From Candidatus Methylomirabilota bacterium (GTDB lineage Bacteria; Methylomirabilota; Methylomirabilia; Methylomirabilales; Methylomirabilaceae): a stretch of DNA of 64,000 nucleotides. The notes below the pieces were generated by a model that saw only the letters and a list, made by a program, of their open reading frames with translations, was not told the origin of the DNA and did no database searches. Position numbers and translations under genes: made by a program. The stretch spans positions 124,001-188,000 of the forward strand of contig PQAM01000018.1 in assembly GCA_003104975.1 (NCBI GenBank), given 5' to 3'. Within the stretch, counting starts at the first letter, position 1; every line of letters begins with the position of its first letter. Positions 1 through 64,000 of this stretch are shown here, piece after piece.

Positions 1-11
1 CTCGCAATGAC
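1..11. repeat. Right end of a GTCATTGCGAG palindromic repeat
   Basis: The window opens with CTCGCAATGAC, the exact outer end of the dispersed palindrome found complete at seven other places in this window. Most of this copy lies outside the window. Confidence 0.7.
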
Positions 12-16
12 GATTG

Positions 17-442
17 TTATTTCTGTTCTTGGCTGGCGGCATTCGTGTCCGGCAGCGACGAACGAACGATGAAGTAGCCGCCCATGCCAAGCTGAACGAC
101 AAGCAGGCCGAGCGCCATTCCGATCAGATTCACAGGCAGGTAGACGATCGCGAGAAACACGATGAGGGCGACCCCAAGGAGCCTCAGAATGGATCGGACC
201 CACCAGTACCGCTGACCACGCGATCGGGGCGTCGAGCGCTCCGTGAGACGGACCACCGTGAGAACAATCAGCCTGAAACTGAACAGGCTAACGAGGGCGC
301 CGACGGCCAGGCCCAGGGCCCAATCCCACTTCCCGAACAGTCCGAAACCGACGAGCCCGGCCGCGATAAGGCCAAGCGCGCCAACCTGCGTGCCCCGGAC
401 GAACTGCTCCCGCTCGTTCATACCACCAGTAAAAGACGCCAC
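17..442 (-). CDS. ATP synthase subunit I-like membrane protein
   Basis: A 141-residue protein with four predicted membrane segments (about residues 17-36, 40-60, 83-104 and 106-126) and short loops. Size and hydrophobic pattern resemble the AtpI family that precedes the F-type ATPase a-subunit gene in many operons; the next gene downstream lies outside the window, so this context cannot be checked. The start at 442 is a GTG; an ATG at 421 (MNEREQF) is equally plausible and removes only seven residues. The family call rests on topology and on residues such as the Gly-rich first helix pair, not on a catalytic motif. It could be another small four-helix membrane protein. Confidence 0.5.
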   Translation of the reverse strand: MASFTGGMNEREQFVRGTQVGALGLIAAGLVGFGLFGKWDWALGLAVGALVSLFSFRLIVLTVVRLTERSTPRSRGQRYWWVRSILRLLGVALIVFLAIVYLPVNLIGMALGLLVVQLGMGGYFIVRSSLPDTNAASQEQK

Positions 443-500
443 CGGGCCCCTTGAGTCGAATCCGGCAGCCCTCTACACGCCAAAGACCCCTTAGCTTGCC

Positions 501-1643
501 CTATCGTTCACAATCTGTCAAGCCTTTTTTGCCCACAACGCCACAGCCGACCTCGGCATCGGCCGCGACGATGGCGCCGCCCACGAGCAGGTCGGGCTCG
601 GACGCATCGTAGAACACGGCCGCCTGGCCCGGCGCGGGTGCGGGCTGGGGTTCCTCCCACCGGACCCGGACCCGCCCGTCGCCAAGGGGACTCACCGTTG
701 CCGGCATCGCGGCCTGCCGAGAGCGAACCTTCACAAAGACGGGCCGCTCGTCGTTCAAGCGGTCCCACGCGATCAGGTTGAGCCGGTCGGCCACAAATTC
801 ATGCCGCTGCAACTCATCCCGTCTGCCCACGACGACCGCGTTGGCCGTCGGGTCAAGCCGGATGACGTAAAAAGGGCCCCCCGCCATCCCGAGGCCGTTG
901 CGCTGACCGACGGTGTAGAGCGCCAGGCCCCGGTGCTGTCCGAGAATCCGGCCGCCGCTATCGGTAATGGGGCCGGGTCGCAGACGGTCCCCGCACTGTT
1001 CCCGAAGGTAGGTCCGGTAATCGCGGCCGACAAAGCAGAGGTCCTGACTGTCGGCCTTGTCGGCGATCCGCAGGCCATAGGCCGACGCCCATTCCCGGAC
1101 CTGGATCTTAGTCATCTGACCAACGGGAAATGAGAGTCTTGCGAGCTGGTCCTGGGTCAGACTGTAAAGAAAGTAGCTCTGGTCCCGCTCGTTGTCGATT
1201 CCGCGGCGCAGCAGGTAACGACCCCCAGGTCCTCGCGTAACCCACGCATAATGTCCGGTCGCCAGTTGCGCGGCCCCCAACCCCACCGCCTGCTGCAGCA
1301 GGGAGCCGAATTTGATCGTCTCATTACAGCGCACGCAGGGATTCGGGGTCAGTCCGCTGAGATACGCTTCTGTAAACTCGCGGATCACGTCGCGATGAAA
1401 CTGCGACTCATAATTCAAGACGTAATAGGGGATGCCCAGTTGCGAGGCCACACACCTCGCGTCCTCGGCGTCCTTCGCGGAGCAGCAGCGGTCGGCCCGC
1501 TCCGAGCCGTTCCCGGCGTCTCGAGGCAACAGCCTCAGGCTGATCCCGACAACCTCATACCCCTGCTCCATGAGCAGCGCAGCGGCAACGGCGCTGTCGA
1601 CCCCGCCGCTCATCGCCACAACAACTCTCGGTTTGCGCTTCAT
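501..1643 (-). CDS. mnmA: tRNA-specific 2-thiouridylase MnmA
   Basis: Cytoplasmic enzyme that activates U34 of tRNA-Glu, Gln and Lys with ATP and inserts sulfur, making s2U34. The PP-loop SGGVDS is at residues 12-17. The two catalytic cysteines of the family are present: Cys102 in NPCVRCN and Cys202 in SQDLCFV. GHYA at 129-132 and the C-terminal beta-barrel region (VRVRWEEPQPAPAPGQAAVFY) are also typical. At 380 residues it has full length. The gene lies about 30 bases downstream of a cysteine desulfurase on the same strand, which is the expected sulfur donor, so the two likely form a tRNA thiolation unit. The ATG at 1643 has an AAGGA sequence about nine bases upstream. Confidence 0.95.
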   Translation of the reverse strand: MKRKPRVVVAMSGGVDSAVAAALLMEQGYEVVGISLRLLPRDAGNGSERADRCCSAKDAEDARCVASQLGIPYYVLNYESQFHRDVIREFTEAYLSGLTPNPCVRCNETIKFGSLLQQAVGLGAAQLATGHYAWVTRGPGGRYLLRRGIDNERDQSYFLYSLTQDQLARLSFPVGQMTKIQVREWASAYGLRIADKADSQDLCFVGRDYRTYLREQCGDRLRPGPITDSGGRILGQHRGLALYTVGQRNGLGMAGGPFYVIRLDPTANAVVVGRRDELQRHEFVADRLNLIAWDRLNDERPVFVKVRSRQAAMPATVSPLGDGRVRVRWEEPQPAPAPGQAAVFYDASEPDLLVGGAIVAADAEVGCGVVGKKGLTDCER

Positions 1644-1671
1644 GGATTTGATCCTTGTCTTTTCCGCTCTT

Positions 1672-1702
1672 ACCCTATCCCCTAACCCTTATCCCCTGTG
1701 CT
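1672..1702. repeat. C-rich telomere-like spacer repeat (CCCTATCCCCTAACCC)
   Basis: The short gap between the desulfurase stop and mnmA contains CCCTATCCCCTAACCC followed by TTATCCCCTG, the same C-rich arm seen in spacers around the tRNA-Ser genes. It overlaps the last codons of the desulfurase gene. Confidence 0.5.
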
Positions 1703-2844
1703 TGTGCGGCGCGGACCCGTGCCACCAGCGGCGGCAAGAGCTCGATGACGCGCTCGACCTCCACCTCCGTCGTCCCGGCGCCCAGGGAAAACCGGATCCC
1801 GCCCCCGTCGATCTCCGGCGTTCGGCCCATCGCCTGCAGCACATGTGACGATTCAAGCGAGCCCGCGGCGCAGGCGGCACCCGCGGAGGCCTCGACCCCC
1901 TCCAGATCCAGGGCGACCATCAGTAAGTCCGCCCGAATCCCCTGAAACGAGATGTTGGAGGTGTTGGGCAGCCGTCGGTTCGGGTCGCCGTTCCGCCGCG
2001 TCCCGGCGATCCGGCCAAGAGTCGCCGCCTCGAGGCGATCCCGGAGCGCCCGTAGTCGGTGGCCCTCGGCCGACATCGATGCGAGCGCAAACCTGGCCGC
2101 ACAGGCCAGGCCGACGGCTGCGGCCACATTTTCCGTCCCGGCTCTCATGCCGTGCTCCTGCTCCCCTCCATGTATCTGTGGGGTGATCTGTGTCCCCGGG
2201 CGAATATAGAGCGCCCCAATTCCCTTCGGCCCGTAAATCTTGTGCCCCGATACAGTGAGCAGATCGACTCCCATGGCCTCGATATCTACCGGCAAACGAC
2301 CGAAGGTCTGAACGGCATCAACATGAAAGACGATCCCGCGCTCCCGCACAAGCTGCCCGATCTCGGCGACTGGAAAAATCACCCCGGTCTCGTTGTTGGC
2401 GTGCATAAAGGAGACAACGATGGTGTCGGGTCGAAGGCTTCGCCTGACCGTCTCTGGATCGATCAGGCCCTCGACATCGACCGGCAGATAGCTGACCTCG
2501 AAACCCTGAGCCTCAAGGGCGCGACAGGCATTGAGGACGGCCCGGTGCTCGACCGCCGAGGTCACGATGTGGCGTCCGCGCTCCCGTGCGGCCCAGGCCG
2601 CGCCCTTGATGGCCAGATTGTCGGCCTCTGTGCCCCCCGACACGAAGACGACACTCGCCTTGTCCCGTGCGCCAAGCGCCGACGCCAAGGTCTCGCGGGC
2701 CTCTTCCAGCGCCCGTTTGGCTTCGCGACCTGGACGATGGCCCGAGTTTGCGTTGCCGAAGCACGACTCGAAATGGGGTCGCATTGCGTCCAGAACCCCT
2801 GGCCGGACGGGGGTCGTAGCGTTATAGTCAAGGTAGATGCTCAT
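1675..2844 (-). CDS. iscS: Cysteine desulfurase (IscS/NifS family)
   Basis: PLP enzyme that converts cysteine to alanine and passes the sulfur as a persulfide. Counting from the ATG at 2844 it has 389 residues. The PLP lysine is Lys202 in SGHKIYGPKG, the cofactor-stacking histidine is in SAVEHRA near residue 100, and the persulfide cysteine is Cys325 in GAACAAGSLESSHVL. I chose 2844 because the protein then begins MSIYLDYNATTP, as in the family, and the ATG overlaps the stop of the upstream membrane-protein gene (ATGA), indicating translational coupling. Next to mnmA it probably supplies sulfur for tRNA thiolation; whether it also serves Fe-S assembly cannot be seen, as no iscU or scaffold gene is adjacent. 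Confidence 0.93.
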   Translation of the reverse strand: MSIYLDYNATTPVRPGVLDAMRPHFESCFGNANSGHRPGREAKRALEEARETLASALGARDKASVVFVSGGTEADNLAIKGAAWAARERGRHIVTSAVEHRAVLNACRALEAQGFEVSYLPVDVEGLIDPETVRRSLRPDTIVVSFMHANNETGVIFPVAEIGQLVRERGIVFHVDAVQTFGRLPVDIEAMGVDLLTVSGHKIYGPKGIGALYIRPGTQITPQIHGGEQEHGMRAGTENVAAAVGLACAARFALASMSAEGHRLRALRDRLEAATLGRIAGTRRNGDPNRRLPNTSNISFQGIRADLLMVALDLEGVEASAGAACAAGSLESSHVLQAMGRTPEIDGGGIRFSLGAGTTEVEVERVIELLPPLVARVRAAQAQGIRVRG

Positions 2845-3536
2845 CTGGCTGAGCAGACCGTGCCGAACAGGCGGGCGCCGACTATCAGGAGATAGAACGT
2901 AAGAAACGGCCACAGCAGGAGGCCAACGGCCGGAATGGCCCCAATGAGCCCCGCCACAATGAACGCTCCGAGGGCGAGCAGATATGCCTCGACGTACTCT
3001 GCTAGAACCGTTCGGATCTGCCCCCAGACAACCGCAGGGTGCAAGACGGCCTCAAGCCGCCGCTCCTCTAGATACCTCGCAATCCCCATCGGAAGAAAAA
3101 ATCCGACCGTGATCCCCGCGAGCATTCCGACCATGACCAGGACGACACCCAGCACCAGTCTGGTTCCCCCCTTGACCAGGAGGCCGAAGCCGGAAACGAC
3201 GAAGAGGATGGGGACGATCTCGTAGGCCATGGTCAGCGCAAACAGCAGCAGCCCCTTCGCGGACAGGCTCGCCCATTGCCGCCATGACGGTAACGAGCCC
3301 GCCGGAGGGATCGCGAGGGCGCCCTGAAAGGTTGCCAGCACAAAGCCGAGGATGGGAAAATTGGCGGCCTGCGCCAGCAGGGAGCCTGCGGGGGCGAGGT
3401 CTCGAGTGAGCAGGAGGCTCAGGGTGACAAACAGGCCCTCGAGGAGCAGTCCGATGCCGCCCCCTATCGCAATCTTCCGCGGCCACTCCCGATCTTCCAG
3501 GGGGAAGGCCAGCGCCTTCGCTGCCCGGTTAAGCAA
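2841..3536 (-). CDS. DUF4013-like integral membrane protein
   Basis: A 231-residue membrane protein with about five or six hydrophobic segments. The N-terminus (LAFPLEDREWPRKIAIGG) followed by a membrane helix is the pattern of DUF4013 proteins, whose function is unknown. Its stop overlaps the ATG of the cysteine desulfurase by four bases, so the two are co-translated, but nothing in the protein suggests a sulfur-related role. A parS-like site lies just upstream at 3551. Confidence 0.7.
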   Translation of the reverse strand: MLNRAAKALAFPLEDREWPRKIAIGGGIGLLLEGLFVTLSLLLTRDLAPAGSLLAQAANFPILGFVLATFQGALAIPPAGSLPSWRQWASLSAKGLLLFALTMAYEIVPILFVVSGFGLLVKGGTRLVLGVVLVMVGMLAGITVGFFLPMGIARYLEERRLEAVLHPAVVWGQIRTVLAEYVEAYLLALGAFIVAGLIGAIPAVGLLLWPFLTFYLLIVGARLFGTVCSAR

Positions 3537-3550
3537 GTCGGCCCCGGCAA

Positions 3551-3566
3551 TGTTTCACGTGCAACA
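3551..3566. promoter_or_regulatory. parS-like centromere site
   Basis: TGTTTCACGTGCAACA matches the bacterial parS consensus TGTTTCACGTGAAACA at 15 of 16 positions. It lies immediately downstream of parB, where ori-proximal parS sites usually cluster. Confidence 0.8.
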
Positions 3567-3574
3567 TCTATCAC

Positions 3575-4414
3575 TCAGCCGCGCCCGCAGATGCGCTCGT
3601 AGATCCGATCGAGGTCGTCCATCGAGTAAAATTCCACCTCGATCTTCCCCCCCTTTCCCTTCCTGCTGATCTGAACCTTGGTGCCGAGCGCCTGTCGAAG
3701 GGCGTCCTCGGCTACCAGAATCGCCGGTTCGTTGGTTGTCGGGCGCCGCCTGGAGGCGTCGGGCTGTTTCAGCCGTCGAACCAGCGCCTCGGTGGCGCGT
3801 ACGGACAGGCCTCGGCGAATCGTCTCGTCACGCACCCCGATCTGGTCCGCGGGCCGCTCAAGACCCAACAGGGCTCGGGCGTGCCCTTCGGACAGGACGC
3901 CGTCAATCAGGTCGGTCTGGATCGGCTTGGGCAGCTTGAGAAGCCGGAGTGCGTTGGCCACCGACGAGCGGTCCCGACCGACCCGCCGCGCCACCTCTTC
4001 CTGGGTCAACCCAAACTCATCCTGAAGTCTCAGGTAGGCCTCAGCCTGCTCAATCGGGTTCAGATCCTCCCGCTGCAGGTTCTCGACCAGCGCCACCTCC
4101 AGCGCCTGATGGCTGGAGAGCTCCTTCACCAGGGCCGGAACCGTGTCGAGTCCCGCAATCCGCGCAGCCCTGAGGCGCCGCTCCCCGGCCACCACCTCGA
4201 ACCGCCCTCCGTCTCGACGAAGCAGAATGGGGAGAAGCACCCCATGCGCCCGGATGGAGGCCGCCAGCTCGTTGAGCTTGGCATCGTTCATGGAGCGGCG
4301 GGGTTGAAGCGTGCCCGGCACGATCTCCTCTATGCGAATCTGCATGACCCCGGACCGCTCTGCCCCGGGGATCAATGTCTCCAGCCCCCTACCGAGGGCC
4401 CTGCGTTGCGCCAT
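3575..4414 (-). CDS. parB: Chromosome partitioning protein ParB
   Basis: CTP-dependent clamp that loads at parS and spreads on DNA near the origin. The protein has 279 residues. The N-terminal start ([12 protein letters not shown]) is typical of chromosomal ParB, the CTP-binding GERRLRAA box is at residues 78-85, and the helix-turn-helix ([20 protein letters not shown]) is near 135-155. The C-terminal dimerisation segment ends [19 protein letters not shown]. It overlaps the 3' end of parA by 26 bases, so the two are one operon. Two parS-like sites flank the pair at 3551 and 5232. Confidence 0.95.
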
Positions 4415-5159
4415 CGATGATCTCCCTGGCTAGGTGAAGGTAACTCTCGGCCCCAGACGAACGACTGTCATACAGCAGAACCGGTTTCCCGAAGCTGGGC
4501 GCCTCGCTCAGTCGTACGTTTCTGGGAATCACTGTTCTCAGGACCGAGTGCGGAAAGTGGCGCCGCACCTCCTGTTCTACCTGCTCACAGATATTGAGCC
4601 GCATGTCGTACATGGTCAGGACGATCCCCTCGATCTGCAGATCAGGGTTGAGCCTCGCCCGACAGAGGGTGATCGCCTCCATAATGCGGGCCAAGCCCTC
4701 CAGGGCGTAGTATTCGCATTGGAGCGGGATCAGAACCGAGTGAGCCGCCGCGAGGGCATTGACCGTCAGCAGACCAAGGGAGGGCGGGCAGTCGATCAGG
4801 ACAAAGGCGTATGTGTCCGACCCTGCCCCTAATGCACCCCTCAGGCGATCCTCTCGATCCGCACTCAAGGCCAGCTCGACCTCGGCCCCAATCAGGCGCT
4901 CGCCTGCGGGGACCAGGTCCAGCCCTGGGGCTACCGTCGGTCGCGCCACCTCAGCGACCTTCACCCCCTCCATCAACAGGTCATAGGCGGTCGGCGTCGC
5001 CTCGCGCCCTATCCCCAATGCGCTTGTGGCATTACCCTGGGGATCCAGATCAACAAGGAGCGTCCGCTGCGCTGATGCGGCAAACGACGCCGCCAGATTC
5101 ACCGCCGTTGTCGTTTTGCCGACCCCACCCTTTTGGTTCGCGATAGCGATGATCCGCAT
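4389..5159 (-). CDS. parA: Chromosome partitioning ATPase ParA (Soj)
   Basis: Deviant Walker-A ATPase that moves or positions ParB-parS complexes and in some bacteria modulates DnaA. The protein has 256 residues. The KGGVGKTT motif with the signature lysine is at 10-17, followed by [16 protein letters not shown] (A' box) and [14 protein letters not shown] (Walker B). There is no extended N-terminus with a DNA-binding domain, so this is the chromosomal Soj type rather than a plasmid ParA. It sits between rsmG and parB, the usual order near bacterial origins. Confidence 0.95.
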
Positions 5160-5231
5160 TCCCCTCCCCCTCTCACTTAACCCAGAAGGGTAACACAGCC
5201 GGCGACGGCAACAAAGCGCAGAATTGCGAGA

Positions 5232-5247
5232 GGTTTCACGTGAAACA
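5232..5247. promoter_or_regulatory. parS-like centromere site
   Basis: GGTTTCACGTGAAACA matches the 16-base parS consensus except for its first base; the inner 14 bases GTTTCACGTGAAAC are a perfect palindrome. It lies in the short gap between rsmG and parA. Confidence 0.88.
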
Positions 5248-5251
5248 TAGT

Positions 5252-5944
5252 TTAGCGGGCAGTCTTCTCCAAGATAAGCAGACAGGTGGGCGCATAGCCG
5301 GTATCGGGGGCGGGTCCATCTACGATCTGTACTCGTATTCCCATTGGTGTGAGCAGAGGGCGCATCGACGGAAGCGCGTCGCGCGCCTCTTGGCCCGCCT
5401 GCAAAATCAGTCGCCCGCCAGGCCTGAGGAGCGGTTCAACCAGACACGCCATCGCCGGAACCGGCCCAACCGCACGCGCAAAGGCCACATCATACCTGCC
5501 CTGATGCTCGGGATTGGCGCAAAGCTCTTCCGCTCTCGCCTGGATACACCGAACCCCGACCAGCCCAAGACGTCGAATAATCGCCCGCAGAAAGGTGGCT
5601 CGGCGACGCCTCGGCTCCAGTAAGACCATGTTGATCTCCGGGTAGCCGATCTTCAACACCAGGCCGGGGAAGCCCGCGCCCGATCCGATATCGATGGCAT
5701 GCACGGTCGGGGTGGGCTCGAAGGCGAGCCGGTGGGTGAGGGAGCGCAGGAATCCTTCGCGAACGATCGCGCCCTCGGATCTCAACCCGGTCAGATTTAC
5801 CTGAGGAGCCCACCGTTGCAGTTCAGACAAGTAGATGCCGAGGGCATCCCGCTGGGGCGGTGTTAACTGAAGCCCTATGCGATCCAGCCCGCGGCGCAGC
5901 AGCTCGCTACCGCTGACCGCAGCCCGTCGGCCCTCTGCGGGCAC
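5252..5944 (-). CDS. rsmG: 16S rRNA (guanine-527-N7) methyltransferase RsmG
   Basis: SAM-dependent methyltransferase that makes m7G527 in 16S rRNA. The SAM-binding motif [11 protein letters not shown] and the following [16 protein letters not shown] (family norm LVES..KK..FL) are visible, as is [11 protein letters not shown]. The reading frame stays open to 6037, but that would overlap yidC by 77 bases. A GTG at 5944, just downstream of the yidC stop, gives 230 residues, close to the family size, so I use it; no strong ribosome-binding site supports either choice. Gene order yidC-rsmG-parA-parB is the common ori-proximal arrangement. Confidence 0.9.
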
Positions 5945-5960
5945 CGGTCGGATCGGTCTT

Positions 5961-7625
5961 TTAGGTGGTTTCCGGTCGACTGAGGGCGAGCTTGCCTTGC
6001 CTCTGTAGCCAGGCCTGCTGGCCCATCTGGAGGACATTGTTTACAAGCCAGTACAACACCAGCCCCGAGGGGAAGTTCCAAAACATAAAGGTGAACAGTG
6101 TCGGCATCATCCACAGCATCATCTTGGCCTGCTGCGGATCGCTTGAGCTGGGGGGAGACATCTTTTGCTGAAAGAACATGCTGGCCCCCATGAGGAGCGC
6201 GAGCAGGTTGAAGGGGTAGTCCTTCAAGCCCCACATCTCTACTGTAAAGAGCGCATCCGGTCGTGAGAGATCGTTGATCCAAAGAAACGGCGCCCGCCAC
6301 ATCTCCACCGAGCTCGAAAGGGCATTGTACAACGCAACGAAGATCGGGAGTTGAAGCAGCATGGGGAGGCAGCCGCCCAATGGATTGACCCCGTGCTTTC
6401 TATACAGCGCCATGACCTCTTGTTGTTTCTTTGTGGCATTGTTCTTGTTCCGCTCCGAGATGGCCGCAATCTTTGGTTGCAGGTCCTTCATTGCCTGCAT
6501 CGATCGAAGACTTTTTACCGTCAGGGGATGCAATACGATCTTCTGGATCAAGGCGACCAAAATGATTGCAACGCCGTAGTTCCCGCTGACACGATGCAAG
6601 AACCGGAGCAGATAAAGCGCCGGGCGGGCGAGCGCGTCAAACCACCCCAGGTCGACGAGTTGACTCAGGTCAGATCCGGCCGCCTTGAGATGGTCGAGCT
6701 CCTTCGGCCCGCCGTAGAAGGCGAAGCGTTGAATCAGCTCCCCTCCCGGGTCGATGCTCTGCGCCGACGAGGCAAGGGCGATTACCGGTTGGCCCTCCGG
6801 CGCCTTGCGCACCACCGCCACGCTGTCTTTCCCCTCCGGCAACAGTGCTGCGGCAAAATACAGATTCTGCAGGGCCGTCCACGACACCCGCCCGCTATGC
6901 GTGACGGGGTCTTTCAGGCTGCGAAGGTCATCCGTCACACGACGGCCGTCTATCCAACTTGTGGCCGACACCGCCTCCGCGGTTTGCTTACCGGCCCCGC
7001 TATAAAAACCCGGACCCCACGCCAGTTCTGGTGTAATGGTGATCGGCTTCTTGCCGGTGTTTTTCCAGAACAGTTCGACCTCAACGCGGTAACTGTTGGT
7101 CTTGAATGTCAGACGCTTGGAGAGCTGAAGAGGCCCGCCTCCGCGCGATGAGAAGGTGATCGCTCCGGTGTCGGACGCTGACCGAAGGCTGAGTTGCGAT
7201 TTATCGGCATCGAAGTCGGCAGGCGCCGGCTCCTCCGGATTGCCGCTCGAGGTCCACAGCGGGCGCAGCAACCCGTCCTGCGGCGACGCTACCAACTCGA
7301 GCCCCTGCCCGTTGGCAATCCGATACTGGTTGAGCCGCCAACTTTTCAGCGCCCCACCCCGAGAGGAAAAGACGGCGCGCACGACATCGGTCTCCACGAC
7401 AACCTCTCGCTCCGGCAACGCGGGCACAGCCTCCCGTCCACGCGGTTGGCCTGATACAGCGACGCCTTCACCTCGCTGGGGCGCTGTCGGTGTTGTCGTG
7501 GTAGAGGTAGGCTCTTTCTTCGACGGCGCCTGCGGCCCTCGAGGGCCAGGCAGGAGGAATTGTGCGCCGAAAAGAATGATGGTCGCAAGCGCGACCGCCA
7601 ACAGTGCACGAGCTTGATTCGACAT
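5961..7625 (-). CDS. yidC: Membrane protein insertase YidC
   Basis: Inserts and folds inner-membrane proteins, alone or with SecYEG. From the ATG at 7625 the protein has 554 residues: an N-terminal membrane anchor (about 5-25), a low-complexity linker, the large periplasmic beta-sandwich domain typical of Gram-negative YidC, and a C-terminal five-helix insertase core from about residue 345. The core contains YGVAIILVALIQKIVLHPL and the LPMLLQLPIFVALYNAL segment. The start is supported by AGGAG five bases before the ATG; an upstream in-frame extension would run into yidD. The long periplasmic domain argues for a diderm host. Confidence 0.95.
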   Translation of the reverse strand: MSNQARALLAVALATIILFGAQFLLPGPRGPQAPSKKEPTSTTTTPTAPQRGEGVAVSGQPRGREAVPALPEREVVVETDVVRAVFSSRGGALKSWRLNQYRIANGQGLELVASPQDGLLRPLWTSSGNPEEPAPADFDADKSQLSLRSASDTGAITFSSRGGGPLQLSKRLTFKTNSYRVEVELFWKNTGKKPITITPELAWGPGFYSGAGKQTAEAVSATSWIDGRRVTDDLRSLKDPVTHSGRVSWTALQNLYFAAALLPEGKDSVAVVRKAPEGQPVIALASSAQSIDPGGELIQRFAFYGGPKELDHLKAAGSDLSQLVDLGWFDALARPALYLLRFLHRVSGNYGVAIILVALIQKIVLHPLTVKSLRSMQAMKDLQPKIAAISERNKNNATKKQQEVMALYRKHGVNPLGGCLPMLLQLPIFVALYNALSSSVEMWRAPFLWINDLSRPDALFTVEMWGLKDYPFNLLALLMGASMFFQQKMSPPSSSDPQQAKMMLWMMPTLFTFMFWNFPSGLVLYWLVNNVLQMGQQAWLQRQGKLALSRPETT

Positions 7626-7669
7626 GGAGCTCCTATCTTTTATGGCTACCGATCCAGCCCGGAGACCGA

Positions 7670-7885
7670 TTATTGAACCGGATCGTATCCACCCTCGCAC
7701 CAGGGGTGACATCGGGCGAGTCGGCGCACCGCAAGCAGCAGCCCCCGCGTCAGTCCGTACCTGCCGATCGCTTCGTACGCATAATCACTACACGTCGGGT
7801 AAAATCTGCAGGCCGGGGGGAGTAGCGGCGACACAACGACCTTGTATGCTGCCAGCATCCCTCTAGCAATGAACGCTGGCATCAT
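7670..7885 (-). CDS. yidD: Membrane protein insertion efficiency factor YidD
   Basis: Small membrane-associated protein encoded between rnpA and yidC in most bacteria and thought to help YidC-dependent insertion. The family hallmark, three cysteines in [18 protein letters not shown] and a later [17 protein letters not shown], is complete. I place the start at the MM pair at 7885/7882 (about 70 residues), which matches family length and overlaps the rnpA 3' end by about 20 bases; the open frame continues to 7939. Confidence 0.9.
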
Positions 7886-8228
7886 CCGATTTGACCGATT
7901 TGGAGGGATTCGGTGGTGAGTGTCTGCACACATATTCAAAAAGGCTGCGAATTTGATTCCTCATATCTCGTCGGCTCAGCGCGCCGATCCCTTTTTTGGA
8001 GGTGATGAGAATCTCAATATTCTCGGGAAGCCGGTCACGATTGAGTCGGAACGCCTCGCGTGATTGGCGTTTTGCCCGGTTTCGAACGACTGCTGCCCCC
8101 GTGCGTGCGCCGAACGCCAATCTAAGCGCTTGTTTTTTTGTTGACGCAAACCGAGCATAAAGCGTAAAATAACCGGTGTAAAAAGCCCTTCTTGGCCGAG
8201 CTGTACCGCTCGATTCCGGCTGTTGCAT
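7863..8228 (-). CDS. rnpA: Ribonuclease P protein component RnpA
   Basis: Protein subunit of RNase P, which removes the 5' leader of pre-tRNAs. The protein has 121 residues. The RNR signature is present as [18 protein letters not shown] near residues 44-61 (family norm KAVVRNRIKR..REAFR), preceded by [10 protein letters not shown]. It follows rpmH by 72 bases and overlaps yidD, matching the universal rpmH-rnpA-yidD-yidC order. The C-terminus ([18 protein letters not shown]) is an unconserved tail that overlaps the start of yidD. Confidence 0.93.
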
Positions 8229-8300
8229 TTCCGTGATCGATCTCTAACGTTTGAGACTATTAGACTGGCGGCACACAGCGGGGGCGAAGAACAAGATTAA

Positions 8301-8435
8301 TTACACGGTGAGCCTTTTTCGGCCCTTAGCCATTCTTCGCTTGATGACATTTCGGCCGTTTGGGGTGCTCATTCGAGCAAGGAAGCCGTGCGTTCGTTTT
8401 CGCTTACTGTTATTAGGTTGGTACGTCCGTTTCAT
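8301..8435 (-). CDS. rpmH: 50S ribosomal protein L34
   Basis: A 44-codon gene that reads [20 protein letters not shown] at its start and ends in [13 protein letters not shown], a textbook L34 with all conserved arginine and lysine positions. It is too short for ordinary ORF cut-offs. ATG at 8433-8435, TAA at 8301-8303. It is the first gene of the leftward rpmH-rnpA-yidD-yidC cluster and faces away from dnaN across the putative origin. Confidence 0.97.
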
Positions 8436-8906
8436 AATAAGTTCCCTTTGAACAGTAGAGGGTTGACGTCCAATTGATCACGAAAATGAAGCTAAATATA
8501 ACTTCTCACTTTTCCGCTGTCAAGCCCAAATAGTGTATGGAACCCACTGGGCTGACGCGTATTGCCTTCCTTTTGCTCTGCGTGATGTAGGTTTTTATCT
8601 AAGTATCTGAATATAAAGCGATAATAGTTTTCAACAGGTGTGGACAAGGTGTGCGTAAGTGACCGGTCTCGACAGGGTACCGTTCGCTGTGGGAACCCTG
8701 TTGACACCTGTTGATACACTTCGTGAGTGTGCCGGTTTTACACAGCATTCAACTGACACAGAATCTCTATAGAGCCGGTGTGCATGCGGCTTGATTAAAT
8801 CATCCACATTTCCAGGGGCCCTATTACTACTTCGATCTTTACAAGATCTTCTTAAAGATATTTTAATAGAATAACCCCATAATCCTTTCGGAGGAGTGAG
8901 GAGTAT
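8436..8906. other. Putative chromosomal replication origin (oriC) region
   Basis: A 471-base gene-free gap between divergently oriented rpmH and dnaN, visibly richer in A/T than the flanking genes. DnaA-box-like nonamers: TTTTACACA (8736-8744, fits TTWTNCACA); TTGTCCACA on the minus strand (8639-8647), TTACGCACA on the minus strand (8650-8658) and TCATCCACA (8800-8808), each one mismatch away. An 11-base inverted repeat TCAACAGGTGT/ACACCTGTTGA (8631-8641, 8704-8714) encloses a second one, ACAGGGT/ACCCTGT (8672-8678, 8695-8701). CCTGTTGA is repeated with a 10-base period at 8697 and 8707. An A/T-rich stretch at 8838-8880 could be the unwinding element. parAB, parS and gyrase genes nearby support the assignment. 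Confidence 0.7.
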
Positions 8907-10013
8907 ATGCACATCAACGCGTTGCGGGATGATCTACTGGACGGTGTTGGGCCTATTCAGGCTGTTGTTGAAACCAAACGAAGTCTTCCCATCCTCTCCC
9001 ACCTTCTCCTTGAAGCCTCCTCCTCCCACCTGTCGGTGTTTGGAACCGATTTGGATGTTGGGGTCCGCAAACGGATTCCTGGACAGGTGTTACAGGAGGG
9101 ATCTATTGCGCTTTCAGCCAGAAAACTCTATGAAATTGTCCGCGAGCTCCCTGCAACTACCGTTGACCTTACCGTTGATGGGGAATTGACCGCCACGATC
9201 ACCTGTGGCAACTCCGAATTCAAAATAAAGGGCCTCTCCCGGGATGATTTTCCATCGATGCGCGAAGCCAAGCAGGGCGGGATTGTCCTGGATCGTCGCC
9301 TGTTTCGTGATATGATTCGCCGGACGCTTTTCGCCGTCTCCTCAGATCAGACTCGGTATACATTAAACGGCATCCTTTTTCGGGTGACGCCGACGGATGT
9401 GCGAATGGTGGCGACCGACGGTCATCGGCTGGCCATAACGACCCATGAGCTGTCGGCTGATAGCTGTCAGTTAACCGCTCAAGTCGATGCTATTATTCCG
9501 CGGAAGGCTGCGGCTGAGACGCTGAAGTTACTGCGAGAAGATCCTGGAGAGGTGATGATTGAGATTTCCGACAATCATCTACTCCTTCAGACCGATGATA
9601 CCCTGATTGATGCGCGTCTTATTGAGGGACAATTCCCTAATTATGAGCAGGTCATTCCTGTGAATGCGACCAAAGAGGTGACCGTCAACCGCGAGACCTT
9701 TGTTGCGGGGCTTCGGCGTACATCCACCATTCTTGGTGAGCGCGCGCTCCCCACCACCTTGAAGTTGATACCCGGGAGGCTGCTGTTGAGTTGTGTCAAC
9801 CTTGATCTTGGGGAGGCACGGGAACGTCTCGATGTCGAATATCAACAGGAGGAGGTGACGGTAGGATTCAACGCACGGTATATCCTGGATTTTCTTGGTG
9901 CGTTGACTACCGATCAGGCGACGATCCGGTTGCAGGATGCGCTCAGTCCGGCTCTGTTTTCCGGTAAGGGCGACGCGCGATATACGTGTGTTATTATGCC
10001 GATGAGGCTTTAG
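8907..10013 (+). CDS. dnaN: DNA polymerase III beta subunit (sliding clamp)
   Basis: Ring-shaped dimer that tethers DNA polymerases to the template. The protein has 368 residues and three clamp domains; ATDGHRLA near residue 170 and the C-terminal VIMPMRL are family signatures. A strong Shine-Dalgarno (GGAGGAGTGAGGAG) precedes the ATG. dnaA, normally the upstream partner, is missing here. A short segment after the ATDGHRLA strand (THELSADSCQLTAQVD) is slightly longer and unlike the usual sequence; its DNA resembles an AGCTGATAGCTG-type repeat. Confidence 0.96.
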   Translation: MHINALRDDLLDGVGPIQAVVETKRSLPILSHLLLEASSSHLSVFGTDLDVGVRKRIPGQVLQEGSIALSARKLYEIVRELPATTVDLTVDGELTATITCGNSEFKIKGLSRDDFPSMREAKQGGIVLDRRLFRDMIRRTLFAVSSDQTRYTLNGILFRVTPTDVRMVATDGHRLAITTHELSADSCQLTAQVDAIIPRKAAAETLKLLREDPGEVMIEISDNHLLLQTDDTLIDARLIEGQFPNYEQVIPVNATKEVTVNRETFVAGLRRTSTILGERALPTTLKLIPGRLLLSCVNLDLGEARERLDVEYQQEEVTVGFNARYILDFLGALTTDQATIRLQDALSPALFSGKGDARYTCVIMPMRL

Positions 10014-10046
10014 AGAGTGACCGGCGAGTCGGCCATTGTTCACTGA

Positions 10047-12575
<2,529 letters not shown>

Positions 12576-12586
12576 GTGACAGCCAG

Positions 12587-12630
12587 GGTGTAGGGCGTAG
12601 AGGGTGTGGGGTGGGGGGGGGAGCGTGGCC
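12587..12630. repeat. G-rich spacer repeat (AGGGTGTAGGG type)
   Basis: The gyrB-gyrA gap contains AGGGTGTAGGGCGTAGAGGG followed by GTGTGGGG and a run of nine or more G. This is the G-rich arm of the spacer repeats seen around the tRNA-Ser genes, here without a full C-rich partner arm. Confidence 0.5.
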
Positions 12631-12722
12631 CCCAGAACACGACGACATGCCAACGATGAACGGTCATCACGTCAAGGCCCGGAGACCGGGCCGTTTTCGT
12701 TTGTGTGAAGCGGAGGGGGCGA

Positions 12723-15248
12723 ATGCCTGACGAGCCGCAGCAGATTGGGTTAAATCGGGTAGGCGAGCTGCGACCGACCGACATCCACGAGGAGATGCGT
12801 CGGTCCTACCTGGACTACGCCATGAGCGTCATCATTGGGCGCGCTCTGCCCGACGTACGGGATGGGCTGAAACCGGTCCACCGCAGGGTGCTCTATGCCA
12901 TGCAGGAACTCGGGCTCACCGCCGGGAGGGCTTATAAGAAGGCGGCCCGCGTCGTCGGCGAGGTGCTGGGCAAATACCATCCTCACGGCGATACGGCGGT
13001 CTATGACACCATCGTTCGCCTGGCTCAGGACTTTTCCATGCGGTATCCCCTTATCGACGGCCAGGGGAACTTCGGCTCGGTGGATGGGGACGCGCCCGCG
13101 GCGATGCGGTATACCGAGGTCCGGCTCGCGAAGATCGCCCAGGAGATGCTGCGGGACATCGATAAGGAGACGGTAGACTTCGCGCCAAACTTCGATGAGA
13201 CCCTTGAAGAGCCGATGCTGCTGCCGGCGGCGCTCCCAAACCTGCTGGTCAACGGCTCTTCGGGGATTGCTGTCGGGATGGCCACCAACATCCCGCCCCA
13301 CAACCTTGGCGAGACGGTCGACGCCCTGCTGATCCTGCTGGAGGATCCGAATGCGGCGCCGGACCAGCTTATGGCCGCGCTGCCGGGACCCGATTTTCCG
13401 ACCGGCGCCTATATCTATGGCCGGACCGGGATTCGGGATGCCTATCTGACGGGCCGCGGCCTTATCCGGATGCGCGCCAAGGCGTTTGTCGAGAAGAGCC
13501 GGGGCGCCCGCGAGGCCATTATCGTCTCAGAGCTGCCGTATCAGGTGAACAAGGCCAAACTGATCGAGCGGATCGCCGAGCTGGTTCGAGAGCGAAAGAT
13601 CGAAGGGATCGCCGACCTTCGGGACGAGTCGGATCGGGAGGGGATGCGGATCGTCATTGAGCTCAAAAAGGATCAGCCGGCCGAACCGGTCCTGAATCAG
13701 CTCTTCAAACATACCGCGATGCAATCGACCTTCGGCGCCATCATGCTCGCCCTTGTCGAAGGTCAACCGAAGGTCCTGGCGCTCAAGGAGGCGCTCAGCC
13801 ATTTTATTGAACACCGTAAGACCGTCGTCGTGCGGCGGACCCGCTTCGATCTTCGAAAGGCCGAGGAGCGCGCCCATATCCTGGAAGGATATCGAATCGC
13901 GCTGGACCACCTGGATGCCGTTATCGCCCTGATCCGACGATCGCGCTCGGCGGATGACGCCCGTGCAGGCCTGATGGCGCAGTTCGCCATGAGCCAGATC
14001 CAGGCCCAGGCCATCCTGGAGCTGCGTCTGCAACGCCTGACCCAACTTGAGCGGCAAAAGATCCAGGATGAGTACAGCGAGACGATCGCAGCCATCGAGC
14101 GGTATCGGGCCATCCTCGCCAGCGAAGCCCTGGTGCGTGAGATCATCAAAGAGGAACTGCTGGCCGTCAAGGACGCCTATGGCGATGCGCGCCGGACCGA
14201 GATCCTGGAAGAGACCGCCGAGATCGAGCTGGAGGACATGCTGGCCGACGAGGAGATGGTCATTCCGATCACCCACGGCGGCTATATCAAGCGGAGCAAC
14301 CTGAATGTCTATCGAAGCCAGCGCCGCGGCGGCAAGGGGATGAGCGGGATGGCGACCAAGGAGGAGGACTATGTGGAGCACCTCTTTGTCGCGACGACCC
14401 ACAGTCACCTCCTCCTCTTCACCAACCAGGGAAAGGTGCATTGGCTGAAGGTGCATGAACTGCCCCAGCTCGGGCACGCAGCAAAAGGGAAGGCCCTCGC
14501 CAACTTCTTGCAGCTCGGCAATGGGGAGCAGATCACGACCGTCATCCCGATTCGCCAGTTTGAGGTTGATCGCTACCTGCTGATGGCGACCCGGCGCGGG
14601 ATTGTGAAAAAGACCGAGTTGAATGCCTACGGCCACCCCCGCGCAGGCGGCATCATCGCCATCACGCTGGACGAGGGGGACGAGTTGATCGCGGTCCGGT
14701 TAACCAAGGGGGACGACGAGGTCCTGCTCGGCACCAAGCAGGGGATGGCGATCCGTTTCAAGGAAGATGAGGTTCGGTCGGCGGGGCGTGCGGCCCGCGG
14801 CGTCAAGGGGATCTCGCTGGAGGCCGGCGACGAGGTCGTCGGGGCCGAGGTGGTCGCCCAGGATGCGGCGGTGCTCACCGTGACGGAGCGCGGGTACGGC
14901 AAGCGTACCGACCCGCAAGAGTACCGACTGCAGAGCCGCGGCGGTAAAGGCATCATCAACATCCGGGTGACGGACCGAAACGGCCCCGCGGTCGGGGTCA
15001 TGCTGGTGCAGTCCGGCGATCAGATCATGATGATTTCTCAGGAGGGGCGGATCACGAGGATGCGGGTAGATGAGATCAGCTTAATCGGAAGGGCCACTCA
15101 GGGAGTGCGGCTGCAGGGGCTGGAGTTGAGCGATCGCGTAGCCGCCGTGACACGACTGGTCAGCGACGACGAGGGTGATGGGGAGGCGGAGGGCCCCCCG
15201 TCCTTGCCTGAACCGGAAGCCGGGGCGGGCCCGCTCGACGAGGCTTGA
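12723..15248 (+). CDS. gyrA: DNA gyrase subunit A
   Basis: DNA-breaking and DNA-wrapping subunit of gyrase. The ATG at 12723 follows GGAGGGGG at good spacing and gives 841 residues; an in-frame ATG at 12705 is less likely. The catalytic tyrosine is Tyr130 in [12 protein letters not shown]. The GyrA box QRRGGKG near residue 536 identifies gyrase rather than topoisomerase IV ParC. The quinolone region reads [13 protein letters not shown], with threonine where E. coli has Ser83, a natural variant in several wild-type bacteria. The acidic C-terminal tail ([12 protein letters not shown] onward) is typical. Confidence 0.97.
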
Positions 15249-15356
15249 GCGATGCCGGAGGGCGTGCTATAGTGACGCCTCTGCTGCTGCGCCCGCGGTG
15301 ATGCCTGGTGAGCCGCGGCAGGCCCCGGATGGGAACCCTGGATCAGAGGGACGGCC

Positions 15357-16631
15357 GTGCTGGACCTGAGATATATCCGTGACAACGTCGAGCTGGCGCG
15401 CGAGCGACTTGCGGCCAGGGGCGCTGCGCCCTTTATTCTCGAAGAGTTTATTCAGCTCGATGCTGAGCGGCGAGCCACACTCGCTGAGGCGGAACGGCTG
15501 AGGCAGCGGCGCAACGAGCTGTCGAAGCAGGTTGCCGAACTCAAGCGACAAGGCCAGGACGCAAGCGACGTTATCGCACAGGTCGCCGGCGACGCGCCGC
15601 TACTCGACGGGCTGGAAAAACAACTCAAGGAACAGGAGACGATCTTACAGGACGCCGCGCTGTTTCTCCCGAACCTCCCGCATGATTCCGTCCCGATCGG
15701 GAAATCGGCTGAAGACAATGTCGAAATCAGGCGATGGGGCAGTCCGCGCCGGTTTGACTTCGAGCCGAAATCGCACTGGGAACTCGGGGAGGCGCTGGGG
15801 ATCCTGGACTTCGAGCGAGCGGCCGCCATCGCGCAATCGCGCTTTGCCGTCCTGAAGGGGGCCGGGGCCAGGCTGGAGCGCGCGCTGATCGACTTCATGC
15901 TTGACCTGCACGGCAAGGAGCACGGCTACACAGAAATCCTCCCGCCGCTACTGGTCAACGCCGACGCCATGCGGGGGACGGGCCAGCTCCCCAAGTTTGG
16001 CGAGGAGCTGTTCAAGACCAAGGACGAGGGGCTGTATATGATCCCGACGGCGGAGGTCCCGGTGACGAACCTGCATCGCGAGGAGATCCTGCCGCCCGGA
16101 ACGCTCCCCCTGTCCTATGTGGCCTATAGTCCCTGCTTTCGGCGGGAGGCGGGCTCGTACGGCAAAGACACGCGGGGCCTCATGCGGCAGCACCAGTTCA
16201 ACAAGGTGGAACTGGTGAAGCTCGTCGAGCCCGAGCGCTCCTACGAGACATTGGAGGAGATGACCCGGCACGCCGAGGCGGTCTTGCAGCGGTTGGGCCT
16301 GCCGTACCGGGTGGTAGCGCTCTGCACGGCCGACCTGGGGTTCGCGGCCGCCAAGACCTACGACATCGAGCTTTGGATCCCGAGTCAAGGAACGTATCGG
16401 GAGGTGTCGTCGCTCAGCAATTGTGAGGCGTTCCAGGCGAGGCGAGCCAATATTCGCTACCGGCCCGCATCGAAGGCGACGGCGCAGTTTGTTCATACGC
16501 TGAACGGGTCGGGGGTGGCCGTGGGACGGACATGGCTCGCGATTCTGGAGAACTTTCAGGAGGCCGACGGCAGCGTTGTCGTTCCTGAGGCGCTCCGACC
16601 CTATATGGACGGCCTGGAACGGATCAGCTAA
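15357..16631 (+). CDS. serS: Seryl-tRNA synthetase
   Basis: Class II synthetase that charges all tRNA-Ser species and tRNA-Sec. The protein has 424 residues starting at a GTG ([17 protein letters not shown]). Residues about 30-105 form the long antiparallel coiled coil that contacts the tRNA variable arm. Motif 2 is [20 protein letters not shown] and motif 3 is in [19 protein letters not shown]; the serine-binding [10 protein letters not shown] segment is complete. Four tRNA-Ser genes follow directly on the same strand, so enzyme and substrates may share regulation. Confidence 0.97.
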
Positions 16632-16636
16632 AAGCA

Positions 16637-16720
16637 GGAGTTGGGGATTAGGGGATAGGGATTGGGGCGCGTGGGAGTGAGCTGTTACCGACCCCCATCC
16701 CCCACCCTCTAGCCCCTGCT
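16637..16720. repeat. G-rich/C-rich spacer repeat between serS and tRNA-Ser
   Basis: A G-rich arm with GGGGATTAGGGGATAGGG near 16645 is followed after about 30 bases by a C-rich arm with CCCCCATCCCCCACCCTC near 16691. The arms are imperfectly complementary, so the transcript could form a hairpin and the G-rich strand could form a quadruplex. Confidence 0.65.
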
Positions 16721-16724
16721 CTTC

Positions 16725-16810
16725 GGAGGGGTGGCCGAGTGGTTGAAGGCGGCGGTCTTGAAAACCGTTAGGCGAAAGCCTCGTGGGTTCGAATCCTACC
16801 CCCTCCGCCA
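16725..16810 (+). tRNA. tRNA-Ser (anticodon UGA)
   Basis: Acceptor stem GGAGGGG/CCCCTCC with G discriminator and encoded CCA at 16808-16810. The anticodon loop CTTGAAA gives UGA. The long variable arm (TAGGCGAAAGCCT) and T-loop GGTTCGAATCC identify a serine tRNA. It reads UCA and UCG. Confidence 0.97.
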
Positions 16811-16818
16811 AGGAAAAC

Positions 16819-16890
16819 TAGGGTCTAGGGTGGAGGGTAAGAAAGGGAAAGAGTTAAACCCTATACCCTAATCCCTAAACCCTGCTCTTA
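16819..16890. repeat. G-rich/C-rich spacer repeat
   Basis: Left arm with TAGGGTCTAGGGTGGAGGG (from 16819), right arm with CCCTATACCCTAATCCCTAA (from 16859). Degenerate TAGGG/CCCTA hexamers make it telomere-like. The arms can pair imperfectly around an AAAGGGAAAGAG loop region. Confidence 0.65.
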
Positions 16891-16893
16891 TGC

Positions 16894-16985
16894 GGAGAGG
16901 TGACCGAGTGGCCGAAGGTGCTCGCCTGCTAAGCGAGTCTGTGCCGAAAGGTGCAGCCCGGGTTCGAATCCCGGCCTCTCCGCCA
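16894..16985 (+). tRNA. tRNA-Ser (anticodon GCU)
   Basis: Acceptor GGAGAGG/CCTCTCC, G discriminator, encoded CCA at 16983-16985. The anticodon loop CTGCTAA gives GCU, reading AGC and AGU. Long variable arm (GTGCCGAAAGGTGC). Confidence 0.97.
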
Positions 16986-16989
16986 TCAA

Positions 16990-17080
16990 GAACGACGTAA
17001 GGAGTAAGGGGTAAGGCGGTAGGGGAAAGAAGGGGGAGGCCCTTCGCCCCTTACGCCTCACCCCTCACGCCTGACGGTGC
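16990..17080. repeat. G-rich/C-rich spacer repeat
   Basis: Left arm has GTAAGGAGTAAGGGGTAAGG (from 16995), right arm has CCCCTTACGCCTCACCCCTC (from 17047). The arms are well complementary and similar to the 48.2 kb copy. Confidence 0.65.
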
Positions 17081-17088
17081 TTTAGCGC

Positions 17089-17180
<92 letters not shown>

Positions 17181-17185
17181 CAAAA

Positions 17186-17278
17186 ACAGGGTATAGGGTT
17201 GAGGGTGTAGGGTAAGAGAAGGGGAGAGCGCACTGCATTGCTACACCCTAACCCCTATCCCCTAAACCCTGTCTTTAT
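17186..17278. repeat. G-rich/C-rich spacer repeat
   Basis: Left arm has CAGGGTATAGGGTTGAGGG (from 17187), right arm has ACACCCTAACCCCTATCCCC (from 17242). One of the best complementary pairs of the family, ending in AAACCCTGT, which mirrors the opening ACAGGGT. Confidence 0.7.
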
Positions 17279-17280
17279 GC

Positions 17281-17370
17281 GGAGAGGTGCAGGAGCGGCT
17301 TAACTGGCACGCCTGGAAAGCGTGTGCGGGGGAAACTCTGCCCCGGGTTCGAATCCCGGCCTCTCCGCCA
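17281..17370 (+). tRNA. tRNA-Ser (anticodon GGA)
   Basis: Acceptor GGAGAGG/CCTCTCC, G discriminator, encoded CCA at 17368-17370. The anticodon loop contains GGA, reading UCC and UCU. With the three preceding genes it completes the decoding of all six serine codons. Confidence 0.97.
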
Positions 17371-17375
17371 TCAAA

Positions 17376-17475
17376 AACAGGGTATAGGGTGGAGCGTATA
17401 GGGTGTGGGAAAAAAGGAAGCCGGTAGTTGTGGCCCTTTACCCCACCCCCCAACCCCTATCACCCAACCCCTAGG
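17376..17475. repeat. G-rich/C-rich spacer repeat
   Basis: Left arm has CAGGGTATAGGGTGGAGCG (from 17378), right arm has CCCACCCCCCAACCCCTATC (from 17442). It separates the last tRNA-Ser from the epimerase gene. Confidence 0.65.
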
Positions 17476-17482
17476 GGTAAAC

Positions 17483-18433
17483 ATGGAAAGCGCGCTGATT
17501 ACGGGTGGGGCCGGGTTTATCGGGTCGAATCTGGCCCTGGAGTTGGAGCGGCGATACCCCGATGTCCGGATCACCATCATCGACGATTTCCGCTCCGGCG
17601 ATTTCAGTAACCTGATCGGGTTTCGAGGCGATCTGGTGGCCCAGGACCTCGCATCGCTGGATCCCTTGAGCCGTTTTCAGCCGGGTGAATTTCAGGTGGT
17701 GTTCCATCTGGCCTCGATTACCGATACCACCGTCACCGATGCGCGACAGATGATCTGGAGCAACGTAGAAGGCTTTCGGCGAGTGGCGGAGTTTGCGCGA
17801 CGCTCAGGGGCGCCCCTGGTCTATGCCTCTTCGGCTGCCGTCTACGGTATCCGTGGTTCAGGCCGAATGCAGGAGGATCAGCCGATCCACCCTGCGAATG
17901 TGTACGGCTTTTCCAAGATGCTTCTGGAGAATCTGGCCAGGCGGTGCACTGATACGCCGGGAGGTTTTAGAACAGTCGGACTCCGATACTTCAATGTGTA
18001 TGGGCCGGGCGAGGCCCACAAGGGGGCCGCGGCCAGCATGATCTATCAGTTGGCGCAGCAGATTCGAGCGGGGAAGCGGCCGCGGATCTTTAAGTATGGG
18101 GAGCAGGCGCGTGACTTTGTCTATGTCAAAGACGTCGTAGAGGCGACGCTGTTGGCCGCCGAGGTCGATCGTGGCGGCGTCTACAACGTCGGCTCGGGGC
18201 GCTCGACCACGTTTAATGACGTCATCGCGCTGCTCAATAAAGCCCTCGGGACCGACTACGACCCCGACTACTTTGACAACCCGTACCCGTTCTATCAGCC
18301 GCACACCGAGGCCGATGCGAGCCTCACCGGCGTGGAACTGGGCTATACGCCGCGCTATCCCATCGACCGAGGGATTACGGAATACGTCAAGCGGTTGCTG
18401 GAAGCCGACATGGGGCAAGCTGCGGTATCATGA
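17483..18433 (+). CDS. hldD: NAD-dependent epimerase, probably ADP-heptose 6-epimerase (HldD-like)
   Basis: Extended short-chain dehydrogenase fold of 316 residues. The NAD-binding GGAGFIG is at residues 8-14 and the catalytic YGFSK lies in the segment ANVYGFSKMLLENL. RYFNVYGPGEAHKGAAASMI and RDFVYVKDVV are the signatures of ADP-L-glycero-D-manno-heptose-6-epimerase, which makes the core-lipopolysaccharide precursor. Closely related nucleotide-sugar epimerases cannot be fully excluded, and no other heptose gene is nearby. The ATG at 17483 follows a GGGGT sequence. If the call is right, it supports a diderm host with heptose-containing LPS. Confidence 0.8.
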   Translation: MESALITGGAGFIGSNLALELERRYPDVRITIIDDFRSGDFSNLIGFRGDLVAQDLASLDPLSRFQPGEFQVVFHLASITDTTVTDARQMIWSNVEGFRRVAEFARRSGAPLVYASSAAVYGIRGSGRMQEDQPIHPANVYGFSKMLLENLARRCTDTPGGFRTVGLRYFNVYGPGEAHKGAAASMIYQLAQQIRAGKRPRIFKYGEQARDFVYVKDVVEATLLAAEVDRGGVYNVGSGRSTTFNDVIALLNKALGTDYDPDYFDNPYPFYQPHTEADASLTGVELGYTPRYPIDRGITEYVKRLLEADMGQAAVS

Positions 18434-18447
18434 GCAGGAATCGACTT

Positions 18448-18716
18448 GGCCGTGCTAGATGGGGAGTTAGCGGTGCCCTGTACCCGCAATCCGCTCTAGC
18501 GGGATCGAATCCCCGCCCGAGGTCTTACGTTGTCGAGCGATGGCCTGTGACCGGCGTGATGATGGTTGGGTCCCGCGCAAGGAGAGTTTGTGAACCCCGC
18601 CAGATCCGGAAGGAAGCAACGGTAAACAGACACGCTCCTGTGCCGCGGGGAAGCTCGGCCGGAGCCTCGGTCACCGGTACAGCCCGGCAGCCGCGATCGA
18701 CGGCGGGTGCACGGCC
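18448..18716 (+). ncRNA. ffs: Signal recognition particle RNA, large form with Alu domain
   Basis: The S-domain core is explicit: GTGAACCCCGCCAG followed by ATCCGGAAGGAAGCAACGG (around 18590-18625), the Ffh-binding loop. The 5' part (GCTAGATGGGGAGTTAGCGG, CCCTGTACCCGCAATCCGCT) matches the Alu domain of the Bacillus-type RNA. GGCCGTGC at 18448-18455 pairs with GCACGGCC at 18709-18716 and closes the molecule, giving about 269 nt. It is followed by dnaX-ybaB-recR, as in Bacillus. Confidence 0.93.
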
Positions 18717-18723
18717 AATTAAA

Positions 18724-18812
18724 ACAGGGTAGAGGGTTTAGGGTTTAGTGGGACGGCCCCCTTCTGAACTTTATACCCCAACCCCCAACCTCTATACCCT
18801 AACCCCGGAGTT
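18724..18812. repeat. G-rich/C-rich spacer repeat upstream of dnaX
   Basis: Left arm has CAGGGTAGAGGGTTTAGGG (from 18725), right arm has CCCCAACCCCCAACCTCTA (from 18776) followed by TACCCTAACCCC. It lies between the SRP RNA and dnaX. Confidence 0.65.
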
Positions 18813-18815
18813 AAG

Positions 18816-20603
18816 ATGTCCTACCTAGTACTCGCCAGGCGGTGGCGGCCGCAGAACTTTGACGAGGTGGTGGGTCAGCAGCCGGTCACCCAGACGCTGA
18901 AGAATGCCATCGCCAAAGACCGCGTCGCCCACGCCCTGCTCTTTACCGGCCCGCGCGGGGTCGGTAAGACGACCACCGCCCGCATTCTGGCCAAGGCGCT
19001 CAACTGTGAGCGGGGCCGCACCCCCGATCCGTGCAGCCAGTGTGCAAGCTGCAACGCGATCGCAGCGGGCCGCTCCGTCGACTGCCTCGAGATCGACGGC
19101 GCCTCCAATCGGGGGATCGATGAGGTGCGGGAACTGCGCGAAATCGTTCGGTATGCCCCGTCGCGCGACAAGCACAAGGTGATCATCATCGATGAGGTCC
19201 ATATGCTGACCGAACCGGCCTTCAATGCGCTGCTCAAGACGCTTGAGGAGCCGCCGCCCGGGGTCATCTTCATCCTGGCGACCACACATGCGCACAAGAT
19301 TCCGCCTACCATCCTGTCGCGGTGCCAACGCCACGACTTTCGGCGCCTGGGGCAGGCGGAGATCCTGCCGCGCCTGCAACAGATCGCATCCGAGGAGGGG
19401 GCGGCCGTGTCGGACGGCGCCATGAAGGCGATTGCCCGCGCCGCCGAGGGGAGCCTCAGAGACGCCCAAAGCCTGCTGGACCAGGTCATCGCCTATAGCG
19501 GCGACGTCGTCGGGGAGGAGGACGTGGCGATCGTGCTGGGGCTGGTGGAGGGAGAGTTGCTGGCGCAGACGACCCAGGCGATCATCGAGCGCGACGCCGA
19601 CCATGCGCTGGCGGTCGTTGAGTCGCTCAGCGCCAGGGGGGACGACCTGCAGCGGTTCTGCCAGGAGCTGCTGGGCCACCTGCGCGACCTGATGATCTCG
19701 AAAGCGAGCAAAGACCCCGCGCCCCTGCTGCAGTTGAGCCGCGTACCGCCGGAGACGATTCGAGCGCAGGCCGAGGTGATGACGCTTGCGGATCTCGAAA
19801 CCATCTTTCAGGTGCTGAGTCGGGCCGAGTTTGAGATGCGGCGGGCTCCCTATCCGCGGTTCGTTCTGGAGATGGCACTGGTCGAGGCGACGGAGGTCCG
19901 CTCCATACAGAGTCTTGAGACGCTGCTCGCGCGTCTGGCCGCGCTCGAGGCCGGGTTGCCGTCCGGGCACCGCGTCGACAATCCTGAGGCCGCGGCGCTT
20001 CCCATGTTCGCGCCTGGTCCCACGGCGGCGGCGACCGCCCCCCGCGCCCCGGTTGATCCGCCATCACCTGCGCCGGCCGAGCGCGCCACGGGCCCGCGTG
20101 ATGGCTGGGGCCGCGTCACGCAGGCGCTGGAACGGCAGAAGCGGTCGCTCGCCGCGTTGCTCGCCGAGCCACAGGACGTTGCGTGCGAGGGCGACAGGCT
20201 GATCGTCGTCCTGCAGAACGGGAACGCCTTTGCGCGGTCAACGCTGGACGACCCGGAACACCGACGCCTTGTGGCCGCCGCCGCCGCCGAGGTCTTTGGG
20301 CGGCCCGTGACCGTTGAGTATCGATTCCAGAGCACAGGCGCCGGGCTGGGGGTGGGCGATTCAACCAAGGGTGCCGCAGGCGGTTCGACGAACTCCGCAA
20401 TGGGCGAAGGGGAGAAACCGCGTCGGCCTTCGCGACTGGACGAGGCGTACCGCCGTCCGCGCGCTCCCGAGCAGGGGGTCGTCTCGGGACGGCGGACAGC
20501 CCCGCCCGATCAGGAGGCGCTGCGGGCTCATCCGATAGTGCGCCGCGCCGTGGAGCTGTTTGACGGTCAAGTCGTTCGGATCAGGGCGAAACAGCCCGAA
20601 TAG
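18816..20603 (+). CDS. dnaX: DNA polymerase III subunits gamma and tau
   Basis: Clamp-loader ATPase of 595 residues. The Walker A motif GPRGVGKT is at 45-52, a zinc module uses Cys64, Cys73, Cys76 and Cys79, and Walker B is VIIIDEVHML. Domain III ends near 370. A proline/alanine-rich linker and a C-terminal tau-like region follow. I saw no A-rich slippery heptamer that would clearly produce a short gamma form. It starts the dnaX-ybaB-recR unit; ybaB begins 19 bases after its stop. Confidence 0.95.
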   Translation: MSYLVLARRWRPQNFDEVVGQQPVTQTLKNAIAKDRVAHALLFTGPRGVGKTTTARILAKALNCERGRTPDPCSQCASCNAIAAGRSVDCLEIDGASNRGIDEVRELREIVRYAPSRDKHKVIIIDEVHMLTEPAFNALLKTLEEPPPGVIFILATTHAHKIPPTILSRCQRHDFRRLGQAEILPRLQQIASEEGAAVSDGAMKAIARAAEGSLRDAQSLLDQVIAYSGDVVGEEDVAIVLGLVEGELLAQTTQAIIERDADHALAVVESLSARGDDLQRFCQELLGHLRDLMISKASKDPAPLLQLSRVPPETIRAQAEVMTLADLETIFQVLSRAEFEMRRAPYPRFVLEMALVEATEVRSIQSLETLLARLAALEAGLPSGHRVDNPEAAALPMFAPGPTAAATAPRAPVDPPSPAPAERATGPRDGWGRVTQALERQKRSLAALLAEPQDVACEGDRLIVVLQNGNAFARSTLDDPEHRRLVAAAAAEVFGRPVTVEYRFQSTGAGLGVGDSTKGAAGGSTNSAMGEGEKPRRPSRLDEAYRRPRAPEQGVVSGRRTAPPDQEALRAHPIVRRAVELFDGQVVRIRAKQPE

Positions 20604-20622
20604 GGCATGATGGGAGAATGCG

Positions 20623-20937
20623 ATGAAGAACCTCGGGAACTTGATGAAGCAGGCGCAACGGATGAAGGCGGAGGCCGAACGGATTCAGGCGGAGGCGGCG
20701 GCCAAACGGGTTGAAGGGACGGCCGGCGGCGGGATGGTCACCGTTGTCTGCAACGGGCAGGGCGAGGTCGTCTCGGTGAAGATCGATCCGGAGGTGGCCG
20801 GCCCGGACGAATTGGAGATGCTGCAGGACCTTGTCGTGGCGGCCACAAATGAGGCGCTCCGGAAGGCCCGCGAACTGCTGACCCAGGAGATGGGTCGACT
20901 GACCGGCGGGTTGGGACTCCCGCCGGGGCTGGTGTAA
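20623..20937 (+). CDS. ybaB: YbaB/EbfC family nucleoid-associated protein
   Basis: Small DNA-binding dimer of 104 residues. The N-terminal amphipathic helix ([17 protein letters not shown]) and the central [20 protein letters not shown] are the family pattern. It always travels with dnaX and recR, and here it sits between them with gaps of 19 and 6 bases. Confidence 0.95.
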
Positions 20938-20943
20938 ACGCCC

Positions 20944-21543
20944 GTGTCGCGCTATGCCCCCACCCTGGTTCGGTTGATCGGCGAACTGGTCCGCCTGCCC
21001 GGCATCGGGCCCAAGACCGCCCAGCGCCTGACATTTCACCTGCTCAAGGTCGGCAGGGAGGAGGCGATCGCGTTGGCGCAGGCCATCGTCGAGCTGAAGG
21101 ATCGGATCCGAAGCTGCGCGGTCTGCTACAACATCTCCGAGGGCGAGCAGTGCCCGATCTGCGCGGACCCGACACGCGACGGATCGGTGCTGTGCGTGGT
21201 GGAAGAGGCGAACGACCTCTGGGCGATCGAGAAGACCGCGACCTTCAAGGGACGCTACCACGTCCTGGGCGGGTCGCTGTCGCCGCTCGAGGGCCGGGGT
21301 CCGGATCAGTTAACGGCGAAGGCCCTTTTGCAACGTCTTGAGGAGGGCGAGGTCAAGGAGGTCATCCTGGCCACCAATCCGAACGTCGAGGGCGAGGCGA
21401 CCGCAATGTATCTCTCGCGCCTGCTGAAGCCGCTGGCTGTTCGGGTGACGCGCATCGCGCGCGGCCTGCCGATGGGGAGCGACCTGGAGTATGCCGACGA
21501 GGTGACGCTGTCCAAGGCGCTGGAAGGACGACGCGACCTGTGA
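20944..21543 (+). CDS. recR: Recombination protein RecR
   Basis: Component of the RecFOR pathway that loads RecA at gaps. The protein has 199 residues starting at a GTG. The helix-hairpin-helix ([17 protein letters not shown]), the four-cysteine zinc finger ([16 protein letters not shown]) and the TOPRIM domain ([14 protein letters not shown] onward) occur in the usual order. It is the last gene of the dnaX operon. Confidence 0.96.
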
Positions 21544-21601
21544 CCGGCATGGGCCAGAAATTCGTTGCCCACATCCGTTGAGTGCGCTAAATTAAACACC
21601 G

Positions 21602-21650
21602 GCTTTCAGCTATCGGGATTCAGTTGTTCGCTGACTGCTGAAAGCTGCTT
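21602..21650 (+). terminator. Possible terminator after recR
   Basis: GCTTTCAGC (21602-21610) can pair with GCTGAAAGC (21637-21645), followed by TGCTTTT. The loop is long, so this may instead be part of an AGCTGA-type repeat. Confidence 0.35.
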
Positions 21651-21665
21651 TTAGACTGCCAGTGA

Positions 21666-21740
21666 TCCCCGGTAGCTCAATGGTGGAGCGAGCGGCTGTT
21701 AACCGCTAGGTTGTAGGTTCGAGCCCTACCCGGGGAGCCA
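21666..21740 (+). tRNA. tRNA-Asn (anticodon GUU)
   Basis: Acceptor TCCCCGG/CCGGGGA with G discriminator and encoded CCA at 21738-21740. The anticodon loop CTGTTAA gives GUU. T-arm GTAGGTTCGAGCCCTAC. Confidence 0.97.
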
Positions 21741-21768
21741 TTTCCTTGATTAGAAAGCTCTCGCCCGC

Positions 21769-21867
21769 GTCATTGCGAGGGAGCGTAGCGACCGAAGCAA
21801 TCCCACCGTTCTTCGCAACTTCAAGAATGCTGAGATTGCCACGCTCCCGTTGGTCGCTCGCAATGAC
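21769..21867. repeat. GTCATTGCGAG palindromic repeat, copy B
   Basis: Imperfect 99-base inverted repeat with outer ends GTCATTGCGAG and CTCGCAATGAC. The left arm carries GGGAGCGTAGCGACCGAAGC, the right arm GCTCCCGTTGGTCGCTCG. It lies between tRNA-Asn and pckG. Confidence 0.9.
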
Positions 21868-21935
21868 GGGATCGGGCGATTCTGTACGCCTGACAGCTAA
21901 TTGGTGCGGTCCATGCAAGATTGTGAGGAGACCAG

Positions 21936-23726
21936 ATGCCTCAACATAGAGCGTTAGAGCTGTGGGTAGATCAGGTAGCGAGGGTCACCCGACCGGATCG
22001 GATCCATTGGTGCGACGGGTCGGAGGAGGAACGCCAGATCCTCATTGACGGGATGCTTCGGGACGGAACCCTGATCGCTCTGAACCATCAGCGCTATCCC
22101 GGGTGCTACCTGCATCGCAGCCATCCGTCGGACGTCGCCAGGACCGAGCACCTGACCTTCATCTGCACAGCTCAAAAGGAGGATGCCGGCCCCACCAACA
22201 ACTGGATGGATCCCACAGAGGCGCGCGCGCAGGTCGGAAAGCTGTTTGAGGGGAGCATGAAGGGCCGGACGATGTTTGTCATCCCCTATCTGATGGGCCC
22301 CGGCGGTTCCCCCTACAGCAAGGTCGGCGTCGAGATCACCGATAGCCCCTATGTCGTCGTCAACATGCGGCTGATGACCCGCATGGGGAAGATTGCGCTT
22401 GAGCGACTGGGCGAGTCCGGGAGCTTTGTTCGCGGGCTGCACTCGCTTGGGGATCTCAGTCCGGATCGCCGTTTCATCCTGCATTTCCCCGAAGAGCGTC
22501 TCATCTGGAGCATCGGGTCGGGATACGGAGGCAACGCCCTCCTGGGGAAGAAATGCCACGCCCTTCGCATTGCCAGTTGGATCGGCCGAGAGGAGGGTTG
22601 GTTAGCCGAGCATACCCTGATTATCGGGGTGGAGGACCCCTCGGGGCAGGTCACCTATATGGCGGCCGCCTTTCCGAGCGCCTGCGGCAAGACCAACCTG
22701 GCCATGCTGGTCCCCCCGGCGGATCTCGCGGGCTATAAGGTGTGGACGGTGGGCGATGACATCGCCTGGATGCACATCGGGTCCGATGGACGGCTGCGGG
22801 CCATCAATCCGGAGGCGGGATTCTTCGGCGTTGCGCCCGGCACCAGCGTCAAGACCAATCCGAATAGTATGGCCGCAGTCGATCGAAATGCGATCTTTAC
22901 CAACGTGGCCGTCACCCCTGACGGCGAGCCGTGGTGGGAAGGGAAGGACCCGACCCCTCCCGACGGCCTCACCGATTGGCGGGGCAACCCGTGGCGTTCC
23001 GGGGAGGGACCGGCGGCCCACCCGAACTCGCGGTTTACGACGGCCGCCAGGCAATGCCCGTCAATCTCCCCCAGTTGGGAGGATCCGGAAGGGGTCCCGA
23101 TCTCGGCCATACTGTTTGGAGGGCGTCGTGCCCGGGTGGCGCCGCTCGTCTATCAGGCATTCAATTGGCAGCACGGTGTCTTTATTGGGGCCGGGATGGC
23201 CTCAGAGACGACAGCGGCCCAGTCGGGAGCGGTGGGAGTCACCCGGCGCGATCCGATGGCGATGGTCCCGTTCTGTGGCTATCACATGGCCGACTATTTC
23301 GCCCACTGGCTGAATATGGGTGCGCGGATCGCACATCCGCCCACGATTTTCCATGTCAATTGGTTTCGCACCGACAACAACGGCCGGTTCCTCTGGCCCG
23401 GTTTTGGCGAGAACATGCGTGTCCTGCAGTGGATCGTGGAGCGTGCACAGGGCCGAGGCAAGGCTGTCGAGACCCCTATCGGGCTCATTCCGACCCCCGA
23501 CGCGTTGAACCTGGATGGATTGAGGCTGTCGGACGGTGTCGAGGATGAGCTGTTGAGGATCGATGTCGACGCCTGGACGACCGAGCAGGCGGAGCAGGGA
23601 CTGCTCTTCGACCGGCTGAACCCGCGCCTCCCCATTCAGATCCGACAGGAGCACGAGGCGCTGCGCCACCGGCTCAGTCGTCTCAATGCCCCCGCCAATA
23701 CCGCCGAGCCCCCGCCTGCCCCGTAG
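21936..23726 (+). CDS. pckG: Phosphoenolpyruvate carboxykinase (GTP)
   Basis: Interconverts oxaloacetate and phosphoenolpyruvate with GTP/GDP and Mn2+. The protein has 596 residues, the size of GTP-type enzymes. The kinase-1a P-loop with the reactive cysteine is [15 protein letters not shown] near residue 245, kinase-2 is [10 protein letters not shown], and the substrate-binding [19 protein letters not shown] segment is intact. The ATG follows AGGAG at seven-base spacing. No neighbouring gene belongs to gluconeogenesis; the gene stands alone between tRNA-Asn and a CYTH protein. Confidence 0.96.
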
Positions 23727-23826
23727 CCGTCGCGTCATTCGGCGAGTCCGGCTCGAATTCACCACCAACCCGTAAGGCTTGCCGGCGCAGCGCAGTGAGA
23801 CGACCAACACCGACTGAAGGAAGACA

Positions 23827-24009
23827 GTGGAAGAGCAGTTTGTGGCTATTACACTTCACCGGCTCGCGGGGAAGATGGTCTGCGGCGCCGTGATCCTGAC
23901 CAGACAGCCGGATCGCTCCTGGTCCGGGAATTGCCAAAAGTGCGGCGAGGAGTTCCGGGTAGAGCCGGATGCCCGGTTCGAGGGGCAGGTCCGTGCGATG
24001 AGGAATTGA
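23827..24009 (+). CDS. Small hypothetical protein with a CxxC pair
   Basis: A 60-residue reading frame with GTG start after GGAAGACA. It contains CQKCGEEF, a single zinc-ribbon knuckle. The stop is three bases before the ATG of the CYTH gene, which suggests that both are expressed together. I do not recognise the family. Confidence 0.5.
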   Translation: MEEQFVAITLHRLAGKMVCGAVILTRQPDRSWSGNCQKCGEEFRVEPDARFEGQVRAMRN

Positions 24010-24012
24010 CCG

Positions 24013-24552
24013 ATGCTTGATCTTGAGTTGAAGGCGCGGTGTGACGACCTCGGAGGGCTTCGAGCCCGTTGCGAGTCGCTCGGCGCCGAGGGGCAGGAGC
24101 CTGAGCGGCAGATCGACACCTATTTCACTGTGGCCGCCGGCCGCCTCACGCTCCGTGAGACGCTGGAGTCGGGCGCTGCGCTGATTCATTATCTCCGCGA
24201 CGACGTTGCCGGGCCGCAGGCGTGCCACTACGACCTCTATCCGGTCGAGGACCCAGAAGGCCTGAAGGCGATGCTGGCCAATGCGCTCGGCGTCAGCGTC
24301 GTCGTCGCAAAGCGACGCCAGACCTTTGTGCTGGGGGGCGTCCGAGTCCACCTCGACAAGGTGCAGGGACTGGGGGGCTTTGTCGAGTTGCACGGGACGG
24401 TCGAGGAGCCGAAAGAGCTCCCCTTGGTGGCAGACCAGGTCGAGGGTGTGCGGCAGACGTTGGGGATCGACGCACAGGCGCTGGTCAAAGAGTCGTATGC
24501 CGCCTTAGTTGCTGCGGCAGAGACTGAGCGCGCGCGCCACTACACCAATTGA
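24013..24552 (+). CDS. CYTH-domain protein (class IV adenylate cyclase-like)
   Basis: A 179-residue protein with the triphosphate-tunnel fold pattern: the initial E-L-K-A strand (LDLELKARCDD), QIDTYFTVAAGRLTLRE, then VAKRRQTFVLGGVRVHLDKVQGLGGFVEL. Such proteins include CyaB-type cyclases and thiamine or inorganic triphosphatases, and residues alone do not separate them here. The usual ExExK start is partly changed (ELEL-K), so substrate use is uncertain. It is preceded by the 60-residue frame with which it may be co-transcribed. Confidence 0.8.
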   Translation: MLDLELKARCDDLGGLRARCESLGAEGQEPERQIDTYFTVAAGRLTLRETLESGAALIHYLRDDVAGPQACHYDLYPVEDPEGLKAMLANALGVSVVVAKRRQTFVLGGVRVHLDKVQGLGGFVELHGTVEEPKELPLVADQVEGVRQTLGIDAQALVKESYAALVAAAETERARHYTN

Positions 24553-24566
24553 CCGGCCCGCAATTG

Positions 24567-24710
24567 CCCCTCACCCTCCCCCTCTCCCCAAAATTGGGGC
24601 GAGGGCAATACAAAAACGAACTGCGCACTGCGCCCAGCGATCAGGGACACCAAAATTGATCTCCTCTCCCCCGAAGTGGGGGAGAGGACGAAGGTGAGGG
24701 GGGCAGGGCG
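24567..24710. repeat. Inverted repeat CCCCTCACCCTCCCCCTCTC type
   Basis: The left part reads CCCCTCACCCTCCCCCTCTC then CCCAAAATTGGGGCGAGGGC; the right part has TCCTCTCCCCCGAAGTGGG then GGAGAGG and GAAGGTGAGGGG. The two ends are inverted copies and each half also holds a small hairpin. Intergenic, between the CYTH and aldo/keto reductase genes. Confidence 0.7.
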
Positions 24711-24725
24711 ACCTCATTGTAGAGG

Positions 24726-25703
24726 ATGAATGACGTGGAACATCGCAGGTTCGGACGCACCGGCGTACAGGTGTCGGAGATCGGGTTCGGGGCCTGGGGA
24801 ATCGGCAAGGGGTGGTGGGGCGAGACCGACGATGCGCTCTCGGTCAAGGCCCTGATAGGGGCGCTGGAACTGGGCATCACCGTGATCGATACCGCGCATG
24901 CCTATGGCGACGGGCACAGCGAGCGACTGATCGCTAGGGCCTTTCAGGAGGCCAGGCATCGCGTCTTCGTCGCCACCAAGGTTCCACCGAAGGGTCGCGA
25001 GTGGCCGCCCAGGGAGGGGACAACGGCGCGGCAGGCCTTCCCGGCCGATTGGATCACCACCTGTACCGAGCAGAGCCTCCGAAACCTTGAGGCGGACCGC
25101 CTTGACCTGCAGCAGCTTCACGTCTGGCGCGATGAGTGGCTCGGCGAGTCGGAGTGGCTGGAGGCGGTGCATCGGTTAAAGCAGCAGGGAAAGCTCCGGT
25201 TCTTCGGCGTCTCCATCATGGATCACCGGCCGGACAGCGCGCTGGAACTGGTCCGGTCCGGGCTGGTCGATACCGTCCAGGTGATCTATAACATCTTCGA
25301 CCAATCGCCGGAAGCCGAGCTGTTCCCACTCTGTCGGACACATGACGTCGGCGTCATCGCCAGGGTCCCCTTCGACGAAGGGGGCCTGACCGGCAGCCTC
25401 ACCCCGGACACAATTTTTCCAGAGAAATCAGTGCAGAGCTTCTACTTTCGCAGCGACCGCTTGCGGGAGACGTGCGAACGGGTAGATCGGCTCAGGCCGC
25501 TGTTGGGGGGCGAGATCAAGACGGTGACGCAGCTTGCGCTGAAGTTCTGCCTGAGCCACCCGGCAGTCTCTACCGTCATCCCCGGGATGCGCCGGTCAGA
25601 GCATGTCGAAGCCAACTGCGCCGTCTCCGACGGCCGGCCGCTCGCCCCCGAGATATTGGCCGCCCTCCGCACCCACGCCTGGCCCCGGAACTTTTACCAG
25701 TAA
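24726..25703 (+). CDS. Aldo/keto reductase
   Basis: NADPH-dependent oxidoreductase of the TIM-barrel AKR superfamily, 325 residues. The catalytic tetrad can be placed as Asp55 and Tyr60 in VIDTAHAYGDG, Lys85 in FVATKVPP and His132 in LQQLHVW. The C-terminal SHPAVSTVIPGMRRSEHVEAN segment is the cofactor-binding region. The physiological substrate cannot be inferred. It stands alone on the plus strand, followed by the convergent HicAB pair. Confidence 0.9.
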   Translation: MNDVEHRRFGRTGVQVSEIGFGAWGIGKGWWGETDDALSVKALIGALELGITVIDTAHAYGDGHSERLIARAFQEARHRVFVATKVPPKGREWPPREGTTARQAFPADWITTCTEQSLRNLEADRLDLQQLHVWRDEWLGESEWLEAVHRLKQQGKLRFFGVSIMDHRPDSALELVRSGLVDTVQVIYNIFDQSPEAELFPLCRTHDVGVIARVPFDEGGLTGSLTPDTIFPEKSVQSFYFRSDRLRETCERVDRLRPLLGGEIKTVTQLALKFCLSHPAVSTVIPGMRRSEHVEANCAVSDGRPLAPEILAALRTHAWPRNFYQ

Positions 25704-25768
25704 GTAGAATGGCGACTCCCGCTCCGCGATTGGGCCCGCCTGAAGGTGTGGCTGGACAGTCGGTAGCG

Positions 25769-26104
25769 TTACGTTGAGCGACTGAGGGTTGCGCTGACCA
25801 GCCGGTTGAGACTCACCCCGGATTCAGCGGCCTCTATAGCCAATTGCCGATGCACGTCGGGCGGGACACGGACCATGAACTTGCCGCTGAAATGCCTGGT
25901 GGCGAGCGGCTCAGGGACCGCTTCCGCGTGGCGGCGCAGGTCGGCGACCACCTCGCGCACGAGCTTCCGGATGCCCTTCAACGCCGCCTCCGGCGTACGC
26001 GCTAGCCAGCTCAGGCTCGGCAACTCCGCGCACAGTCCTACGTATTCGACATCGTCTTCCGACCAGGTCACCCGATAGGTATATTTGTCATGTGGCTGTA
26101 CCAT
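25769..26104 (-). CDS. hicB: HicB-like antitoxin
   Basis: A 111-residue protein with an N-terminal partially degraded RNase H-like domain (YRVTWSEDDVEYVGLCAELPSLSWLA) and a C-terminal ribbon-helix-helix (SGKFMVRVPPDVHRQLAIEAAESG), the layout of HicB antitoxins that neutralise HicA and repress their own operon. The ATG at 26104 lies inside the 3' end of the upstream hicA frame (17-base overlap), supporting coupled translation. Confidence 0.85.
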   Translation of the reverse strand: MVQPHDKYTYRVTWSEDDVEYVGLCAELPSLSWLARTPEAALKGIRKLVREVVADLRRHAEAVPEPLATRHFSGKFMVRVPPDVHRQLAIEAAESGVSLNRLVSATLSRST

Positions 26105-26348
26105 GCTCCATCTCCATTCTGTCGATTGCCTTGAGTACCTGCTTGACCTGATAGGCCTTGGCGTATCCCTTGTGATGTTGGATATTGACCCGCGGATCGC
26201 CACTCCACGGCGTCTTGTACACGCGATGGCTTCCGCTCGTCAGTCGGGCTTGCCCGAAATAATGATCGCAGACCTTGCACAGGTCAGCAAAGCGAACCCC
26301 TGTGGGATGATGCCGCATGATCTCAAGGATGCCTGCGATGGTCGACAC
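26088..26348 (-). CDS. hicA: HicA-like mRNA interferase toxin
   Basis: An 86-residue basic protein. The double-stranded-RNA-binding-like core SGSHRVYKTPWSG contains the conserved histidine (His41) needed for mRNA cleavage in HicA; the NIQHHKGYAKAYQVKQVLKA end is also typical. It precedes and overlaps hicB, the standard toxin-first order. The pair lies beside a palindromic repeat in an accessory-looking patch. Confidence 0.82.
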   Translation of the reverse strand: MSTIAGILEIMRHHPTGVRFADLCKVCDHYFGQARLTSGSHRVYKTPWSGDPRVNIQHHKGYAKAYQVKQVLKAIDRMEMEHGTAT

Positions 26349-26472
26349 GTCGAAATAGTATCAATACTGGTATCGGCTGTCAAATGCCTACCCCATGTGT
26401 GACCCCCCACTCGACATTCCCGCCCTTGCGTGCTATTTTCTGCTCTGACTGGTTCGAAGGTTTCCCGCCCAC

Positions 26473-26571
26473 GTCATTGCGAGGGAGCGTAGCGACCGAA
26501 GCAATCTCACCGTTCTTCGTACCTTCAAAAACGATGAGATTGCCGCGCTCCCGTTGGCCGCTCGCAATGAC
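26473..26571. repeat. GTCATTGCGAG palindromic repeat, copy C
   Basis: A 99-base inverted repeat with the same arm order as copy B (GGGAGCGTAGCGACCGAAGC on the left). It lies upstream of mtnW. Confidence 0.9.
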
Positions 26572-26624
26572 GGACCGGTGATCGGTGTGGTATTGAGACA
26601 AGCGAACAGAAGGGGACAGCGTCT

Positions 26625-27854
26625 GTGGACGATACCTGGAACGACTATGTCATTGCGACCTATCGGCTGGCCGAGGGGGGCGATTGGACGCGGAAGGCCG
26701 AGACGATCGCGCTGGGGATGACGGTCGGCAGTTGGCCCCACCTTCCTGCTGACCGACTGGCGGCTCTTCAGCGCCACGTCGGCCGCGTCGTGTCGGTGGA
26801 TGCGAGCCTGATTCGGATCGCCTATCCGCTTGCGAACCTTACGCCTGACCTGCCGGCGCTGCTGACCGCTACCTTCGGCAAGCTCTCCATGGACGGGAAG
26901 ATCCGCCTGCTGGACCTTACCCTGCCGCCCGACTTCGCTGCCGCCTTTCCCGGGCCGAAGCTCGGGGTGGAGGGGGTCCGCGAGAAACTCGGGGTCCGTG
27001 ATCGGCCGCTGCTCATGAGCATCTTCAAATCATGTGTAGGCCTGACGCTGGCTGAGCTGGCCGAGGGCTTTTTCCGGCAGGCGTTGGGCGGCGTCGATCT
27101 GATCAAGGATGACGAGATCCTCTTCAACGACGCCGACGCGCCCTTCGAGCAGCGCCTGGAGGCGTGTCTGCGGGCGGCCGAGCGGGCACGGCGCGAGACG
27201 GGCCAGCCCGTCCTGTATGCGATCAACCTGACCGGTCCGGTGCATCGGCTTCCCGAGAAGGCGAGGCGGGCCGTGCGGCTTGGTGCGAATGCGCTGCTCA
27301 TCAACGTCCTGCCCTACGGTTTTGATGTCCTGCAGCGACTGGCGGAGGATCCGGAGATTACAGTTCCCCTTGTCGCCCACCCGGCACTGGCCGGAGCGCT
27401 CTATCCGTCCCACGAATACGGCATCGCCGCGCCCCTGTTGTTGGGGACACTGATGCGGCTGGCCGGGGCCGACCTGGTTCTGTTTCCGTCTCCGTATGGT
27501 GGGATGGCGCTGGATCGCTCTGTGGCGCTTGATCTGGCCCGACGACTCAGAGATACGACCAGCCTCCCGTGTCGTCCTGCCTTACCTGTGCCGTCCGCCG
27601 GGATCCACCCCGGCCTGGTGCCGCACATGATGGACGACTTCGGCCCCGATGTCGTCATCAATGCCGGAGGCAGCATCCATGGCCATCCGGGCGGTGCGGC
27701 TGCCGGCGGGCGGGCCTTCCGCGCGGCAATCGCCGCCGGCGTGGCCGGTGTTGCGCTGGAGCAGGCCGCCGCGCAGAGCCATGAACTGCAGGCCGCCCTG
27801 GACCAGTGGGGTGGCGGCAGGCCCAGAATCCCCAAAGGGTTTCCGGTGGCATGA
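26625..27854 (+). CDS. mtnW: RuBisCO-like 2,3-diketo-5-methylthiopentyl-1-phosphate enolase
   Basis: Form IV RuBisCO-like protein of 409 residues that enolises diketo-methylthiopentyl phosphate in methionine salvage. The large-subunit barrel is recognisable, and the metal-binding motif GGVDLIKDDE keeps the lysine that is carbamylated in the family (Lys161) plus Asp163 and Glu164. PSAGIHPGLVPHMMDDFGPDVVINAGGSIHGHPGG gives the phosphate-binding loop; several substrate residues of true RuBisCO are replaced. The GTG start follows GGGGACAGC. It is coupled to mtnX by an ATGA overlap, and mtnB and mtnD follow, which fixes the pathway. Confidence 0.93.
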   Translation: MDDTWNDYVIATYRLAEGGDWTRKAETIALGMTVGSWPHLPADRLAALQRHVGRVVSVDASLIRIAYPLANLTPDLPALLTATFGKLSMDGKIRLLDLTLPPDFAAAFPGPKLGVEGVREKLGVRDRPLLMSIFKSCVGLTLAELAEGFFRQALGGVDLIKDDEILFNDADAPFEQRLEACLRAAERARRETGQPVLYAINLTGPVHRLPEKARRAVRLGANALLINVLPYGFDVLQRLAEDPEITVPLVAHPALAGALYPSHEYGIAAPLLLGTLMRLAGADLVLFPSPYGGMALDRSVALDLARRLRDTTSLPCRPALPVPSAGIHPGLVPHMMDDFGPDVVINAGGSIHGHPGGAAAGGRAFRAAIAAGVAGVALEQAAAQSHELQAALDQWGGGRPRIPKGFPVA

Positions 27855-28519
27855 GCCGGCAGACGGTTGTCTTCTGCGACTTCGACGGGACCGCCGCCGA
27901 GCAGGAGGTCATAGTCGCGCTCTTTCGGGCGTTCGGACCGCCCGGATGGGAGGGGGTGCGCGACGCGATCATCGGCGGATCTATGAGTGTGCGGGAGGGG
28001 GTCGGCGGCATCTTTGCCCGTATCCCGTCGTCCCGGGTCCCGGAGATGGTGGCGTATGCACGCCGGACAACCTCCTTACGGCGCGGGTTTTGGGAGTTTC
28101 TGGACTACTGCCGGGTGCATGATCATCGATTCCTGCTGACCAGCGGCGGGGTCGATTTCTTCATTTACCCCATCCTGGACGGGATTCTCTCAAGGGATCA
28201 GATCTACTGCAATGGAAGCGACTGCAGCGGCTCTACGGTGCGGATTCTGTGGCCTCATGCTTGCGACGAGCAGTGTCGGGCCGACTGCGGCATGTGCAAG
28301 CCCAGCATCATGCGACGCTTCCCGCCCGAGCAGTACCGGCGGGTGGTGATCGGGGACGGGGTCACCGACCTGCAGGCGGCCAAGCTGGCCGACCTGGTCA
28401 TCGCGCGCGATCTGTTGATTGTGAAGTGTCAAGAGACCGGGATCCCTTATGAGCCCTTCGAGACCTTCTATGATGTCATGGCGCTGCTCGATCGCATGAA
28501 AGCAGCAGCGCACCGATGA
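27851..28519 (+). CDS. mtnX: 2-hydroxy-3-keto-5-methylthiopentenyl-1-phosphate phosphatase
   Basis: HAD-family phosphatase of 222 residues. Motif I is FCDFDGTA with Asp10 as nucleophile and Asp12 as general acid; motif III/IV appears as VVIGDGVTDLQAAKLADLV. It removes the phosphate from the enolase product, as in Bacillus, in place of the fused MtnC of other bacteria. The ATG overlaps the mtnW stop (ATGA), and its own stop overlaps mtnB in the same way. A cysteine-rich stretch (CDEQCRADCGMCK) is common in this family. Confidence 0.93.
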   Translation: MSRQTVVFCDFDGTAAEQEVIVALFRAFGPPGWEGVRDAIIGGSMSVREGVGGIFARIPSSRVPEMVAYARRTTSLRRGFWEFLDYCRVHDHRFLLTSGGVDFFIYPILDGILSRDQIYCNGSDCSGSTVRILWPHACDEQCRADCGMCKPSIMRRFPPEQYRRVVIGDGVTDLQAAKLADLVIARDLLIVKCQETGIPYEPFETFYDVMALLDRMKAAAHR

Positions 28520-29199
28520 CGACTCACGCCATGGAGCAGGCCCGGACGGCCCTGGCCGAGATCGCCGCGAGCTTCGCCCGGCGGGGATGGTTTCCCGCGA
28601 CCAGCGGCAATCTCTCGGCGCGGGTCAGCGCCCCGGACAAGCCGCTCCTGCTGATGGTTTCCGCCAGCGGTCGAGATAAGGCGTCGATGACGACAGCCGA
28701 CTTCCTCCTTGTAGACGACTCATTGAAGCCTGTGGAGCCTGGGGCTTTACGCCCGTCGGCCGAGACAGCGGTTCATGCCCGCATCTACGAGGCCACGGGA
28801 TGCGGTTGCGTCTTGCACGTGCACACCGTGTGGAATAACCTGATCGCAGAACTGTTCGCCCCCCAGGGCGAGGTGATGCTTCGGGATCTTGAAATGCTCA
28901 AGGGGCTCGACATCTGGGAGGAGGCGGCTGCGATCCGGGTTCCCATCGTGAAAAATCTCTTCCATCTGCCTGCCTTGGCGGATGCCGTCGTCGCGCGGAT
29001 TACCGATCCGCGGGTGCCCGGGGCGCTTATCCGACGCCATGGACTGTATGCCTGGGGCGCGAACCCGTTCGAGGCGAGGCGACACGTCGAAGCCTTTGAG
29101 TTTATGTGGGAATACCTATTCCGGTGGTGGTCCGTCCAGCGAGGGAGCCTTCCGTCCACGATGGTAGAGGCTGGGCAGGGAAGCGTTGTGGGAGGCTAA
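28516..29199 (+). CDS. mtnB: Methylthioribulose-1-phosphate dehydratase
   Basis: Class II aldolase-fold zinc enzyme of 227 residues that dehydrates MTRu-1-P. FPATSGNLSARVS and SASGRDKASMT form the substrate phosphate site; zinc ligands lie in the HVHTVWNN motif and in IRRHGLYAWG. It is translationally coupled to mtnX by a four-base overlap, and mtnD starts two bases after its stop. Confidence 0.92.
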   Translation: MTTHAMEQARTALAEIAASFARRGWFPATSGNLSARVSAPDKPLLLMVSASGRDKASMTTADFLLVDDSLKPVEPGALRPSAETAVHARIYEATGCGCVLHVHTVWNNLIAELFAPQGEVMLRDLEMLKGLDIWEEAAAIRVPIVKNLFHLPALADAVVARITDPRVPGALIRRHGLYAWGANPFEARRHVEAFEFMWEYLFRWWSVQRGSLPSTMVEAGQGSVVGG

Positions 29200-29201
29200 A
29201 T

Positions 29202-29735
29202 ATGGCGACAATCAGGTTGCGGACTGGGAATCGGCTCATCGAAGAGCCCGGGGAGATGGCGAGTTTTCTCGAGGGCGAGGACCTCATCTACCGCAACTGG
29301 AACGTGTCGAAGCTGCGCGCAGAATTACGAGACAACTATGCTCTGACCGAGATCGAAAAGGCGGAGATTCTGGCAACATTTAAAGAGGAGGTAGAATCAC
29401 TCAAGGCCGAAGGAGGATATGTTGCGGCCGATGTTGTTGTCCTCTCCGAAAAGACCCCCGACCTGGAAACGCTGCTCGGCAAGTTCGGTCGGGAGCACCA
29501 CCACAGCGAGGACGAGGTGCGATTTGTGGTGGACGGCCACGGCATCTTCACGATCCGCGGGCGGCGTGGCCGCTACTTCGAGCTGACCGTCGGTCCCGGC
29601 GATCTCATCACGGTACCTGCGGGTACCCGCCACTGGTTTACGCTGGCCGAGGATCGGCGGATCAAGTGCATTCGCCTCTTCCAGGACCCTTCGGGTTGGG
29701 CTGCCATCTACGACGACGCCCCCGTGGCGTTTTAA
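29202..29735 (+). CDS. mtnD: Acireductone dioxygenase
   Basis: Cupin metalloenzyme of 177 residues that oxidises acireductone to the ketoacid of methionine and formate (Fe form) or to an off-pathway product with CO (Ni form). The metal ligands His99, His101 and Glu105 lie in REHHHSEDEVRF and His144 in GTRHWF. The ATG at 29202 follows GGAGG. The genes for MTA or MTR processing (mtnA, mtnK, mtnN or mtnP) and the final aminotransferase are not adjacent, so they must be elsewhere if the pathway is complete. Confidence 0.93.
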   Translation: MATIRLRTGNRLIEEPGEMASFLEGEDLIYRNWNVSKLRAELRDNYALTEIEKAEILATFKEEVESLKAEGGYVAADVVVLSEKTPDLETLLGKFGREHHHSEDEVRFVVDGHGIFTIRGRRGRYFELTVGPGDLITVPAGTRHWFTLAEDRRIKCIRLFQDPSGWAAIYDDAPVAF

Positions 29736-29736
29736 C

Positions 29737-29765
29737 TTGACAGCCGAAAGGGTGCCTGATATAAA
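29737..29765 (+). promoter_or_regulatory. Sigma-70-type promoter of the fluoride module
   Basis: TTGACA at 29737-29742 and TATAAA at 29760-29765 are separated by 17 bases. The promoter starts right after the mtnD stop and sits just upstream of the fluoride riboswitch. Confidence 0.8.
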
Positions 29766-29776
29766 AATTTAAAAAA

Positions 29777-29865
29777 TAGGCGATGGAGTTCGCCGAATAA
29801 GTATCCCGGTGTTCCATCCGGGATTGATAACTCCTACCGATGGCTCGTTGTCGGTAGGAGTTTTT
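29777..29865 (+). ncRNA. Fluoride riboswitch (crcB motif) with terminator
   Basis: GGCGATGGAGTTCGCC at 29779-29794, followed by a CCCGG/CCGGG hairpin, GATAA and CTCCTACC, matches the fluoride aptamer consensus. CTCCTACCGA (29831-29840) pairs with TCGGTAGGAG (29851-29860) and is followed by TTTTT: an intrinsic terminator whose left arm shares the aptamer's 3' end. Fluoride binding should therefore prevent termination and let the downstream crcB operon be read. Confidence 0.93.
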
Positions 29866-29935
29866 GTGTTTTTGATGGAGATGGACCGACCAATCCATTT
29901 AACGGTCGGACGACATCACGAAAGGGGGTTGAGCG

Positions 29936-30031
29936 ATGGAGAATACCGGGTTGCCATCATTGTTGCCAGAAATAACGCTATTCGTCATCATTGGTTTTGT
30001 GTGGCTCTTAAAGCACTGGGGGATTTTTTGA
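29936..30031 (+). CDS. Candidate 31-residue single-span membrane peptide
   Basis: ATG with AAAGGGGG nine bases upstream opens a 31-codon frame beginning MENTGLPSLLPEITLFVIIG and ending WLLKHWGIF, essentially one membrane helix with a short polar start. It lies between the fluoride riboswitch and crcB. I know no described family for it; it could be a real small fluoride-module protein or chance. Confidence 0.4.
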   Translation: MENTGLPSLLPEITLFVIIGFVWLLKHWGIF

Positions 30032-30125
30032 AAGGGGGGGGTTTGTGGATGGCTGAGCCTAACACTTGAGGAGACTGTCTGCTTATTGGATTGAAACTGA
30101 CCCACTACCCCGCCCACCGACTGTT

Positions 30126-30154
30126 TTGCAAAGGCATGCGCAGCATGCTAGTCT
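30126..30154 (+). promoter_or_regulatory. Putative promoter upstream of crcB
   Basis: TTGCAA (30126-30131), 17 bases, TAGTCT (30149-30154). The same pair of hexamers with the same spacing and near-identical flanks (TTTTGCAAAGG, TAGTCTTTCG) recurs at 33155-33183, which suggests a shared element rather than chance. Confidence 0.45.
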
Positions 30155-30233
30155 TTCGCGCGACGCTGCGGGAAGCAGGGTAAGTGAGGCTGCCCGGTGC
30201 GTCCAATAGCGAAACGACTTGAAACGAGGTGCC

Positions 30234-30614
30234 GTGGGAACGGTTCTGCTTGTTGGCATTGGGGGATTTCTCGGCTCGATCGCCCGTTATCTGGTCAGTG
30301 GGTACATTCAGAATCGGACGGGCGAACTGTTTCCTGTCGGTACCCTGGCGGTCAATGTGATCGGGTGCTTTGTCATCGGCGGCCTCTCCGAACTGGCCGA
30401 AGCGCGCGCCTTCCTGTCGCCGGAGACGCGCGCCTTGGTGGTGATCGGCGCGCTGGGCGGGTTCACCACCTTCTCGACCTTTGGGAACGAGACAGTCAAC
30501 CTGCTGCGCGACGGCGAGTGGACGTTTGCGCTGCTGAATCTGCTGACCCATGCGGTGTTGGCGATCGGGGCGGTCTGGGTCGGCCGGACAATGGCGCATG
30601 CCATCTGGAGGTGA
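30234..30614 (+). CDS. crcB: Fluoride-specific channel CrcB (Fluc)
   Basis: Dual-topology fluoride exporter of about 126 residues with four membrane segments. VLLVGIGGFLGSIARYL, NVIGCFVIGGL and GGFTTFSTFGNE are the family signatures; the last holds the pore phenylalanines. I start at the GTG at 30234 because it follows GAGG and aligns with family N-termini; a TTG at 30219 would add five residues. It lies downstream of the fluoride riboswitch, which supports function in fluoride resistance, and four bases before a DUF190 gene. Confidence 0.93.
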   Translation: MGTVLLVGIGGFLGSIARYLVSGYIQNRTGELFPVGTLAVNVIGCFVIGGLSELAEARAFLSPETRALVVIGALGGFTTFSTFGNETVNLLRDGEWTFALLNLLTHAVLAIGAVWVGRTMAHAIWR

Positions 30615-30618
30615 GGTG

Positions 30619-30960
30619 ATGGTGATCCCTCAGGAAGGCTACCTGCTCCGGATCTTCATCGGCGAGAGCGACCGCCACTCCGGGAAACCGCTATACGAGT
30701 GGGTTGTCCTCAAGGCGCGCGAGCAGGGCCTGGCTGGCGCGACCGCGCTTCGGGGCCTGATGGGGTACGGCGCGCACAGTCGGCTGCATACCTTCAAGAT
30801 CGAACGACTCTCGCTCGACCTGCCGGTGGTCGTGGAGATCGTCGACAGCCGCGAAAAGCTCGAAGCGTTCCTCGACCTTATCGACGACGACATCACCGAG
30901 GGCCTGGCCACGATTGAGAAGGTCAACGTTCGCCTGTACCGCAGCCGCAAGACCGAGTAG
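30619..30960 (+). CDS. DUF190 protein
   Basis: A 113-residue PII-like small protein. YLLRIFIGESDRHSGKPLYEWVV and GATALRGLMGYGAHSRLH are the DUF190 pattern, common next to crcB; its biochemical role is unknown. The ATG is preceded by GGAGGTGA within four bases of the crcB stop, so the two genes are one transcription unit under the fluoride riboswitch. Confidence 0.88.
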   Translation: MVIPQEGYLLRIFIGESDRHSGKPLYEWVVLKAREQGLAGATALRGLMGYGAHSRLHTFKIERLSLDLPVVVEIVDSREKLEAFLDLIDDDITEGLATIEKVNVRLYRSRKTE

Positions 30961-30998
30961 GGCCACATCAAACAGGTCAGAGCCTGCCGAAGTTCGCC

Positions 30999-31040
30999 TT
31001 GACACAACTGCCATTTGGCACTATGATTACGCCAAATGGG
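30999..31040 (+). promoter_or_regulatory. Promoter with overlapping operator for the Xre-RES operon
   Basis: TTGACA (30999-31004) and TATGAT (31022-31027) with a 17-base spacer. CCATTTGGC (31011-31019) and GCCAAATGG (31031-31039) form a perfect nine-base inverted repeat centred on the -10 box. This is the expected position for autorepression by the toxin-antitoxin complex. Confidence 0.75.
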
Positions 31041-31120
31041 CACTTCGAAGCAAATGTGTACCGTAGAGTACGCCGATTATCCCTGCCTAAAGACCGAAAG
31101 ATCTGTCGAGGGAAACACCT

Positions 31121-31555
31121 ATGATCTCAGTTGAAAGTCTCAGCAAGACCCTGGGTGGCCCGACCGCTCTCAAGCGGCGGATCACCACATTGGCGGACTT
31201 CCACCGGCTCATCGCGGGCGGCCTTCCTTTCGCGGCCTTGGAGATGGTCATGCGACGGTTTCAGCTTAATCGTGGCGAGGTCGAAACGCTCCTGCAGATC
31301 CCTGCCCGCACCATCGCCCGCCGGAAACATAGCCGCCGTTTACGCCATGACGAATCCGACCGTTTGATGCGGCTCGCCCGCATTGCCACCCAAGCCGCTC
31401 AAGTCTTTGGAGCCGAAGATAAGGCCGCGATATGGCTACACCGGCCGAATCGGGCGCTCGGACTTGCTGCCCCACTCGGCCTCCTTAGTACGGATATCGG
31501 CGCCAAGCAGGTAGAGGACCTGCTGGGACGGATTGAGCACGGCGTGATCAGCTAA
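31121..31555 (+). CDS. Xre/ParS/MbcA-type antitoxin
   Basis: A 144-residue protein with an N-terminal helix-turn-helix-like region (FQLNRGEVETLLQIPARTIARRKHSRRL) and a C-terminal DUF2384 region (ESDRLMRLARIATQAAQVFGAEDKAAIWLHRPNRALG), as in the antitoxins paired with RES toxins. It should bind the palindrome over its own promoter and mask the toxin active site. Its TAA overlaps the toxin ATG (TAATG). Confidence 0.88.
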   Translation: MISVESLSKTLGGPTALKRRITTLADFHRLIAGGLPFAALEMVMRRFQLNRGEVETLLQIPARTIARRKHSRRLRHDESDRLMRLARIATQAAQVFGAEDKAAIWLHRPNRALGLAAPLGLLSTDIGAKQVEDLLGRIEHGVIS

Positions 31556-32010
31556 TGCGCGTGTGGCGCCTATGCGCAAGACAGCACGCTACACCCGATG
31601 GTGAAGGCGCCCGGCTGTTCGGCGGACGGTGGAACCCTCCCGGTACCGCAGTCGTCTACACCTCCGCCACCTTGTCGCTCGCCACGCTGGAATACCTCGT
31701 CAACCTTGATTCGGACCTGTTTCCACACCATCTCGTTGCTGTGTCCGCCGACGTCCCCTCCATTCTCGACATTCAGTCCGTCATGATCGTGGATCTCCCG
31801 GCTCATTGGCGGGCATACCCCGGACCAGATGCCCTGCGCGCCATCGGCGCCACATGGGTGGCGGCCCGTCAGACCCCGATCCTCTCCGTGCCTTCCGTCG
31901 TGATTCCTGAGGAACGCAATTATCTCCTCAACCCGGCCCATCCCCTATTCAGCCGCATTTCCTGGAACGCCCCAAAGCCCTTCCGATTTGATCCGCGTTT
32001 TCGCCCCTGA
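31555..32010 (+). CDS. RES-domain toxin
   Basis: A 151-residue RES-family toxin; characterised members degrade NAD+ or ADP-ribosylate a target. The arginine and early core are in GARLFGGRWNPPGTAVVYTS, the glutamate in LATLEYLVN, and the serine region in VPSVVIPEERNYLLNPAHP, giving the Arg-Glu-Ser set. Length and order (antitoxin first) match RES-Xre modules. Translation is coupled to the antitoxin by a one-base overlap. Confidence 0.88.
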   Translation: MRVWRLCARQHATPDGEGARLFGGRWNPPGTAVVYTSATLSLATLEYLVNLDSDLFPHHLVAVSADVPSILDIQSVMIVDLPAHWRAYPGPDALRAIGATWVAARQTPILSVPSVVIPEERNYLLNPAHPLFSRISWNAPKPFRFDPRFRP

Positions 32011-32187
32011 CGTTTACATGAGGCTGCGTGGCCGGTGACTCGGTCTGAATGTGTCCAGGATACGGCGGCACTCTCCAAGACAGGTCCGTCGAAGAGTTCA
32101 TGGTGTGGCAATCTATGCGACAATGTTGCAAAGAACAACAATAGTGCTTTATAAACGATTATTTTAACCTGTTGTATCATATACGAG

Positions 32188-32215
32188 TTGACAAAGAGCT
32201 GTACAGTCTTATAAT
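32188..32215 (+). promoter_or_regulatory. Promoter of the PEGA lipoprotein gene
   Basis: TTGACA (32188-32193), 16-base spacer, TATAAT (32210-32215), in an A/T-rich 299-base gap. The gene begins at 32310 after GAAGGAG. Confidence 0.7.
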
Positions 32216-32309
32216 ATGCGCGATACTTTTTCTGATGTTTAGTTAAGCACAGTAATGCTACATCAGATGATCTCACCCGAGAGACCCAACCTGTTAGAAG
32301 GAGCTACCC

Positions 32310-32936
32310 ATGAAAGAGGCTAGGCTCGCAGCTCTGCTCTTCGCGCTTGTTGCTCTTGCGGGATGTGCCAGTATCGTATCTGGTAGAACTCAAGAAGTCA
32401 GCTTCACTTCCAATCCAGAAGGAGCAACGGTAACGGTGAATGGGAGGATCATCGGAAAGACTCCTCTGACAGCCAACCTACAGAGGGAAAAAGGGCAATC
32501 GCTAGCCTTCTCAAAGGAAGGCTATAAGACGCTTTCAAGAGAATTCGAGACCGACCTTAACGGATGGTTTTGGGGCAACATCGTAATCGGAGGTCTCCCC
32601 GGATCGACAACCGATGGCATTACCGGGTCCATGTACAAGTATGCCCCGAGTCAATACATGGTGACACTTGAGCCCGATGGCACGAACCGGATTGACGGAA
32701 AGCCCACCCTCAGTGACCAGCAGAAGGCTAAGGAGTATATAGTCGTGGCGTACAAGAGTCTTCATGAGGAGCTCACAAAGAATGATAAGGGTGAGTATGT
32801 CCGTTCGCTCTTGAATATCCTTAAGATTCCTGACGCGCAGCAGGATGATGCCACCACCAAGATCCGTGCGCTTTCGGAGGCCTATAAAGATATCCCCGTT
32901 TTCGCCGACAGGGTCGTAGAGATGTACCTAAAATGA
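32310..32936 (+). CDS. PEGA-domain lipoprotein
   Basis: A 208-residue exported protein with a lipobox LAGC (lipidated Cys19) after a hydrophobic signal. A PEGA domain (EVSFTSNPEGATVTVNGRIIGKTPLTANL) occupies about residues 28-65; SIVSGRTQEV is typical of this lipoprotein group. The middle has a glycine-rich hydrophobic hairpin (WFWGNIVIGGLPGSTTDGITG), often seen in outer-membrane-associated proteins. The C-terminal 80 residues look helical. Function unknown. Codon and base composition are more A/T-rich than neighbours, so recent acquisition is possible. Confidence 0.82.
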   Translation: MKEARLAALLFALVALAGCASIVSGRTQEVSFTSNPEGATVTVNGRIIGKTPLTANLQREKGQSLAFSKEGYKTLSREFETDLNGWFWGNIVIGGLPGSTTDGITGSMYKYAPSQYMVTLEPDGTNRIDGKPTLSDQQKAKEYIVVAYKSLHEELTKNDKGEYVRSLLNILKIPDAQQDDATTKIRALSEAYKDIPVFADRVVEMYLK

Positions 32937-33154
32937 TCCTTCCCAACGTCTTATTTGTGTGCCCTCTGGCCTCCCTGGTCACGGCGATCAAGAGGTCTCC
33001 GGCTGCGGCCTCGGCTCCGTTCATGTGAGCGGCCCATCCGCTTCCCTGACTCGTCTTGTCCCATACGTGTGACAAGAGTCCGAGGGTGGCGGTGTCCCAC
33101 CAGCCGTGCCGTTGCCTGAAAGCTGGCCCACCCCTACTGAATGTCGACCTCCTT

Positions 33155-33183
33155 TTGCAAAGGTCTATACAGTGTGTTAGTCT
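33155..33183 (+). promoter_or_regulatory. Putative promoter, twin of the crcB one
   Basis: TTGCAA (33155-33160), 17-base spacer, TAGTCT (33178-33183), with the same TTTTGCAAAGG and TAGTCTTTCG flanks as at 30126. It points toward the small zinc-ribbon gene at 33373. Confidence 0.45.
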
Positions 33184-33220
33184 TTCGATGGTCACGCCAA
33201 ATATCACTGCAAGTTCCCGT

Positions 33221-33310
33221 GTCATTGCGAGGCGTAGCCGAAGCAATCTCATAGTTCTTGAGTACAACGACGGTGAGATTGCCGCGCTCCCGTTGGTCGC
33301 TCGCAATGAC
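33221..33310. repeat. GTCATTGCGAG palindromic repeat, copy D
   Basis: 90-base copy with a shortened left arm (GAGGCGTAGCCGAAGCAATC) and the standard right arm (GCTCCCGTTGGTCGCTCG). Confidence 0.9.
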
Positions 33311-33372
33311 GAAGCCGGAGGGACATGTATGCCTGCGGGCGCTGCTGGCGCATGAGGTGCTGGGAGCAAAAT

Positions 33373-33681
33373 ATGAGCCAAGAATCGAAGCTGACCATCG
33401 AGGTGGTCTGTCCCTGCTGCCAGGCGAGGCTCACGGTTGACCCTGAACTGGGTGCCGTTCTGCACCATGAGCCGCCGCCGAAGGCGGAGACCGTCACGGA
33501 TCTGAAGGCGGCCGTCGAGGAGCTGAAGGGTGAAGCTAGTCGGCGCGAAGCGCACTTTAGGGAGTCGATGGAGGCGGAGAAGGAGAAGGGGAAACTCCTG
33601 GAACGGAAGTTCAAAGAGCTGCTCAAGAAGGCGAAAGACGAACCGGTCACCCGGCCCACCCGGGACATCGACCTGGACTAG
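33373..33681 (+). CDS. Small zinc-ribbon/coiled-coil hypothetical protein
   Basis: A 102-residue protein. The N-terminal half holds one CPCC knuckle (VVCPCCQARLTVDPELGAVL), the C-terminal half is a charged helix (KAAVEELKGEASRREAHFRE onward) likely to form a coiled coil, and the end is acidic. The ATG at 33373 follows GGGAGC. It lies ten bases before the squalene synthase-like gene on the same strand. I do not know a function. Confidence 0.65.
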   Translation: MSQESKLTIEVVCPCCQARLTVDPELGAVLHHEPPPKAETVTDLKAAVEELKGEASRREAHFRESMEAEKEKGKLLERKFKELLKKAKDEPVTRPTRDIDLD

Positions 33682-33690
33682 CCCCCGCCT

Positions 33691-34752
33691 GTGGTGAGCC
33701 TGACCGAACCACCCGCCGCAATGAAGCATCAAGACCTGCTCGGCCCACTCCTCAAGCACGTCAGCCGCTCATTCTATCTGACTCTCAAGGCGGTTCCCGG
33801 CGATCTGCAGCGACCGATCGGCCTGGCGTATCTGTTGGCCAGAGCGGCCGACACCATCGCCGATACCGCCCTCATCGGCCGCGCCGAACGTCTGAAGCAC
33901 CTTGAACTCTTCCGGGATGCGATCCGGGAAGGAAGCGCCGAACGGCTCTCGCTTATCAAAGAGGCGCTGGTGGAACGGCAGCAGGATGCAGCCGAGCGGG
34001 AGTTGCTCACCCGCCTCGAGGAGGGGTTTGCTATCCTCGTTTCCCTCAATCCGCCCGATCAGGCAATGGTTCGAGATGTGGTCCTGACCCTGACGGAGGG
34101 GATGGTCATGGATCTCGCTACCTTCCCCGGTGAGGATGAGGGCCGCCTCGTCGCCCTGGAAACACGAGCCGATCTTGATCGGTACACCTACTATGTAGCG
34201 GGGTGCGTGGGGGAGTTTTGGACCGATATCCACCTGGCACATCGCCCCTCACTTACCGGATGGGATCGGGAGGTGATGAGGCGACGCGGGGTTCGGTTCG
34301 GGAAGGGGCTGCAGATGACCAACGTTCTGCGCGACATCCCGAAGGACCTCCGCATCGGCCGCTGTTACCTCCCCAAACAGGAGTTGGAAGCCCTAGGTCT
34401 TCAACCCGCCGATCTGCTCAACCCATCAGCGATTACCAAGGTCAGGCCGTTGCTGCACTCTCTCCTGGCGCTTGCCCTCGAGCACTACCAAGAGGGCTGG
34501 GCCTATACGTTGGCAATTCCACGACACGAGATCCGAATGCGCCTCGCCTGTATCTTACCCCTGTTCATCGGCCTCAAGACGCTGGCGCTGCTGGCGAGAT
34601 CGCCGAATCTGCTGGACCCGAGCGTGGTGATCAAGATCCCGCGCGGGGCAGTCTATGGCATCATGGCGCGCTCACTGGTGCGGATCGGCTCCGATGCGGC
34701 CCTGGACCGATACTATCAACGCCTATGGCAAGACGTGTCGGTCGCCGACTAA
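33691..34752 (+). CDS. Squalene/phytoene synthase family protein
   Basis: Head-to-head prenyl transferase of 353 residues with a GTG start. The first aspartate motif is DTIAD (54-58) in LLARAADTIAD, the second is DIPKD (215-219) in NVLRDIPKDLRIGRCYLP. VSRSFYLTL and YYVAGCVGEFW favour a squalene-synthase-type enzyme (two farnesyl diphosphates to squalene) over phytoene synthase or the HpnC/HpnD pair, but specificity is not provable from motifs. No other hopanoid, sterol or carotenoid gene is in the window. Confidence 0.85.
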   Translation: MVSLTEPPAAMKHQDLLGPLLKHVSRSFYLTLKAVPGDLQRPIGLAYLLARAADTIADTALIGRAERLKHLELFRDAIREGSAERLSLIKEALVERQQDAAERELLTRLEEGFAILVSLNPPDQAMVRDVVLTLTEGMVMDLATFPGEDEGRLVALETRADLDRYTYYVAGCVGEFWTDIHLAHRPSLTGWDREVMRRRGVRFGKGLQMTNVLRDIPKDLRIGRCYLPKQELEALGLQPADLLNPSAITKVRPLLHSLLALALEHYQEGWAYTLAIPRHEIRMRLACILPLFIGLKTLALLARSPNLLDPSVVIKIPRGAVYGIMARSLVRIGSDAALDRYYQRLWQDVSVAD

Positions 34753-34762
34753 GAGCGGAAAC

Positions 34763-35047
34763 ATGACAGAACACAAGCACGTCAGGGCGCATGTCGTGAT
34801 CTCGGGATGGGTGCAGGGGGTCTGTTACCGCGCCTATACGGTGGATGAGGCATCCGCCGCCGGCATCGCCGGGTGGGTACGGAACACGGCGGATGGTCGG
34901 GTCGAGGCGGTATTCGAGGGTGAAAAGTCAGCCGTGGAGGCGATGATCGCCTGGTGTCACAAAGGCCCATCGGCCGCGCGCGTGAGCAATGTTGAGGTAG
35001 TCTGGTCGGAGCCCCAGGGCGAACAGGGCTTCGGGATCAGGTATTGA
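34763..35047 (+). CDS. acyP: Acylphosphatase
   Basis: A 94-residue acylphosphatase. The phosphate-cradle motif is GWVQGVCYRAYT with the catalytic arginine, and the catalytic asparagine lies in GWVRNTADGRVEAVFEG. The end (GEQGFGIRY) replaces the usual F-x-I/V-R-Y. It starts ten bases after the upstream synthase stop with GCGGA as a ribosome site. A free-standing housekeeping enzyme with unclear physiological substrate. Confidence 0.92.
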   Translation: MTEHKHVRAHVVISGWVQGVCYRAYTVDEASAAGIAGWVRNTADGRVEAVFEGEKSAVEAMIAWCHKGPSAARVSNVEVVWSEPQGEQGFGIRY

Positions 35048-35144
35048 ACAAACATAGCGGGCTCACCAGCCAAGGCCGGCATTTGCACTGCCAGCCGTGC
35101 GGAGAGCCCATCGGTAATTTTGCGACAGGTTGTGGCAAAGCCGG

Positions 35145-35195
35145 AATCCAGGAAATACCGGGGGTTCTGGATTCCCGCTTCCGCGGGAATACCGC
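35145..35195. repeat. Palindromic repeat GGAATCCAG/CTGGATTCC type
   Basis: CCGGAATCCAGGAAATACCG is followed by GGGGTTCTGGATTCCCGC and a small TTCCGCGGGAA hairpin. The same family recurs at 55675-55767. Confidence 0.7.
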
Positions 35196-35252
35196 ATGCG
35201 CTGCTGGTGCGCCTACGGGCATGAAAGTCTGTTGCGAGACCGTCCCGTCACC

Positions 35253-35342
35253 GTCATTGCGAGCGACCAACGGGAGCGCGGCAATCTTACCGTAGTTGCC
35301 CCGAACGACTGTGAGATTGCTTCGGCTTCGCCTTGCAATGAC
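35253..35342. repeat. GTCATTGCGAG palindromic repeat, copy E
   Basis: Reverse arm order to copies B-D: the left arm carries CGACCAACGGGAGCGCGGC. Right end CTTGCAATGAC has one mismatch. Confidence 0.9.
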
Positions 35343-35525
35343 ACGGGGGACTTTCGGAACAATAACGACACATGGAGTGCCGACTTCGTCACCGGATTTC
35401 TGGCTCAGGACACTAGAAGGCGTAAAGGAGCGTCTCGCTTCTTGGCGAGGGTATAAGCCACCGAACTACCATTCACCATTCCGTACCACTAAGGTGGACC
35501 CTACTGTCAAGGCAGACGTGAGGTC

Positions 35526-35550
35526 AGGGCGCAGCAAGCGGCGCCCCTAC
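35526..35550. repeat. GTAGGGGC family half element
   Basis: AGGGCGCAGCAAGC followed by GGCGCCCCTAC, 25 bases identical to the right half of the element at 42799-42851 inside the hemDE gene. Confidence 0.75.
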
Positions 35551-35571
35551 AAAAGAATGAGGAGGGGGGAA

Positions 35572-36207
35572 TTACGTGGAAAGCTTGCGGGCGCGCTGAC
35601 GGGTTCTCACGAATGTGACAATCCCGGGCACTAAGGAAAGAATGATGACGGCGGCGATGACGACGTGGATATATTTATCAATGTCCGGGATGGTTTTGCC
35701 GAGGAAATAGCCGATGGAGGTCATGCTGACGACCCACCCGATCCCCCCCAGCACGTTATACATGGCGAATCGACTGTACCGCATGTTGCCGACCCCCGCT
35801 ACAACGGGCGCAAAGGTGCGCAGGATCGGCATGAACCGAGCGAGGACGATGGTGATCCCACCGTGGCGATCATAGAACTCTTTGGTGCTGGTGAGGTGTT
35901 TTTTATGAAATAGCAGGGAGTCCTCCCTGGAGAAGATCTTAGGGCCGGTTCTCGCGCCAAGGAAATAGCCGACGGCATCGCCCACGATAGCGGCCAGGCT
36001 GACGAACAGGAAAAGGCTCCACAGCTCCAGATGGCCGCTGACCGCGAACAGCCCAGCGGTCACCAGTAGCGAGTCGCCCGGCAAAAAGAAGCCGATCAGC
36101 AGACCGGTTTCCGCAAAGACGATGGCGACGAGCGCCATCAGGCCGCCGACGCGTACCAGCCCCTCGACATCGTAGATAGTGTGGAACAGAGTCCAGAGCA
36201 ATTCCAT
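35572..36207 (-). CDS. DedA-family membrane protein
   Basis: A 211-residue inner-membrane protein of the VTT/SNARE-associated superfamily, members of which include lipid scramblases. Conserved elements: ETGLLIGFFLPGDSLL, GDAVGYFLGARTG, and the diagnostic FMPILRTFAPVVAGVGNM loop. Start at 36207 chosen because the frame upstream overlaps ilvD; the ilvD stop overlaps this start region by a few bases, so the two are probably co-transcribed. Six or so hydrophobic segments with re-entrant loops. Confidence 0.9.
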   Translation of the reverse strand: MELLWTLFHTIYDVEGLVRVGGLMALVAIVFAETGLLIGFFLPGDSLLVTAGLFAVSGHLELWSLFLFVSLAAIVGDAVGYFLGARTGPKIFSREDSLLFHKKHLTSTKEFYDRHGGITIVLARFMPILRTFAPVVAGVGNMRYSRFAMYNVLGGIGWVVSMTSIGYFLGKTIPDIDKYIHVVIAAVIILSLVPGIVTFVRTRQRARKLST

Positions 36208-36208
36208 A

Positions 36209-37882
36209 TCAATCCGTGACGGCGCCTTCCGAGGCCGACGAGACGGTGCGGGCATACTTGGCCATGACGCCGCTCTTGTAGCGTGGCGCAGGCGGCTTCC
36301 AGGTTTTGAGACGCCGCTTGAGTTCAGCGGCCGACAGCTCAACGTCCAGGCGACGCTGCTTGATGTCCAGGTGTACGATATCCCCGGTACGCAGCGCGGC
36401 GATCGGTCCGCCTACCGCTGCTTCTGGCGCGATGTGGCCGATCATCAGACCATGCGTGGCGCCCGAAAAGCGCCCATCCGTCATCAGCGCCACCGAGTCC
36501 AGGAGGCCGGCGCCGGCCAAGGCGCCGGTGACACCGAGCATCTCACGCATCCCAGGCCCGCCCCTGGGCCCCTCGTAGCGAATCACGACCACGTCGCCCG
36601 CCTTAATCTTCCCGGCCTTGACGGCGGTGAAGGCGTCCTCCTCCCGGTTAAAGACCTTGGCTGGGCCGCGATGGACCATCCGTTCGTGACCGGCGACCTT
36701 CGCCACACACCCGTCAGGCGCCAGATTGCCTCTCATGATGACCATCCCTCCGGTTGGTTTGATGGGCTTCCGGAGCGGAGAGATCACTACCTGTCTTTTG
36801 GTCTCGCGGGCCGCCCGCGCCTCTTGGCCGATCGTTCTACCGGTGACCGTCAGCTCATCGGCATGTAGGATCCCCGCATCCAGCAGACGTCTGGCCACCA
36901 GCGGCATCCCGCCTGCTCTATACATGTCGGGGGCGGTAAAGCGTCCCCACGGCTTCAGATCGGCCAGGAGCGGGGTCGTTCTCGAAATCCGATCGAAATC
37001 ATTCAGCGACAGCTTGACCCCGGCGGCCTTGGCTACAGCAATCAGGTGAAGGACGGCATTGGTAGACCCGCCGGTGGCCATCACCCCGGCGATGGCGTTG
37101 CAAAAGGCATTGCGGGTCAGGATCTGCTTCGGCGTGATCCCCCGGCGCAGCAGTTCCATCACCAGCTTCCCACACTCGAAGGCCACCTCGTCCTTCCGCG
37201 CATCGGTCGCCGGGACACCATTCCAGCCCATCGGTGAGATGCCCAGCATTTCAAAGGCGGTGGACATGGTGTTGGCGGTGAATTGGCCGCCGCAGGCGCC
37301 TGCGCCGGGGCAGGCGCAGTTTTCGATGGCGCGAAGCTCCTCGGCCGGCATCGTACCGACATTGTAGGCGCCTACCGCCTCGAAGACATCCTGGATCGTG
37401 AGGTGGCGGCCTTCGTAGTCGCCGAAGGCGGTAGAGCCGCTGTACAGCATCAGGCCCGGGATATTCAGGCGGGTCAGCGCCATGACCGTACCCGGGATCG
37501 TCTTGTCGCACCCGGATATGGCGACCAGGCCGTCAAACAGGTGGCCTCTGGCCACCAGTTCGACCGAGTCGGCGACGATCTCCCGGCTGACCAGGGAGGT
37601 CTTCATCCCTTCGGTTCCCATCGAAATCCCGTCGGAGATCCCGATGGTGTTATATTCTATCGGCGTTCCGCCGGCTGCCCGGATCCCCTCCTTGACCCGC
37701 TCAGCCAGCGTCCGGTGATTAATGTTGCAGGGCATGACCTCGATCCAGCAGTGGGCCACGCCGACGATCGGCCGCGCAAGGTCCTCGTCCTTGAACCCGA
37801 TGGCCTTGAGCATGGCCCGGGCCGGCGCGCGGTCCGGTCCATCCAACAATGTTCGGCTCTTATGTCGCGGATCAAACGTCAT
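36209..37882 (-). CDS. ilvD: Dihydroxy-acid dehydratase
   Basis: Fe-S dehydratase of 557 residues in valine, leucine and isoleucine synthesis, converting 2,3-dihydroxyacids to 2-ketoacids. Cluster cysteines: Cys52 in EVMPCN, Cys125 in SGCDKT and Cys197 in [13 protein letters not shown]; the [20 protein letters not shown] segment is intact. GGAGGAGG lies just upstream of the ATG. Other branched-chain genes are absent from the window. Confidence 0.96.
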
Positions 37883-37961
37883 AACCTCCTCCCTGTTGAC
37901 AACGCCTCGACCTCTATCTTCCCGTCGCGCAGCGCGACAACCATATCATGGCTGCAACGAC

Positions 37962-39221
37962 TCACGGGCGCGTAAGGGTCATGTGAATACCCTGCCCCAG
38001 CAAACGGGGCGGTGACGTGCGGTTGGTTGAAAGTAGGTACAACCTGCCGTCCTCTGTGACGACGCCGATGTTGTGCGCCGACACCGAAAAGGGGCGATTG
38101 GCTACTCGGGCTACGCCTGCTGAGAGATCGACGGGATCGCTACCGATCCGGTCCAGCGGCGCCCCCCATATTTTCTTGCCGGCAGGATCATACCAGACCA
38201 ACAGATCCCTGGTCGACGCGAGATAGACGGCTCCCTCGTAGGCGCCCGTCCTGAGACCCTCCAAACCCTTTGCCGCATAGACCGCGCGCACCAGGTCCGG
38301 GTTACGCAGATCGCGCACAACCCAAAAAAGATGTCGTTCGGTAATCTTCTGCGCGGTAATCTCGTATCCTTCCAGCGTGACCAGCTCTTCCTCGAGCCGT
38401 GTGACCAACGTAAAATCAAACAGACTGAACCGATGAACTCGTGCCGCCGGATCGTACGCCAGCCTGATGATCGGAAGGATGAACTCAGAGGGGATCTCAG
38501 CAACGGCCCTCAGTTCCGTACCGTCCAGACGCATATGCGAGAAGGCTCGTTCCTTCGGGGTGACCATTGTGCTGAAGATGAGGGCGTTCTCAAAGACCCC
38601 CATTTTCTCATAGGCCAGCCCCGAGGCGCTCCCTGTGTTTGCCACAATCGACCGAAGCGGTCCGGTCGGGAGGTCATATCGGCGAATCTCTTTATTGAGT
38701 CCAAAGAACAGCGCCTCTTTGCCGTCAATGTTGTACCGGATCACAGTGTCGATCGATCCGCTGATTGCGGAAATCTTCTGCTTGCCACCGGTGCGCAGGT
38801 CAACCAGAACTAAGATCCGGTCGCCACGAGTTTCCGACAGATAGAGGAGGCGGTCGTCATCAAGGAACTTGGGCGAGAAGCTTCCCGCGCTGGAGAGTTC
38901 ATCCGACACGTTCCGCCTCACCCCTATGATGTTGTTATTTTCGTCCAGATCGACGACGAATATCTGATCGAGGCCGGTGGTCGTCTCTCCGGTCACGTAG
39001 GCCAGCCGTTGTCCGCCGGGCGACATGACGATCTCCGACATTGCGCCGGATAGACCCGGGACGCGGACGGGTCTGCTGCCATCCGCGTTCTGAACCAGCA
39101 CCGAGGTGGCCCCCTGCCCTTCTGAGACGATGTAGGCAACCTTCGACGGGGTGGTCGCGCAACCCGCAGCAAAGATCACGACCACGAGTCCACACAACGT
39201 AACGATCTTCCTTGCCTGCAT
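37962..39221 (-). CDS. Lipoprotein with TolB-like beta-propeller repeats
   Basis: Exported protein of 419 residues. From the ATG at 39221, supported by AAGGAG seven bases upstream, it begins with a signal ending in a lipobox (VIFAAGCATT). The rest has repeated blocks such as MSPGGQRLAYVTGETTTGLDQIFVVDLDE and FLDDDRLLYLSETRGDRILVLVDLRTG, typical of PD40/TolB-like propeller blades. There is no Pal or Tol gene nearby. Function unknown; probably periplasmic, perhaps a binding or scaffolding protein. Confidence 0.75.
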   Translation of the reverse strand: MQARKIVTLCGLVVVIFAAGCATTPSKVAYIVSEGQGATSVLVQNADGSRPVRVPGLSGAMSEIVMSPGGQRLAYVTGETTTGLDQIFVVDLDENNNIIGVRRNVSDELSSAGSFSPKFLDDDRLLYLSETRGDRILVLVDLRTGGKQKISAISGSIDTVIRYNIDGKEALFFGLNKEIRRYDLPTGPLRSIVANTGSASGLAYEKMGVFENALIFSTMVTPKERAFSHMRLDGTELRAVAEIPSEFILPIIRLAYDPAARVHRFSLFDFTLVTRLEEELVTLEGYEITAQKITERHLFWVVRDLRNPDLVRAVYAAKGLEGLRTGAYEGAVYLASTRDLLVWYDPAGKKIWGAPLDRIGSDPVDLSAGVARVANRPFSVSAHNIGVVTEDGRLYLLSTNRTSPPRLLGQGIHMTLTRP

Positions 39222-39302
39222 ACGCATTCTCCTTCTTACGCTCGTGACGGAATCACTGATTGAGTCGATCCGCGTCGTCATCTCCAGGCCCCGGGTAAAG
39301 TA

Positions 39303-40790
39303 TTATAGGGGAGAATCACCCTCGGCACAAGCGGAGGCGGGCTCCATCGGTAACGGCGCCAACGCTGCCAGCAACGAATCGGCGGCCATCTCCCCGCTGT
39401 GTACGACGTCGGGGACGCCGACCCCGCGGTAGGCGTTGCCGGCCAGCTTGAGGGTCGGCCACCGCTGCAGCGTCTGTTCGAGCGCGGCCAATCCGGCCAG
39501 GTGGCCCACCTGGTACTGAGGCATCACGCGGGCGTGGCGGACCAACTGGCTCCATAAGGGCGGCGCATGGATCGCCAGCAACTCCTCCAGATCGCGGCAG
39601 ACCGCGCGGAGCAGCCGCTCGTCGTCCCATGTGAACGGCTCCGGCTGGAGCGCGCCTCCCGCAAAGGCGCGCAGCAGGACATACCCGACGGGCGCCCTGT
39701 GGGCGAACTTGATGCTGCTGAACGAACAGGCGATGATGGTGCGCCCCTCGCAGGCCGGCACCACGAAGCCGAACCCGTCCAACGGATGCCCGATCGCGTC
39801 TCGGCGGTAGGCCAGATTGATCGTCACCGAAGAGGCGTAGGGGATCGCCTCAAGCTGTCGCGTCAGGTCGCGGTCCATGTCGCGGGTCAGCCGCGCGACC
39901 TCGAAGGCCGGGAGAGCCAGGATCAGGCCATCGGCCTGCACGTGGGTGCTGTCCGCAAGTCGAATGGTCCACCCGTGCCCCGTGTGCGCGATCCCGTCAA
40001 CCGCCGTACCGAGATGCAGCGTCTCGGCGGGCAGCCTATGCACCAGCGCGTCGACGAGGTCTTGCAGTCCCTTGTCCAGCGTGACGAACAGGCCATAGCG
40101 TGGGCCGCTGCTGGTCCCGCCTGCGTGACGACCGGCTGGGCGCATCCGTCGCAGGCCGAGGATCAGACTACGGTACGTCGCCTCCATCTGCAGAAACTGC
40201 GGGAAGGTCGCGCGAAGGCTCAGCCGTTCCGGATCGGCGCCATAGATCCCGCCGATCATCGGCTGGGCCAGCCGGTCGAGAAACTCCCGTCCAAAGCGGC
40301 GCCGCACGAAGGACGCCAGACTTTCGTCGTCGACCGGCCTCCCTCTAGGCAGTACGAGGTCCATCCCCGCTCGTACCTTGCCGGGCCACGACAGCAGACC
40401 TGTCTGCACAAACGGCCGGATCCTGGTCGGCCCGATCAGGGCGAACCCTTCAGGCAGCGGGTGGAGTACGCCCCCGCGCGCGACAAAGGTCCGGCGGTGC
40501 GCCTCGCTCGTCCCGATGATCTGGTCGCCCAGACCGAGGCGCCGGATCAGATCCACGCCCCACGGCTTGTCGGTAAAGATCGTATCGGGTCCCGATTCGA
40601 GGATGAAGCCATCCCGATGTGTGGTGCTGACCGAGCCGCCGACGCGCGCAGCGGCCTCCAGAAGACGGACCTCGAGAGGCAGCCCATCCTGCGCGCACCG
40701 TTCCAGCAGCCGATGGGCGGCGGCGAGGCCCGCGATGCCGCCCCCCACGACCACGATGCGTGTCCTGCCGCTGTGCCGCTGCATCCCCAT
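39303..40790 (-). CDS. hemY: Protoporphyrinogen oxidase (HemY type)
   Basis: FAD-dependent oxidase of 495 residues for the penultimate heme step. The dinucleotide motif VVVGGGIAGLAAAHRL is at about 12-27, followed by LEAAARVGGSV. YGADPERLSLRATFP and the C-terminal LAGNAYRGVGVPDVVHSGEMAADSL are family signatures. It oxidises protoporphyrinogen or, as in Bacillus-type enzymes, coproporphyrinogen; with HemH next to it the exact branch is not decidable here. It starts 20 bases after the hemH stop, the last gene of the hemDE-hemH-hemY cluster. Confidence 0.93.
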   Translation of the reverse strand: MGMQRHSGRTRIVVVGGGIAGLAAAHRLLERCAQDGLPLEVRLLEAAARVGGSVSTTHRDGFILESGPDTIFTDKPWGVDLIRRLGLGDQIIGTSEAHRRTFVARGGVLHPLPEGFALIGPTRIRPFVQTGLLSWPGKVRAGMDLVLPRGRPVDDESLASFVRRRFGREFLDRLAQPMIGGIYGADPERLSLRATFPQFLQMEATYRSLILGLRRMRPAGRHAGGTSSGPRYGLFVTLDKGLQDLVDALVHRLPAETLHLGTAVDGIAHTGHGWTIRLADSTHVQADGLILALPAFEVARLTRDMDRDLTRQLEAIPYASSVTINLAYRRDAIGHPLDGFGFVVPACEGRTIIACSFSSIKFAHRAPVGYVLLRAFAGGALQPEPFTWDDERLLRAVCRDLEELLAIHAPPLWSQLVRHARVMPQYQVGHLAGLAALEQTLQRWPTLKLAGNAYRGVGVPDVVHSGEMAADSLLAALAPLPMEPASACAEGDSPL

Positions 40791-40810
40791 CCGCGCTCGC
40801 CAACCGGTTG

Positions 40811-41773
40811 CTAGCCCTGCGCCACTTGCCGGCGCACCAGATCGGCCAGGGCGCGGATATAAAGGGGATGATCGTTCGCAGGATCAGCCCGTCTGAATTC
40901 GATCCCGAGCGCATCGGCCAGCCGCTTGGCCTCGACGTCCAGGTCGTAGCAGATCTCGACGTTGTCGGTGACAAAGCCGATGGGGACGACGACGACCGAT
41001 CGATGCCCCTCGGCGTGGAGCGCGCGCAGGACGTTGCCTATATCGGGCTCAAGCCATCGCTCTCTGGGACTGCCGCTGCGGCTTTGATAGGCCAGAGACC
41101 AACAGGGGTGTCCTAAGGTCTCGGCGACGAGACGGCACGAGGTTTCAAGCTGCTGCACATACGGGCACGAAGCGGCGATGGCGGCCGGGATACTGTGGGC
41201 CGTAAAGATCAGCGGCGTCCTGTGTCGTTGCGCATGGGGGATCGGCAGCAGTTGCGCACGCACCAGTTCGGCCATCGCCGCAATGAAGTCCGGATGGTCG
41301 AAGCAGGGCGGGGCGAATTCGACCGCCGGCGCGCCGGGTCCACTGTTGTCGAGCGCGGTTGTGACGGCCTGCACCGACCTGTCCCAGCTTGCCGCCCCGG
41401 AGTCGTGCGGCGCCATAATCAGCCCGACCGCGCGCCGAATCCCGTCTTGGCGCATGTGCGCGACTGCCTCGGCGATAAAGGGGCGCCAACAGCGCATCCC
41501 GACATGGACCGGCAGTTGTGGCCCCTCCCGCTGAAGCAGTGCGGCCAGCCTCTCGGCCTTCTGAAAGGTCCGCTCGGCGATCGGCGACCGACCCCCGAGC
41601 GCGTCGTAGTGACGGGCTACCTCCTCCAGACGTTCAGGCGGGATCGGTACGCCCTGCAGTACATGAGCAAGAAACGGCCGGACCTCCTCCGGCTGTGTGG
41701 GACCGCCAAAGGCGACCATCAGGACCGCATCGAACGGCAGGGCCGCGTCACCGTGCCGTCGCGTCGTGGACAT
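40811..41773 (-). CDS. hemH: Ferrochelatase
   Basis: Inserts ferrous iron into the porphyrin ring. The protein has 320 residues from the ATG at 41773, which overlaps the end of hemDE by 26 bases. The metal-site histidine is in FTAHSIPAAI and the conserved glutamate in TDNVEICYDLD; MVAFGGPTQPEEVRPFL is the typical start. In middle position of the hemDE-hemH-hemY operon. The WSLAYQSRSGSPRERWLEPD segment matches the family, so the enzyme looks functional. Confidence 0.94.
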   Translation of the reverse strand: MSTTRRHGDAALPFDAVLMVAFGGPTQPEEVRPFLAHVLQGVPIPPERLEEVARHYDALGGRSPIAERTFQKAERLAALLQREGPQLPVHVGMRCWRPFIAEAVAHMRQDGIRRAVGLIMAPHDSGAASWDRSVQAVTTALDNSGPGAPAVEFAPPCFDHPDFIAAMAELVRAQLLPIPHAQRHRTPLIFTAHSIPAAIAASCPYVQQLETSCRLVAETLGHPCWSLAYQSRSGSPRERWLEPDIGNVLRALHAEGHRSVVVVPIGFVTDNVEICYDLDVEAKRLADALGIEFRRADPANDHPLYIRALADLVRRQVAQG

Positions 41774-43745
41774 GGTCAATGAGAACGCGCAGGTGGTCGA
41801 CGGGGGTCTGCGGAAGGATGCCGTGGCCGAGGTTGAAGATATGGCCCGGCCGCCCGGCCGCGCGCTCCAGAATACGGTCCGCCTGGCGACGAATCTTGTC
41901 CGGCTCGGCGAACAGCGCCACCGGATCCAGATTCCCCTGAACACCGACCTCATAGCCGAGGCCGGCCCAGGCCTCTCCGAGGTCCACTCGCCAGTCCAGT
42001 CCGATCACGTTCCCGCCCGCCTCCCGGATCAGCGGCAAAAGCGACGTCGTATCGGTCCCGAAGTGGATGACCGGCACGCCGGGCGTCAGCTTCGTAATGG
42101 CGCGTTGGGTGTGGGGCAGGACGAACTCGCGATAGTCATCGGGGCTGAGGCAGCCGACCCAGCTATCAAACAACTGGACCACCTGCACCCCCGCGGCGAT
42201 CTGCCCGTTCAGGTAGTCGGAGACCACATCCGACAGCCGTTCCATCAGGGCATGCCACGCGGCAGGGTCGCGGTACATGAGTGTCTTGGTCTGCTGATAC
42301 TGGCGCGACCCGCGTCCCTCGATCAGGTACGAGGCCAGGGTAAACGGCGCCCCGGCGAATCCGATGAGCGGGATGGTCGGCGGCAGCGCTGCGCGCGCCA
42401 GGCGTACCGCCTCAAAGAGAAATGAGAGCGATGCCTGTATATCCACCGGTCGTAGCCGTTTCAGGTCGGCCCCGCACCTGACCGGATGGTGAATGACCGG
42501 ACCGTCCCCTTTAGTAAACTCCAATCCGACCCCCATCGGCTCCACTACCAGGAGGATGTCGCCGAAGATGATCGCGGCGTCCACCCCAAGTCGTTCGGCA
42601 GCGGTCACCGTCACCTCTGCTGCCAGGTCCGGATGGTGGCACAACTCCAGAAACGACAGTTTCCCTCGGATCTCCCGATACTCCTGCAAGTACCGCCCTG
42701 CCTGCCGCATGATCCAGATCGGCGTATAGGGGGCCGGCTCCAGACGGCAGGCCTTAAGAAACGCACTCTCCCGCAACAGGTCGGCAGCGATGTCAGACGT
42801 AGGGGCAGGGCTTGCCCTGCCCGAAAAGGGCGCAGCAAGCGGCGCCCCTACCCGCCTCCCGCCTGCCGCCTCCCGCACCGTCCTTGCTCGCTTGATCCGC
42901 CGCAGTACGTTGGCGTGACGCGCGGCCGTCTGAACCAGATGGCCCATTTTGGGATGTTCAGGTTCCAGGTCGACCGTAATGCCGTGCTCCCGCAGCGCCT
43001 TGCTGCAGGTGGGTCCGATCGACGCGACGACCGTCTCGCGTAAACCTGCCCGCAGCGCCTGCTCCAGACCATCCGCCGCCGCAATCTGTAACAGATGGTC
43101 GGCCTGTACGGCGGTGGTAAAGAGGACCAGGTCGACCTCGCCGTTAATAATGGACTTGATCGCCCGCCGCAACGGCTCGCAATCCTCCGGCAATGCCCAC
43201 TGGTAGACCGGGACTCGCAGGACACTGGCGCCGCGCGTCTCAAGCCCCGCCACCAGCTCCGGGTTGCTGCGTCCGTATTCCTGAACCGCAACCCGACATC
43301 CCTGTAAGGGGATCGCCGCAGCGTCGATCGCGCCCAGGATTTCTCGCCAGGTGTTGGGTTCCGGGACGGTCAACGCGATCGGGATACCCAGTTCCCGCAA
43401 GACGGCTTGGGGTTTTGGACCCAGGGCAATCGACGAAATCCGACTCAGGGCTGTCAGAAATGCCGTGCGCGAGACGGTACCCTCCACAGCGGCAAGCAGG
43501 GTGCGGGTACCGACGCCGGTCAGCCACACAACCATGTCGATCCGGCCGTCCAACAATGCCTTCGCAAACTCATTGGCTTCTGCATCGTCCGCGCATGGGA
43601 TCTCGCGAAGCGCCGGCGCAGACACCGGTCTTCCCCCATGACGGCTGATCATCTCAGTCATGGCGGCGGCCAGCCGGCTTTCCAAGGAGACCACCGTAAG
43701 GTCGGTCAAGCCGGCAAGCGCCGGCGCAGCAACCGGGTTCATCAT
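41748..43745 (-). CDS. hemE: Fused uroporphyrinogen-III synthase and uroporphyrinogen decarboxylase
   Basis: A 665-residue two-domain protein. Residues about 10-275 are a HemD-like uroporphyrinogen-III synthase (VVWLTGVGTRTLLAAVEG, LVLFTTAVQADHLLQIA, ETVVASIGPTCSKALREHGI). Residues about 325-665 are a full uroporphyrinogen decarboxylase (PIWIMRQAGRYLQEYREIRG, IIFGDILLVVEPMG, LIGFAGAPFTLASYLIEGRGSR, FNLGHGILPQTP). The linker, residues 299-316, is encoded by a palindromic GTAGGGGC repeat (42799-42851). The fusion would link two consecutive pathway steps. Downstream hemH overlaps its 3' end. No stop or frameshift separates the two domains. Confidence 0.93.
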   Translation of the reverse strand: MMNPVAAPALAGLTDLTVVSLESRLAAAMTEMISRHGGRPVSAPALREIPCADDAEANEFAKALLDGRIDMVVWLTGVGTRTLLAAVEGTVSRTAFLTALSRISSIALGPKPQAVLRELGIPIALTVPEPNTWREILGAIDAAAIPLQGCRVAVQEYGRSNPELVAGLETRGASVLRVPVYQWALPEDCEPLRRAIKSIINGEVDLVLFTTAVQADHLLQIAAADGLEQALRAGLRETVVASIGPTCSKALREHGITVDLEPEHPKMGHLVQTAARHANVLRRIKRARTVREAAGGRRVGAPLAAPFSGRASPAPTSDIAADLLRESAFLKACRLEPAPYTPIWIMRQAGRYLQEYREIRGKLSFLELCHHPDLAAEVTVTAAERLGVDAAIIFGDILLVVEPMGVGLEFTKGDGPVIHHPVRCGADLKRLRPVDIQASLSFLFEAVRLARAALPPTIPLIGFAGAPFTLASYLIEGRGSRQYQQTKTLMYRDPAAWHALMERLSDVVSDYLNGQIAAGVQVVQLFDSWVGCLSPDDYREFVLPHTQRAITKLTPGVPVIHFGTDTTSLLPLIREAGGNVIGLDWRVDLGEAWAGLGYEVGVQGNLDPVALFAEPDKIRRQADRILERAAGRPGHIFNLGHGILPQTPVDHLRVLIDHVHDATAR
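42799..42851. repeat. GTAGGGGC palindromic repeat inside hemDE
   Basis: A 53-base element with ends GTAGGGGC and GCCCCTAC and internal GGGCTTGCCC and GCGCAGCAAGCGGCGC hairpins. Its last 25 bases are identical to 35526-35550. It lies in frame in the linker between the HemD and HemE domains. Confidence 0.85.
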
Positions 43746-43812
43746 TCAAGCCTCTTCAGGAGCGATGAAGTCCAAAAACGAAACATTGGTCGCGTAATCC
43801 GTTCATATGTCT

Positions 43813-43902
43813 GTCATTGCGAGCGACCAACGGGAGCGCGGCAATCTCACCGTCGTTGTCCTGAAGGACCGTGAGATTGCTTCGGCTTCGCCTCGCAATG
43901 AC
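43813..43902. repeat. GTCATTGCGAG palindromic repeat, copy F
   Basis: 90-base copy in the same arm order as copy E, upstream of hemDE. Confidence 0.9.
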
Positions 43903-43991
43903 GCGGGGAACAGCTGAACCGATTGGCTCTTAGTATAGGGTGGGTCGAGCAAAAGCGCCACAGCAAAGATACACCGCAAGTTCAATGACCG

Positions 43992-45725
43992 TCACCGGCC
44001 GCCGGCTCGCGCAGGGTGCGGATGACCCTGGCCGGCGCGCGACGATGCGGGCATCCCTCCTCGTGTTCCGCCTGTGGTGAGCCCGGTCGAACCACCATGG
44101 ACGGATTGGGCAGCCCGCGGAGTTGCCGGGACCATTGAAGAACTCGGCGACCGGGGTGACCGGACCTCGGCGGCCCTGCCGCCATGACGGTGCATCGATG
44201 CAGCGGGGGGCGGGGGCGACCCCAACCGGATTTCCGGCGTGATCCTGCGCTGGTGAACCTCCTGGCGAGGGACCGGCCGCATGCCTGCGGCAACCGGCGG
44301 CCGTTCGGCAGGACGCACGACAGGCCTTTCGACAGGGCTCACGAAAGGCCCACCGCGAGCCCCACTCCTCTCAACGCCTCGAACGGTCGGCGATGCAGGT
44401 CTGCCCGGATCGAGGGCCCTTCGCCCAGGCGTAGACAGTTGCGGCGTCCCCTGCCGGGCCCCAGACCCGGATGGGACGTGGCGCAACACGAGGGCTGCCG
44501 GCCGGAGCGGTGGCGGTCCGATCGCCCGGCGACCGCCGGCGGCAAAGACATCCTTTGGCGGGCTGAACGAGGCGGGGGCCCGCCCAGCCGCCACAAACGT
44601 GTCTTTGTGGACGACGACGACGGCATTCGTGACCCTGGTGTTGACGAAGACATTGGTCACGTGAACATTGGTCACGTGAACCTCGGTGATGTTCACACTT
44701 GCAGGGCCGAAATCCCGGACACCGAAAAAGATCTCCCCGGGCGCCAGCGGGATCCAGGCAACAAACTCGGGGCCGGTAATCCAGGCCACCGCCCCTGGGT
44801 TCCAGACCACCAACTCAGGTCCGGGCGGGATCCAGACCCACCCGACCGCAGGGTAGAAGAGCCACCGGCCGTAATGATACGGCACCCAGCCCCAGGGCTC
44901 GAAGGAGAGCCATACCAGCTCGTCCCGCCACGTGATCCACTGTCCGTGTCGGAACGGCGACCAGCCCGCCTCTACAATAGGAGCCCAGCCGTAGCCGTAC
45001 GGAGGAACCGGGACCCAGTGGCCATAGGCCACGAAATCAGAGGCATATGGGGTCAACTCCGTCGGGAGGTAAGAGGCCGGGGTCGTACGCGATAGCTGGA
45101 TGTCCCGCAGGTCGTTCCAGCGATCGAACTCGTCCCATGGCGCAAGCGCGTATAATTGAAAGCGCCGGTCGGGGCCCACCCGCAGCGTCTGGCGGTTTCG
45201 GACCTCGGCCCTCCCCTCGGGGGTCTGGATCACCACCTCTCCGGCGTAGACCGAGACCTGGGCGGAGCCGTCGGGGTAGAGATTGGTGCGGAAGGTCGAA
45301 GGGATAGAGGTTCGAATGGTGGCTTGCGGCAGCTCCACCTGAAAGACGGTGGGCTCAGGCGGCTGCCGCCTGATATAAAAGGTCGCCATCCCGCGCTCGA
45401 GCCGGGTCGGCGCCGCCCCGGCGGCGGCAAACGGGAACGCGCCGGGCTCGAGGCTCGTGTCGTCCCCAAGGCGCACGAGGTTACCCGCCGGAAGTTGAAT
45501 CTCGACCCTGCCAGGGCCTGTTATCCAGACGCGGTCTCCGGGTCCCAGGGGCAGGTTGGAGGTAGCGGCTACCCCTTCGGATGCCCCGGCCATCAGGACG
45601 GCGACCTGCCCTTCAAGCAAGCTCAGGCGCGCTGGATTTGCGGGCCACTCCCGCGCCCAGACCGGATGTACAACCCCAAGAACCAAGAATACCGATACCG
45701 CTGCCACTGTCCTGTTCATCGACAC
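43992..45725 (-). CDS. FecR/DUF6600-like exported protein
   Basis: A 577-residue exported protein. A signal peptide (about 1-24, ending VHPVWA) is followed by a FecR-like region (LSLLEGQVAVL to VVIQTPEGRAEVRNRQTLRVG). From about 215 to 330 is a tryptophan- and tyrosine-rich DUF6600-like part (YGHWVPVPPYGYGWAPIVEA, GWVPYHYGRWLFYPAVGWVW). A repeated VHVTNVHVTNVFVNTRVTN segment follows, then a proline/glycine/arginine-rich disordered tail of about 180 residues. Such proteins are probably cell-envelope or surface associated, but no function is established. ATG at 45725 follows GGGGAAGT. Confidence 0.75.
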   Translation of the reverse strand: MSMNRTVAAVSVFLVLGVVHPVWAREWPANPARLSLLEGQVAVLMAGASEGVAATSNLPLGPGDRVWITGPGRVEIQLPAGNLVRLGDDTSLEPGAFPFAAAGAAPTRLERGMATFYIRRQPPEPTVFQVELPQATIRTSIPSTFRTNLYPDGSAQVSVYAGEVVIQTPEGRAEVRNRQTLRVGPDRRFQLYALAPWDEFDRWNDLRDIQLSRTTPASYLPTELTPYASDFVAYGHWVPVPPYGYGWAPIVEAGWSPFRHGQWITWRDELVWLSFEPWGWVPYHYGRWLFYPAVGWVWIPPGPELVVWNPGAVAWITGPEFVAWIPLAPGEIFFGVRDFGPASVNITEVHVTNVHVTNVFVNTRVTNAVVVVHKDTFVAAGRAPASFSPPKDVFAAGGRRAIGPPPLRPAALVLRHVPSGSGARQGTPQLSTPGRRALDPGRPASPTVRGVERSGARGGPFVSPVERPVVRPAERPPVAAGMRPVPRQEVHQRRITPEIRLGSPPPPAASMHRHGGRAAEVRSPRSPSSSMVPATPRAAQSVHGGSTGLTTGGTRGGMPASSRAGQGHPHPARAGGR

Positions 45726-46066
45726 TTCCCCTTCGCCCAGAAAAGGTCTCTATATCATGAATTTAACATGGGGCCAAGGTCACCAATATGCCGGCGCAAC
45801 TCTGACGACGGACCAGCTACGATCCATTATTAATTACGCTGCAGTGACGGTGATGGTGACGCCGCATCGAAAAAAATAGGGCAAGCAGGGTGGCGCTTTT
45901 TAGTGCGGTTTGTCTTCCCCTGGGTGCGACACAGGTGGCAGTCGGGGAAACACCCTATAGACCGATTCTGTCTTGGGGGGCATACTATTATTCGTAAGAG
46001 GAGGGCTGTACCTTTCTACTGTAACCGTCGCGCGAGACACTCGCCCGACAGCAAGGAGGGACGACA
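45726..46066. other. Divergent intergenic region
   Basis: 341 bases between the divergent FecR-like and CHRD genes, so both promoters should lie here. A 40-codon frame at 45757-45879 (MNLTWGQGHQYAGA start) has no good ribosome site and is not called. GCAAGGAGGGACGAC is the CHRD ribosome site. Confidence 0.5.
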
Positions 46067-46567
46067 ATGCGGCAGAGTAGAATGTACTCAGGGGTCATTG
46101 CACTGGCTTTGGGAACCCTGCTCTCCACTGCAGGACCGGCGATGGCGGCGGAGAATTTCGGCGCTCACCTGAACGGAGGCCAGGAGACGAACCCCTCCAC
46201 CATCTCCACAAACGGAACGGGTTTCCTCTTTGCCACTCTCAACGATGCTGAGAACGCAATAAACTATACCTTGGTCTACTTCGATCTGCAGTCGCCTGCC
46301 ACCGTCGCCCATATTCACCTGGGCGCGCCGGGTGTGACCGGAGGCGTGATAGCCCCTCTGTGCGGACAGGGTACGGCCCCGGCCTGTCCGGCGTCAGGGG
46401 CGTTCCTGAACGGAACGATCGTCGCGAGTGACGTCCTCGCCGTCCAGGGAATTGCAGCGGGGGACTTTGCCGCACTGGTACGGGCGATGCGCTCCGGCCT
46501 CACCTATGCCAATGTTCATAACGTCCTCTTCCCATCCGGAGAGATTCGCGGACAGATTCTTCAATAA
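46067..46567 (+). CDS. CHRD-domain exported protein
   Basis: A 166-residue secreted protein. A cleavable signal ends at AGPAMA (residue 27), then one CHRD domain covers the rest: FGAHLNGGQETNP, ATVAHIHLGAPGVTGGVIAPL and the C-terminal YANVHNVLFPSGEIRGQIL. CHRD domains occur in secreted bacterial proteins of unknown role. Two cysteines (LCGQGTAPACP) could form a disulfide. Strong ribosome site AAGGAGGG. A GC hairpin follows the gene. Confidence 0.88.
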   Translation: MRQSRMYSGVIALALGTLLSTAGPAMAAENFGAHLNGGQETNPSTISTNGTGFLFATLNDAENAINYTLVYFDLQSPATVAHIHLGAPGVTGGVIAPLCGQGTAPACPASGAFLNGTIVASDVLAVQGIAAGDFAALVRAMRSGLTYANVHNVLFPSGEIRGQILQ

Positions 46568-46583
46568 GAGCAGGTCGTGAACT

Positions 46584-46615
46584 CAGCGAAGGCCGGGAGT
46601 GTTCCCGGCCTTCGC
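46584..46615 (+). terminator. Hairpin after the CHRD gene
   Basis: AGCGAAGGCCGGGA (46584-46597) pairs perfectly with TCCCGGCCTTCGCT (46602-46615) over a four-base loop. There is no T run, so termination efficiency is uncertain. Confidence 0.6.
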
Positions 46616-46711
46616 TATTCCTTGCGCCTGTTCTGTCTCAGCAATACCCCATGCGCCGGCTGCGCGCCCATGGGGCATGAACGTCAGAGGCCAGATCACC
46701 TCCGCTCCGTC

Positions 46712-46807
46712 GTCATTGCGAGCGACCAACGGGAGCGCGGCAATCTCACGGTCGTTGCCCCGAACGACTGTGAGATTGCTTCGGTCGCTACGCTCCCTCG
46801 CAATGAC
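46712..46807. repeat. GTCATTGCGAG palindromic repeat, copy G
   Basis: 96-base copy; left arm CGACCAACGGGAGCGCGGC, right arm GCTTCGGTCGCTACGCTCCC. Confidence 0.9.
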
Positions 46808-46883
46808 CCACACGGGGGACTTTCGAAGCCAAGACACAAAATGTGTCTTGGCCGGGAGACGTCAAAGCTGTAGTATTCCAGGG

Positions 46884-48206
46884 ATGGTGAGCCAACCGAC
46901 AGAGAAGATCGTCTTACGGGCCTTCGATCAGCTCGATCCGCCCGATCCCGAACTTGTTCTCGACTGCATCCATTGCGGATTCTGCCTGCCCACCTGCCCC
47001 ACCTATCTGGTCCTCGGCAACGAGATGGACAGCCCGCGGGGGCGGCTGTACCTCATCCGGAGCGCTTCGGAAGGGAAGATCGACCTCTCCGACAGCTTCG
47101 CCAGGCACATGGATCTGTGTCTCCTCTGCCGGGCCTGCGAGACGGCCTGCCCCTCCGGCGTGCAGTTCGGCTTTTTGATGGAGGCGGCCAGGGGCCAGCT
47201 TAAGCGGCGTTATCAGTATCCCCCTGTCGAGCGGTGGTTTCGCGATCTGCTGTTGCACACCTTTACCGATCTCGGCCGCCTGCGGGCGCTGACCAGGCTC
47301 CTCTGTGTCTATCAGCGGTCCGGCCTGCAGCGGCTCATCCGGGGATGGGGGCTGTTGCGCCGCCTGGGTCGCCTGGGCCGGATGGAGGCGCTGCTCCCTG
47401 ACCTCCACGATCCTCGCGTGAGCGAGCTACCGGAGATCACACCGGCGAAAGGCCAGAGGCGGGGACGGGTGGGGCTTCTGCTCGGCTGCGTTCAACAGTT
47501 CTTCTTCGCCCACGCGAATGCCGCCACAGCTCGGGTCTTAAGCGAGAACGGCTACGACGTCATCGCGCCGAGAGATCAAGGCTGCTGCGGCTCGCTCCTG
47601 ATTCACGAAGGGGAGCGGGAGCGAGGGAAGGCGCTGGCGAGGCGGACCATCGACTGTTTCGAGCAGGCCAACGCGGATCATGTTGTAGTCAATGCGGCCG
47701 GGTGCGGCTCGGCCATGAAGGAATATTGGGAACTACTCCATACCGATCCAACCTACGCCGCGAGGGCCAAGGCCTTCAGCCAAAAAGTGCGGGATGTCTC
47801 TGAGTTTCTTGCAGAAGCCCCGCTACGTGGCGCCCTCCAGCGGCTGAGCCTCACCGTCACCTGTCACGATGCCTGCCACCTGGCGCACGGCCAGAGGGTT
47901 CGGGAGGCACCAAGGGCGATTCTGAAGGCGATCCCCGGCCTCCGGTTGGTCGAGCTGCAAGAGTCCGACTTCTGCTGCGGCAGTGCCGGGATTTACAATC
48001 TGCTCCACCCCGAGCCGGCGCAACAGTTGCTGGATCGCAAGCTCGAACGGATCAAAGCGACGGGGGCTGATCTGGTAGTCAGCGGCAACCCCGGTTGTAC
48101 CCTCCAGATCCAAAAGGGCCTGAGAGAGCGAGGGCTCGCGATCCGGGTCATGCACCCCATCGAGCTGCTGGACGCCTCGTATCGGGGGGATAGCCGTAAG
48201 ACGTGA
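46884..48206 (+). CDS. glcF: Glycolate oxidase iron-sulfur subunit (GlcF-like)
   Basis: A 440-residue electron-transfer subunit. Two [4Fe-4S] ferredoxin motifs use Cys28, Cys31, Cys34, Cys38 and Cys79, Cys82, Cys85, Cys89. Two CCG domains follow (DQGCCGSLLIHEGE with NAAGCGSAMKEYW, and DFCCGSAGIYNLL with GNPGCTLQIQKGL). This layout is that of GlcF, which works with the flavin subunits GlcD/GlcE to oxidise glycolate; related lactate or glycerol-3-phosphate systems share it. No GlcD or GlcE gene is adjacent. The frame stays open upstream through a repeat, so the ATG at 46884 is taken as start. Confidence 0.88.
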   Translation: MVSQPTEKIVLRAFDQLDPPDPELVLDCIHCGFCLPTCPTYLVLGNEMDSPRGRLYLIRSASEGKIDLSDSFARHMDLCLLCRACETACPSGVQFGFLMEAARGQLKRRYQYPPVERWFRDLLLHTFTDLGRLRALTRLLCVYQRSGLQRLIRGWGLLRRLGRLGRMEALLPDLHDPRVSELPEITPAKGQRRGRVGLLLGCVQQFFFAHANAATARVLSENGYDVIAPRDQGCCGSLLIHEGERERGKALARRTIDCFEQANADHVVVNAAGCGSAMKEYWELLHTDPTYAARAKAFSQKVRDVSEFLAEAPLRGALQRLSLTVTCHDACHLAHGQRVREAPRAILKAIPGLRLVELQESDFCCGSAGIYNLLHPEPAQQLLDRKLERIKATGADLVVSGNPGCTLQIQKGLRERGLAIRVMHPIELLDASYRGDSRKT

Positions 48207-48295
48207 AACGTGAGGCGTAAGGGGTGAAGGGATAGGCTTTCACGCGACGCGCCTCACACGCCTCACGCTTTCCGCCTCCCGCCTCGTTGTGTAGG
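48205..48295. repeat. G-rich/C-rich spacer repeat after glcF
   Basis: GTGAAACGTGAGGCGTAAGG followed after about 40 bases by CGCCTCACACGCCTCACGC. The same type as the 16990-17080 spacer. Confidence 0.55.
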
Positions 48296-48450
48296 CGATC
48301 CGCCGACATGGGACCTGACCATAGTCTGACGCAAAAATCAGACGTTCACCGATTTTTGTCTTTCAAATCGCGTTCTATTTTGTGAGTAAAGGCTGTGAGG
48401 GGATTATCGTTACACCACACGACGGCATACTTAGAATCGGAGGACCCGCC

Positions 48451-48690
48451 ATGTTAGGGATCGGAAGAAGTTGGCCCATACCGTGGACCTTGGCTGCTCA
48501 CGTCCTGCGCACCACCCGGTCAATCGACGAGGTGCGGGAGCAGCTTGAACAACTGGCCCAACAGCAAGAAGATCAAGCACAGACCGCGGAGATCGCCGGA
48601 GCGCAGTGGCAGGAGCCCGGCGCCATGCTATTACTTTGCTACTGCACTGTACCGGCAATTCCGAGTCCGGTACCGCCCGTTCACCCGTAA
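48451..48690 (+). CDS. Small hypothetical protein
   Basis: A 79-residue frame with GGAGG seven bases before the ATG. It has a hydrophobic/Trp start (MLGIGRSWPIPWTLAAHVLR), then a glutamine-rich helix (VREQLEQLAQQQEDQAQTAE). It overlaps the 3' end of the convergent patatin gene by 60 bases, which lowers confidence. No family recognised. Confidence 0.4.
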   Translation: MLGIGRSWPIPWTLAAHVLRTTRSIDEVREQLEQLAQQQEDQAQTAEIAGAQWQEPGAMLLLCYCTVPAIPSPVPPVHP

Positions 48691-49722
48691 TACGGCGAGC
48701 ATCTCCCCGGCGATCCGCGCGAGGATCCCTTTGGGTTTCGAGGCCTCGGCGACGGGCCACAACTCTCGGGTGAGCGCCTCTGCGGTGATACGGACCGCCT
48801 CGTCGTAAATCTGCTGTTTTTTGTTCGCGTCGATATCGAATGCCAGCCAGTCCAACCCATCGGTGAGAAGATCGATCGTAAGGAACGCCGGAAGGGCGCC
48901 GTTCCCGTTCCGGGTACTCCCGTCTTTCGTGGTGTTCCAACACGTTTCCCAAAACGACGTGACGAAATCGACAAACGTCACCGGCTCCCGGGGTTGCGGA
49001 GTGGGCTCGTGCAACCGAAATCCCACGATAGGGGTGGACGGGGACGCGTGTCTCTCATGTTCAAACACCCATACCGGGAAATTGCTCAGCAAGCCGCCGT
49101 CCACAAACAGTCCCGTGCCGATCTTCAACGGCTTGAAGAAAAAAGGAATGCTGATTGAGGCCCGAACAGCCTCCCACAACGCGAGCCCCGGCGTGAGTTC
49201 CGAGCTGAAAACGGTCAGTGATCGCGTGGTCAGGTTGGTGGCGATGATCTTCAGGTTTTTGCCCGCGACATCTCTGAAGCGCAACTCCGCTTCGCCGCAA
49301 CAGTCTTGCAGCGCTCGTTTGAACCATGCCACAAAAGGCGCGCCGGAATGGATCCCGTTGCCGGAAAATAGCCTGGTGATCAGCGCATCGTTGGAGAAGA
49401 GCGCCGACGTGATGGTCATCGCGCGACCCAGCAGGCTTTCATTGAGCAATTCCTCCACGAGCGCCCTCGCGTTCGCGATATTCACGTCGCGACATTCAGG
49501 ATCCAGAAATTCTCGAAAGTCGGTTGAGAGCAGCAACCGCTTGACAAACTCCGGAGTCGCACCGGCCGCGATCAGGGCGGCCACAATCGAGCCGGCCGAT
49601 GTTCCGGCAATCCCGGCGAATTCGAACCGGGCTGCTCGGGTCACGGCTTCATAAGCGCCGGCATGGGCGACCCCTCGAACGCCGCCGCCCTCCAAGATCC
49701 CGAATATCTTCTGTCGTCCCAT
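48631..49722 (-). CDS. Patatin-like phospholipase
   Basis: A 363-residue lipid acyl hydrolase. The oxyanion loop is EGGGVRGVAHAGA (11-23), the nucleophile is Ser42 in GTSAGS, and the catalytic aspartate is Asp208 in FVDGGLLSNFPVW, giving the Ser-Asp dyad. There is no signal peptide. The ATG at 49722 is preceded by GTGGAG; a GTG at 49740 overlapping the upstream response-regulator stop is an alternative. It lies directly downstream of the two-component cluster on the same strand and may be a regulated output. Confidence 0.92.
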   Translation of the reverse strand: MGRQKIFGILEGGGVRGVAHAGAYEAVTRAARFEFAGIAGTSAGSIVAALIAAGATPEFVKRLLLSTDFREFLDPECRDVNIANARALVEELLNESLLGRAMTITSALFSNDALITRLFSGNGIHSGAPFVAWFKRALQDCCGEAELRFRDVAGKNLKIIATNLTTRSLTVFSSELTPGLALWEAVRASISIPFFFKPLKIGTGLFVDGGLLSNFPVWVFEHERHASPSTPIVGFRLHEPTPQPREPVTFVDFVTSFWETCWNTTKDGSTRNGNGALPAFLTIDLLTDGLDWLAFDIDANKKQQIYDEAVRITAEALTRELWPVAEASKPKGILARIAGEMLAVLRVNGRYRTRNCRYSAVAK

Positions 49723-49739
49723 AGTCCGGCTCCACAACA

Positions 49740-50099
49740 CTACTGCTCGACGATGGCGGGCAGCAGCTTGGTGGCGAGGGTCTTCTTGATGAGAAAGTCA
49801 TCCGCTCCGCTGCCCTTGGCAGCCCGACGGTACACACCTTCCTCATGAACCGTGAGGATAATGATCTTTGTCTGGGGCCGTTCCGCCTTGATGCGTCGCG
49901 TCGCCTCAAATCCATCGACACGAGGCATGGCGGCGTCCATCAGGACCACATCCGGCTGAAACTGCCGCGTCAACTCAACGGCCTCTTCGCCGTCGTCAGC
50001 TTCTCCCACGACACTGATATCGCCCGCTCGTTCCAGGAGTCGTCTCACGACCCTGCGAAACGCGCGATCATCGTCCACAATCAGGGCAGTCATTGGCAT
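49740..50099 (-). CDS. Single-domain response regulator
   Basis: A 119-residue receiver without an output domain. Acidic pocket Asp10-Asp11, phospho-acceptor Asp55 in VVLMDAAMPR, Thr in ILTVHEE and the conserved lysine in DFLIKKTL. Start placed at MPMTALIVDDD (50099), matching its paralogue at 53335. It may act in a phosphorelay or by protein contact. Third gene of the cassette kinase, NarL-type regulator, receiver; the patatin gene follows immediately. Confidence 0.9.
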   Translation of the reverse strand: MPMTALIVDDDRAFRRVVRRLLERAGDISVVGEADDGEEAVELTRQFQPDVVLMDAAMPRVDGFEATRRIKAERPQTKIIILTVHEEGVYRRAAKGSGADDFLIKKTLATKLLPAIVEQ

Positions 50100-50288
50100 C
50101 ATCCTTTGCGGCGGAACAGTGAAGCGCACGGCCCTTTCCAAGCAGTCTCCTTTCACAGTCAAGATAGTGCGTGGGGCGGGGCGGGGCTATCAGCGGAATT
50201 CCGGTAAGGCGATTGGAGTAAATGCGCAAAGAGGGTGAGGAAAAACCCTACAAGAGAGGGCGCGGCTCCGCTCACACGGTGGTCTGCT

Positions 50289-50921
50289 TTAAGGCTGGAT
50301 CACGCCTTGGCGAATGGCGTAACGGACCAACCCGGCAGTATCGTGGATATGGAGCTTCTCCTTGATCCGGGTTCGATGGGACTCGACGGTCTTGACACTG
50401 ATCCCGAGGAACTCGGCCATCTCCTTCGCCGTCTTCCCCTCGGCGACCAGTTGCAGGACCTGTCGTTCCCGGGGGGTCAGAGGATCGGGGGGTAGTTCGG
50501 TCTTCGCCAGATAGGCGTCGACGACCGCCCGGGAGATGGTGGGACTCAGATAGATCGCGCCCTTGGTCACCTCATGGATCGCCTGAACCAGATCCGTCGT
50601 CGCCTGGGTCTTGACGACATATCCCTGAATACCGGCCCGAAGGGCCTGGATGACGTAATGATCGTCCGTGTACATCGTGAGCAGGACACTCTTTGTCCTG
50701 GGAGAAACGTGTACTATCTCCTGAGAGGCTTCCAGGCCGTTCATAAGCGGCATCGCCAGGTCCAGCACCGCGACATCCGGCTGAAGCGTCCGGGAGAGCC
50801 GGACCGCCTCGTGGCCGTCCGAAGCCTCCCCGACAACCTCGAACCCTTCCCGCTCCAGGAGGGCCTTGCACCCTTGACGAACGATCAAATGGTCGTCGGC
50901 CAGCAACACCCGGATATCCAT
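50289..50921 (-). CDS. NarL/FixJ-family response regulator
   Basis: A 210-residue two-domain regulator. The receiver has Asp9/Asp10 and phospho-Asp54 in AVLDLAMPL. A LuxR-type helix-turn-helix (LTPREREVLQLVAEGKTAKE, then FLGISVKTVESHR) fills the C-terminus. The ATG lies directly after the kinase stop with GGAGGCATAAG as ribosome site, so kinase and regulator are co-translated and almost certainly cognate. Confidence 0.95.
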   Translation of the reverse strand: MDIRVLLADDHLIVRQGCKALLEREGFEVVGEASDGHEAVRLSRTLQPDVAVLDLAMPLMNGLEASQEIVHVSPRTKSVLLTMYTDDHYVIQALRAGIQGYVVKTQATTDLVQAIHEVTKGAIYLSPTISRAVVDAYLAKTELPPDPLTPRERQVLQLVAEGKTAKEMAEFLGISVKTVESHRTRIKEKLHIHDTAGLVRYAIRQGVIQP

Positions 50922-50922
50922 C

Positions 50923-53085
50923 TTATGCCTCCAGCGGGACGGTAATGGCCAGTTCCGTCCCCCGGCCAGGGGCCGAGGTGATCTGCAGCCTACCACCCAA
51001 GGCGTCAAGCCGCTCACGGATCCCGATTAATCCGAGACCCCGCTCGCCCTTTCGAGTCTGGACGGCAGACGCGTCAAAGCCGATCCCGTCGTCCCGGATG
51101 GTGCAACGAAGCCGCCGGTTTTCCCGCTTGACCTGAACCGATACGCTCTTGGCCTGGGCGTGTTTCGTCACGTTCGTGAGGGCCTCCTGAACGGTCCGAT
51201 AGAGGGCTGTTTCGATGGCAAGCGGCAGGCGACCGGTGGTCGGTCCCTCCACGGTGATCGAAAGGCCCGTCCGCGCCGAGACCCCTTCGGCCAGGAATTC
51301 CAGGGCCGGTACCAATCCCAGGTCGTCCAGGACCGTGGGGCGAAGCTCGTGGGACACGTGCCGGAGTTGCGCCTCGATCTGGTCCAGAAGCGCCTTAACC
51401 TCCTGGAGGTGCGGCTGGGCCGGCGGCGGCAGTTCGTGAGCGAACTCGTCCAGCGCAATATCGACGGCAGCCAGGAGCTGCCCCGCTTCGTCATGGAGTG
51501 CGTGGGCGATCCGTCTCGACTCCTGCTCCAACGTCTCGTTCAAGTGGCGCAGAGCGGTCTCGACGCGCTGGCGTTCGGTGATATCGCGCCCCACCGACAC
51601 GAAGTGGGTGATGTTCCTCTCATGATCCCTGAGCGGCGCGATGTTCTTGTCTTCGTAATAGATCGTCCCATCCTTTTTTCGGTTGATGAAGACGGCGCGA
51701 AATACCTCTCCGGCAAGAATCGCCTCCCACATCTGCGCATAGAACGGCTTGCCGTGCTGCCCCGACTTCAGGATCCCCGGCGTCCGGCCGATCACCTCGT
51801 CAAGCCTGTAACCGGTCTCCCGTTCGAAGGCGGGGTTGACATACTCGATGATGCCCTCTCGATTGGTGATGATCACACTGTCGGCGGTCTGCTCTACAGC
51901 ACTCCACAGCTTCCTCATGACTTCAGCGGCCCGCTCCGCGTCGGTCTGCCGCTGCTGCAACGCCGCCGCCATCTCATCGAAGGCCTTCGCGAGATGACCC
52001 AACTCCCCCGGCCCGTATGACAGGCCGGTACGAGCGCTCAGGTCGCCCCCCCGCAGGCGATCCGTCGTCGCCATCAGGGCCTGGACGCGGCGCAGGAAAA
52101 AGACACCGGTGCCGACCCAGGCCGCCATGACGGTCAGGGCGGCCACCAGCAGGAGCCGCGCCAGGTCGTACGTCAGCATGCGGTTGGATTTGGCAAAGGC
52201 GACGGCCGTAGGGATCTCGACACCCACATAGACGTTTCCCGACTCTGAAGAGCTCAGCAACGGCTTGAATGCGAACAGGCTCTTGATACCGTCCAGCCCG
52301 CGCCCCTGAGCTGTCCCCTCCCGTGATTGCTTCAGCATAGCCTGATAGATCGGGACCGCGGCGACAGACTTTCCAACCCATGGCTTAGGGTCGTGGTCGC
52401 GGGCCAGGATGGTGCCGTTGTGATCAACCACCGTCACCACACTGTCCTCAGGCAGGCGGGCTTCAGCCACAACGTCACTAATCCAGGTCAGATCAAGATC
52501 GGCGAACACCAACGCCGCCAGCCGACCGGCGCCATCCAACACAGGGTACGCAAAGGTGAGAATCGTGCGACTGCCGGACGGGTCAATCCGGTAGTCGCCG
52601 ACGGCAAAGTTGCGGCTTCGGACGGCGCGCTGGAAAAAGGGACGGTCTCCGACATTGATCGGACTACGAACCGGTATGGCGCTGCAAAAGACCTCGCCAT
52701 TCGGCCCGGCCGCGCCCAGACCGGCATACTGAGGGTACTTTCTCCTAAGGGTGCGAAGGAGCGCATTACACGTCATCGTATCACCTTGGCGTACGGCAGA
52801 AGTTTGAGCCAGGCGAGCCAGCAGTTCCCGCGCCCCCTCAATCAATCGTTCTTGTCTGGTAGAGGCGAGTCGAACCAATGATAGGGCGTCGGCCTGGATC
52901 TGAGCGGTCTCATGGCTTCGTCGTTCCATGGCGATATACAGCAGCATCCCGAAGGCGGGGATGAGTGCCAGGAGAACGAGCAGCAGGATGCGAACCCGCA
53001 GACTCGCGAGACCGGCAGTAATGGTCTTGACTGTGCGCTCGATCTGTGTGGCCCATCGGGTCGGCAAGGCAACTGAACGCATCAC
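50923..53085 (-). CDS. Sensor histidine kinase (NarL-partner type)
   Basis: A 720-residue membrane kinase. Order: short cytoplasmic start, membrane helix about 29-50, a dCache-like extracytoplasmic sensor (containing ADLDLTWISDVVAEARLP and VVDHNGTILARD), second helix about 305-328, HAMP, a PAS domain near 395-510 (VEQTADSVIITNREGIIEYV), then a HisKA_3 dimer domain with phospho-His531 in AHALHDEAGQLL and a HATPase region (DDGIGFDAS, GERGLGLIGIRERL). The sensor ligand is unknown. Its C-terminus (LQITSAPGRGTELAITVPLEA) is the template for recognising the kinase remnant at 54549. Confidence 0.94.
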   Translation of the reverse strand: MMRSVALPTRWATQIERTVKTITAGLASLRVRILLLVLLALIPAFGMLLYIAMERRSHETAQIQADALSLVRLASTRQERLIEGARELLARLAQTSAVRQGDTMTCNALLRTLRRKYPQYAGLGAAGPNGEVFCSAIPVRSPINVGDRPFFQRAVRSRNFAVGDYRIDPSGSRTILTFAYPVLDGAGRLAALVFADLDLTWISDVVAEARLPEDSVVTVVDHNGTILARDHDPKPWVGKSVAAVPIYQAMLKQSREGTAQGRGLDGIKSLFAFKPLLSSSESGNVYVGVEIPTAVAFAKSNRMLTYDLARLLLVAALTVMAAWVGTGVFFLRRVQALMATTDRLRGGDLSARTGLSYGPGELGHLAKAFDEMAAALQQRQTDAERAAEVMRKLWSAVEQTADSVIITNREGIIEYVNPAFERETGYRLDEVIGRTPGILKSGQHGKPFYAQMWEAILAGEVFRAVFINRKKDGTIYYEDKNIAPLRDHERNITHFVSVGRDITERQRVETALRHLNETLEQESRRIAHALHDEAGQLLAAVDIALDEFAHELPPPAQPHLQEVKALLDQIEAQLRHVSHELRPTVLDDLGLVPALEFLAEGVSARTGLSITVEGPTTGRLPLAIETALYRTVQEALTNVTKHAQAKSVSVQVKRENRRLRCTIRDDGIGFDASAVQTRKGERGLGLIGIRERLDALGGRLQITSAPGRGTELAITVPLEA

Positions 53086-53205
53086 ACCACCTGATCTCCG
53101 CTCGTGGTAAGGGATAGCGCGTTGTCTACAACGGTTCCACTACTAATAAGATACTACGTACTTGACCCGCGGGAAAGGCAACTCACAGAATAGGGCGTGG
53201 GATAC

Positions 53206-53304
53206 GTCATTGCGAGCGACCAACGGGAGCGCGGCAATCTCATCGTACTTGATACCGGAAAAACCGGTGAGATTGCTTCGGGCGCTACGCTCCCTCGCAA
53301 TGAC
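53206..53304. repeat. GTCATTGCGAG palindromic repeat, copy H
   Basis: 99-base copy between the kinase start and the second receiver gene; left arm CGACCAACGGGAGCGCGGC, right arm GCTACGCTCCCTCGCAATGAC minus one base of the usual GGTC. Confidence 0.9.
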
Positions 53305-53334
53305 GCAGAAGGGCAGGAGATGTACCGACGAAAA

Positions 53335-53694
53335 CTAGAAGCCGAAGATGGTGGGGAGGAGTTGGGATCCTACCGTCTTCTTGGTCAGAAACGCGTCGGC
53401 TCCGCATTCACGCGCCGTCGTGCGGTAAACTTCTTCCTGATGCACCGTCAGGACGATAATCTTCATCTCCGGCCGCTCGGCTTTGATCCGTCTGGTAGCC
53501 TCGAGTCCACCCAAACGTGGCATGGTGATGTCCATGAGCACCACATCAGGCCGAAGCTCCTGCGCCAGTCGGACGGCCTCTTCGCCGTCTGTGGCCTCCC
53601 CGACCACACTGACCTCCGATGCTTGCTCCAAGAGCTGCCTTACGGCCTGTCGAAACGGGCGATCATCATCGACAATCAGGGTTGCGATCGGCAT
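53335..53694 (-). CDS. Single-domain response regulator, paralogue
   Basis: A 119-residue receiver (phospho-Asp55 in VVLMDITMPR) clearly paralogous to the one at 49740: IVDDDRPFRQAVRQLLEQA against IVDDDRAFRRVVRRLLERA. Start at MPIATLIVDDD. It is the last gene of a second cassette whose kinase is lost. Like its twin it has no output domain. Confidence 0.9.
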   Translation of the reverse strand: MPIATLIVDDDRPFRQAVRQLLEQASEVSVVGEATDGEEAVRLAQELRPDVVLMDITMPRLGGLEATRRIKAERPEMKIIVLTVHQEEVYRTTARECGADAFLTKKTVGSQLLPTIFGF

Positions 53695-53905
53695 TCGGTT
53701 GACTCGTGTCTGGATATCGGCGGCCACGGTGCCTCCTTTGGGATTACGTCCTCCCTGATGATGGATCTACGTCAGCTACAAACGCATTCTCCTCCCTGTC
53801 CATGAGACAGGTAATCAGGTAATACCCCGAAAGAGGAGGAGGAAATCCCTGAAAAGACACGTCGCGCAATGTCCAAGGCCGCAGAGCTGCCCGGCGGCAG
53901 GCCGG

Positions 53906-54538
53906 TCAGGGCTGAATCAAGCCTCGGCGGATCGCATAACGGACAAGGCCGGCCGTCTCATGGATATCCAGTTTCTCCATAATGTGGGTGCGATGGGATT
54001 CGGCGGTCTTGACGCTGATCCCTAAGAGTTGGGCGATCTCCTTCGTCGTCTTCCCTTCGGCCACGAGTTGGAGAACCTGCCGCTCCCGCGAGGACAGGGG
54101 ATCAGGCGGCAGATCGGTTTTGTCCAGATAGGCTTGCACGACCGCTCGAGAGATGCTTGGGCTCAGGTAGATCGCGCCGCCCGCCACTTCTCGGATCGCC
54201 GCCACCAAGTCCTTCACTGCCTGTTGCTTCACGACGTAACCCCGGACGCCGACCCGCATGGCCTCAAGAACATAGCAATCCTCGGTGTACATGGTGACCA
54301 AGATCGTACGCGTCCCAGGCGAGGTCTGAAGGATCGCCTTGGCGGCCTCCAGGCCGTTCAATAACGGCATGGACAGGTCGAGCACTGCCACATCGGGACG
54401 AAGTGCCCGAGCCAGCCGTACCGCCTCGTGACCGTCTGAGGCTTCACCGACCACCCGGAACCCTTCTTGCGTCAGGAGGGCCCTGAACCCCTCGCGCACA
54501 ATCGGGTGATCATCGGCAAGCAGCACCTGAATCGACAT
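53906..54538 (-). CDS. NarL/FixJ-family response regulator, paralogue
   Basis: A 210-residue regulator, phospho-Asp54 in AVLDLSMPL and LuxR helix-turn-helix (LSSRERQVLQLVAEGKTTKE, then LLGISVKTAESHR). Nearly collinear with the protein at 50289 and identical in length. It starts 11 bases after the stop of a truncated kinase remnant, so it has lost its adjacent partner. The remaining kinase at 50923 could phosphorylate it. Confidence 0.93.
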   Translation of the reverse strand: MSIQVLLADDHPIVREGFRALLTQEGFRVVGEASDGHEAVRLARALRPDVAVLDLSMPLLNGLEAAKAILQTSPGTRTILVTMYTEDCYVLEAMRVGVRGYVVKQQAVKDLVAAIREVAGGAIYLSPSISRAVVQAYLDKTDLPPDPLSSRERQVLQLVAEGKTTKEIAQLLGISVKTAESHRTHIMEKLDIHETAGLVRYAIRRGLIQP

Positions 54539-54548
54539 TTTTTTATTA

Positions 54549-54623
54549 TTATGTACCCAGGGGAATGGTGATGTGCAGCGCAGTTCCACGGCCGGGTGTT
54601 GACGTGATCTGCACCTCCCTATC
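54549..54623 (-). pseudogene. C-terminal remnant of a histidine kinase
   Basis: Just upstream of the second NarL-type regulator the minus strand reads EVQITSTPGRGTALHITIPL followed by GT and TAA stops. This aligns with the last residues of the complete kinase (LQITSAPGRGTELAITVPL). Upstream of about 54620 the similarity ends and no ATPase motif can be found, so most of a second kinase gene has been deleted. Confidence 0.8.
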
Positions 54624-54858
54624 CGAACACTTCGCACAGTTTTGAAAGCTAACTCGACAATGATAAAGGACAGTGTCCTATGTTTGCAAGGAAAACAATG
54701 AGTTGGGGAAATAACCGTGCACGACCGGCTATGGATGAGGCGGGTCTAGGCGAGATACGTCATCGGTAAAAAGGGAAAGATACAGGAGCGCCTAAGGCAA
54801 TAGACCTCGGCAATCCCCGTTGCCCGGCACGCGGAGAGGTGGCGAGGACCGCCACCGA
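54624..54858. other. Intergenic region beyond the kinase deletion point
   Basis: No gene seen. It contains a small GGACAGTGTCC palindrome and should hold the promoter now driving the orphaned regulator. Confidence 0.4.
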
Positions 54859-55548
54859 TCACTTGATGGCCAGCAGCTCCACCTCAAAGATGAGGGTCGC
54901 GTTTGGTCCGATATCGCGGCCCGCTCCCCGCTCTCCGTACGCAAGCTGAGGGGGAATGAAGATCTGCCACTTAGAGCCTACCGGCATCAGCTTCAGCGCT
55001 TCCCTCCAACCGGGGATGACCCCGGTGACCTTGAAGGTTGCAGGTTGTCCGCGGCGATAGGAGCTGTCGAACTCGGTCCCATTGATGAGCGTGCCCCGGT
55101 AGTTACACTCGACTGTATCGGCATCCGCCGGCGTTTTGCCGTCGCCCTTCTTGAGGATCTTGTATTGGAGCCCGCTCGGCAGAGTGACGACGCCCTCCTT
55201 CGCCTTGTTATCTGCCAGGAAGGCCTCTCCTGCCTTCTTGTTGTTCTCGGCCGCCAGCCGCGCCGCCTGCGCCTGCTTCTGCCGAGCCTCAGCCTGGTAC
55301 GCGGTCATGGTGGCCCGGACCTCCTCATCGGTCATGAGCAACTTTTCGCCCGAAAGGGCGTCCCGCAAGCCCCTTACCAGGAGGTCCGTGTCGACCTCGA
55401 CCCCCAGCCGCTTGAAGTTTCTGCCTGCCTCAGCTCCAATGCCGTAGCTCATTTTGTCCTTTTCGGTCTTGAGGACCGGCGCCTCCTCGGCGCTCGCCTG
55501 AGCAGCCAGCAGGCCAAGACCCATGACCACAATCCATATCCGTCTCAT
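54859..55548 (-). CDS. FKBP-type peptidyl-prolyl isomerase (Mip/FkpA-like)
   Basis: Periplasmic folding catalyst of 229 residues. A signal peptide (ending QASA, about residue 20) precedes an FKBP_N helical dimerisation domain (about 25-115, MSYGIGAEAGRNFKRLGVEVD) and the FKBP_C domain (VTLPSGLQYKILKKGDG, GTEFDSSYRRGQPATF, GVIPGWREALKLMPVGSKW, IPPQLAYGERGAG, TLIFEVELL). Start at 55548 chosen for the signal peptide and the GGGGAGAG ribosome site. Confidence 0.94.
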   Translation of the reverse strand: MRRIWIVVMGLGLLAAQASAEEAPVLKTEKDKMSYGIGAEAGRNFKRLGVEVDTDLLVRGLRDALSGEKLLMTDEEVRATMTAYQAEARQKQAQAARLAAENNKKAGEAFLADNKAKEGVVTLPSGLQYKILKKGDGKTPADADTVECNYRGTLINGTEFDSSYRRGQPATFKVTGVIPGWREALKLMPVGSKWQIFIPPQLAYGERGAGRDIGPNATLIFEVELLAIK

Positions 55549-55674
55549 CGCGCTCTCCCCTTTGAATGAATGTCGGCACAGAGCGATTGTGGTACGCCGA
55601 GAAGCGATCATGCGCTGTAGGATACCACAAGCCGTCCCAATGTCGTTTATAGAAAATTCATACAAATTTCTGGA

Positions 55675-55767
55675 CGTCATTCCGGCCAAGCCCGCACGGC
55701 GGGCGCGAGCCGGAATCCAGGGAATAGCGCGATTCTGGATTCCCGCTTAAGGACTGCGGGAATGACG
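55675..55767. repeat. Palindromic repeat CGTCATTCC/GGAATGACG type
   Basis: Outer arms CGTCATTCCGG and GGAATGACG; inner arms CCGGAATCCAG and CTGGATTCCCG. 93 bases, the complete version of the family at 35145. Confidence 0.85.
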
Positions 55768-55792
55768 GTACAGGTATTATTGCAATGAGGCC

Positions 55793-56095
55793 CTAGCGCC
55801 CTGCCCGGATGAACGCCTCGACGAGCCGACGAAGCGGCCTCGTCTCCGGCGTCTCTTCATCGACGAAGGTTACCGTATGCTGTCGCTCGCCTTCGGTAAT
55901 GGTGATCTCGTATTGGAACAGATCGGCGCCGACAACGCCCCCGGAGACAAAGGCCGGCAGGTCGAAGAAACGAATATTGTTCACTAACTGCTCAACCTGT
56001 TGTGCCACCGCCGCGTCCAGCCGCGTGGTACTGAAGGCGGCAATCTCCTGGCTCAGGCCGGCGTACCCGCCGATGCGCTTCACGACAATCTCCAC
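55793..56095 (-). CDS. Emfourin-like protease inhibitor
   Basis: A 100-residue protein beginning VEIVVKRIGGYAGLSQEIAA with FFDLPAF, ADLFQYEITITEGERQHTVTF and a C-terminal RPLRRLVEAFIRAGR. This is the pattern of emfourins, small proteins that inhibit M4-type metallopeptidases encoded next to them. The gene follows the metallopeptidase with only a hairpin between them. GTG start at 56095 after AAAGGG, parallel to the start of the duplicate at 59825. Confidence 0.82.
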   Translation of the reverse strand: MEIVVKRIGGYAGLSQEIAAFSTTRLDAAVAQQVEQLVNNIRFFDLPAFVSGGVVGADLFQYEITITEGERQHTVTFVDEETPETRPLRRLVEAFIRAGR

Positions 56096-56115
56096 CGCCG
56101 TCCCTTTCAAAGAGG

Positions 56116-56153
56116 GGACGGCCCGGGGGGGAGGAGGTGTCCCCGGGCCGTCC
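56116..56153 (-). terminator. GC-rich hairpin between peptidase and inhibitor genes
   Basis: GGACGGCCCGGGG (56116-56128) pairs perfectly with CCCCGGGCCGTCC (56141-56153). A near copy exists at 59847-59885. No T run; it may tune inhibitor against peptidase expression. Confidence 0.6.
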
Positions 56154-56166
56154 AGCGGGAATCGTA

Positions 56167-57582
56167 TCAGACTTTGGCTGTAGCACGGGCGCGCGCCGGG
56201 CTACCGGCGAGGGCGCGCTTCAGCTCTTCAACCTCCACCTGCAGCGCCTCCTCGCCTCCGCAAAATTCGGCGAGATTCATCGTGCCACAGCAGGTGCTCC
56301 GATTCTGCATCGCGCCCGGCGCATCCTGCATGGCGGGCTCCAACTCGCGCGTCGCGTCGTGGTCCGCCTGTAACGGTGTCGGCGAGACCACCACCTCCCG
56401 AACCGTAAAGCGGTTTCGGATGAAGTTACGATACTGCACCGGCTTGCCGTCTGCCAGGGCGATGCTGAGCATCTGGTTCGCGACATTCGCAAAGGTGGCG
56501 GCGGTGGCGGGCGCCGCAATGAGCGCGCGAAGCACCAGGCTGCAGACGTACTGGCCGACCTCGTACAGGACCGCGGCATCGTCCTTGACCGCGCTCTTTC
56601 GCTCGAAGGCGAAGATGTCGGCGAAAATGTCGTAGATGGCGCCGGTAAAGACCTGCGAGATCGCATGTACCTCGGTCCCCACCTGACTCAGCTTCAGGTC
56701 GTTGTCGGCGTTGCGCAGGCCGTTGGGTCGGCCCAGCGCCAAGCCGAACTGCTCCGCCAGATCGGCCAGGAAGGTCTTATCGTGCAGGTTGGCCTTGGTC
56801 TGGGCGATGATCGCCTCTACCTGATCGATCTGGGAGAGGGCGAGGAAGATAGCGGTCAGATCCCCGAACGACTCATGCAGACCTCCCGTCTGTGGGGGAT
56901 TCCCAATCCCGAGCCACCCGGGCTTGAGTCCATCCAGAATGGCATGGCCGGTTTCGTGGGCCACAATGTCCAGCGAGCGGCAGGTAAAGACCCGTGATGG
57001 CGGAGGAGTACCGTTGGGGATGAAGTCGCCGAACTTGAGCGCCTTCGCATTTCGGCTGTAAAAGGCGTTCATGGTGTCAGGGAGACCATGCGGAAAGACG
57101 TTGAGCGGATCGGTATTGGTAGCGCTATTCCACTGCCACGGCAGTGGGGAAGGCGCCCCGCCGACAGCCCGGCACCGCTGGTACATGGTGAGCGTCTGAC
57201 GGACGACGGCGAAAGTATGGACCGCATCGAAAGCGTCTGTGCCGGGCGTGTGGACGAAGTCCCCGAACGCGTTCGGCGTGACCGACGCAATGCCCGGGGT
57301 CCCATGGCTGATGCGGGCGTCTTTCGGCCCCGTGAGCACCTGCCCGGGGAGATAGGCCCTGCGGATGCCGATTTCGGCAACCGACGGATCCTGCTTCCAC
57401 ATCAGGACCCGCGAACCTATCACCACCGGGATCGGGATCGGGATCGGAGCCGGTTTCACCGGCATGCCGGGCTCCACGGTGACCTTCAGACTCTTCCGGT
57501 GGGTTCGATACTCGATGGTGGGGGTCGGCAGCGTGATGGGTACGGTAGGATATCCGTTTCCGGTCAGCTCTTTCTCCTTCAT
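56167..57582 (-). CDS. HETGH zinc metallopeptidase (M4-like)
   Basis: A 471-residue protein. The zinc motif HETGH is at 209-213 in DIVAHETGHAILDG; the third ligand is probably Glu237 in GGLHESFGDLTAIFLAL, where thermolysin-type enzymes have NExxSD. There is no signal peptide: the N-terminus is a basic and proline-rich stretch (PAPIPIPIPVVIGSR). That suggests cytoplasmic location, as for protealysin-like enzymes, or an unusual export route. A cysteine-bearing C-terminal tail (STCCGTMNLAEFCGGEEAL) is distinctive. The adjacent emfourin-like gene is its likely inhibitor. Start at 57582 after GGGGAG. Confidence 0.8.
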   Translation of the reverse strand: MKEKELTGNGYPTVPITLPTPTIEYRTHRKSLKVTVEPGMPVKPAPIPIPIPVVIGSRVLMWKQDPSVAEIGIRRAYLPGQVLTGPKDARISHGTPGIASVTPNAFGDFVHTPGTDAFDAVHTFAVVRQTLTMYQRCRAVGGAPSPLPWQWNSATNTDPLNVFPHGLPDTMNAFYSRNAKALKFGDFIPNGTPPPSRVFTCRSLDIVAHETGHAILDGLKPGWLGIGNPPQTGGLHESFGDLTAIFLALSQIDQVEAIIAQTKANLHDKTFLADLAEQFGLALGRPNGLRNADNDLKLSQVGTEVHAISQVFTGAIYDIFADIFAFERKSAVKDDAAVLYEVGQYVCSLVLRALIAAPATAATFANVANQMLSIALADGKPVQYRNFIRNRFTVREVVVSPTPLQADHDATRELEPAMQDAPGAMQNRSTCCGTMNLAEFCGGEEALQVEVEELKRALAGSPARARATAKV

Positions 57583-57652
57583 CATCGTCTCCCCTTTCAA
57601 GGCCTTCCGTTCAATTTCGCCGGAAGGCCCGGCTTGTACTTTTCACCGCCCT

Positions 57653-58693
57653 TTACCTTGCTCCAGCATGTGCGATCAACTCATCTTCTTTCTCCTCCTT
57701 CCCATCGGCCAGGCCGCGTGTCGCCTCAGTGTGTGTAACCGATATCTCTTCCGGGGCCAGTTCCCGCTCGGTGAGGCGCCAAGTCCCCCGCCGGGAACCA
57801 AACCGAGCGATGTCCTGCCGGACCTGCTCCGGGTTGCCCCAATCGTTCCAATAGATCCCCTTGACCGGCAAAACGCCAAGGCGCTGCGAGCAACGCGCCA
57901 AGATCGCTTGGGAGAAGTTGACGGAGGGTAGGGTGCTGTAGACCTCCTCCAGGACCTCGGCATGCCGGGATCGATCACAACTGGAACAGAGTCGATACAG
58001 AGCAACAAAGAGCCTGGGCGTTAGCGTGACAAAAAGCGACAGAAGGGCTCCCGCCTGGCCGACAAGGACCATCGTATTCCATAAGCACCCGTTCAGGTAG
58101 AGACTATTAGCCGTCTGGAGGTCCGGCTTCTCCCAGAACCGCTTGACCAGATGCAGTTCCCTTTCCCCGCGTTGCCCAATCACCTCACCGGCCTCGATCC
58201 AACCGTATTGAGTTTCAGACCGATCAGGCTCAACCCCAAGGAGGATGGGGCGGACCGGATATGCAGCCGCGAAGGAGGCGGCGGCCTCGACGGACGCCAT
58301 GAAACGATCTTCCTCGGAGATGAAGTGATCGGAGGGCAAAAGGGCGACCACCGCCTCCGGGTCCCGCTGATAGATGTGGAGAAGCGGCAAAAGGATGCCG
58401 GGGCCGGTATCCCGGTTCATAGGCTGAACGATGACCGTTTCAGGGTGACGATCATGAAGCTCCTGTCGAGCATAGTCGAGGTGGTGGCGGGTGACCACGG
58501 TCAGAAGGCGGTCATGCGGGATGAGCCGTTCCGCTCGGGCGATCGTGTGCCGCAGCATGGAGCGCGTGCCGAGCAACGCACAGTACTGTTTCGGACGCTC
58601 AAGGCCCAGATGCGACCTGATGAACGGTCGAAGTCTTTGCCCGTCACCCCCGGCGAGAATGATGCCCCATAGACGATCTGTCGCTCCAGACAT
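57653..58693 (-). CDS. Mannose-1-phosphate guanylyltransferase-like nucleotidyltransferase, copy 1
   Basis: A 346-residue sugar-nucleotide transferase. WGIILAGGDGQRLRPFI is the nucleotide loop, ERPKQYCALLG the family FRPKQF-type motif, ALLPSDHFI the metal-aspartate motif, and RFWEKPDL and LYLNGCLWNTMVLVG complete the active site. It would make GDP-mannose, though other NDP-hexoses are possible. Roughly the first 190 residues are almost identical to the paralogue at 59986, while the C-terminal third differs strongly. No isomerase domain is attached. It heads the peptidase/inhibitor unit, 71 bases upstream. Confidence 0.88.
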   Translation of the reverse strand: MSGATDRLWGIILAGGDGQRLRPFIRSHLGLERPKQYCALLGTRSMLRHTIARAERLIPHDRLLTVVTRHHLDYARQELHDRHPETVIVQPMNRDTGPGILLPLLHIYQRDPEAVVALLPSDHFISEEDRFMASVEAAASFAAAYPVRPILLGVEPDRSETQYGWIEAGEVIGQRGERELHLVKRFWEKPDLQTANSLYLNGCLWNTMVLVGQAGALLSLFVTLTPRLFVALYRLCSSCDRSRHAEVLEEVYSTLPSVNFSQAILARCSQRLGVLPVKGIYWNDWGNPEQVRQDIARFGSRRGTWRLTERELAPEEISVTHTEATRGLADGKEEKEDELIAHAGAR

Positions 58694-59090
58694 GGCCACT
58701 TCTCCTTTGGTTGGTAGACGCTACATTTTGTTTTAGCACCGAGGGTTGGAGATCGGCATGACCAAAAAAGGTGCTGCGTTTGGGGGTACGACGACATGTG
58801 GGAAGTGGGTCAACTACCCCCAAAGTAATTGCTCTTAATGTAGGCCACCGCGTCTCACGATAGCTATCGGGTAAATCCCTGAATGGCAGGCAGGAAATCC
58901 CTGATCTGTAGGGGCGCGATTCACCGCGCCCTGCTTCACCGCGTCACGTGCATGCGCATGGATGGTCACGATCACCGAATCAGTCAAAGCGAGTGTAGCG
59001 CGGACTGAAGGCTAACGCCTCATCAATCGACCCACGAGGGGTAGAAGGCGTGAAAAGGGGGTTGGCAGACCAGCGGAGCGGGCGATCCGG
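58694..59090. other. Gap between copy-1 nucleotidyltransferase and fused regulator
   Basis: Contains GATAGCTATCGGGTAAATCC and CTGAATGGCAGGCAGGAAAT (58858-58897), similar to 61150-61200 upstream of copy 2, and a REP-like GTAGGGGCGCGATTC element at 58908-58932. No gene seen. Confidence 0.55.
58908..58932. repeat. REP-like palindrome GTAGGGGCGCGATTC/GCGCCC, copy 1
   Basis: GTAGGGGCGCGATTCACCGC followed by GCCCT. GGGCGCG pairs with CGCGCCC. Same family as the five copies around the transposase at 61.3 kb. Confidence 0.8.
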
Positions 59091-59825
59091 CTATTCCACA
59101 ACCCGGTTGAGGACAAGTTGGAGCCGCCGGCTGATCTTCAACTTGTTAAAAATATTGCTCAGATGTGTCTTGACGGTCTTGTCGGCGATCCCAAGCTGAA
59201 CGGCAATCTCTTTGTTCGTCATCCCCTGTAGGACCCACTGAACGACATCCCGCTCACGAGCCGTTAGGCTCTCTTGCGCCTCCTGAAGGGAGGCCCCCAT
59301 CCCGTGCACTTTCAAGCGCAAGCTTTCCAGTACCTGCGTAAGAATTTTGCGCTCTGCCCAGATCTCCCCGTTACTATGGGTAGTCCGGATGGCCCTGACA
59401 AGATCCTGATGGACGAGGGTTTTCGACAAATATCCTTTGGCGCCCAGTTGCAGGGTTTGGATTATGGACTCATCGTCCGGCGAGTCGCAGAGGATCAACA
59501 CGCGTGTCCGAGGAGCTCTCTTACGGATCAGTGAAAGTGCTTCGACGCCGCCAAGTCCCGGCATTCCGATGTCCAGCAACAGGATATTCGGCTGCAGGGT
59601 TTCCGCTATGCTGATGGTCTGGAAACCATCTGCCGCTTCCCCAACCACCTGGACGGCGTCGTCCTGAGCTAAGAGCATCGCAAGGCCTTGTCGAAAGAGC
59701 GCATGATCATCAGCAATCAGTACGGTGATTTGCGGTATCAACCCCGCCTGTCCGGGGCGCTTGAGGGTGGGGATCTGCTGGCTCAGCCCGGCGTACCCGC
59801 CGGTCCGCGTCGCGACAATCTCCAT
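59091..59825 (-). CDS. NarL-type response regulator with an emfourin-derived N-terminus
   Basis: A 244-residue protein. Residues 1-20 (MEIVATRTGGYAGLSQQIPT) match the start of the emfourin-like protein (VEIVVKRIGGYAGLSQEIAA); a short linker leads into a receiver from about residue 33 (ITVLIADDHALFRQGLAMLL, phospho-Asp85 in ILLLDIGMPG) and a LuxR helix-turn-helix (LTARERDVVQWVLQGMTNKE, then LGIADKTVKTHLSN). The ATG at 59825 and its AAAGGA site correspond to those of the emfourin gene, so the duplication appears to have donated the translation start. No histidine kinase is adjacent. Confidence 0.88.
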   Translation of the reverse strand: MEIVATRTGGYAGLSQQIPTLKRPGQAGLIPQITVLIADDHALFRQGLAMLLAQDDAVQVVGEAADGFQTISIAETLQPNILLLDIGMPGLGGVEALSLIRKRAPRTRVLILCDSPDDESIIQTLQLGAKGYLSKTLVHQDLVRAIRTTHSNGEIWAERKILTQVLESLRLKVHGMGASLQEAQESLTARERDVVQWVLQGMTNKEIAVQLGIADKTVKTHLSNIFNKLKISRRLQLVLNRVVE

Positions 59826-59846
59826 CGTCATTCCTTTCGAAGAGGC

Positions 59847-59885
59847 GACGGCCCCGGGGCGAGCGAGGAGGTCCCCCGGGCCGTC
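59847..59885 (-). other. Duplicated GC hairpin upstream of the fused regulator
   Basis: GACGGCCCCGGGG (59847-59859) pairs with CCCCCGGGCCGTC (59873-59885) with one mismatch; counterpart of 56116-56153. Confidence 0.55.
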
Positions 59886-59985
59886 CGTTGGGTCCGTGCA
59901 GCGGACCCGACTTCGACTGTGATATGGATGCCCGTCTCGCCGGCCGGTGCCTGAAAATGCCACGACGGTATCCCCGGATCCTTTG

Positions 59986-60972
59986 CTAACAGGCCTGAGA
60001 GACCACCTGTGCCTGAGTGCCCTGCATGAGAGGCCAGCCGCAAGCCCCGCTGCGTGCAGGTACCATCCCGCTAAGGCGATCCAGGTCGGACTTGACCTGC
60101 CGAGGACTTCCCCAATCGCTCCAATAGATCCCTTTGGCCCGGATGACCCCAAGGCAGGAAGGGCTGCGGGCCAGTATCGTCCGCGAGAAATTCACCGAAG
60201 GGAGACCCGCGTAGAGTGCCTCCACGGCTCTTCCCTCTTGCGCTTGAGAGGATCCCAGCACCGGGCGGAGTCGCTCGAATGGGGTATACAGCTCCGGCGT
60301 GAGTTCCTTGAAAAGCTGCAACAGCATGGACGCCCTTCCCACCAAGACCAGGGTATTCCACAGGCAGCCATTCAGATAAAGGGATTGAGCGGTGGCGAGA
60401 TCGGGCTTCTCCAAAAATCGCTTGACCACATACAGCGCATTCCCCCCGCGCTCCCCGATCACGTCACCGGCCTCGATCCAGCCGTATTGAGTTTCGGGCC
60501 GATCAGGCTCCACCCCAAGGAGGATGGGGCGGATCGGATACGCGGCTGCGAAGGAGGCGGCGGCCTCGACGGACGCCATGAAACGGTCTTCCTCAGAGAT
60601 GAAGTGGTCGGAAGGCAAAAGGGCGACCACCGCCTCCGGGTCCCGCTGATAGACATGAAGAAGCGGAAGCAGGATACCGGGGCCTGTGTCCCGGTTCGAG
60701 GGCTGGACGATGACCGCTTCAGGGTGACGATCATGCAGATCCTCTCGAGCATAGTCGAGGTGGTGGCGCGTCACCACGGTCAGAAGGCGGTGATGGGGGA
60801 TGAGCCGTTCCGCTCGGGCGATCGTGTGTCGCAGCATGGAGCGCGTGCCGAGCAACGCACAGTATTGTTTCGGACGCTCAAGGCCCAGATGCGACCTGAT
60901 GAACGGTCGAAGTCTTTGCCCATCACCTCCGGCAAGGATGATACCCCACAGGCGATCCTTCGCTCCGGCCAT
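59986..60972 (-). CDS. Mannose-1-phosphate guanylyltransferase-like nucleotidyltransferase, copy 2
   Basis: A 328-residue paralogue of the protein at 57653, with the same motifs (WGIILAGGDGQRLRPFI, ALLPSDHFISEEDRF, FLEKPDL). Identity is near complete over roughly the first 190 residues, then falls after LYLNGCLWNT. The C-terminus (WPLMQGTQAQVVSQAC) is shorter and different. Start ATG at 60972 after AGGAGAAGA. The mosaic pattern suggests duplication followed by gene conversion in the 5' half. Confidence 0.88.
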   Translation of the reverse strand: MAGAKDRLWGIILAGGDGQRLRPFIRSHLGLERPKQYCALLGTRSMLRHTIARAERLIPHHRLLTVVTRHHLDYAREDLHDRHPEAVIVQPSNRDTGPGILLPLLHVYQRDPEAVVALLPSDHFISEEDRFMASVEAAASFAAAYPIRPILLGVEPDRPETQYGWIEAGDVIGERGGNALYVVKRFLEKPDLATAQSLYLNGCLWNTLVLVGRASMLLQLFKELTPELYTPFERLRPVLGSSQAQEGRAVEALYAGLPSVNFSRTILARSPSCLGVIRAKGIYWSDWGSPRQVKSDLDRLSGMVPARSGACGWPLMQGTQAQVVSQAC

Positions 60973-61278
60973 AGTCTCTTCTCCTTGTGTTGTAGTGGAC
61001 GCGTTTCTGTGTCGATTGCGCTGTTCTATGGGTTGGTCCCGGAATGGGTCAGGACTGAGAAGGCGTTCACAGTCAAACGACCACCGACCAGCGTCGTGCT
61101 CTGTCGGTCAGCCTCTGCACCGATATTACAGTGCACATTACACGAGAGGGGACGACGACAGCTATCGGGTAAACCCCTGAATAACCGGCAGGAAATTCCT
61201 GATAGGGGCTAAACGGCGAAGCGATGGAGGCGTCGAAGGATCACGGCTGGAACAAGCGAGGAAGAAAATCGCATGAAC
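60973..61278. other. Gap upstream of copy-2 nucleotidyltransferase
   Basis: Shares a CAGCTATCGGGTAAACCCCT and CGGCAGGAAATTCCTG block (61150-61200) with the region near 58860. It should contain the copy-2 promoter. No gene seen. Confidence 0.5.
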
Positions 61279-61305
61279 GTAGGGGACGGGATTTATTGCG
61301 CCCTG
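61279..61305. repeat. REP-like palindrome, copy 2, at the transposase stop
   Basis: GTAGGGGACGGGATTTATTG followed by CGCCCTG. The transposase stop codon (61293-61295) lies within it. Confidence 0.75.
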
Positions 61306-61868
61306 ACAGCATCAGGGTTTTCGGGATCCTCCGCCCAACGCGCCGGGTTATTTTGGATGTATTCCCGGATGCGATTTAACGAAGTCTCGTCGCGGATGAT
61401 GTGTTCATAATAATTACGTTGCCAACCAAACCCCGGATCTACAGCTGCCCGAATGAATCGAGTCGATGTTGCCTTATATGCACGCACAACATGTCCCAAC
61501 GTAGGGGCGCGATTCATCGCGCCCTGATTTATCGCGCTGGCCGCATGCGCATGATCGGGCGTGGGATCAGGCGCAATGCATTGCGAGGGCGCAATAAATT
61601 GCGCCCCTACCACGATGATGATCCCGTGAATATGGTTGGGCATGACGATAAACTCGTCCACACATACGCACGAGAATCGGGTAGGCAATTCATTCCACGC
61701 CGTCCACGCCATCTGGCCGGCACTGTTCAACCGCATTTCTGCATTCGCTATCTCGCCAAACAACGATGCGTGTTCGTGGACACACATCGTGACGAAATAC
61801 GCGCCCGGGGCACTGTAGTCGTAGCCTCTTACGCGGACGGAGCGCCTGGGACGTTGCGGGTATGTCAT
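61293..61868 (-). CDS. REP-associated tyrosine transposase (Y1 HUH family)
   Basis: A 191-residue single-strand transposase. The N-terminus RRSVRVRGYDYSAPGAYFVT is typical, the metal-binding HUH is His79 and His81 in MPNHIHGIIIV, and the catalytic tyrosine is Tyr153 or Tyr154 in WQRNYYEHIIRDE. Residues 87-95 (VGAQFIAPS) and 115-123 (QGAMNRAPT) are encoded by REP-like palindromes, and the stop lies in a third. The ATG at 61868 follows GGGGGC. Enzymes of this type process and mobilise REP elements, and the copies around it are the likely substrates. Confidence 0.9.
   Translation of the reverse strand: MTYPQRPRRSVRVRGYDYSAPGAYFVTMCVHEHASLFGEIANAEMRLNSAGQMAWTAWNELPTRFSCVCVDEFIVMPNHIHGIIIVVGAQFIAPSQCIAPDPTPDHAHAASAINQGAMNRAPTLGHVVRAYKATSTRFIRAAVDPGFGWQRNYYEHIIRDETSLNRIREYIQNNPARWAEDPENPDAVRAQ
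61501..61526. repeat. REP-like palindrome, copy 3, inside the transposase gene
   Basis: GTAGGGGCGCGATTCATCGC followed by GCCCTG; encodes residues 115-123 on the minus strand. Confidence 0.85.
61586..61610. repeat. REP-like palindrome, copy 4, inverted, inside the transposase gene
   Basis: AGGGCGCAATAAATTGCGCC followed by CCTAC; inverted relative to copy 3, so copies 3 and 4 form a pair 59 bases apart. Encodes residues 87-95. Confidence 0.85.
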
Positions 61869-61949
61869 GTTAGCCCCCAACGCAGGGTAAAGAGCGGCTC
61901 TTGTTCCTCACCAATCAGCATGCACAATGGTCATTTGATCCCGTCTGCG

Positions 61950-61974
61950 AGGGCGCAATGAATTGCGCCCCTAC
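61950..61974. repeat. REP-like palindrome, copy 5
   Basis: AGGGCGCAATGAATTGCGCC followed by CCTAC, upstream of the transposase gene, inverted relative to copy 6. Confidence 0.85.
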
Positions 61975-62023
61975 GATAGGGTTTGTGGCGACGAACGGAT
62001 CACCTGTTTAGGCCGTTACCGCC

Positions 62024-62049
62024 GTAGGGGCGCGATTCATCGCGCCCTA
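62024..62049. repeat. REP-like palindrome, copy 6
   Basis: GTAGGGGCGCGATTCATCGC followed by GCCCTA. With copy 5 it forms another head-to-head pair about 50 bases apart. Confidence 0.85.
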
Positions 62050-62073
62050 TTTATCGCGCCGCTGCACCAATGG

Positions 62074-63264
62074 TCACACCACTCCGTCACGGCGCAAGTC
62101 GGCGATGGCGTCGGTGTCCAGGCCGAGGAGTGTCGTGAGGATTGTGTCGGTGTGCTCGCCCAGGAGCGGGGGCGGCAGACGCATCTGCGTCGGTGTCGCG
62201 GAGAGGTTCAGCGGCGTCCCGGCCAGCGGGACGGTTCCGAGCGCCGGATGGGGCATCTGGACCAGCATTCCCCGCGCGAGGGCCTGCGGGTCGACGAAGA
62301 CCTTGTCGATGGTGTTGACCGGTCCGGCCGGGACATCGGCTTTCGCGCACAGGTGCAGCCACTCGGCAACCGTCCTGCCGCGGAGCAGAGCCTGCAGCAT
62401 CGGGACAATGGTCTCGCGATTCTCCACGCGCGCCGGATTGGTTGCAAAGCGCGGATCCTCGGCCCAGGCGGTCACGCCCGCTGCAACACAGAACTGCCGC
62501 CACTGGTCGTCGTTGCCGACAGCCAGGATCAGATAATCATCGGCCGCCTGGAACGCCTCGTAGGGGACGATACTCTTGTGTGTGTTGCCCCAACGCTCGG
62601 GGATCTGACCGGAACAGAGGTAGTTGCTGGCGATATTTGCCAGGCAGGCGACCTGCGAATCGTAGAGCGCAATGTCGAGATGTTGTCCTGCACCTGTTCG
62701 CTCGCGGGCCAACAGCGCCGCCAGGATCGCGTTGCAGGCGAACAGGCCGGCGGTCACGTCCGAAATGGCGACCCCGACCTTGAGGGGTGCGCCGTCCCGT
62801 TCGCCGGTAATCGACATCAGCCCGCTACGAGCCTGGATCAGAAAATCGTAGCTGCCCAGGTCGCAGTCAGGTCCGGTGTGGCCGAAGCCGCTAATGGAGC
62901 AGTAGACGAGGCGAGGATTCACGGCCTTCAGGTCGGCGTAGCCGAGACCGAGCTTGTCCAGGACGCCGACGCGGAAGTTCTCGATGACCACATCGCTGCG
63001 TTCGGCAAGGTCCCGGACAATGGCACGGCCGCGATCATGCTTGAAGTTCAGTGTGAGGCTCTGCTTGTTGCGGTTGCAACAGAGATAGTAGGCCGACTCA
63101 CCGTCGAAAAACGGCGGCCCCCAGTGGCGCGACTCATCACCGACGCCCGGTCGCTCGATCTTGATGACCTCTGCCCCCAGATCGCCGAGCATCATCCCGC
63201 AGTAGGGGCCGGCCAGATGCCGCGACAGGTCGAGGACGCGAATGCCGTCCAGGGCGCCGGCCAC
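62074..63264 (-). CDS. CaiB/BaiF-family (class III) CoA-transferase
   Basis: A 396-residue CoA-transferase. LDGIRVLDLSRHLAGPYCGM, LGDLGAEVIKIERPG, NRNKQSLTLNFK and the catalytic-aspartate region GSYDFLIQARSG are family signatures; LALYDSQ-type and GEHTDTIL motifs follow. The substrate acid is unknown. The GTG start at 63264 overlaps the stop of the upstream acyl-CoA dehydrogenase (TAGTG), so both act together, probably in a small acid or acyl-CoA catabolic route. Confidence 0.92.
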   Translation of the reverse strand: MAGALDGIRVLDLSRHLAGPYCGMMLGDLGAEVIKIERPGVGDESRHWGPPFFDGESAYYLCCNRNKQSLTLNFKHDRGRAIVRDLAERSDVVIENFRVGVLDKLGLGYADLKAVNPRLVYCSISGFGHTGPDCDLGSYDFLIQARSGLMSITGERDGAPLKVGVAISDVTAGLFACNAILAALLARERTGAGQHLDIALYDSQVACLANIASNYLCSGQIPERWGNTHKSIVPYEAFQAADDYLILAVGNDDQWRQFCVAAGVTAWAEDPRFATNPARVENRETIVPMLQALLRGRTVAEWLHLCAKADVPAGPVNTIDKVFVDPQALARGMLVQMPHPALGTVPLAGTPLNLSATPTQMRLPPPLLGEHTDTILTTLLGLDTDAIADLRRDGVV

Positions 63265-64000
63265 TAGGCGTCCTCCGCAAAGGGGTACGGGGGTAAGGGT
63301 GTGGCAAGAGGCTTGTCGGTCCGGTAGCCCAGGGCGTACTCGGCCTGGATCAACTGGTGGATCTCTTCGGTCCCCTCATAGATCAGCGACCCGCGGGCAT
63401 TGCGGAAGTAGCGTTCGACGGGGAACTCGTCGCTGTAGCCGTACGCCCCGTGGATCTGGATCGCGTCATCGGCGGCCTGGAAGGCCTTGCGGCAGTTGAC
63501 CCACTTGGCCAGGCTGACCTCGCGGGTGCATCGCATCCCTTGATTCTTCAGCCAGCCCACCTGATAGTACAGTAATCGTCCGATGTCGCGGCCCGCGACC
63601 ATCCGGGCGATCTTTTGCTGGATCAGTTGGTGTCGGCCGATGAACTGGCCGAAGGTCGAACGTTGCCCGGCGTAGGTCAGGCTCGCCTCCAACGATGCCT
63701 CTATCAGGCCGACCGCCCCCGCTGCCACCGTATAGCGGCCGTTGTCCAAGGCGCTCAGGGCGATCCGGAGCCCCTCGCCCTCTGCGCCGATCCGATTCTC
63801 GGCGGGGACCCGCGCCTCTTGCAGCGCGATGCTGCCGGTGTTGCCGATCCGCCCGCCCAGCTTGTGGTGGATGCTGGAGCTGCTGACCCCCTCGAAGCCG
63901 CGCTCAACGACGAACGCTGAGATGCCGCGCGTTCCGGCCGAACGGTCGGTATAGGCGAAGATCAGGAAGTGGTCAGCAACATCAGCCAGGCTGATCCAGG
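63264..64000 (-). CDS. Acyl-CoA dehydrogenase (5' end outside the window)
   Basis: The minus-strand frame is open from the window edge to the TAG at 63264; about 244 C-terminal residues are visible. WISLADVADHFLIFAYTD opens the visible part in the flavin-stacking W-I-(S/T) motif. GGRIGNTGSIALQEARVP, GLRIALSALDNGRYTVAAGA, STFGQFIGRHQLIQQKIARM and HGAYGYSDEFPVERYFRNAR follow, and the catalytic glutamate is in SLIYEGTEEIHQLI. The family member cannot be named without the N-terminus; the YEGT ending is of the short-chain/glutaryl-type group. Confidence 0.92.
   Translation of the reverse strand, partial: WISLADVADHFLIFAYTDRSAGTRGISAFVVERGFEGVSSSSIHHKLGGRIGNTGSIALQEARVPAENRIGAEGEGLRIALSALDNGRYTVAAGAVGLIEASLEASLTYAGQRSTFGQFIGRHQLIQQKIARMVAGRDIGRLLYYQVGWLKNQGMRCTREVSLAKWVNCRKAFQAADDAIQIHGAYGYSDEFPVERYFRNARGSLIYEGTEEIHQLIQAEYALGYRTDKPLATPLPPYPFAEDA

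Follow-up and report, generated by a model that had tools for sequence, protein, structure and literature searches.

A response regulator gene with an emfourin-derived start and a copied leader in a Methylomirabilota genome

How does a response regulator come to begin with the first residues of a peptidase inhibitor? The question is raised by a stretch of 64,000 nucleotides from a Candidatus Methylomirabilota bacterium, a methane oxidiser of the Methylomirabilis group (assembly GCA_003104975.1, contig PQAM01000018.1, positions 124,001 to 188,000), hereafter the window, in which two adjacent gene blocks begin alike and end differently. Block 1 comprises a nucleotidyltransferase (NT1), an HETGH metallopeptidase, a GC-rich hairpin and an emfourin gene, and block 2 a second nucleotidyltransferase (NT2), a similar hairpin and the fused regulator gene. 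All genes discussed here, those of both blocks and of their neighbours, are encoded on the minus strand, and in the direction of the genes the order is COA, a Y1-type transposase-like gene, block 2, block 1, FKBP, a NarL-type regulator, a receiver-only gene and a histidine kinase. The coordinates and gene order of both blocks, collected in Table 1, had been given correctly in an earlier sequence-only reading. That an emfourin-like start is joined in frame to a NarL-type regulator, as this reading also stated, is borne out: the reading frame is open from the emfourin-derived ATG through the receiver, and the regulator domains are complete.

Table 1. Features of the two blocks and their surroundings (window positions unless a genome and contig are named)
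Feature	Coordinates	Strand	Evidence
COA, CoA-transferase-like gene	63264-62074	minus	
Y1-type transposase-like gene, between COA and block 2	61868-61293	minus	
Operator-like element 5′ of NT2	61155..61203	minus	88% to 58857-58905; kept in other species
NT2 (block 2), NTP-transferase, mosaic gene	59986..60972	minus	PF00483; TIGR01479 partial; halves with different trees
GC-rich hairpin 5′ of the fused gene (block 2)	59847..59886	minus	folds; homologous to 56116-56153
Fused gene, emfourin-derived start plus complete NarL-type response regulator, 244 aa	59091..59825	minus	open frame; Pfam domains
Emfourin-derived first 20-21 codons of the fused gene, MEIVATRTGGYAGLSQQIPT(L)	59763..59825	minus	82% DNA match in the 125-bp unit
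Decayed ancestral regulator start, ATA for ATG/GTG, residue 30	59736..59738	minus	13 same-genus homologues
Operator-like element 5′ of NT1	58857..58905	minus	also at NT genes of G010 and G012 and NT remnant of G004
NT1 (block 1), NTP-transferase	57653..58693	minus	PF00483; 84% identical orthologue in G010
HETGH metallopeptidase, thermolysin-like by motif (block 1)	56167..57585	minus	sub-threshold Peptidase_M4; G010 orthologue
GC-rich hairpin between peptidase and emfourin (block 1)	56116..56153	minus	fold z-score -2.7; outer stem in G010
Emfourin gene, GTG start (block 1)	55793..56095	minus	PF20242
Element copies in other genomes	G010:C94:9073; G012:C156:9951 and 5665; G004:C6:65178; G000:C10:642399		

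Direct nucleotide comparison of the two blocks maps three shared tracts. These are a 49-bp element upstream of the transferase genes (88%), a tract with the ribosome site and the 5′ half of these genes (574 of 665 bp identical, 86%) and a 125-bp unit consisting of the hairpin, the ribosome site and the first 20 emfourin codons (103 of 125 identical, 82%, E 6e-29). The earlier claim that the blocks share a transferase, a hairpin and an emfourin-like start holds with one correction, since the match of the transferases is confined to their 5′ halves and the two genes are not full-length duplicates. A search of the 3.0-Mb genome gave two copies of the 125-bp unit and no more, the next match having an E value of 0.06, and a DNA search of 34 relatives yielded a single strong match, located at the emfourin start of the same-genus genome G010. 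Because of these two genome copies and the single strong match in a relative, the similarity reflects neither a dispersed repeat nor chance; a common stand-alone repeat unrelated to emfourin was ruled out by the same copy number. With respect to the copied start, the emfourin gene of block 1 is either its source or its sister copy.

With respect to the regulator itself, the fused protein combines a receiver (Pfam Response_reg, residues 35-147, 87.1 bits) with a LuxR-type DNA-binding domain (GerE, residues 185-238, 78.9 bits), each covered over all or nearly all of its length, which is the architecture of the NarL/FixJ type. The acid pair, the Asp (in the motif LLLDIGMP) and the Lys of the receiver are present in the alignment, and the Ser/Thr position is occupied by Cys in both the window gene and its paralogue. 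The phospho-acceptor Asp, kept in the window gene, is seemingly lost from several genus homologues (alignment rows L049, L051, L052 and L053). The nearest relative of the fused regulator is a paralogue of the same genome on contig 3 (72% identical), to which it is sister in a maximum-likelihood tree (97/95). Downstream of this paralogue lie a receiver-only gene, a chain-length determinant for XrtA polysaccharide (TIGR03007, above cut-off) and an ATPase associated with XrtA/PEP-CTERM (TIGR03015, 295.5 bits, a little below the cut-off of 324.5). A receiver-only gene adjoins the regulator in most relatives; the window copy has no such partner. Between the window regulator and the paralogue, a dN/dS of 0.16 indicates past constraint on the regulator, and a dS of about 1.2 an old split. 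The dN/dS value also speaks against block 2 being a decaying duplicate without function, an idea to which the transferase remnants found as fragments in three relatives (G004, G010 and G013) lend some weight; both frames of block 2 are open, however, and their domains are intact, and decay of this kind appears quite improbable.

The region around the ancestral start codon suggests how the regulator may have come to depend on a foreign one. In the corresponding column of 13 aligned same-genus homologues, the start is ATG in 11 and GTG in two, whereas the window gene has ATA. The leader of the paralogue reads GACAGGAGGGGCTG-ATG-CCG and that of the window gene GACAGGCGGGGTTG-ATA-CCG, a likeness equalled in 13 of 500 shuffles and hence modest evidence for a common origin. 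Pairing with the anti-Shine-Dalgarno (anti-SD) sequence at this site amounts to -10.8 kcal/mol with a spacing of 4 in the paralogue, and to -6.3/-7.2 kcal/mol with a spacing of 1-2 in the window gene; the emfourin-derived ATG at 59825 is preceded by the SD sequence CGAAAGGAA at a spacing of 5. Because the ancestral ATG is now ATA and its ribosome site is weakened, the emfourin-derived start is probably the one in use in the cell, which makes the earlier suggestion of a new start for the regulator a probable one. No good later start exists. The candidate that comes closest is a TTG directly 5′ of the lost ATG (59739-59741, residue 29), with a G-rich stretch upstream, which could be a source of weak internal starts. 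If the regulator were made mainly from this TTG, which lies at the ancestral site, the emfourin-like stretch would be an untranslated or barely used leader; this is unlikely, given that the ancestral start is ATA, that the SD sequence is weaker and badly spaced for the TTG, and that the upstream ATG has a good SD sequence and an open frame. Among the genomes searched, the fusion is present in one only: it was found neither by the DNA search of 34 relatives nor among the 13 aligned homologues from the genus, and a genome-contig scan returned for the most part distant regulators, whose matches begin at about residue 25-35.

The transferase genes bear on how block 2 was assembled. Over codons 1-175, NT1 and NT2 share 90.5% DNA identity, more than the 86.9% between NT1 and its G010 orthologue, and over the rest they share 59%. 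In nucleotide trees, the 5′ half of NT2 joins NT1 (support 99) and the 3′ half branches outside the NT1/G010/G012 clade (support 98). Judged by these halves, NT2 is a mosaic gene, with a 5′ half nearly homogenised with NT1 and a 3′ half from outside the clade, which suggests gene conversion or recombination. Both genes match PF00483, and against the two-domain enzyme model TIGR01479 (equivalog cut-off 373 bits) NT1 and NT2 score 126 and 131 bits, with matches that cover the transferase part only; NT2 resembles a mannose-1-phosphate guanylyltransferase.

Comparison with relatives shows the state without block 2. G010, a sister species, keeps the order COA, NT1, peptidase, emfourin, FKBP, regulator, with block 1 intact; block 2 is missing from the interval of about 300 bp that separates COA from NT1. 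In G012, COA and NT1 are followed by a different gene and then a kinase, and both peptidase and emfourin are absent, and in G004 only the end of an NT gene remains beside COA. The earlier account of the locus, a segmental duplication followed by deletion of the peptidase, would have the whole block of transferase, peptidase, hairpin and emfourin duplicated once in tandem, after which the peptidase and the greater part of emfourin were lost and the regulator became attached. This gives the same fusion as capture of a 5′ region by the regulator; the path alone differs. The adjacent blocks with the same order and strand, the tracts they share (element, NT 5′ half, hairpin and emfourin start) and the single-block state of G010 are all in keeping with it. 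It nevertheless remains a doubtful route: NT2 is not a uniform copy, its two halves having different affinities, no remnant of the peptidase between NT2 and the hairpin could be found (no match better than shuffles), and a search for an emfourin remainder 3′ of the regulator likewise found none. The lack of such a remainder also led to the rejection of an insertion of the regulator into emfourin.

The timing of the copied start points the same way. Its dS is 0.23 to the window emfourin gene and 0.43 to that of G010, over 15 synonymous sites, a hint that the start was copied more recently than the regulator and its paralogue split; three-way counts over 19 start codons (8/8/11) contain too few sites to place the copy relative to the G010 split. 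Because NT2 is a mosaic, the remnants are absent and the regulator split appears much older than the copying of the start, a simple duplication with deletion is not supported. As far as sequence comparison goes, block 2 is a set of 5′ parts common with block 1 (element, NT 5′ half, hairpin, emfourin start) combined with other 3′ parts. At least as good an explanation as one duplication and deletion is repeated recombination or gene conversion, and any order of events would be a reconstruction.

Two further observations concern rearrangement in this region and its counterparts. Short palindromes (GTAGGGGCGCGATTCATCGCGCCCT and relatives) at 58907-58932 and 61283-62048 flank the Y1-type transposase-like gene; palindromes and gene resemble REP/RAYT elements and may mark the site of the rearrangement. 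In G010, a broken transferase gene (G010:C19:8346-9541, L163) lies directly upstream of a receiver-only gene, the one that elsewhere stands 3′ of the polysaccharide regulator; for that regulator itself, no close homologue was found in G010. The linkage of transferase and regulator may have arisen more than once.

Regarding control, the 49-bp element is kept in four species. In G010 and G012 it is found 5′ of the NT gene, and in G004 it stands between COA and what remains of an NT gene; the receiver-only gene is preceded by a variant, located here at about 53814-53852 and present also in G012. Within the element, TCAGGGATTTCCT is followed at a distance of about 22 bp by TTCAGGGATTTACCYGAT; both have short inverted arms, which would suit two aligned sites of a dimeric regulator. 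Because this operator-like element recurs, the fused regulator and the peptidase-inhibitor operon are probably under shared control. In either block the hairpin comes before the ribosome site, and its outer stem is kept in G010. It has no U-run and was absent from a terminator scan, and is for this reason not a simple terminator; among known RNA families it gave only a sub-threshold match to 6C (27 bits against a threshold of 47, E 1.7). One guess is that it acts in translation or message stability.

A separate question is whether the emfourin-derived residues retain a function of their own. The emfourin assignment of block 1 is firm (PF20242, 54.6 bits over residues 5-91, curated cut-off 27), and the HETGH peptidase gene lies directly upstream, both here and in G010. 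The peptidase has an HExxH motif, reaches 13.4 bits against Peptidase_M4 (PF01447; E 0.11, curated cut-off 22.4) and passes no Pfam or NCBIfam cut-off. Its sole close orthologue within the genus is that of G010 (91% identical), with weak homologues in a few other genomes of the class, and it may represent an undescribed thermolysin-like family paired with emfourin. The predicted model of emfourin (pLDDT 90) has strands at residues 2-9 and 14-22 around a GGYAG turn. The 20 residues retained in the fused regulator correspond to strand 1, the turn and most of strand 2, which in this model is almost exactly the first β-hairpin of the fold, and the GG invariant in nine of nine aligned emfourins is kept. 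A sequence search for a solved structure of emfourin found none of relevance; a fold search with the model placed emfourin 6zyg at rank 5, weakly (E 0.045, TM 0.35).

The kept β-hairpin with its GG and the peptidase gene next door are what would favour a tail that still binds and ties the regulator to the peptidase by docking, inhibition or regulated proteolysis, as the sequence-only reading had allowed with a tail that touches the peptidase. However, only 20 of 100 emfourin residues are present, residues 1-32 of the fused regulator give no Pfam match to the emfourin domain even at E 10, and residues 1-28 are modelled with pLDDT below 50 next to a well-modelled receiver, which is weak evidence of disorder because no aligned row covers the tail. 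In Serratia, moreover, it is the intact inhibitor that binds the active-site region of protealysin, in a 1:1 ratio (PMC9505478). Because only the first β-hairpin is kept, binding of the peptidase by the tail is unlikely, and the touching tail is at best a weak idea; a retained binding function is very improbable. Equally remote is a tail serving as docking or cleavage signal for the HETGH peptidase, whereby a proteolytic signal would reach polysaccharide control and free emfourin would act as competitor.

The explanation considered probable is capture of a regulatory 5′ region, by which the leader and operator-like element that serve the peptidase-inhibitor operon came to control a polysaccharide-type regulator. 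Block 2 would be a mosaic paralogous operon of operator-like element, NT2, hairpin leader and fused regulator. The regulator in it would descend from a duplicated gene, that of the NarL-type regulator in the genome's own XrtA/PEP-CTERM polysaccharide locus, which came to lie behind the copied hairpin, ribosome site and emfourin start; with its own ATG lost, it would be read from the emfourin-derived ATG to give a single in-frame protein. What would change is mainly control: production of a polysaccharide-type regulator, with a presumed effect on polysaccharide genes, would be coupled to that of a sugar-nucleotide transferase, and operator type and leader hairpin would be those of the adjoining transferase/peptidase/inhibitor operon. 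The extra 29 residues would most likely be a passive flexible tail. The fusion alone does not demonstrate a new type of protein or system, and looks like a small rewiring of gene control. As the element is common to the transferase/peptidase/inhibitor operon, the new regulator operon and the receiver gene, the regulon is testable.

Among known systems, block 1 is like the protealysin-emfourin (pln-m4in) operon of Serratia proteamaculans (PMC9505478; 6zyg), in which an HExxH peptidase is followed by emfourin in one orientation. It differs in that its peptidase is sub-threshold for Peptidase_M4 and is preceded by a transferase. For the fused regulator of block 2, we know of no counterpart in the pln-m4in operon. 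By its domains and its position in the tree, the fused gene belongs to the NarL/FixJ regulators of the XrtA/PEP-CTERM polysaccharide loci of the genus, but it stands away from the polysaccharide locus, lacks the receiver-only partner that most of its relatives have beside them, and begins with an emfourin-derived N-terminus. In chimeric genes that arise by 5′ duplication, also described as start or leader capture, a copied leader, ribosome site and first codons drive the frame of another gene. The fused regulator follows the same principle of a copied leader, and differs from them in that the start codon of the recipient has visibly decayed, so that the direction of the change is known. It is in this sense a clear, directional example of the rewiring of a bacterial regulator, whose start was most likely borrowed from an unrelated inhibitor gene together with the leader hairpin of that gene and a copied operator-like element.
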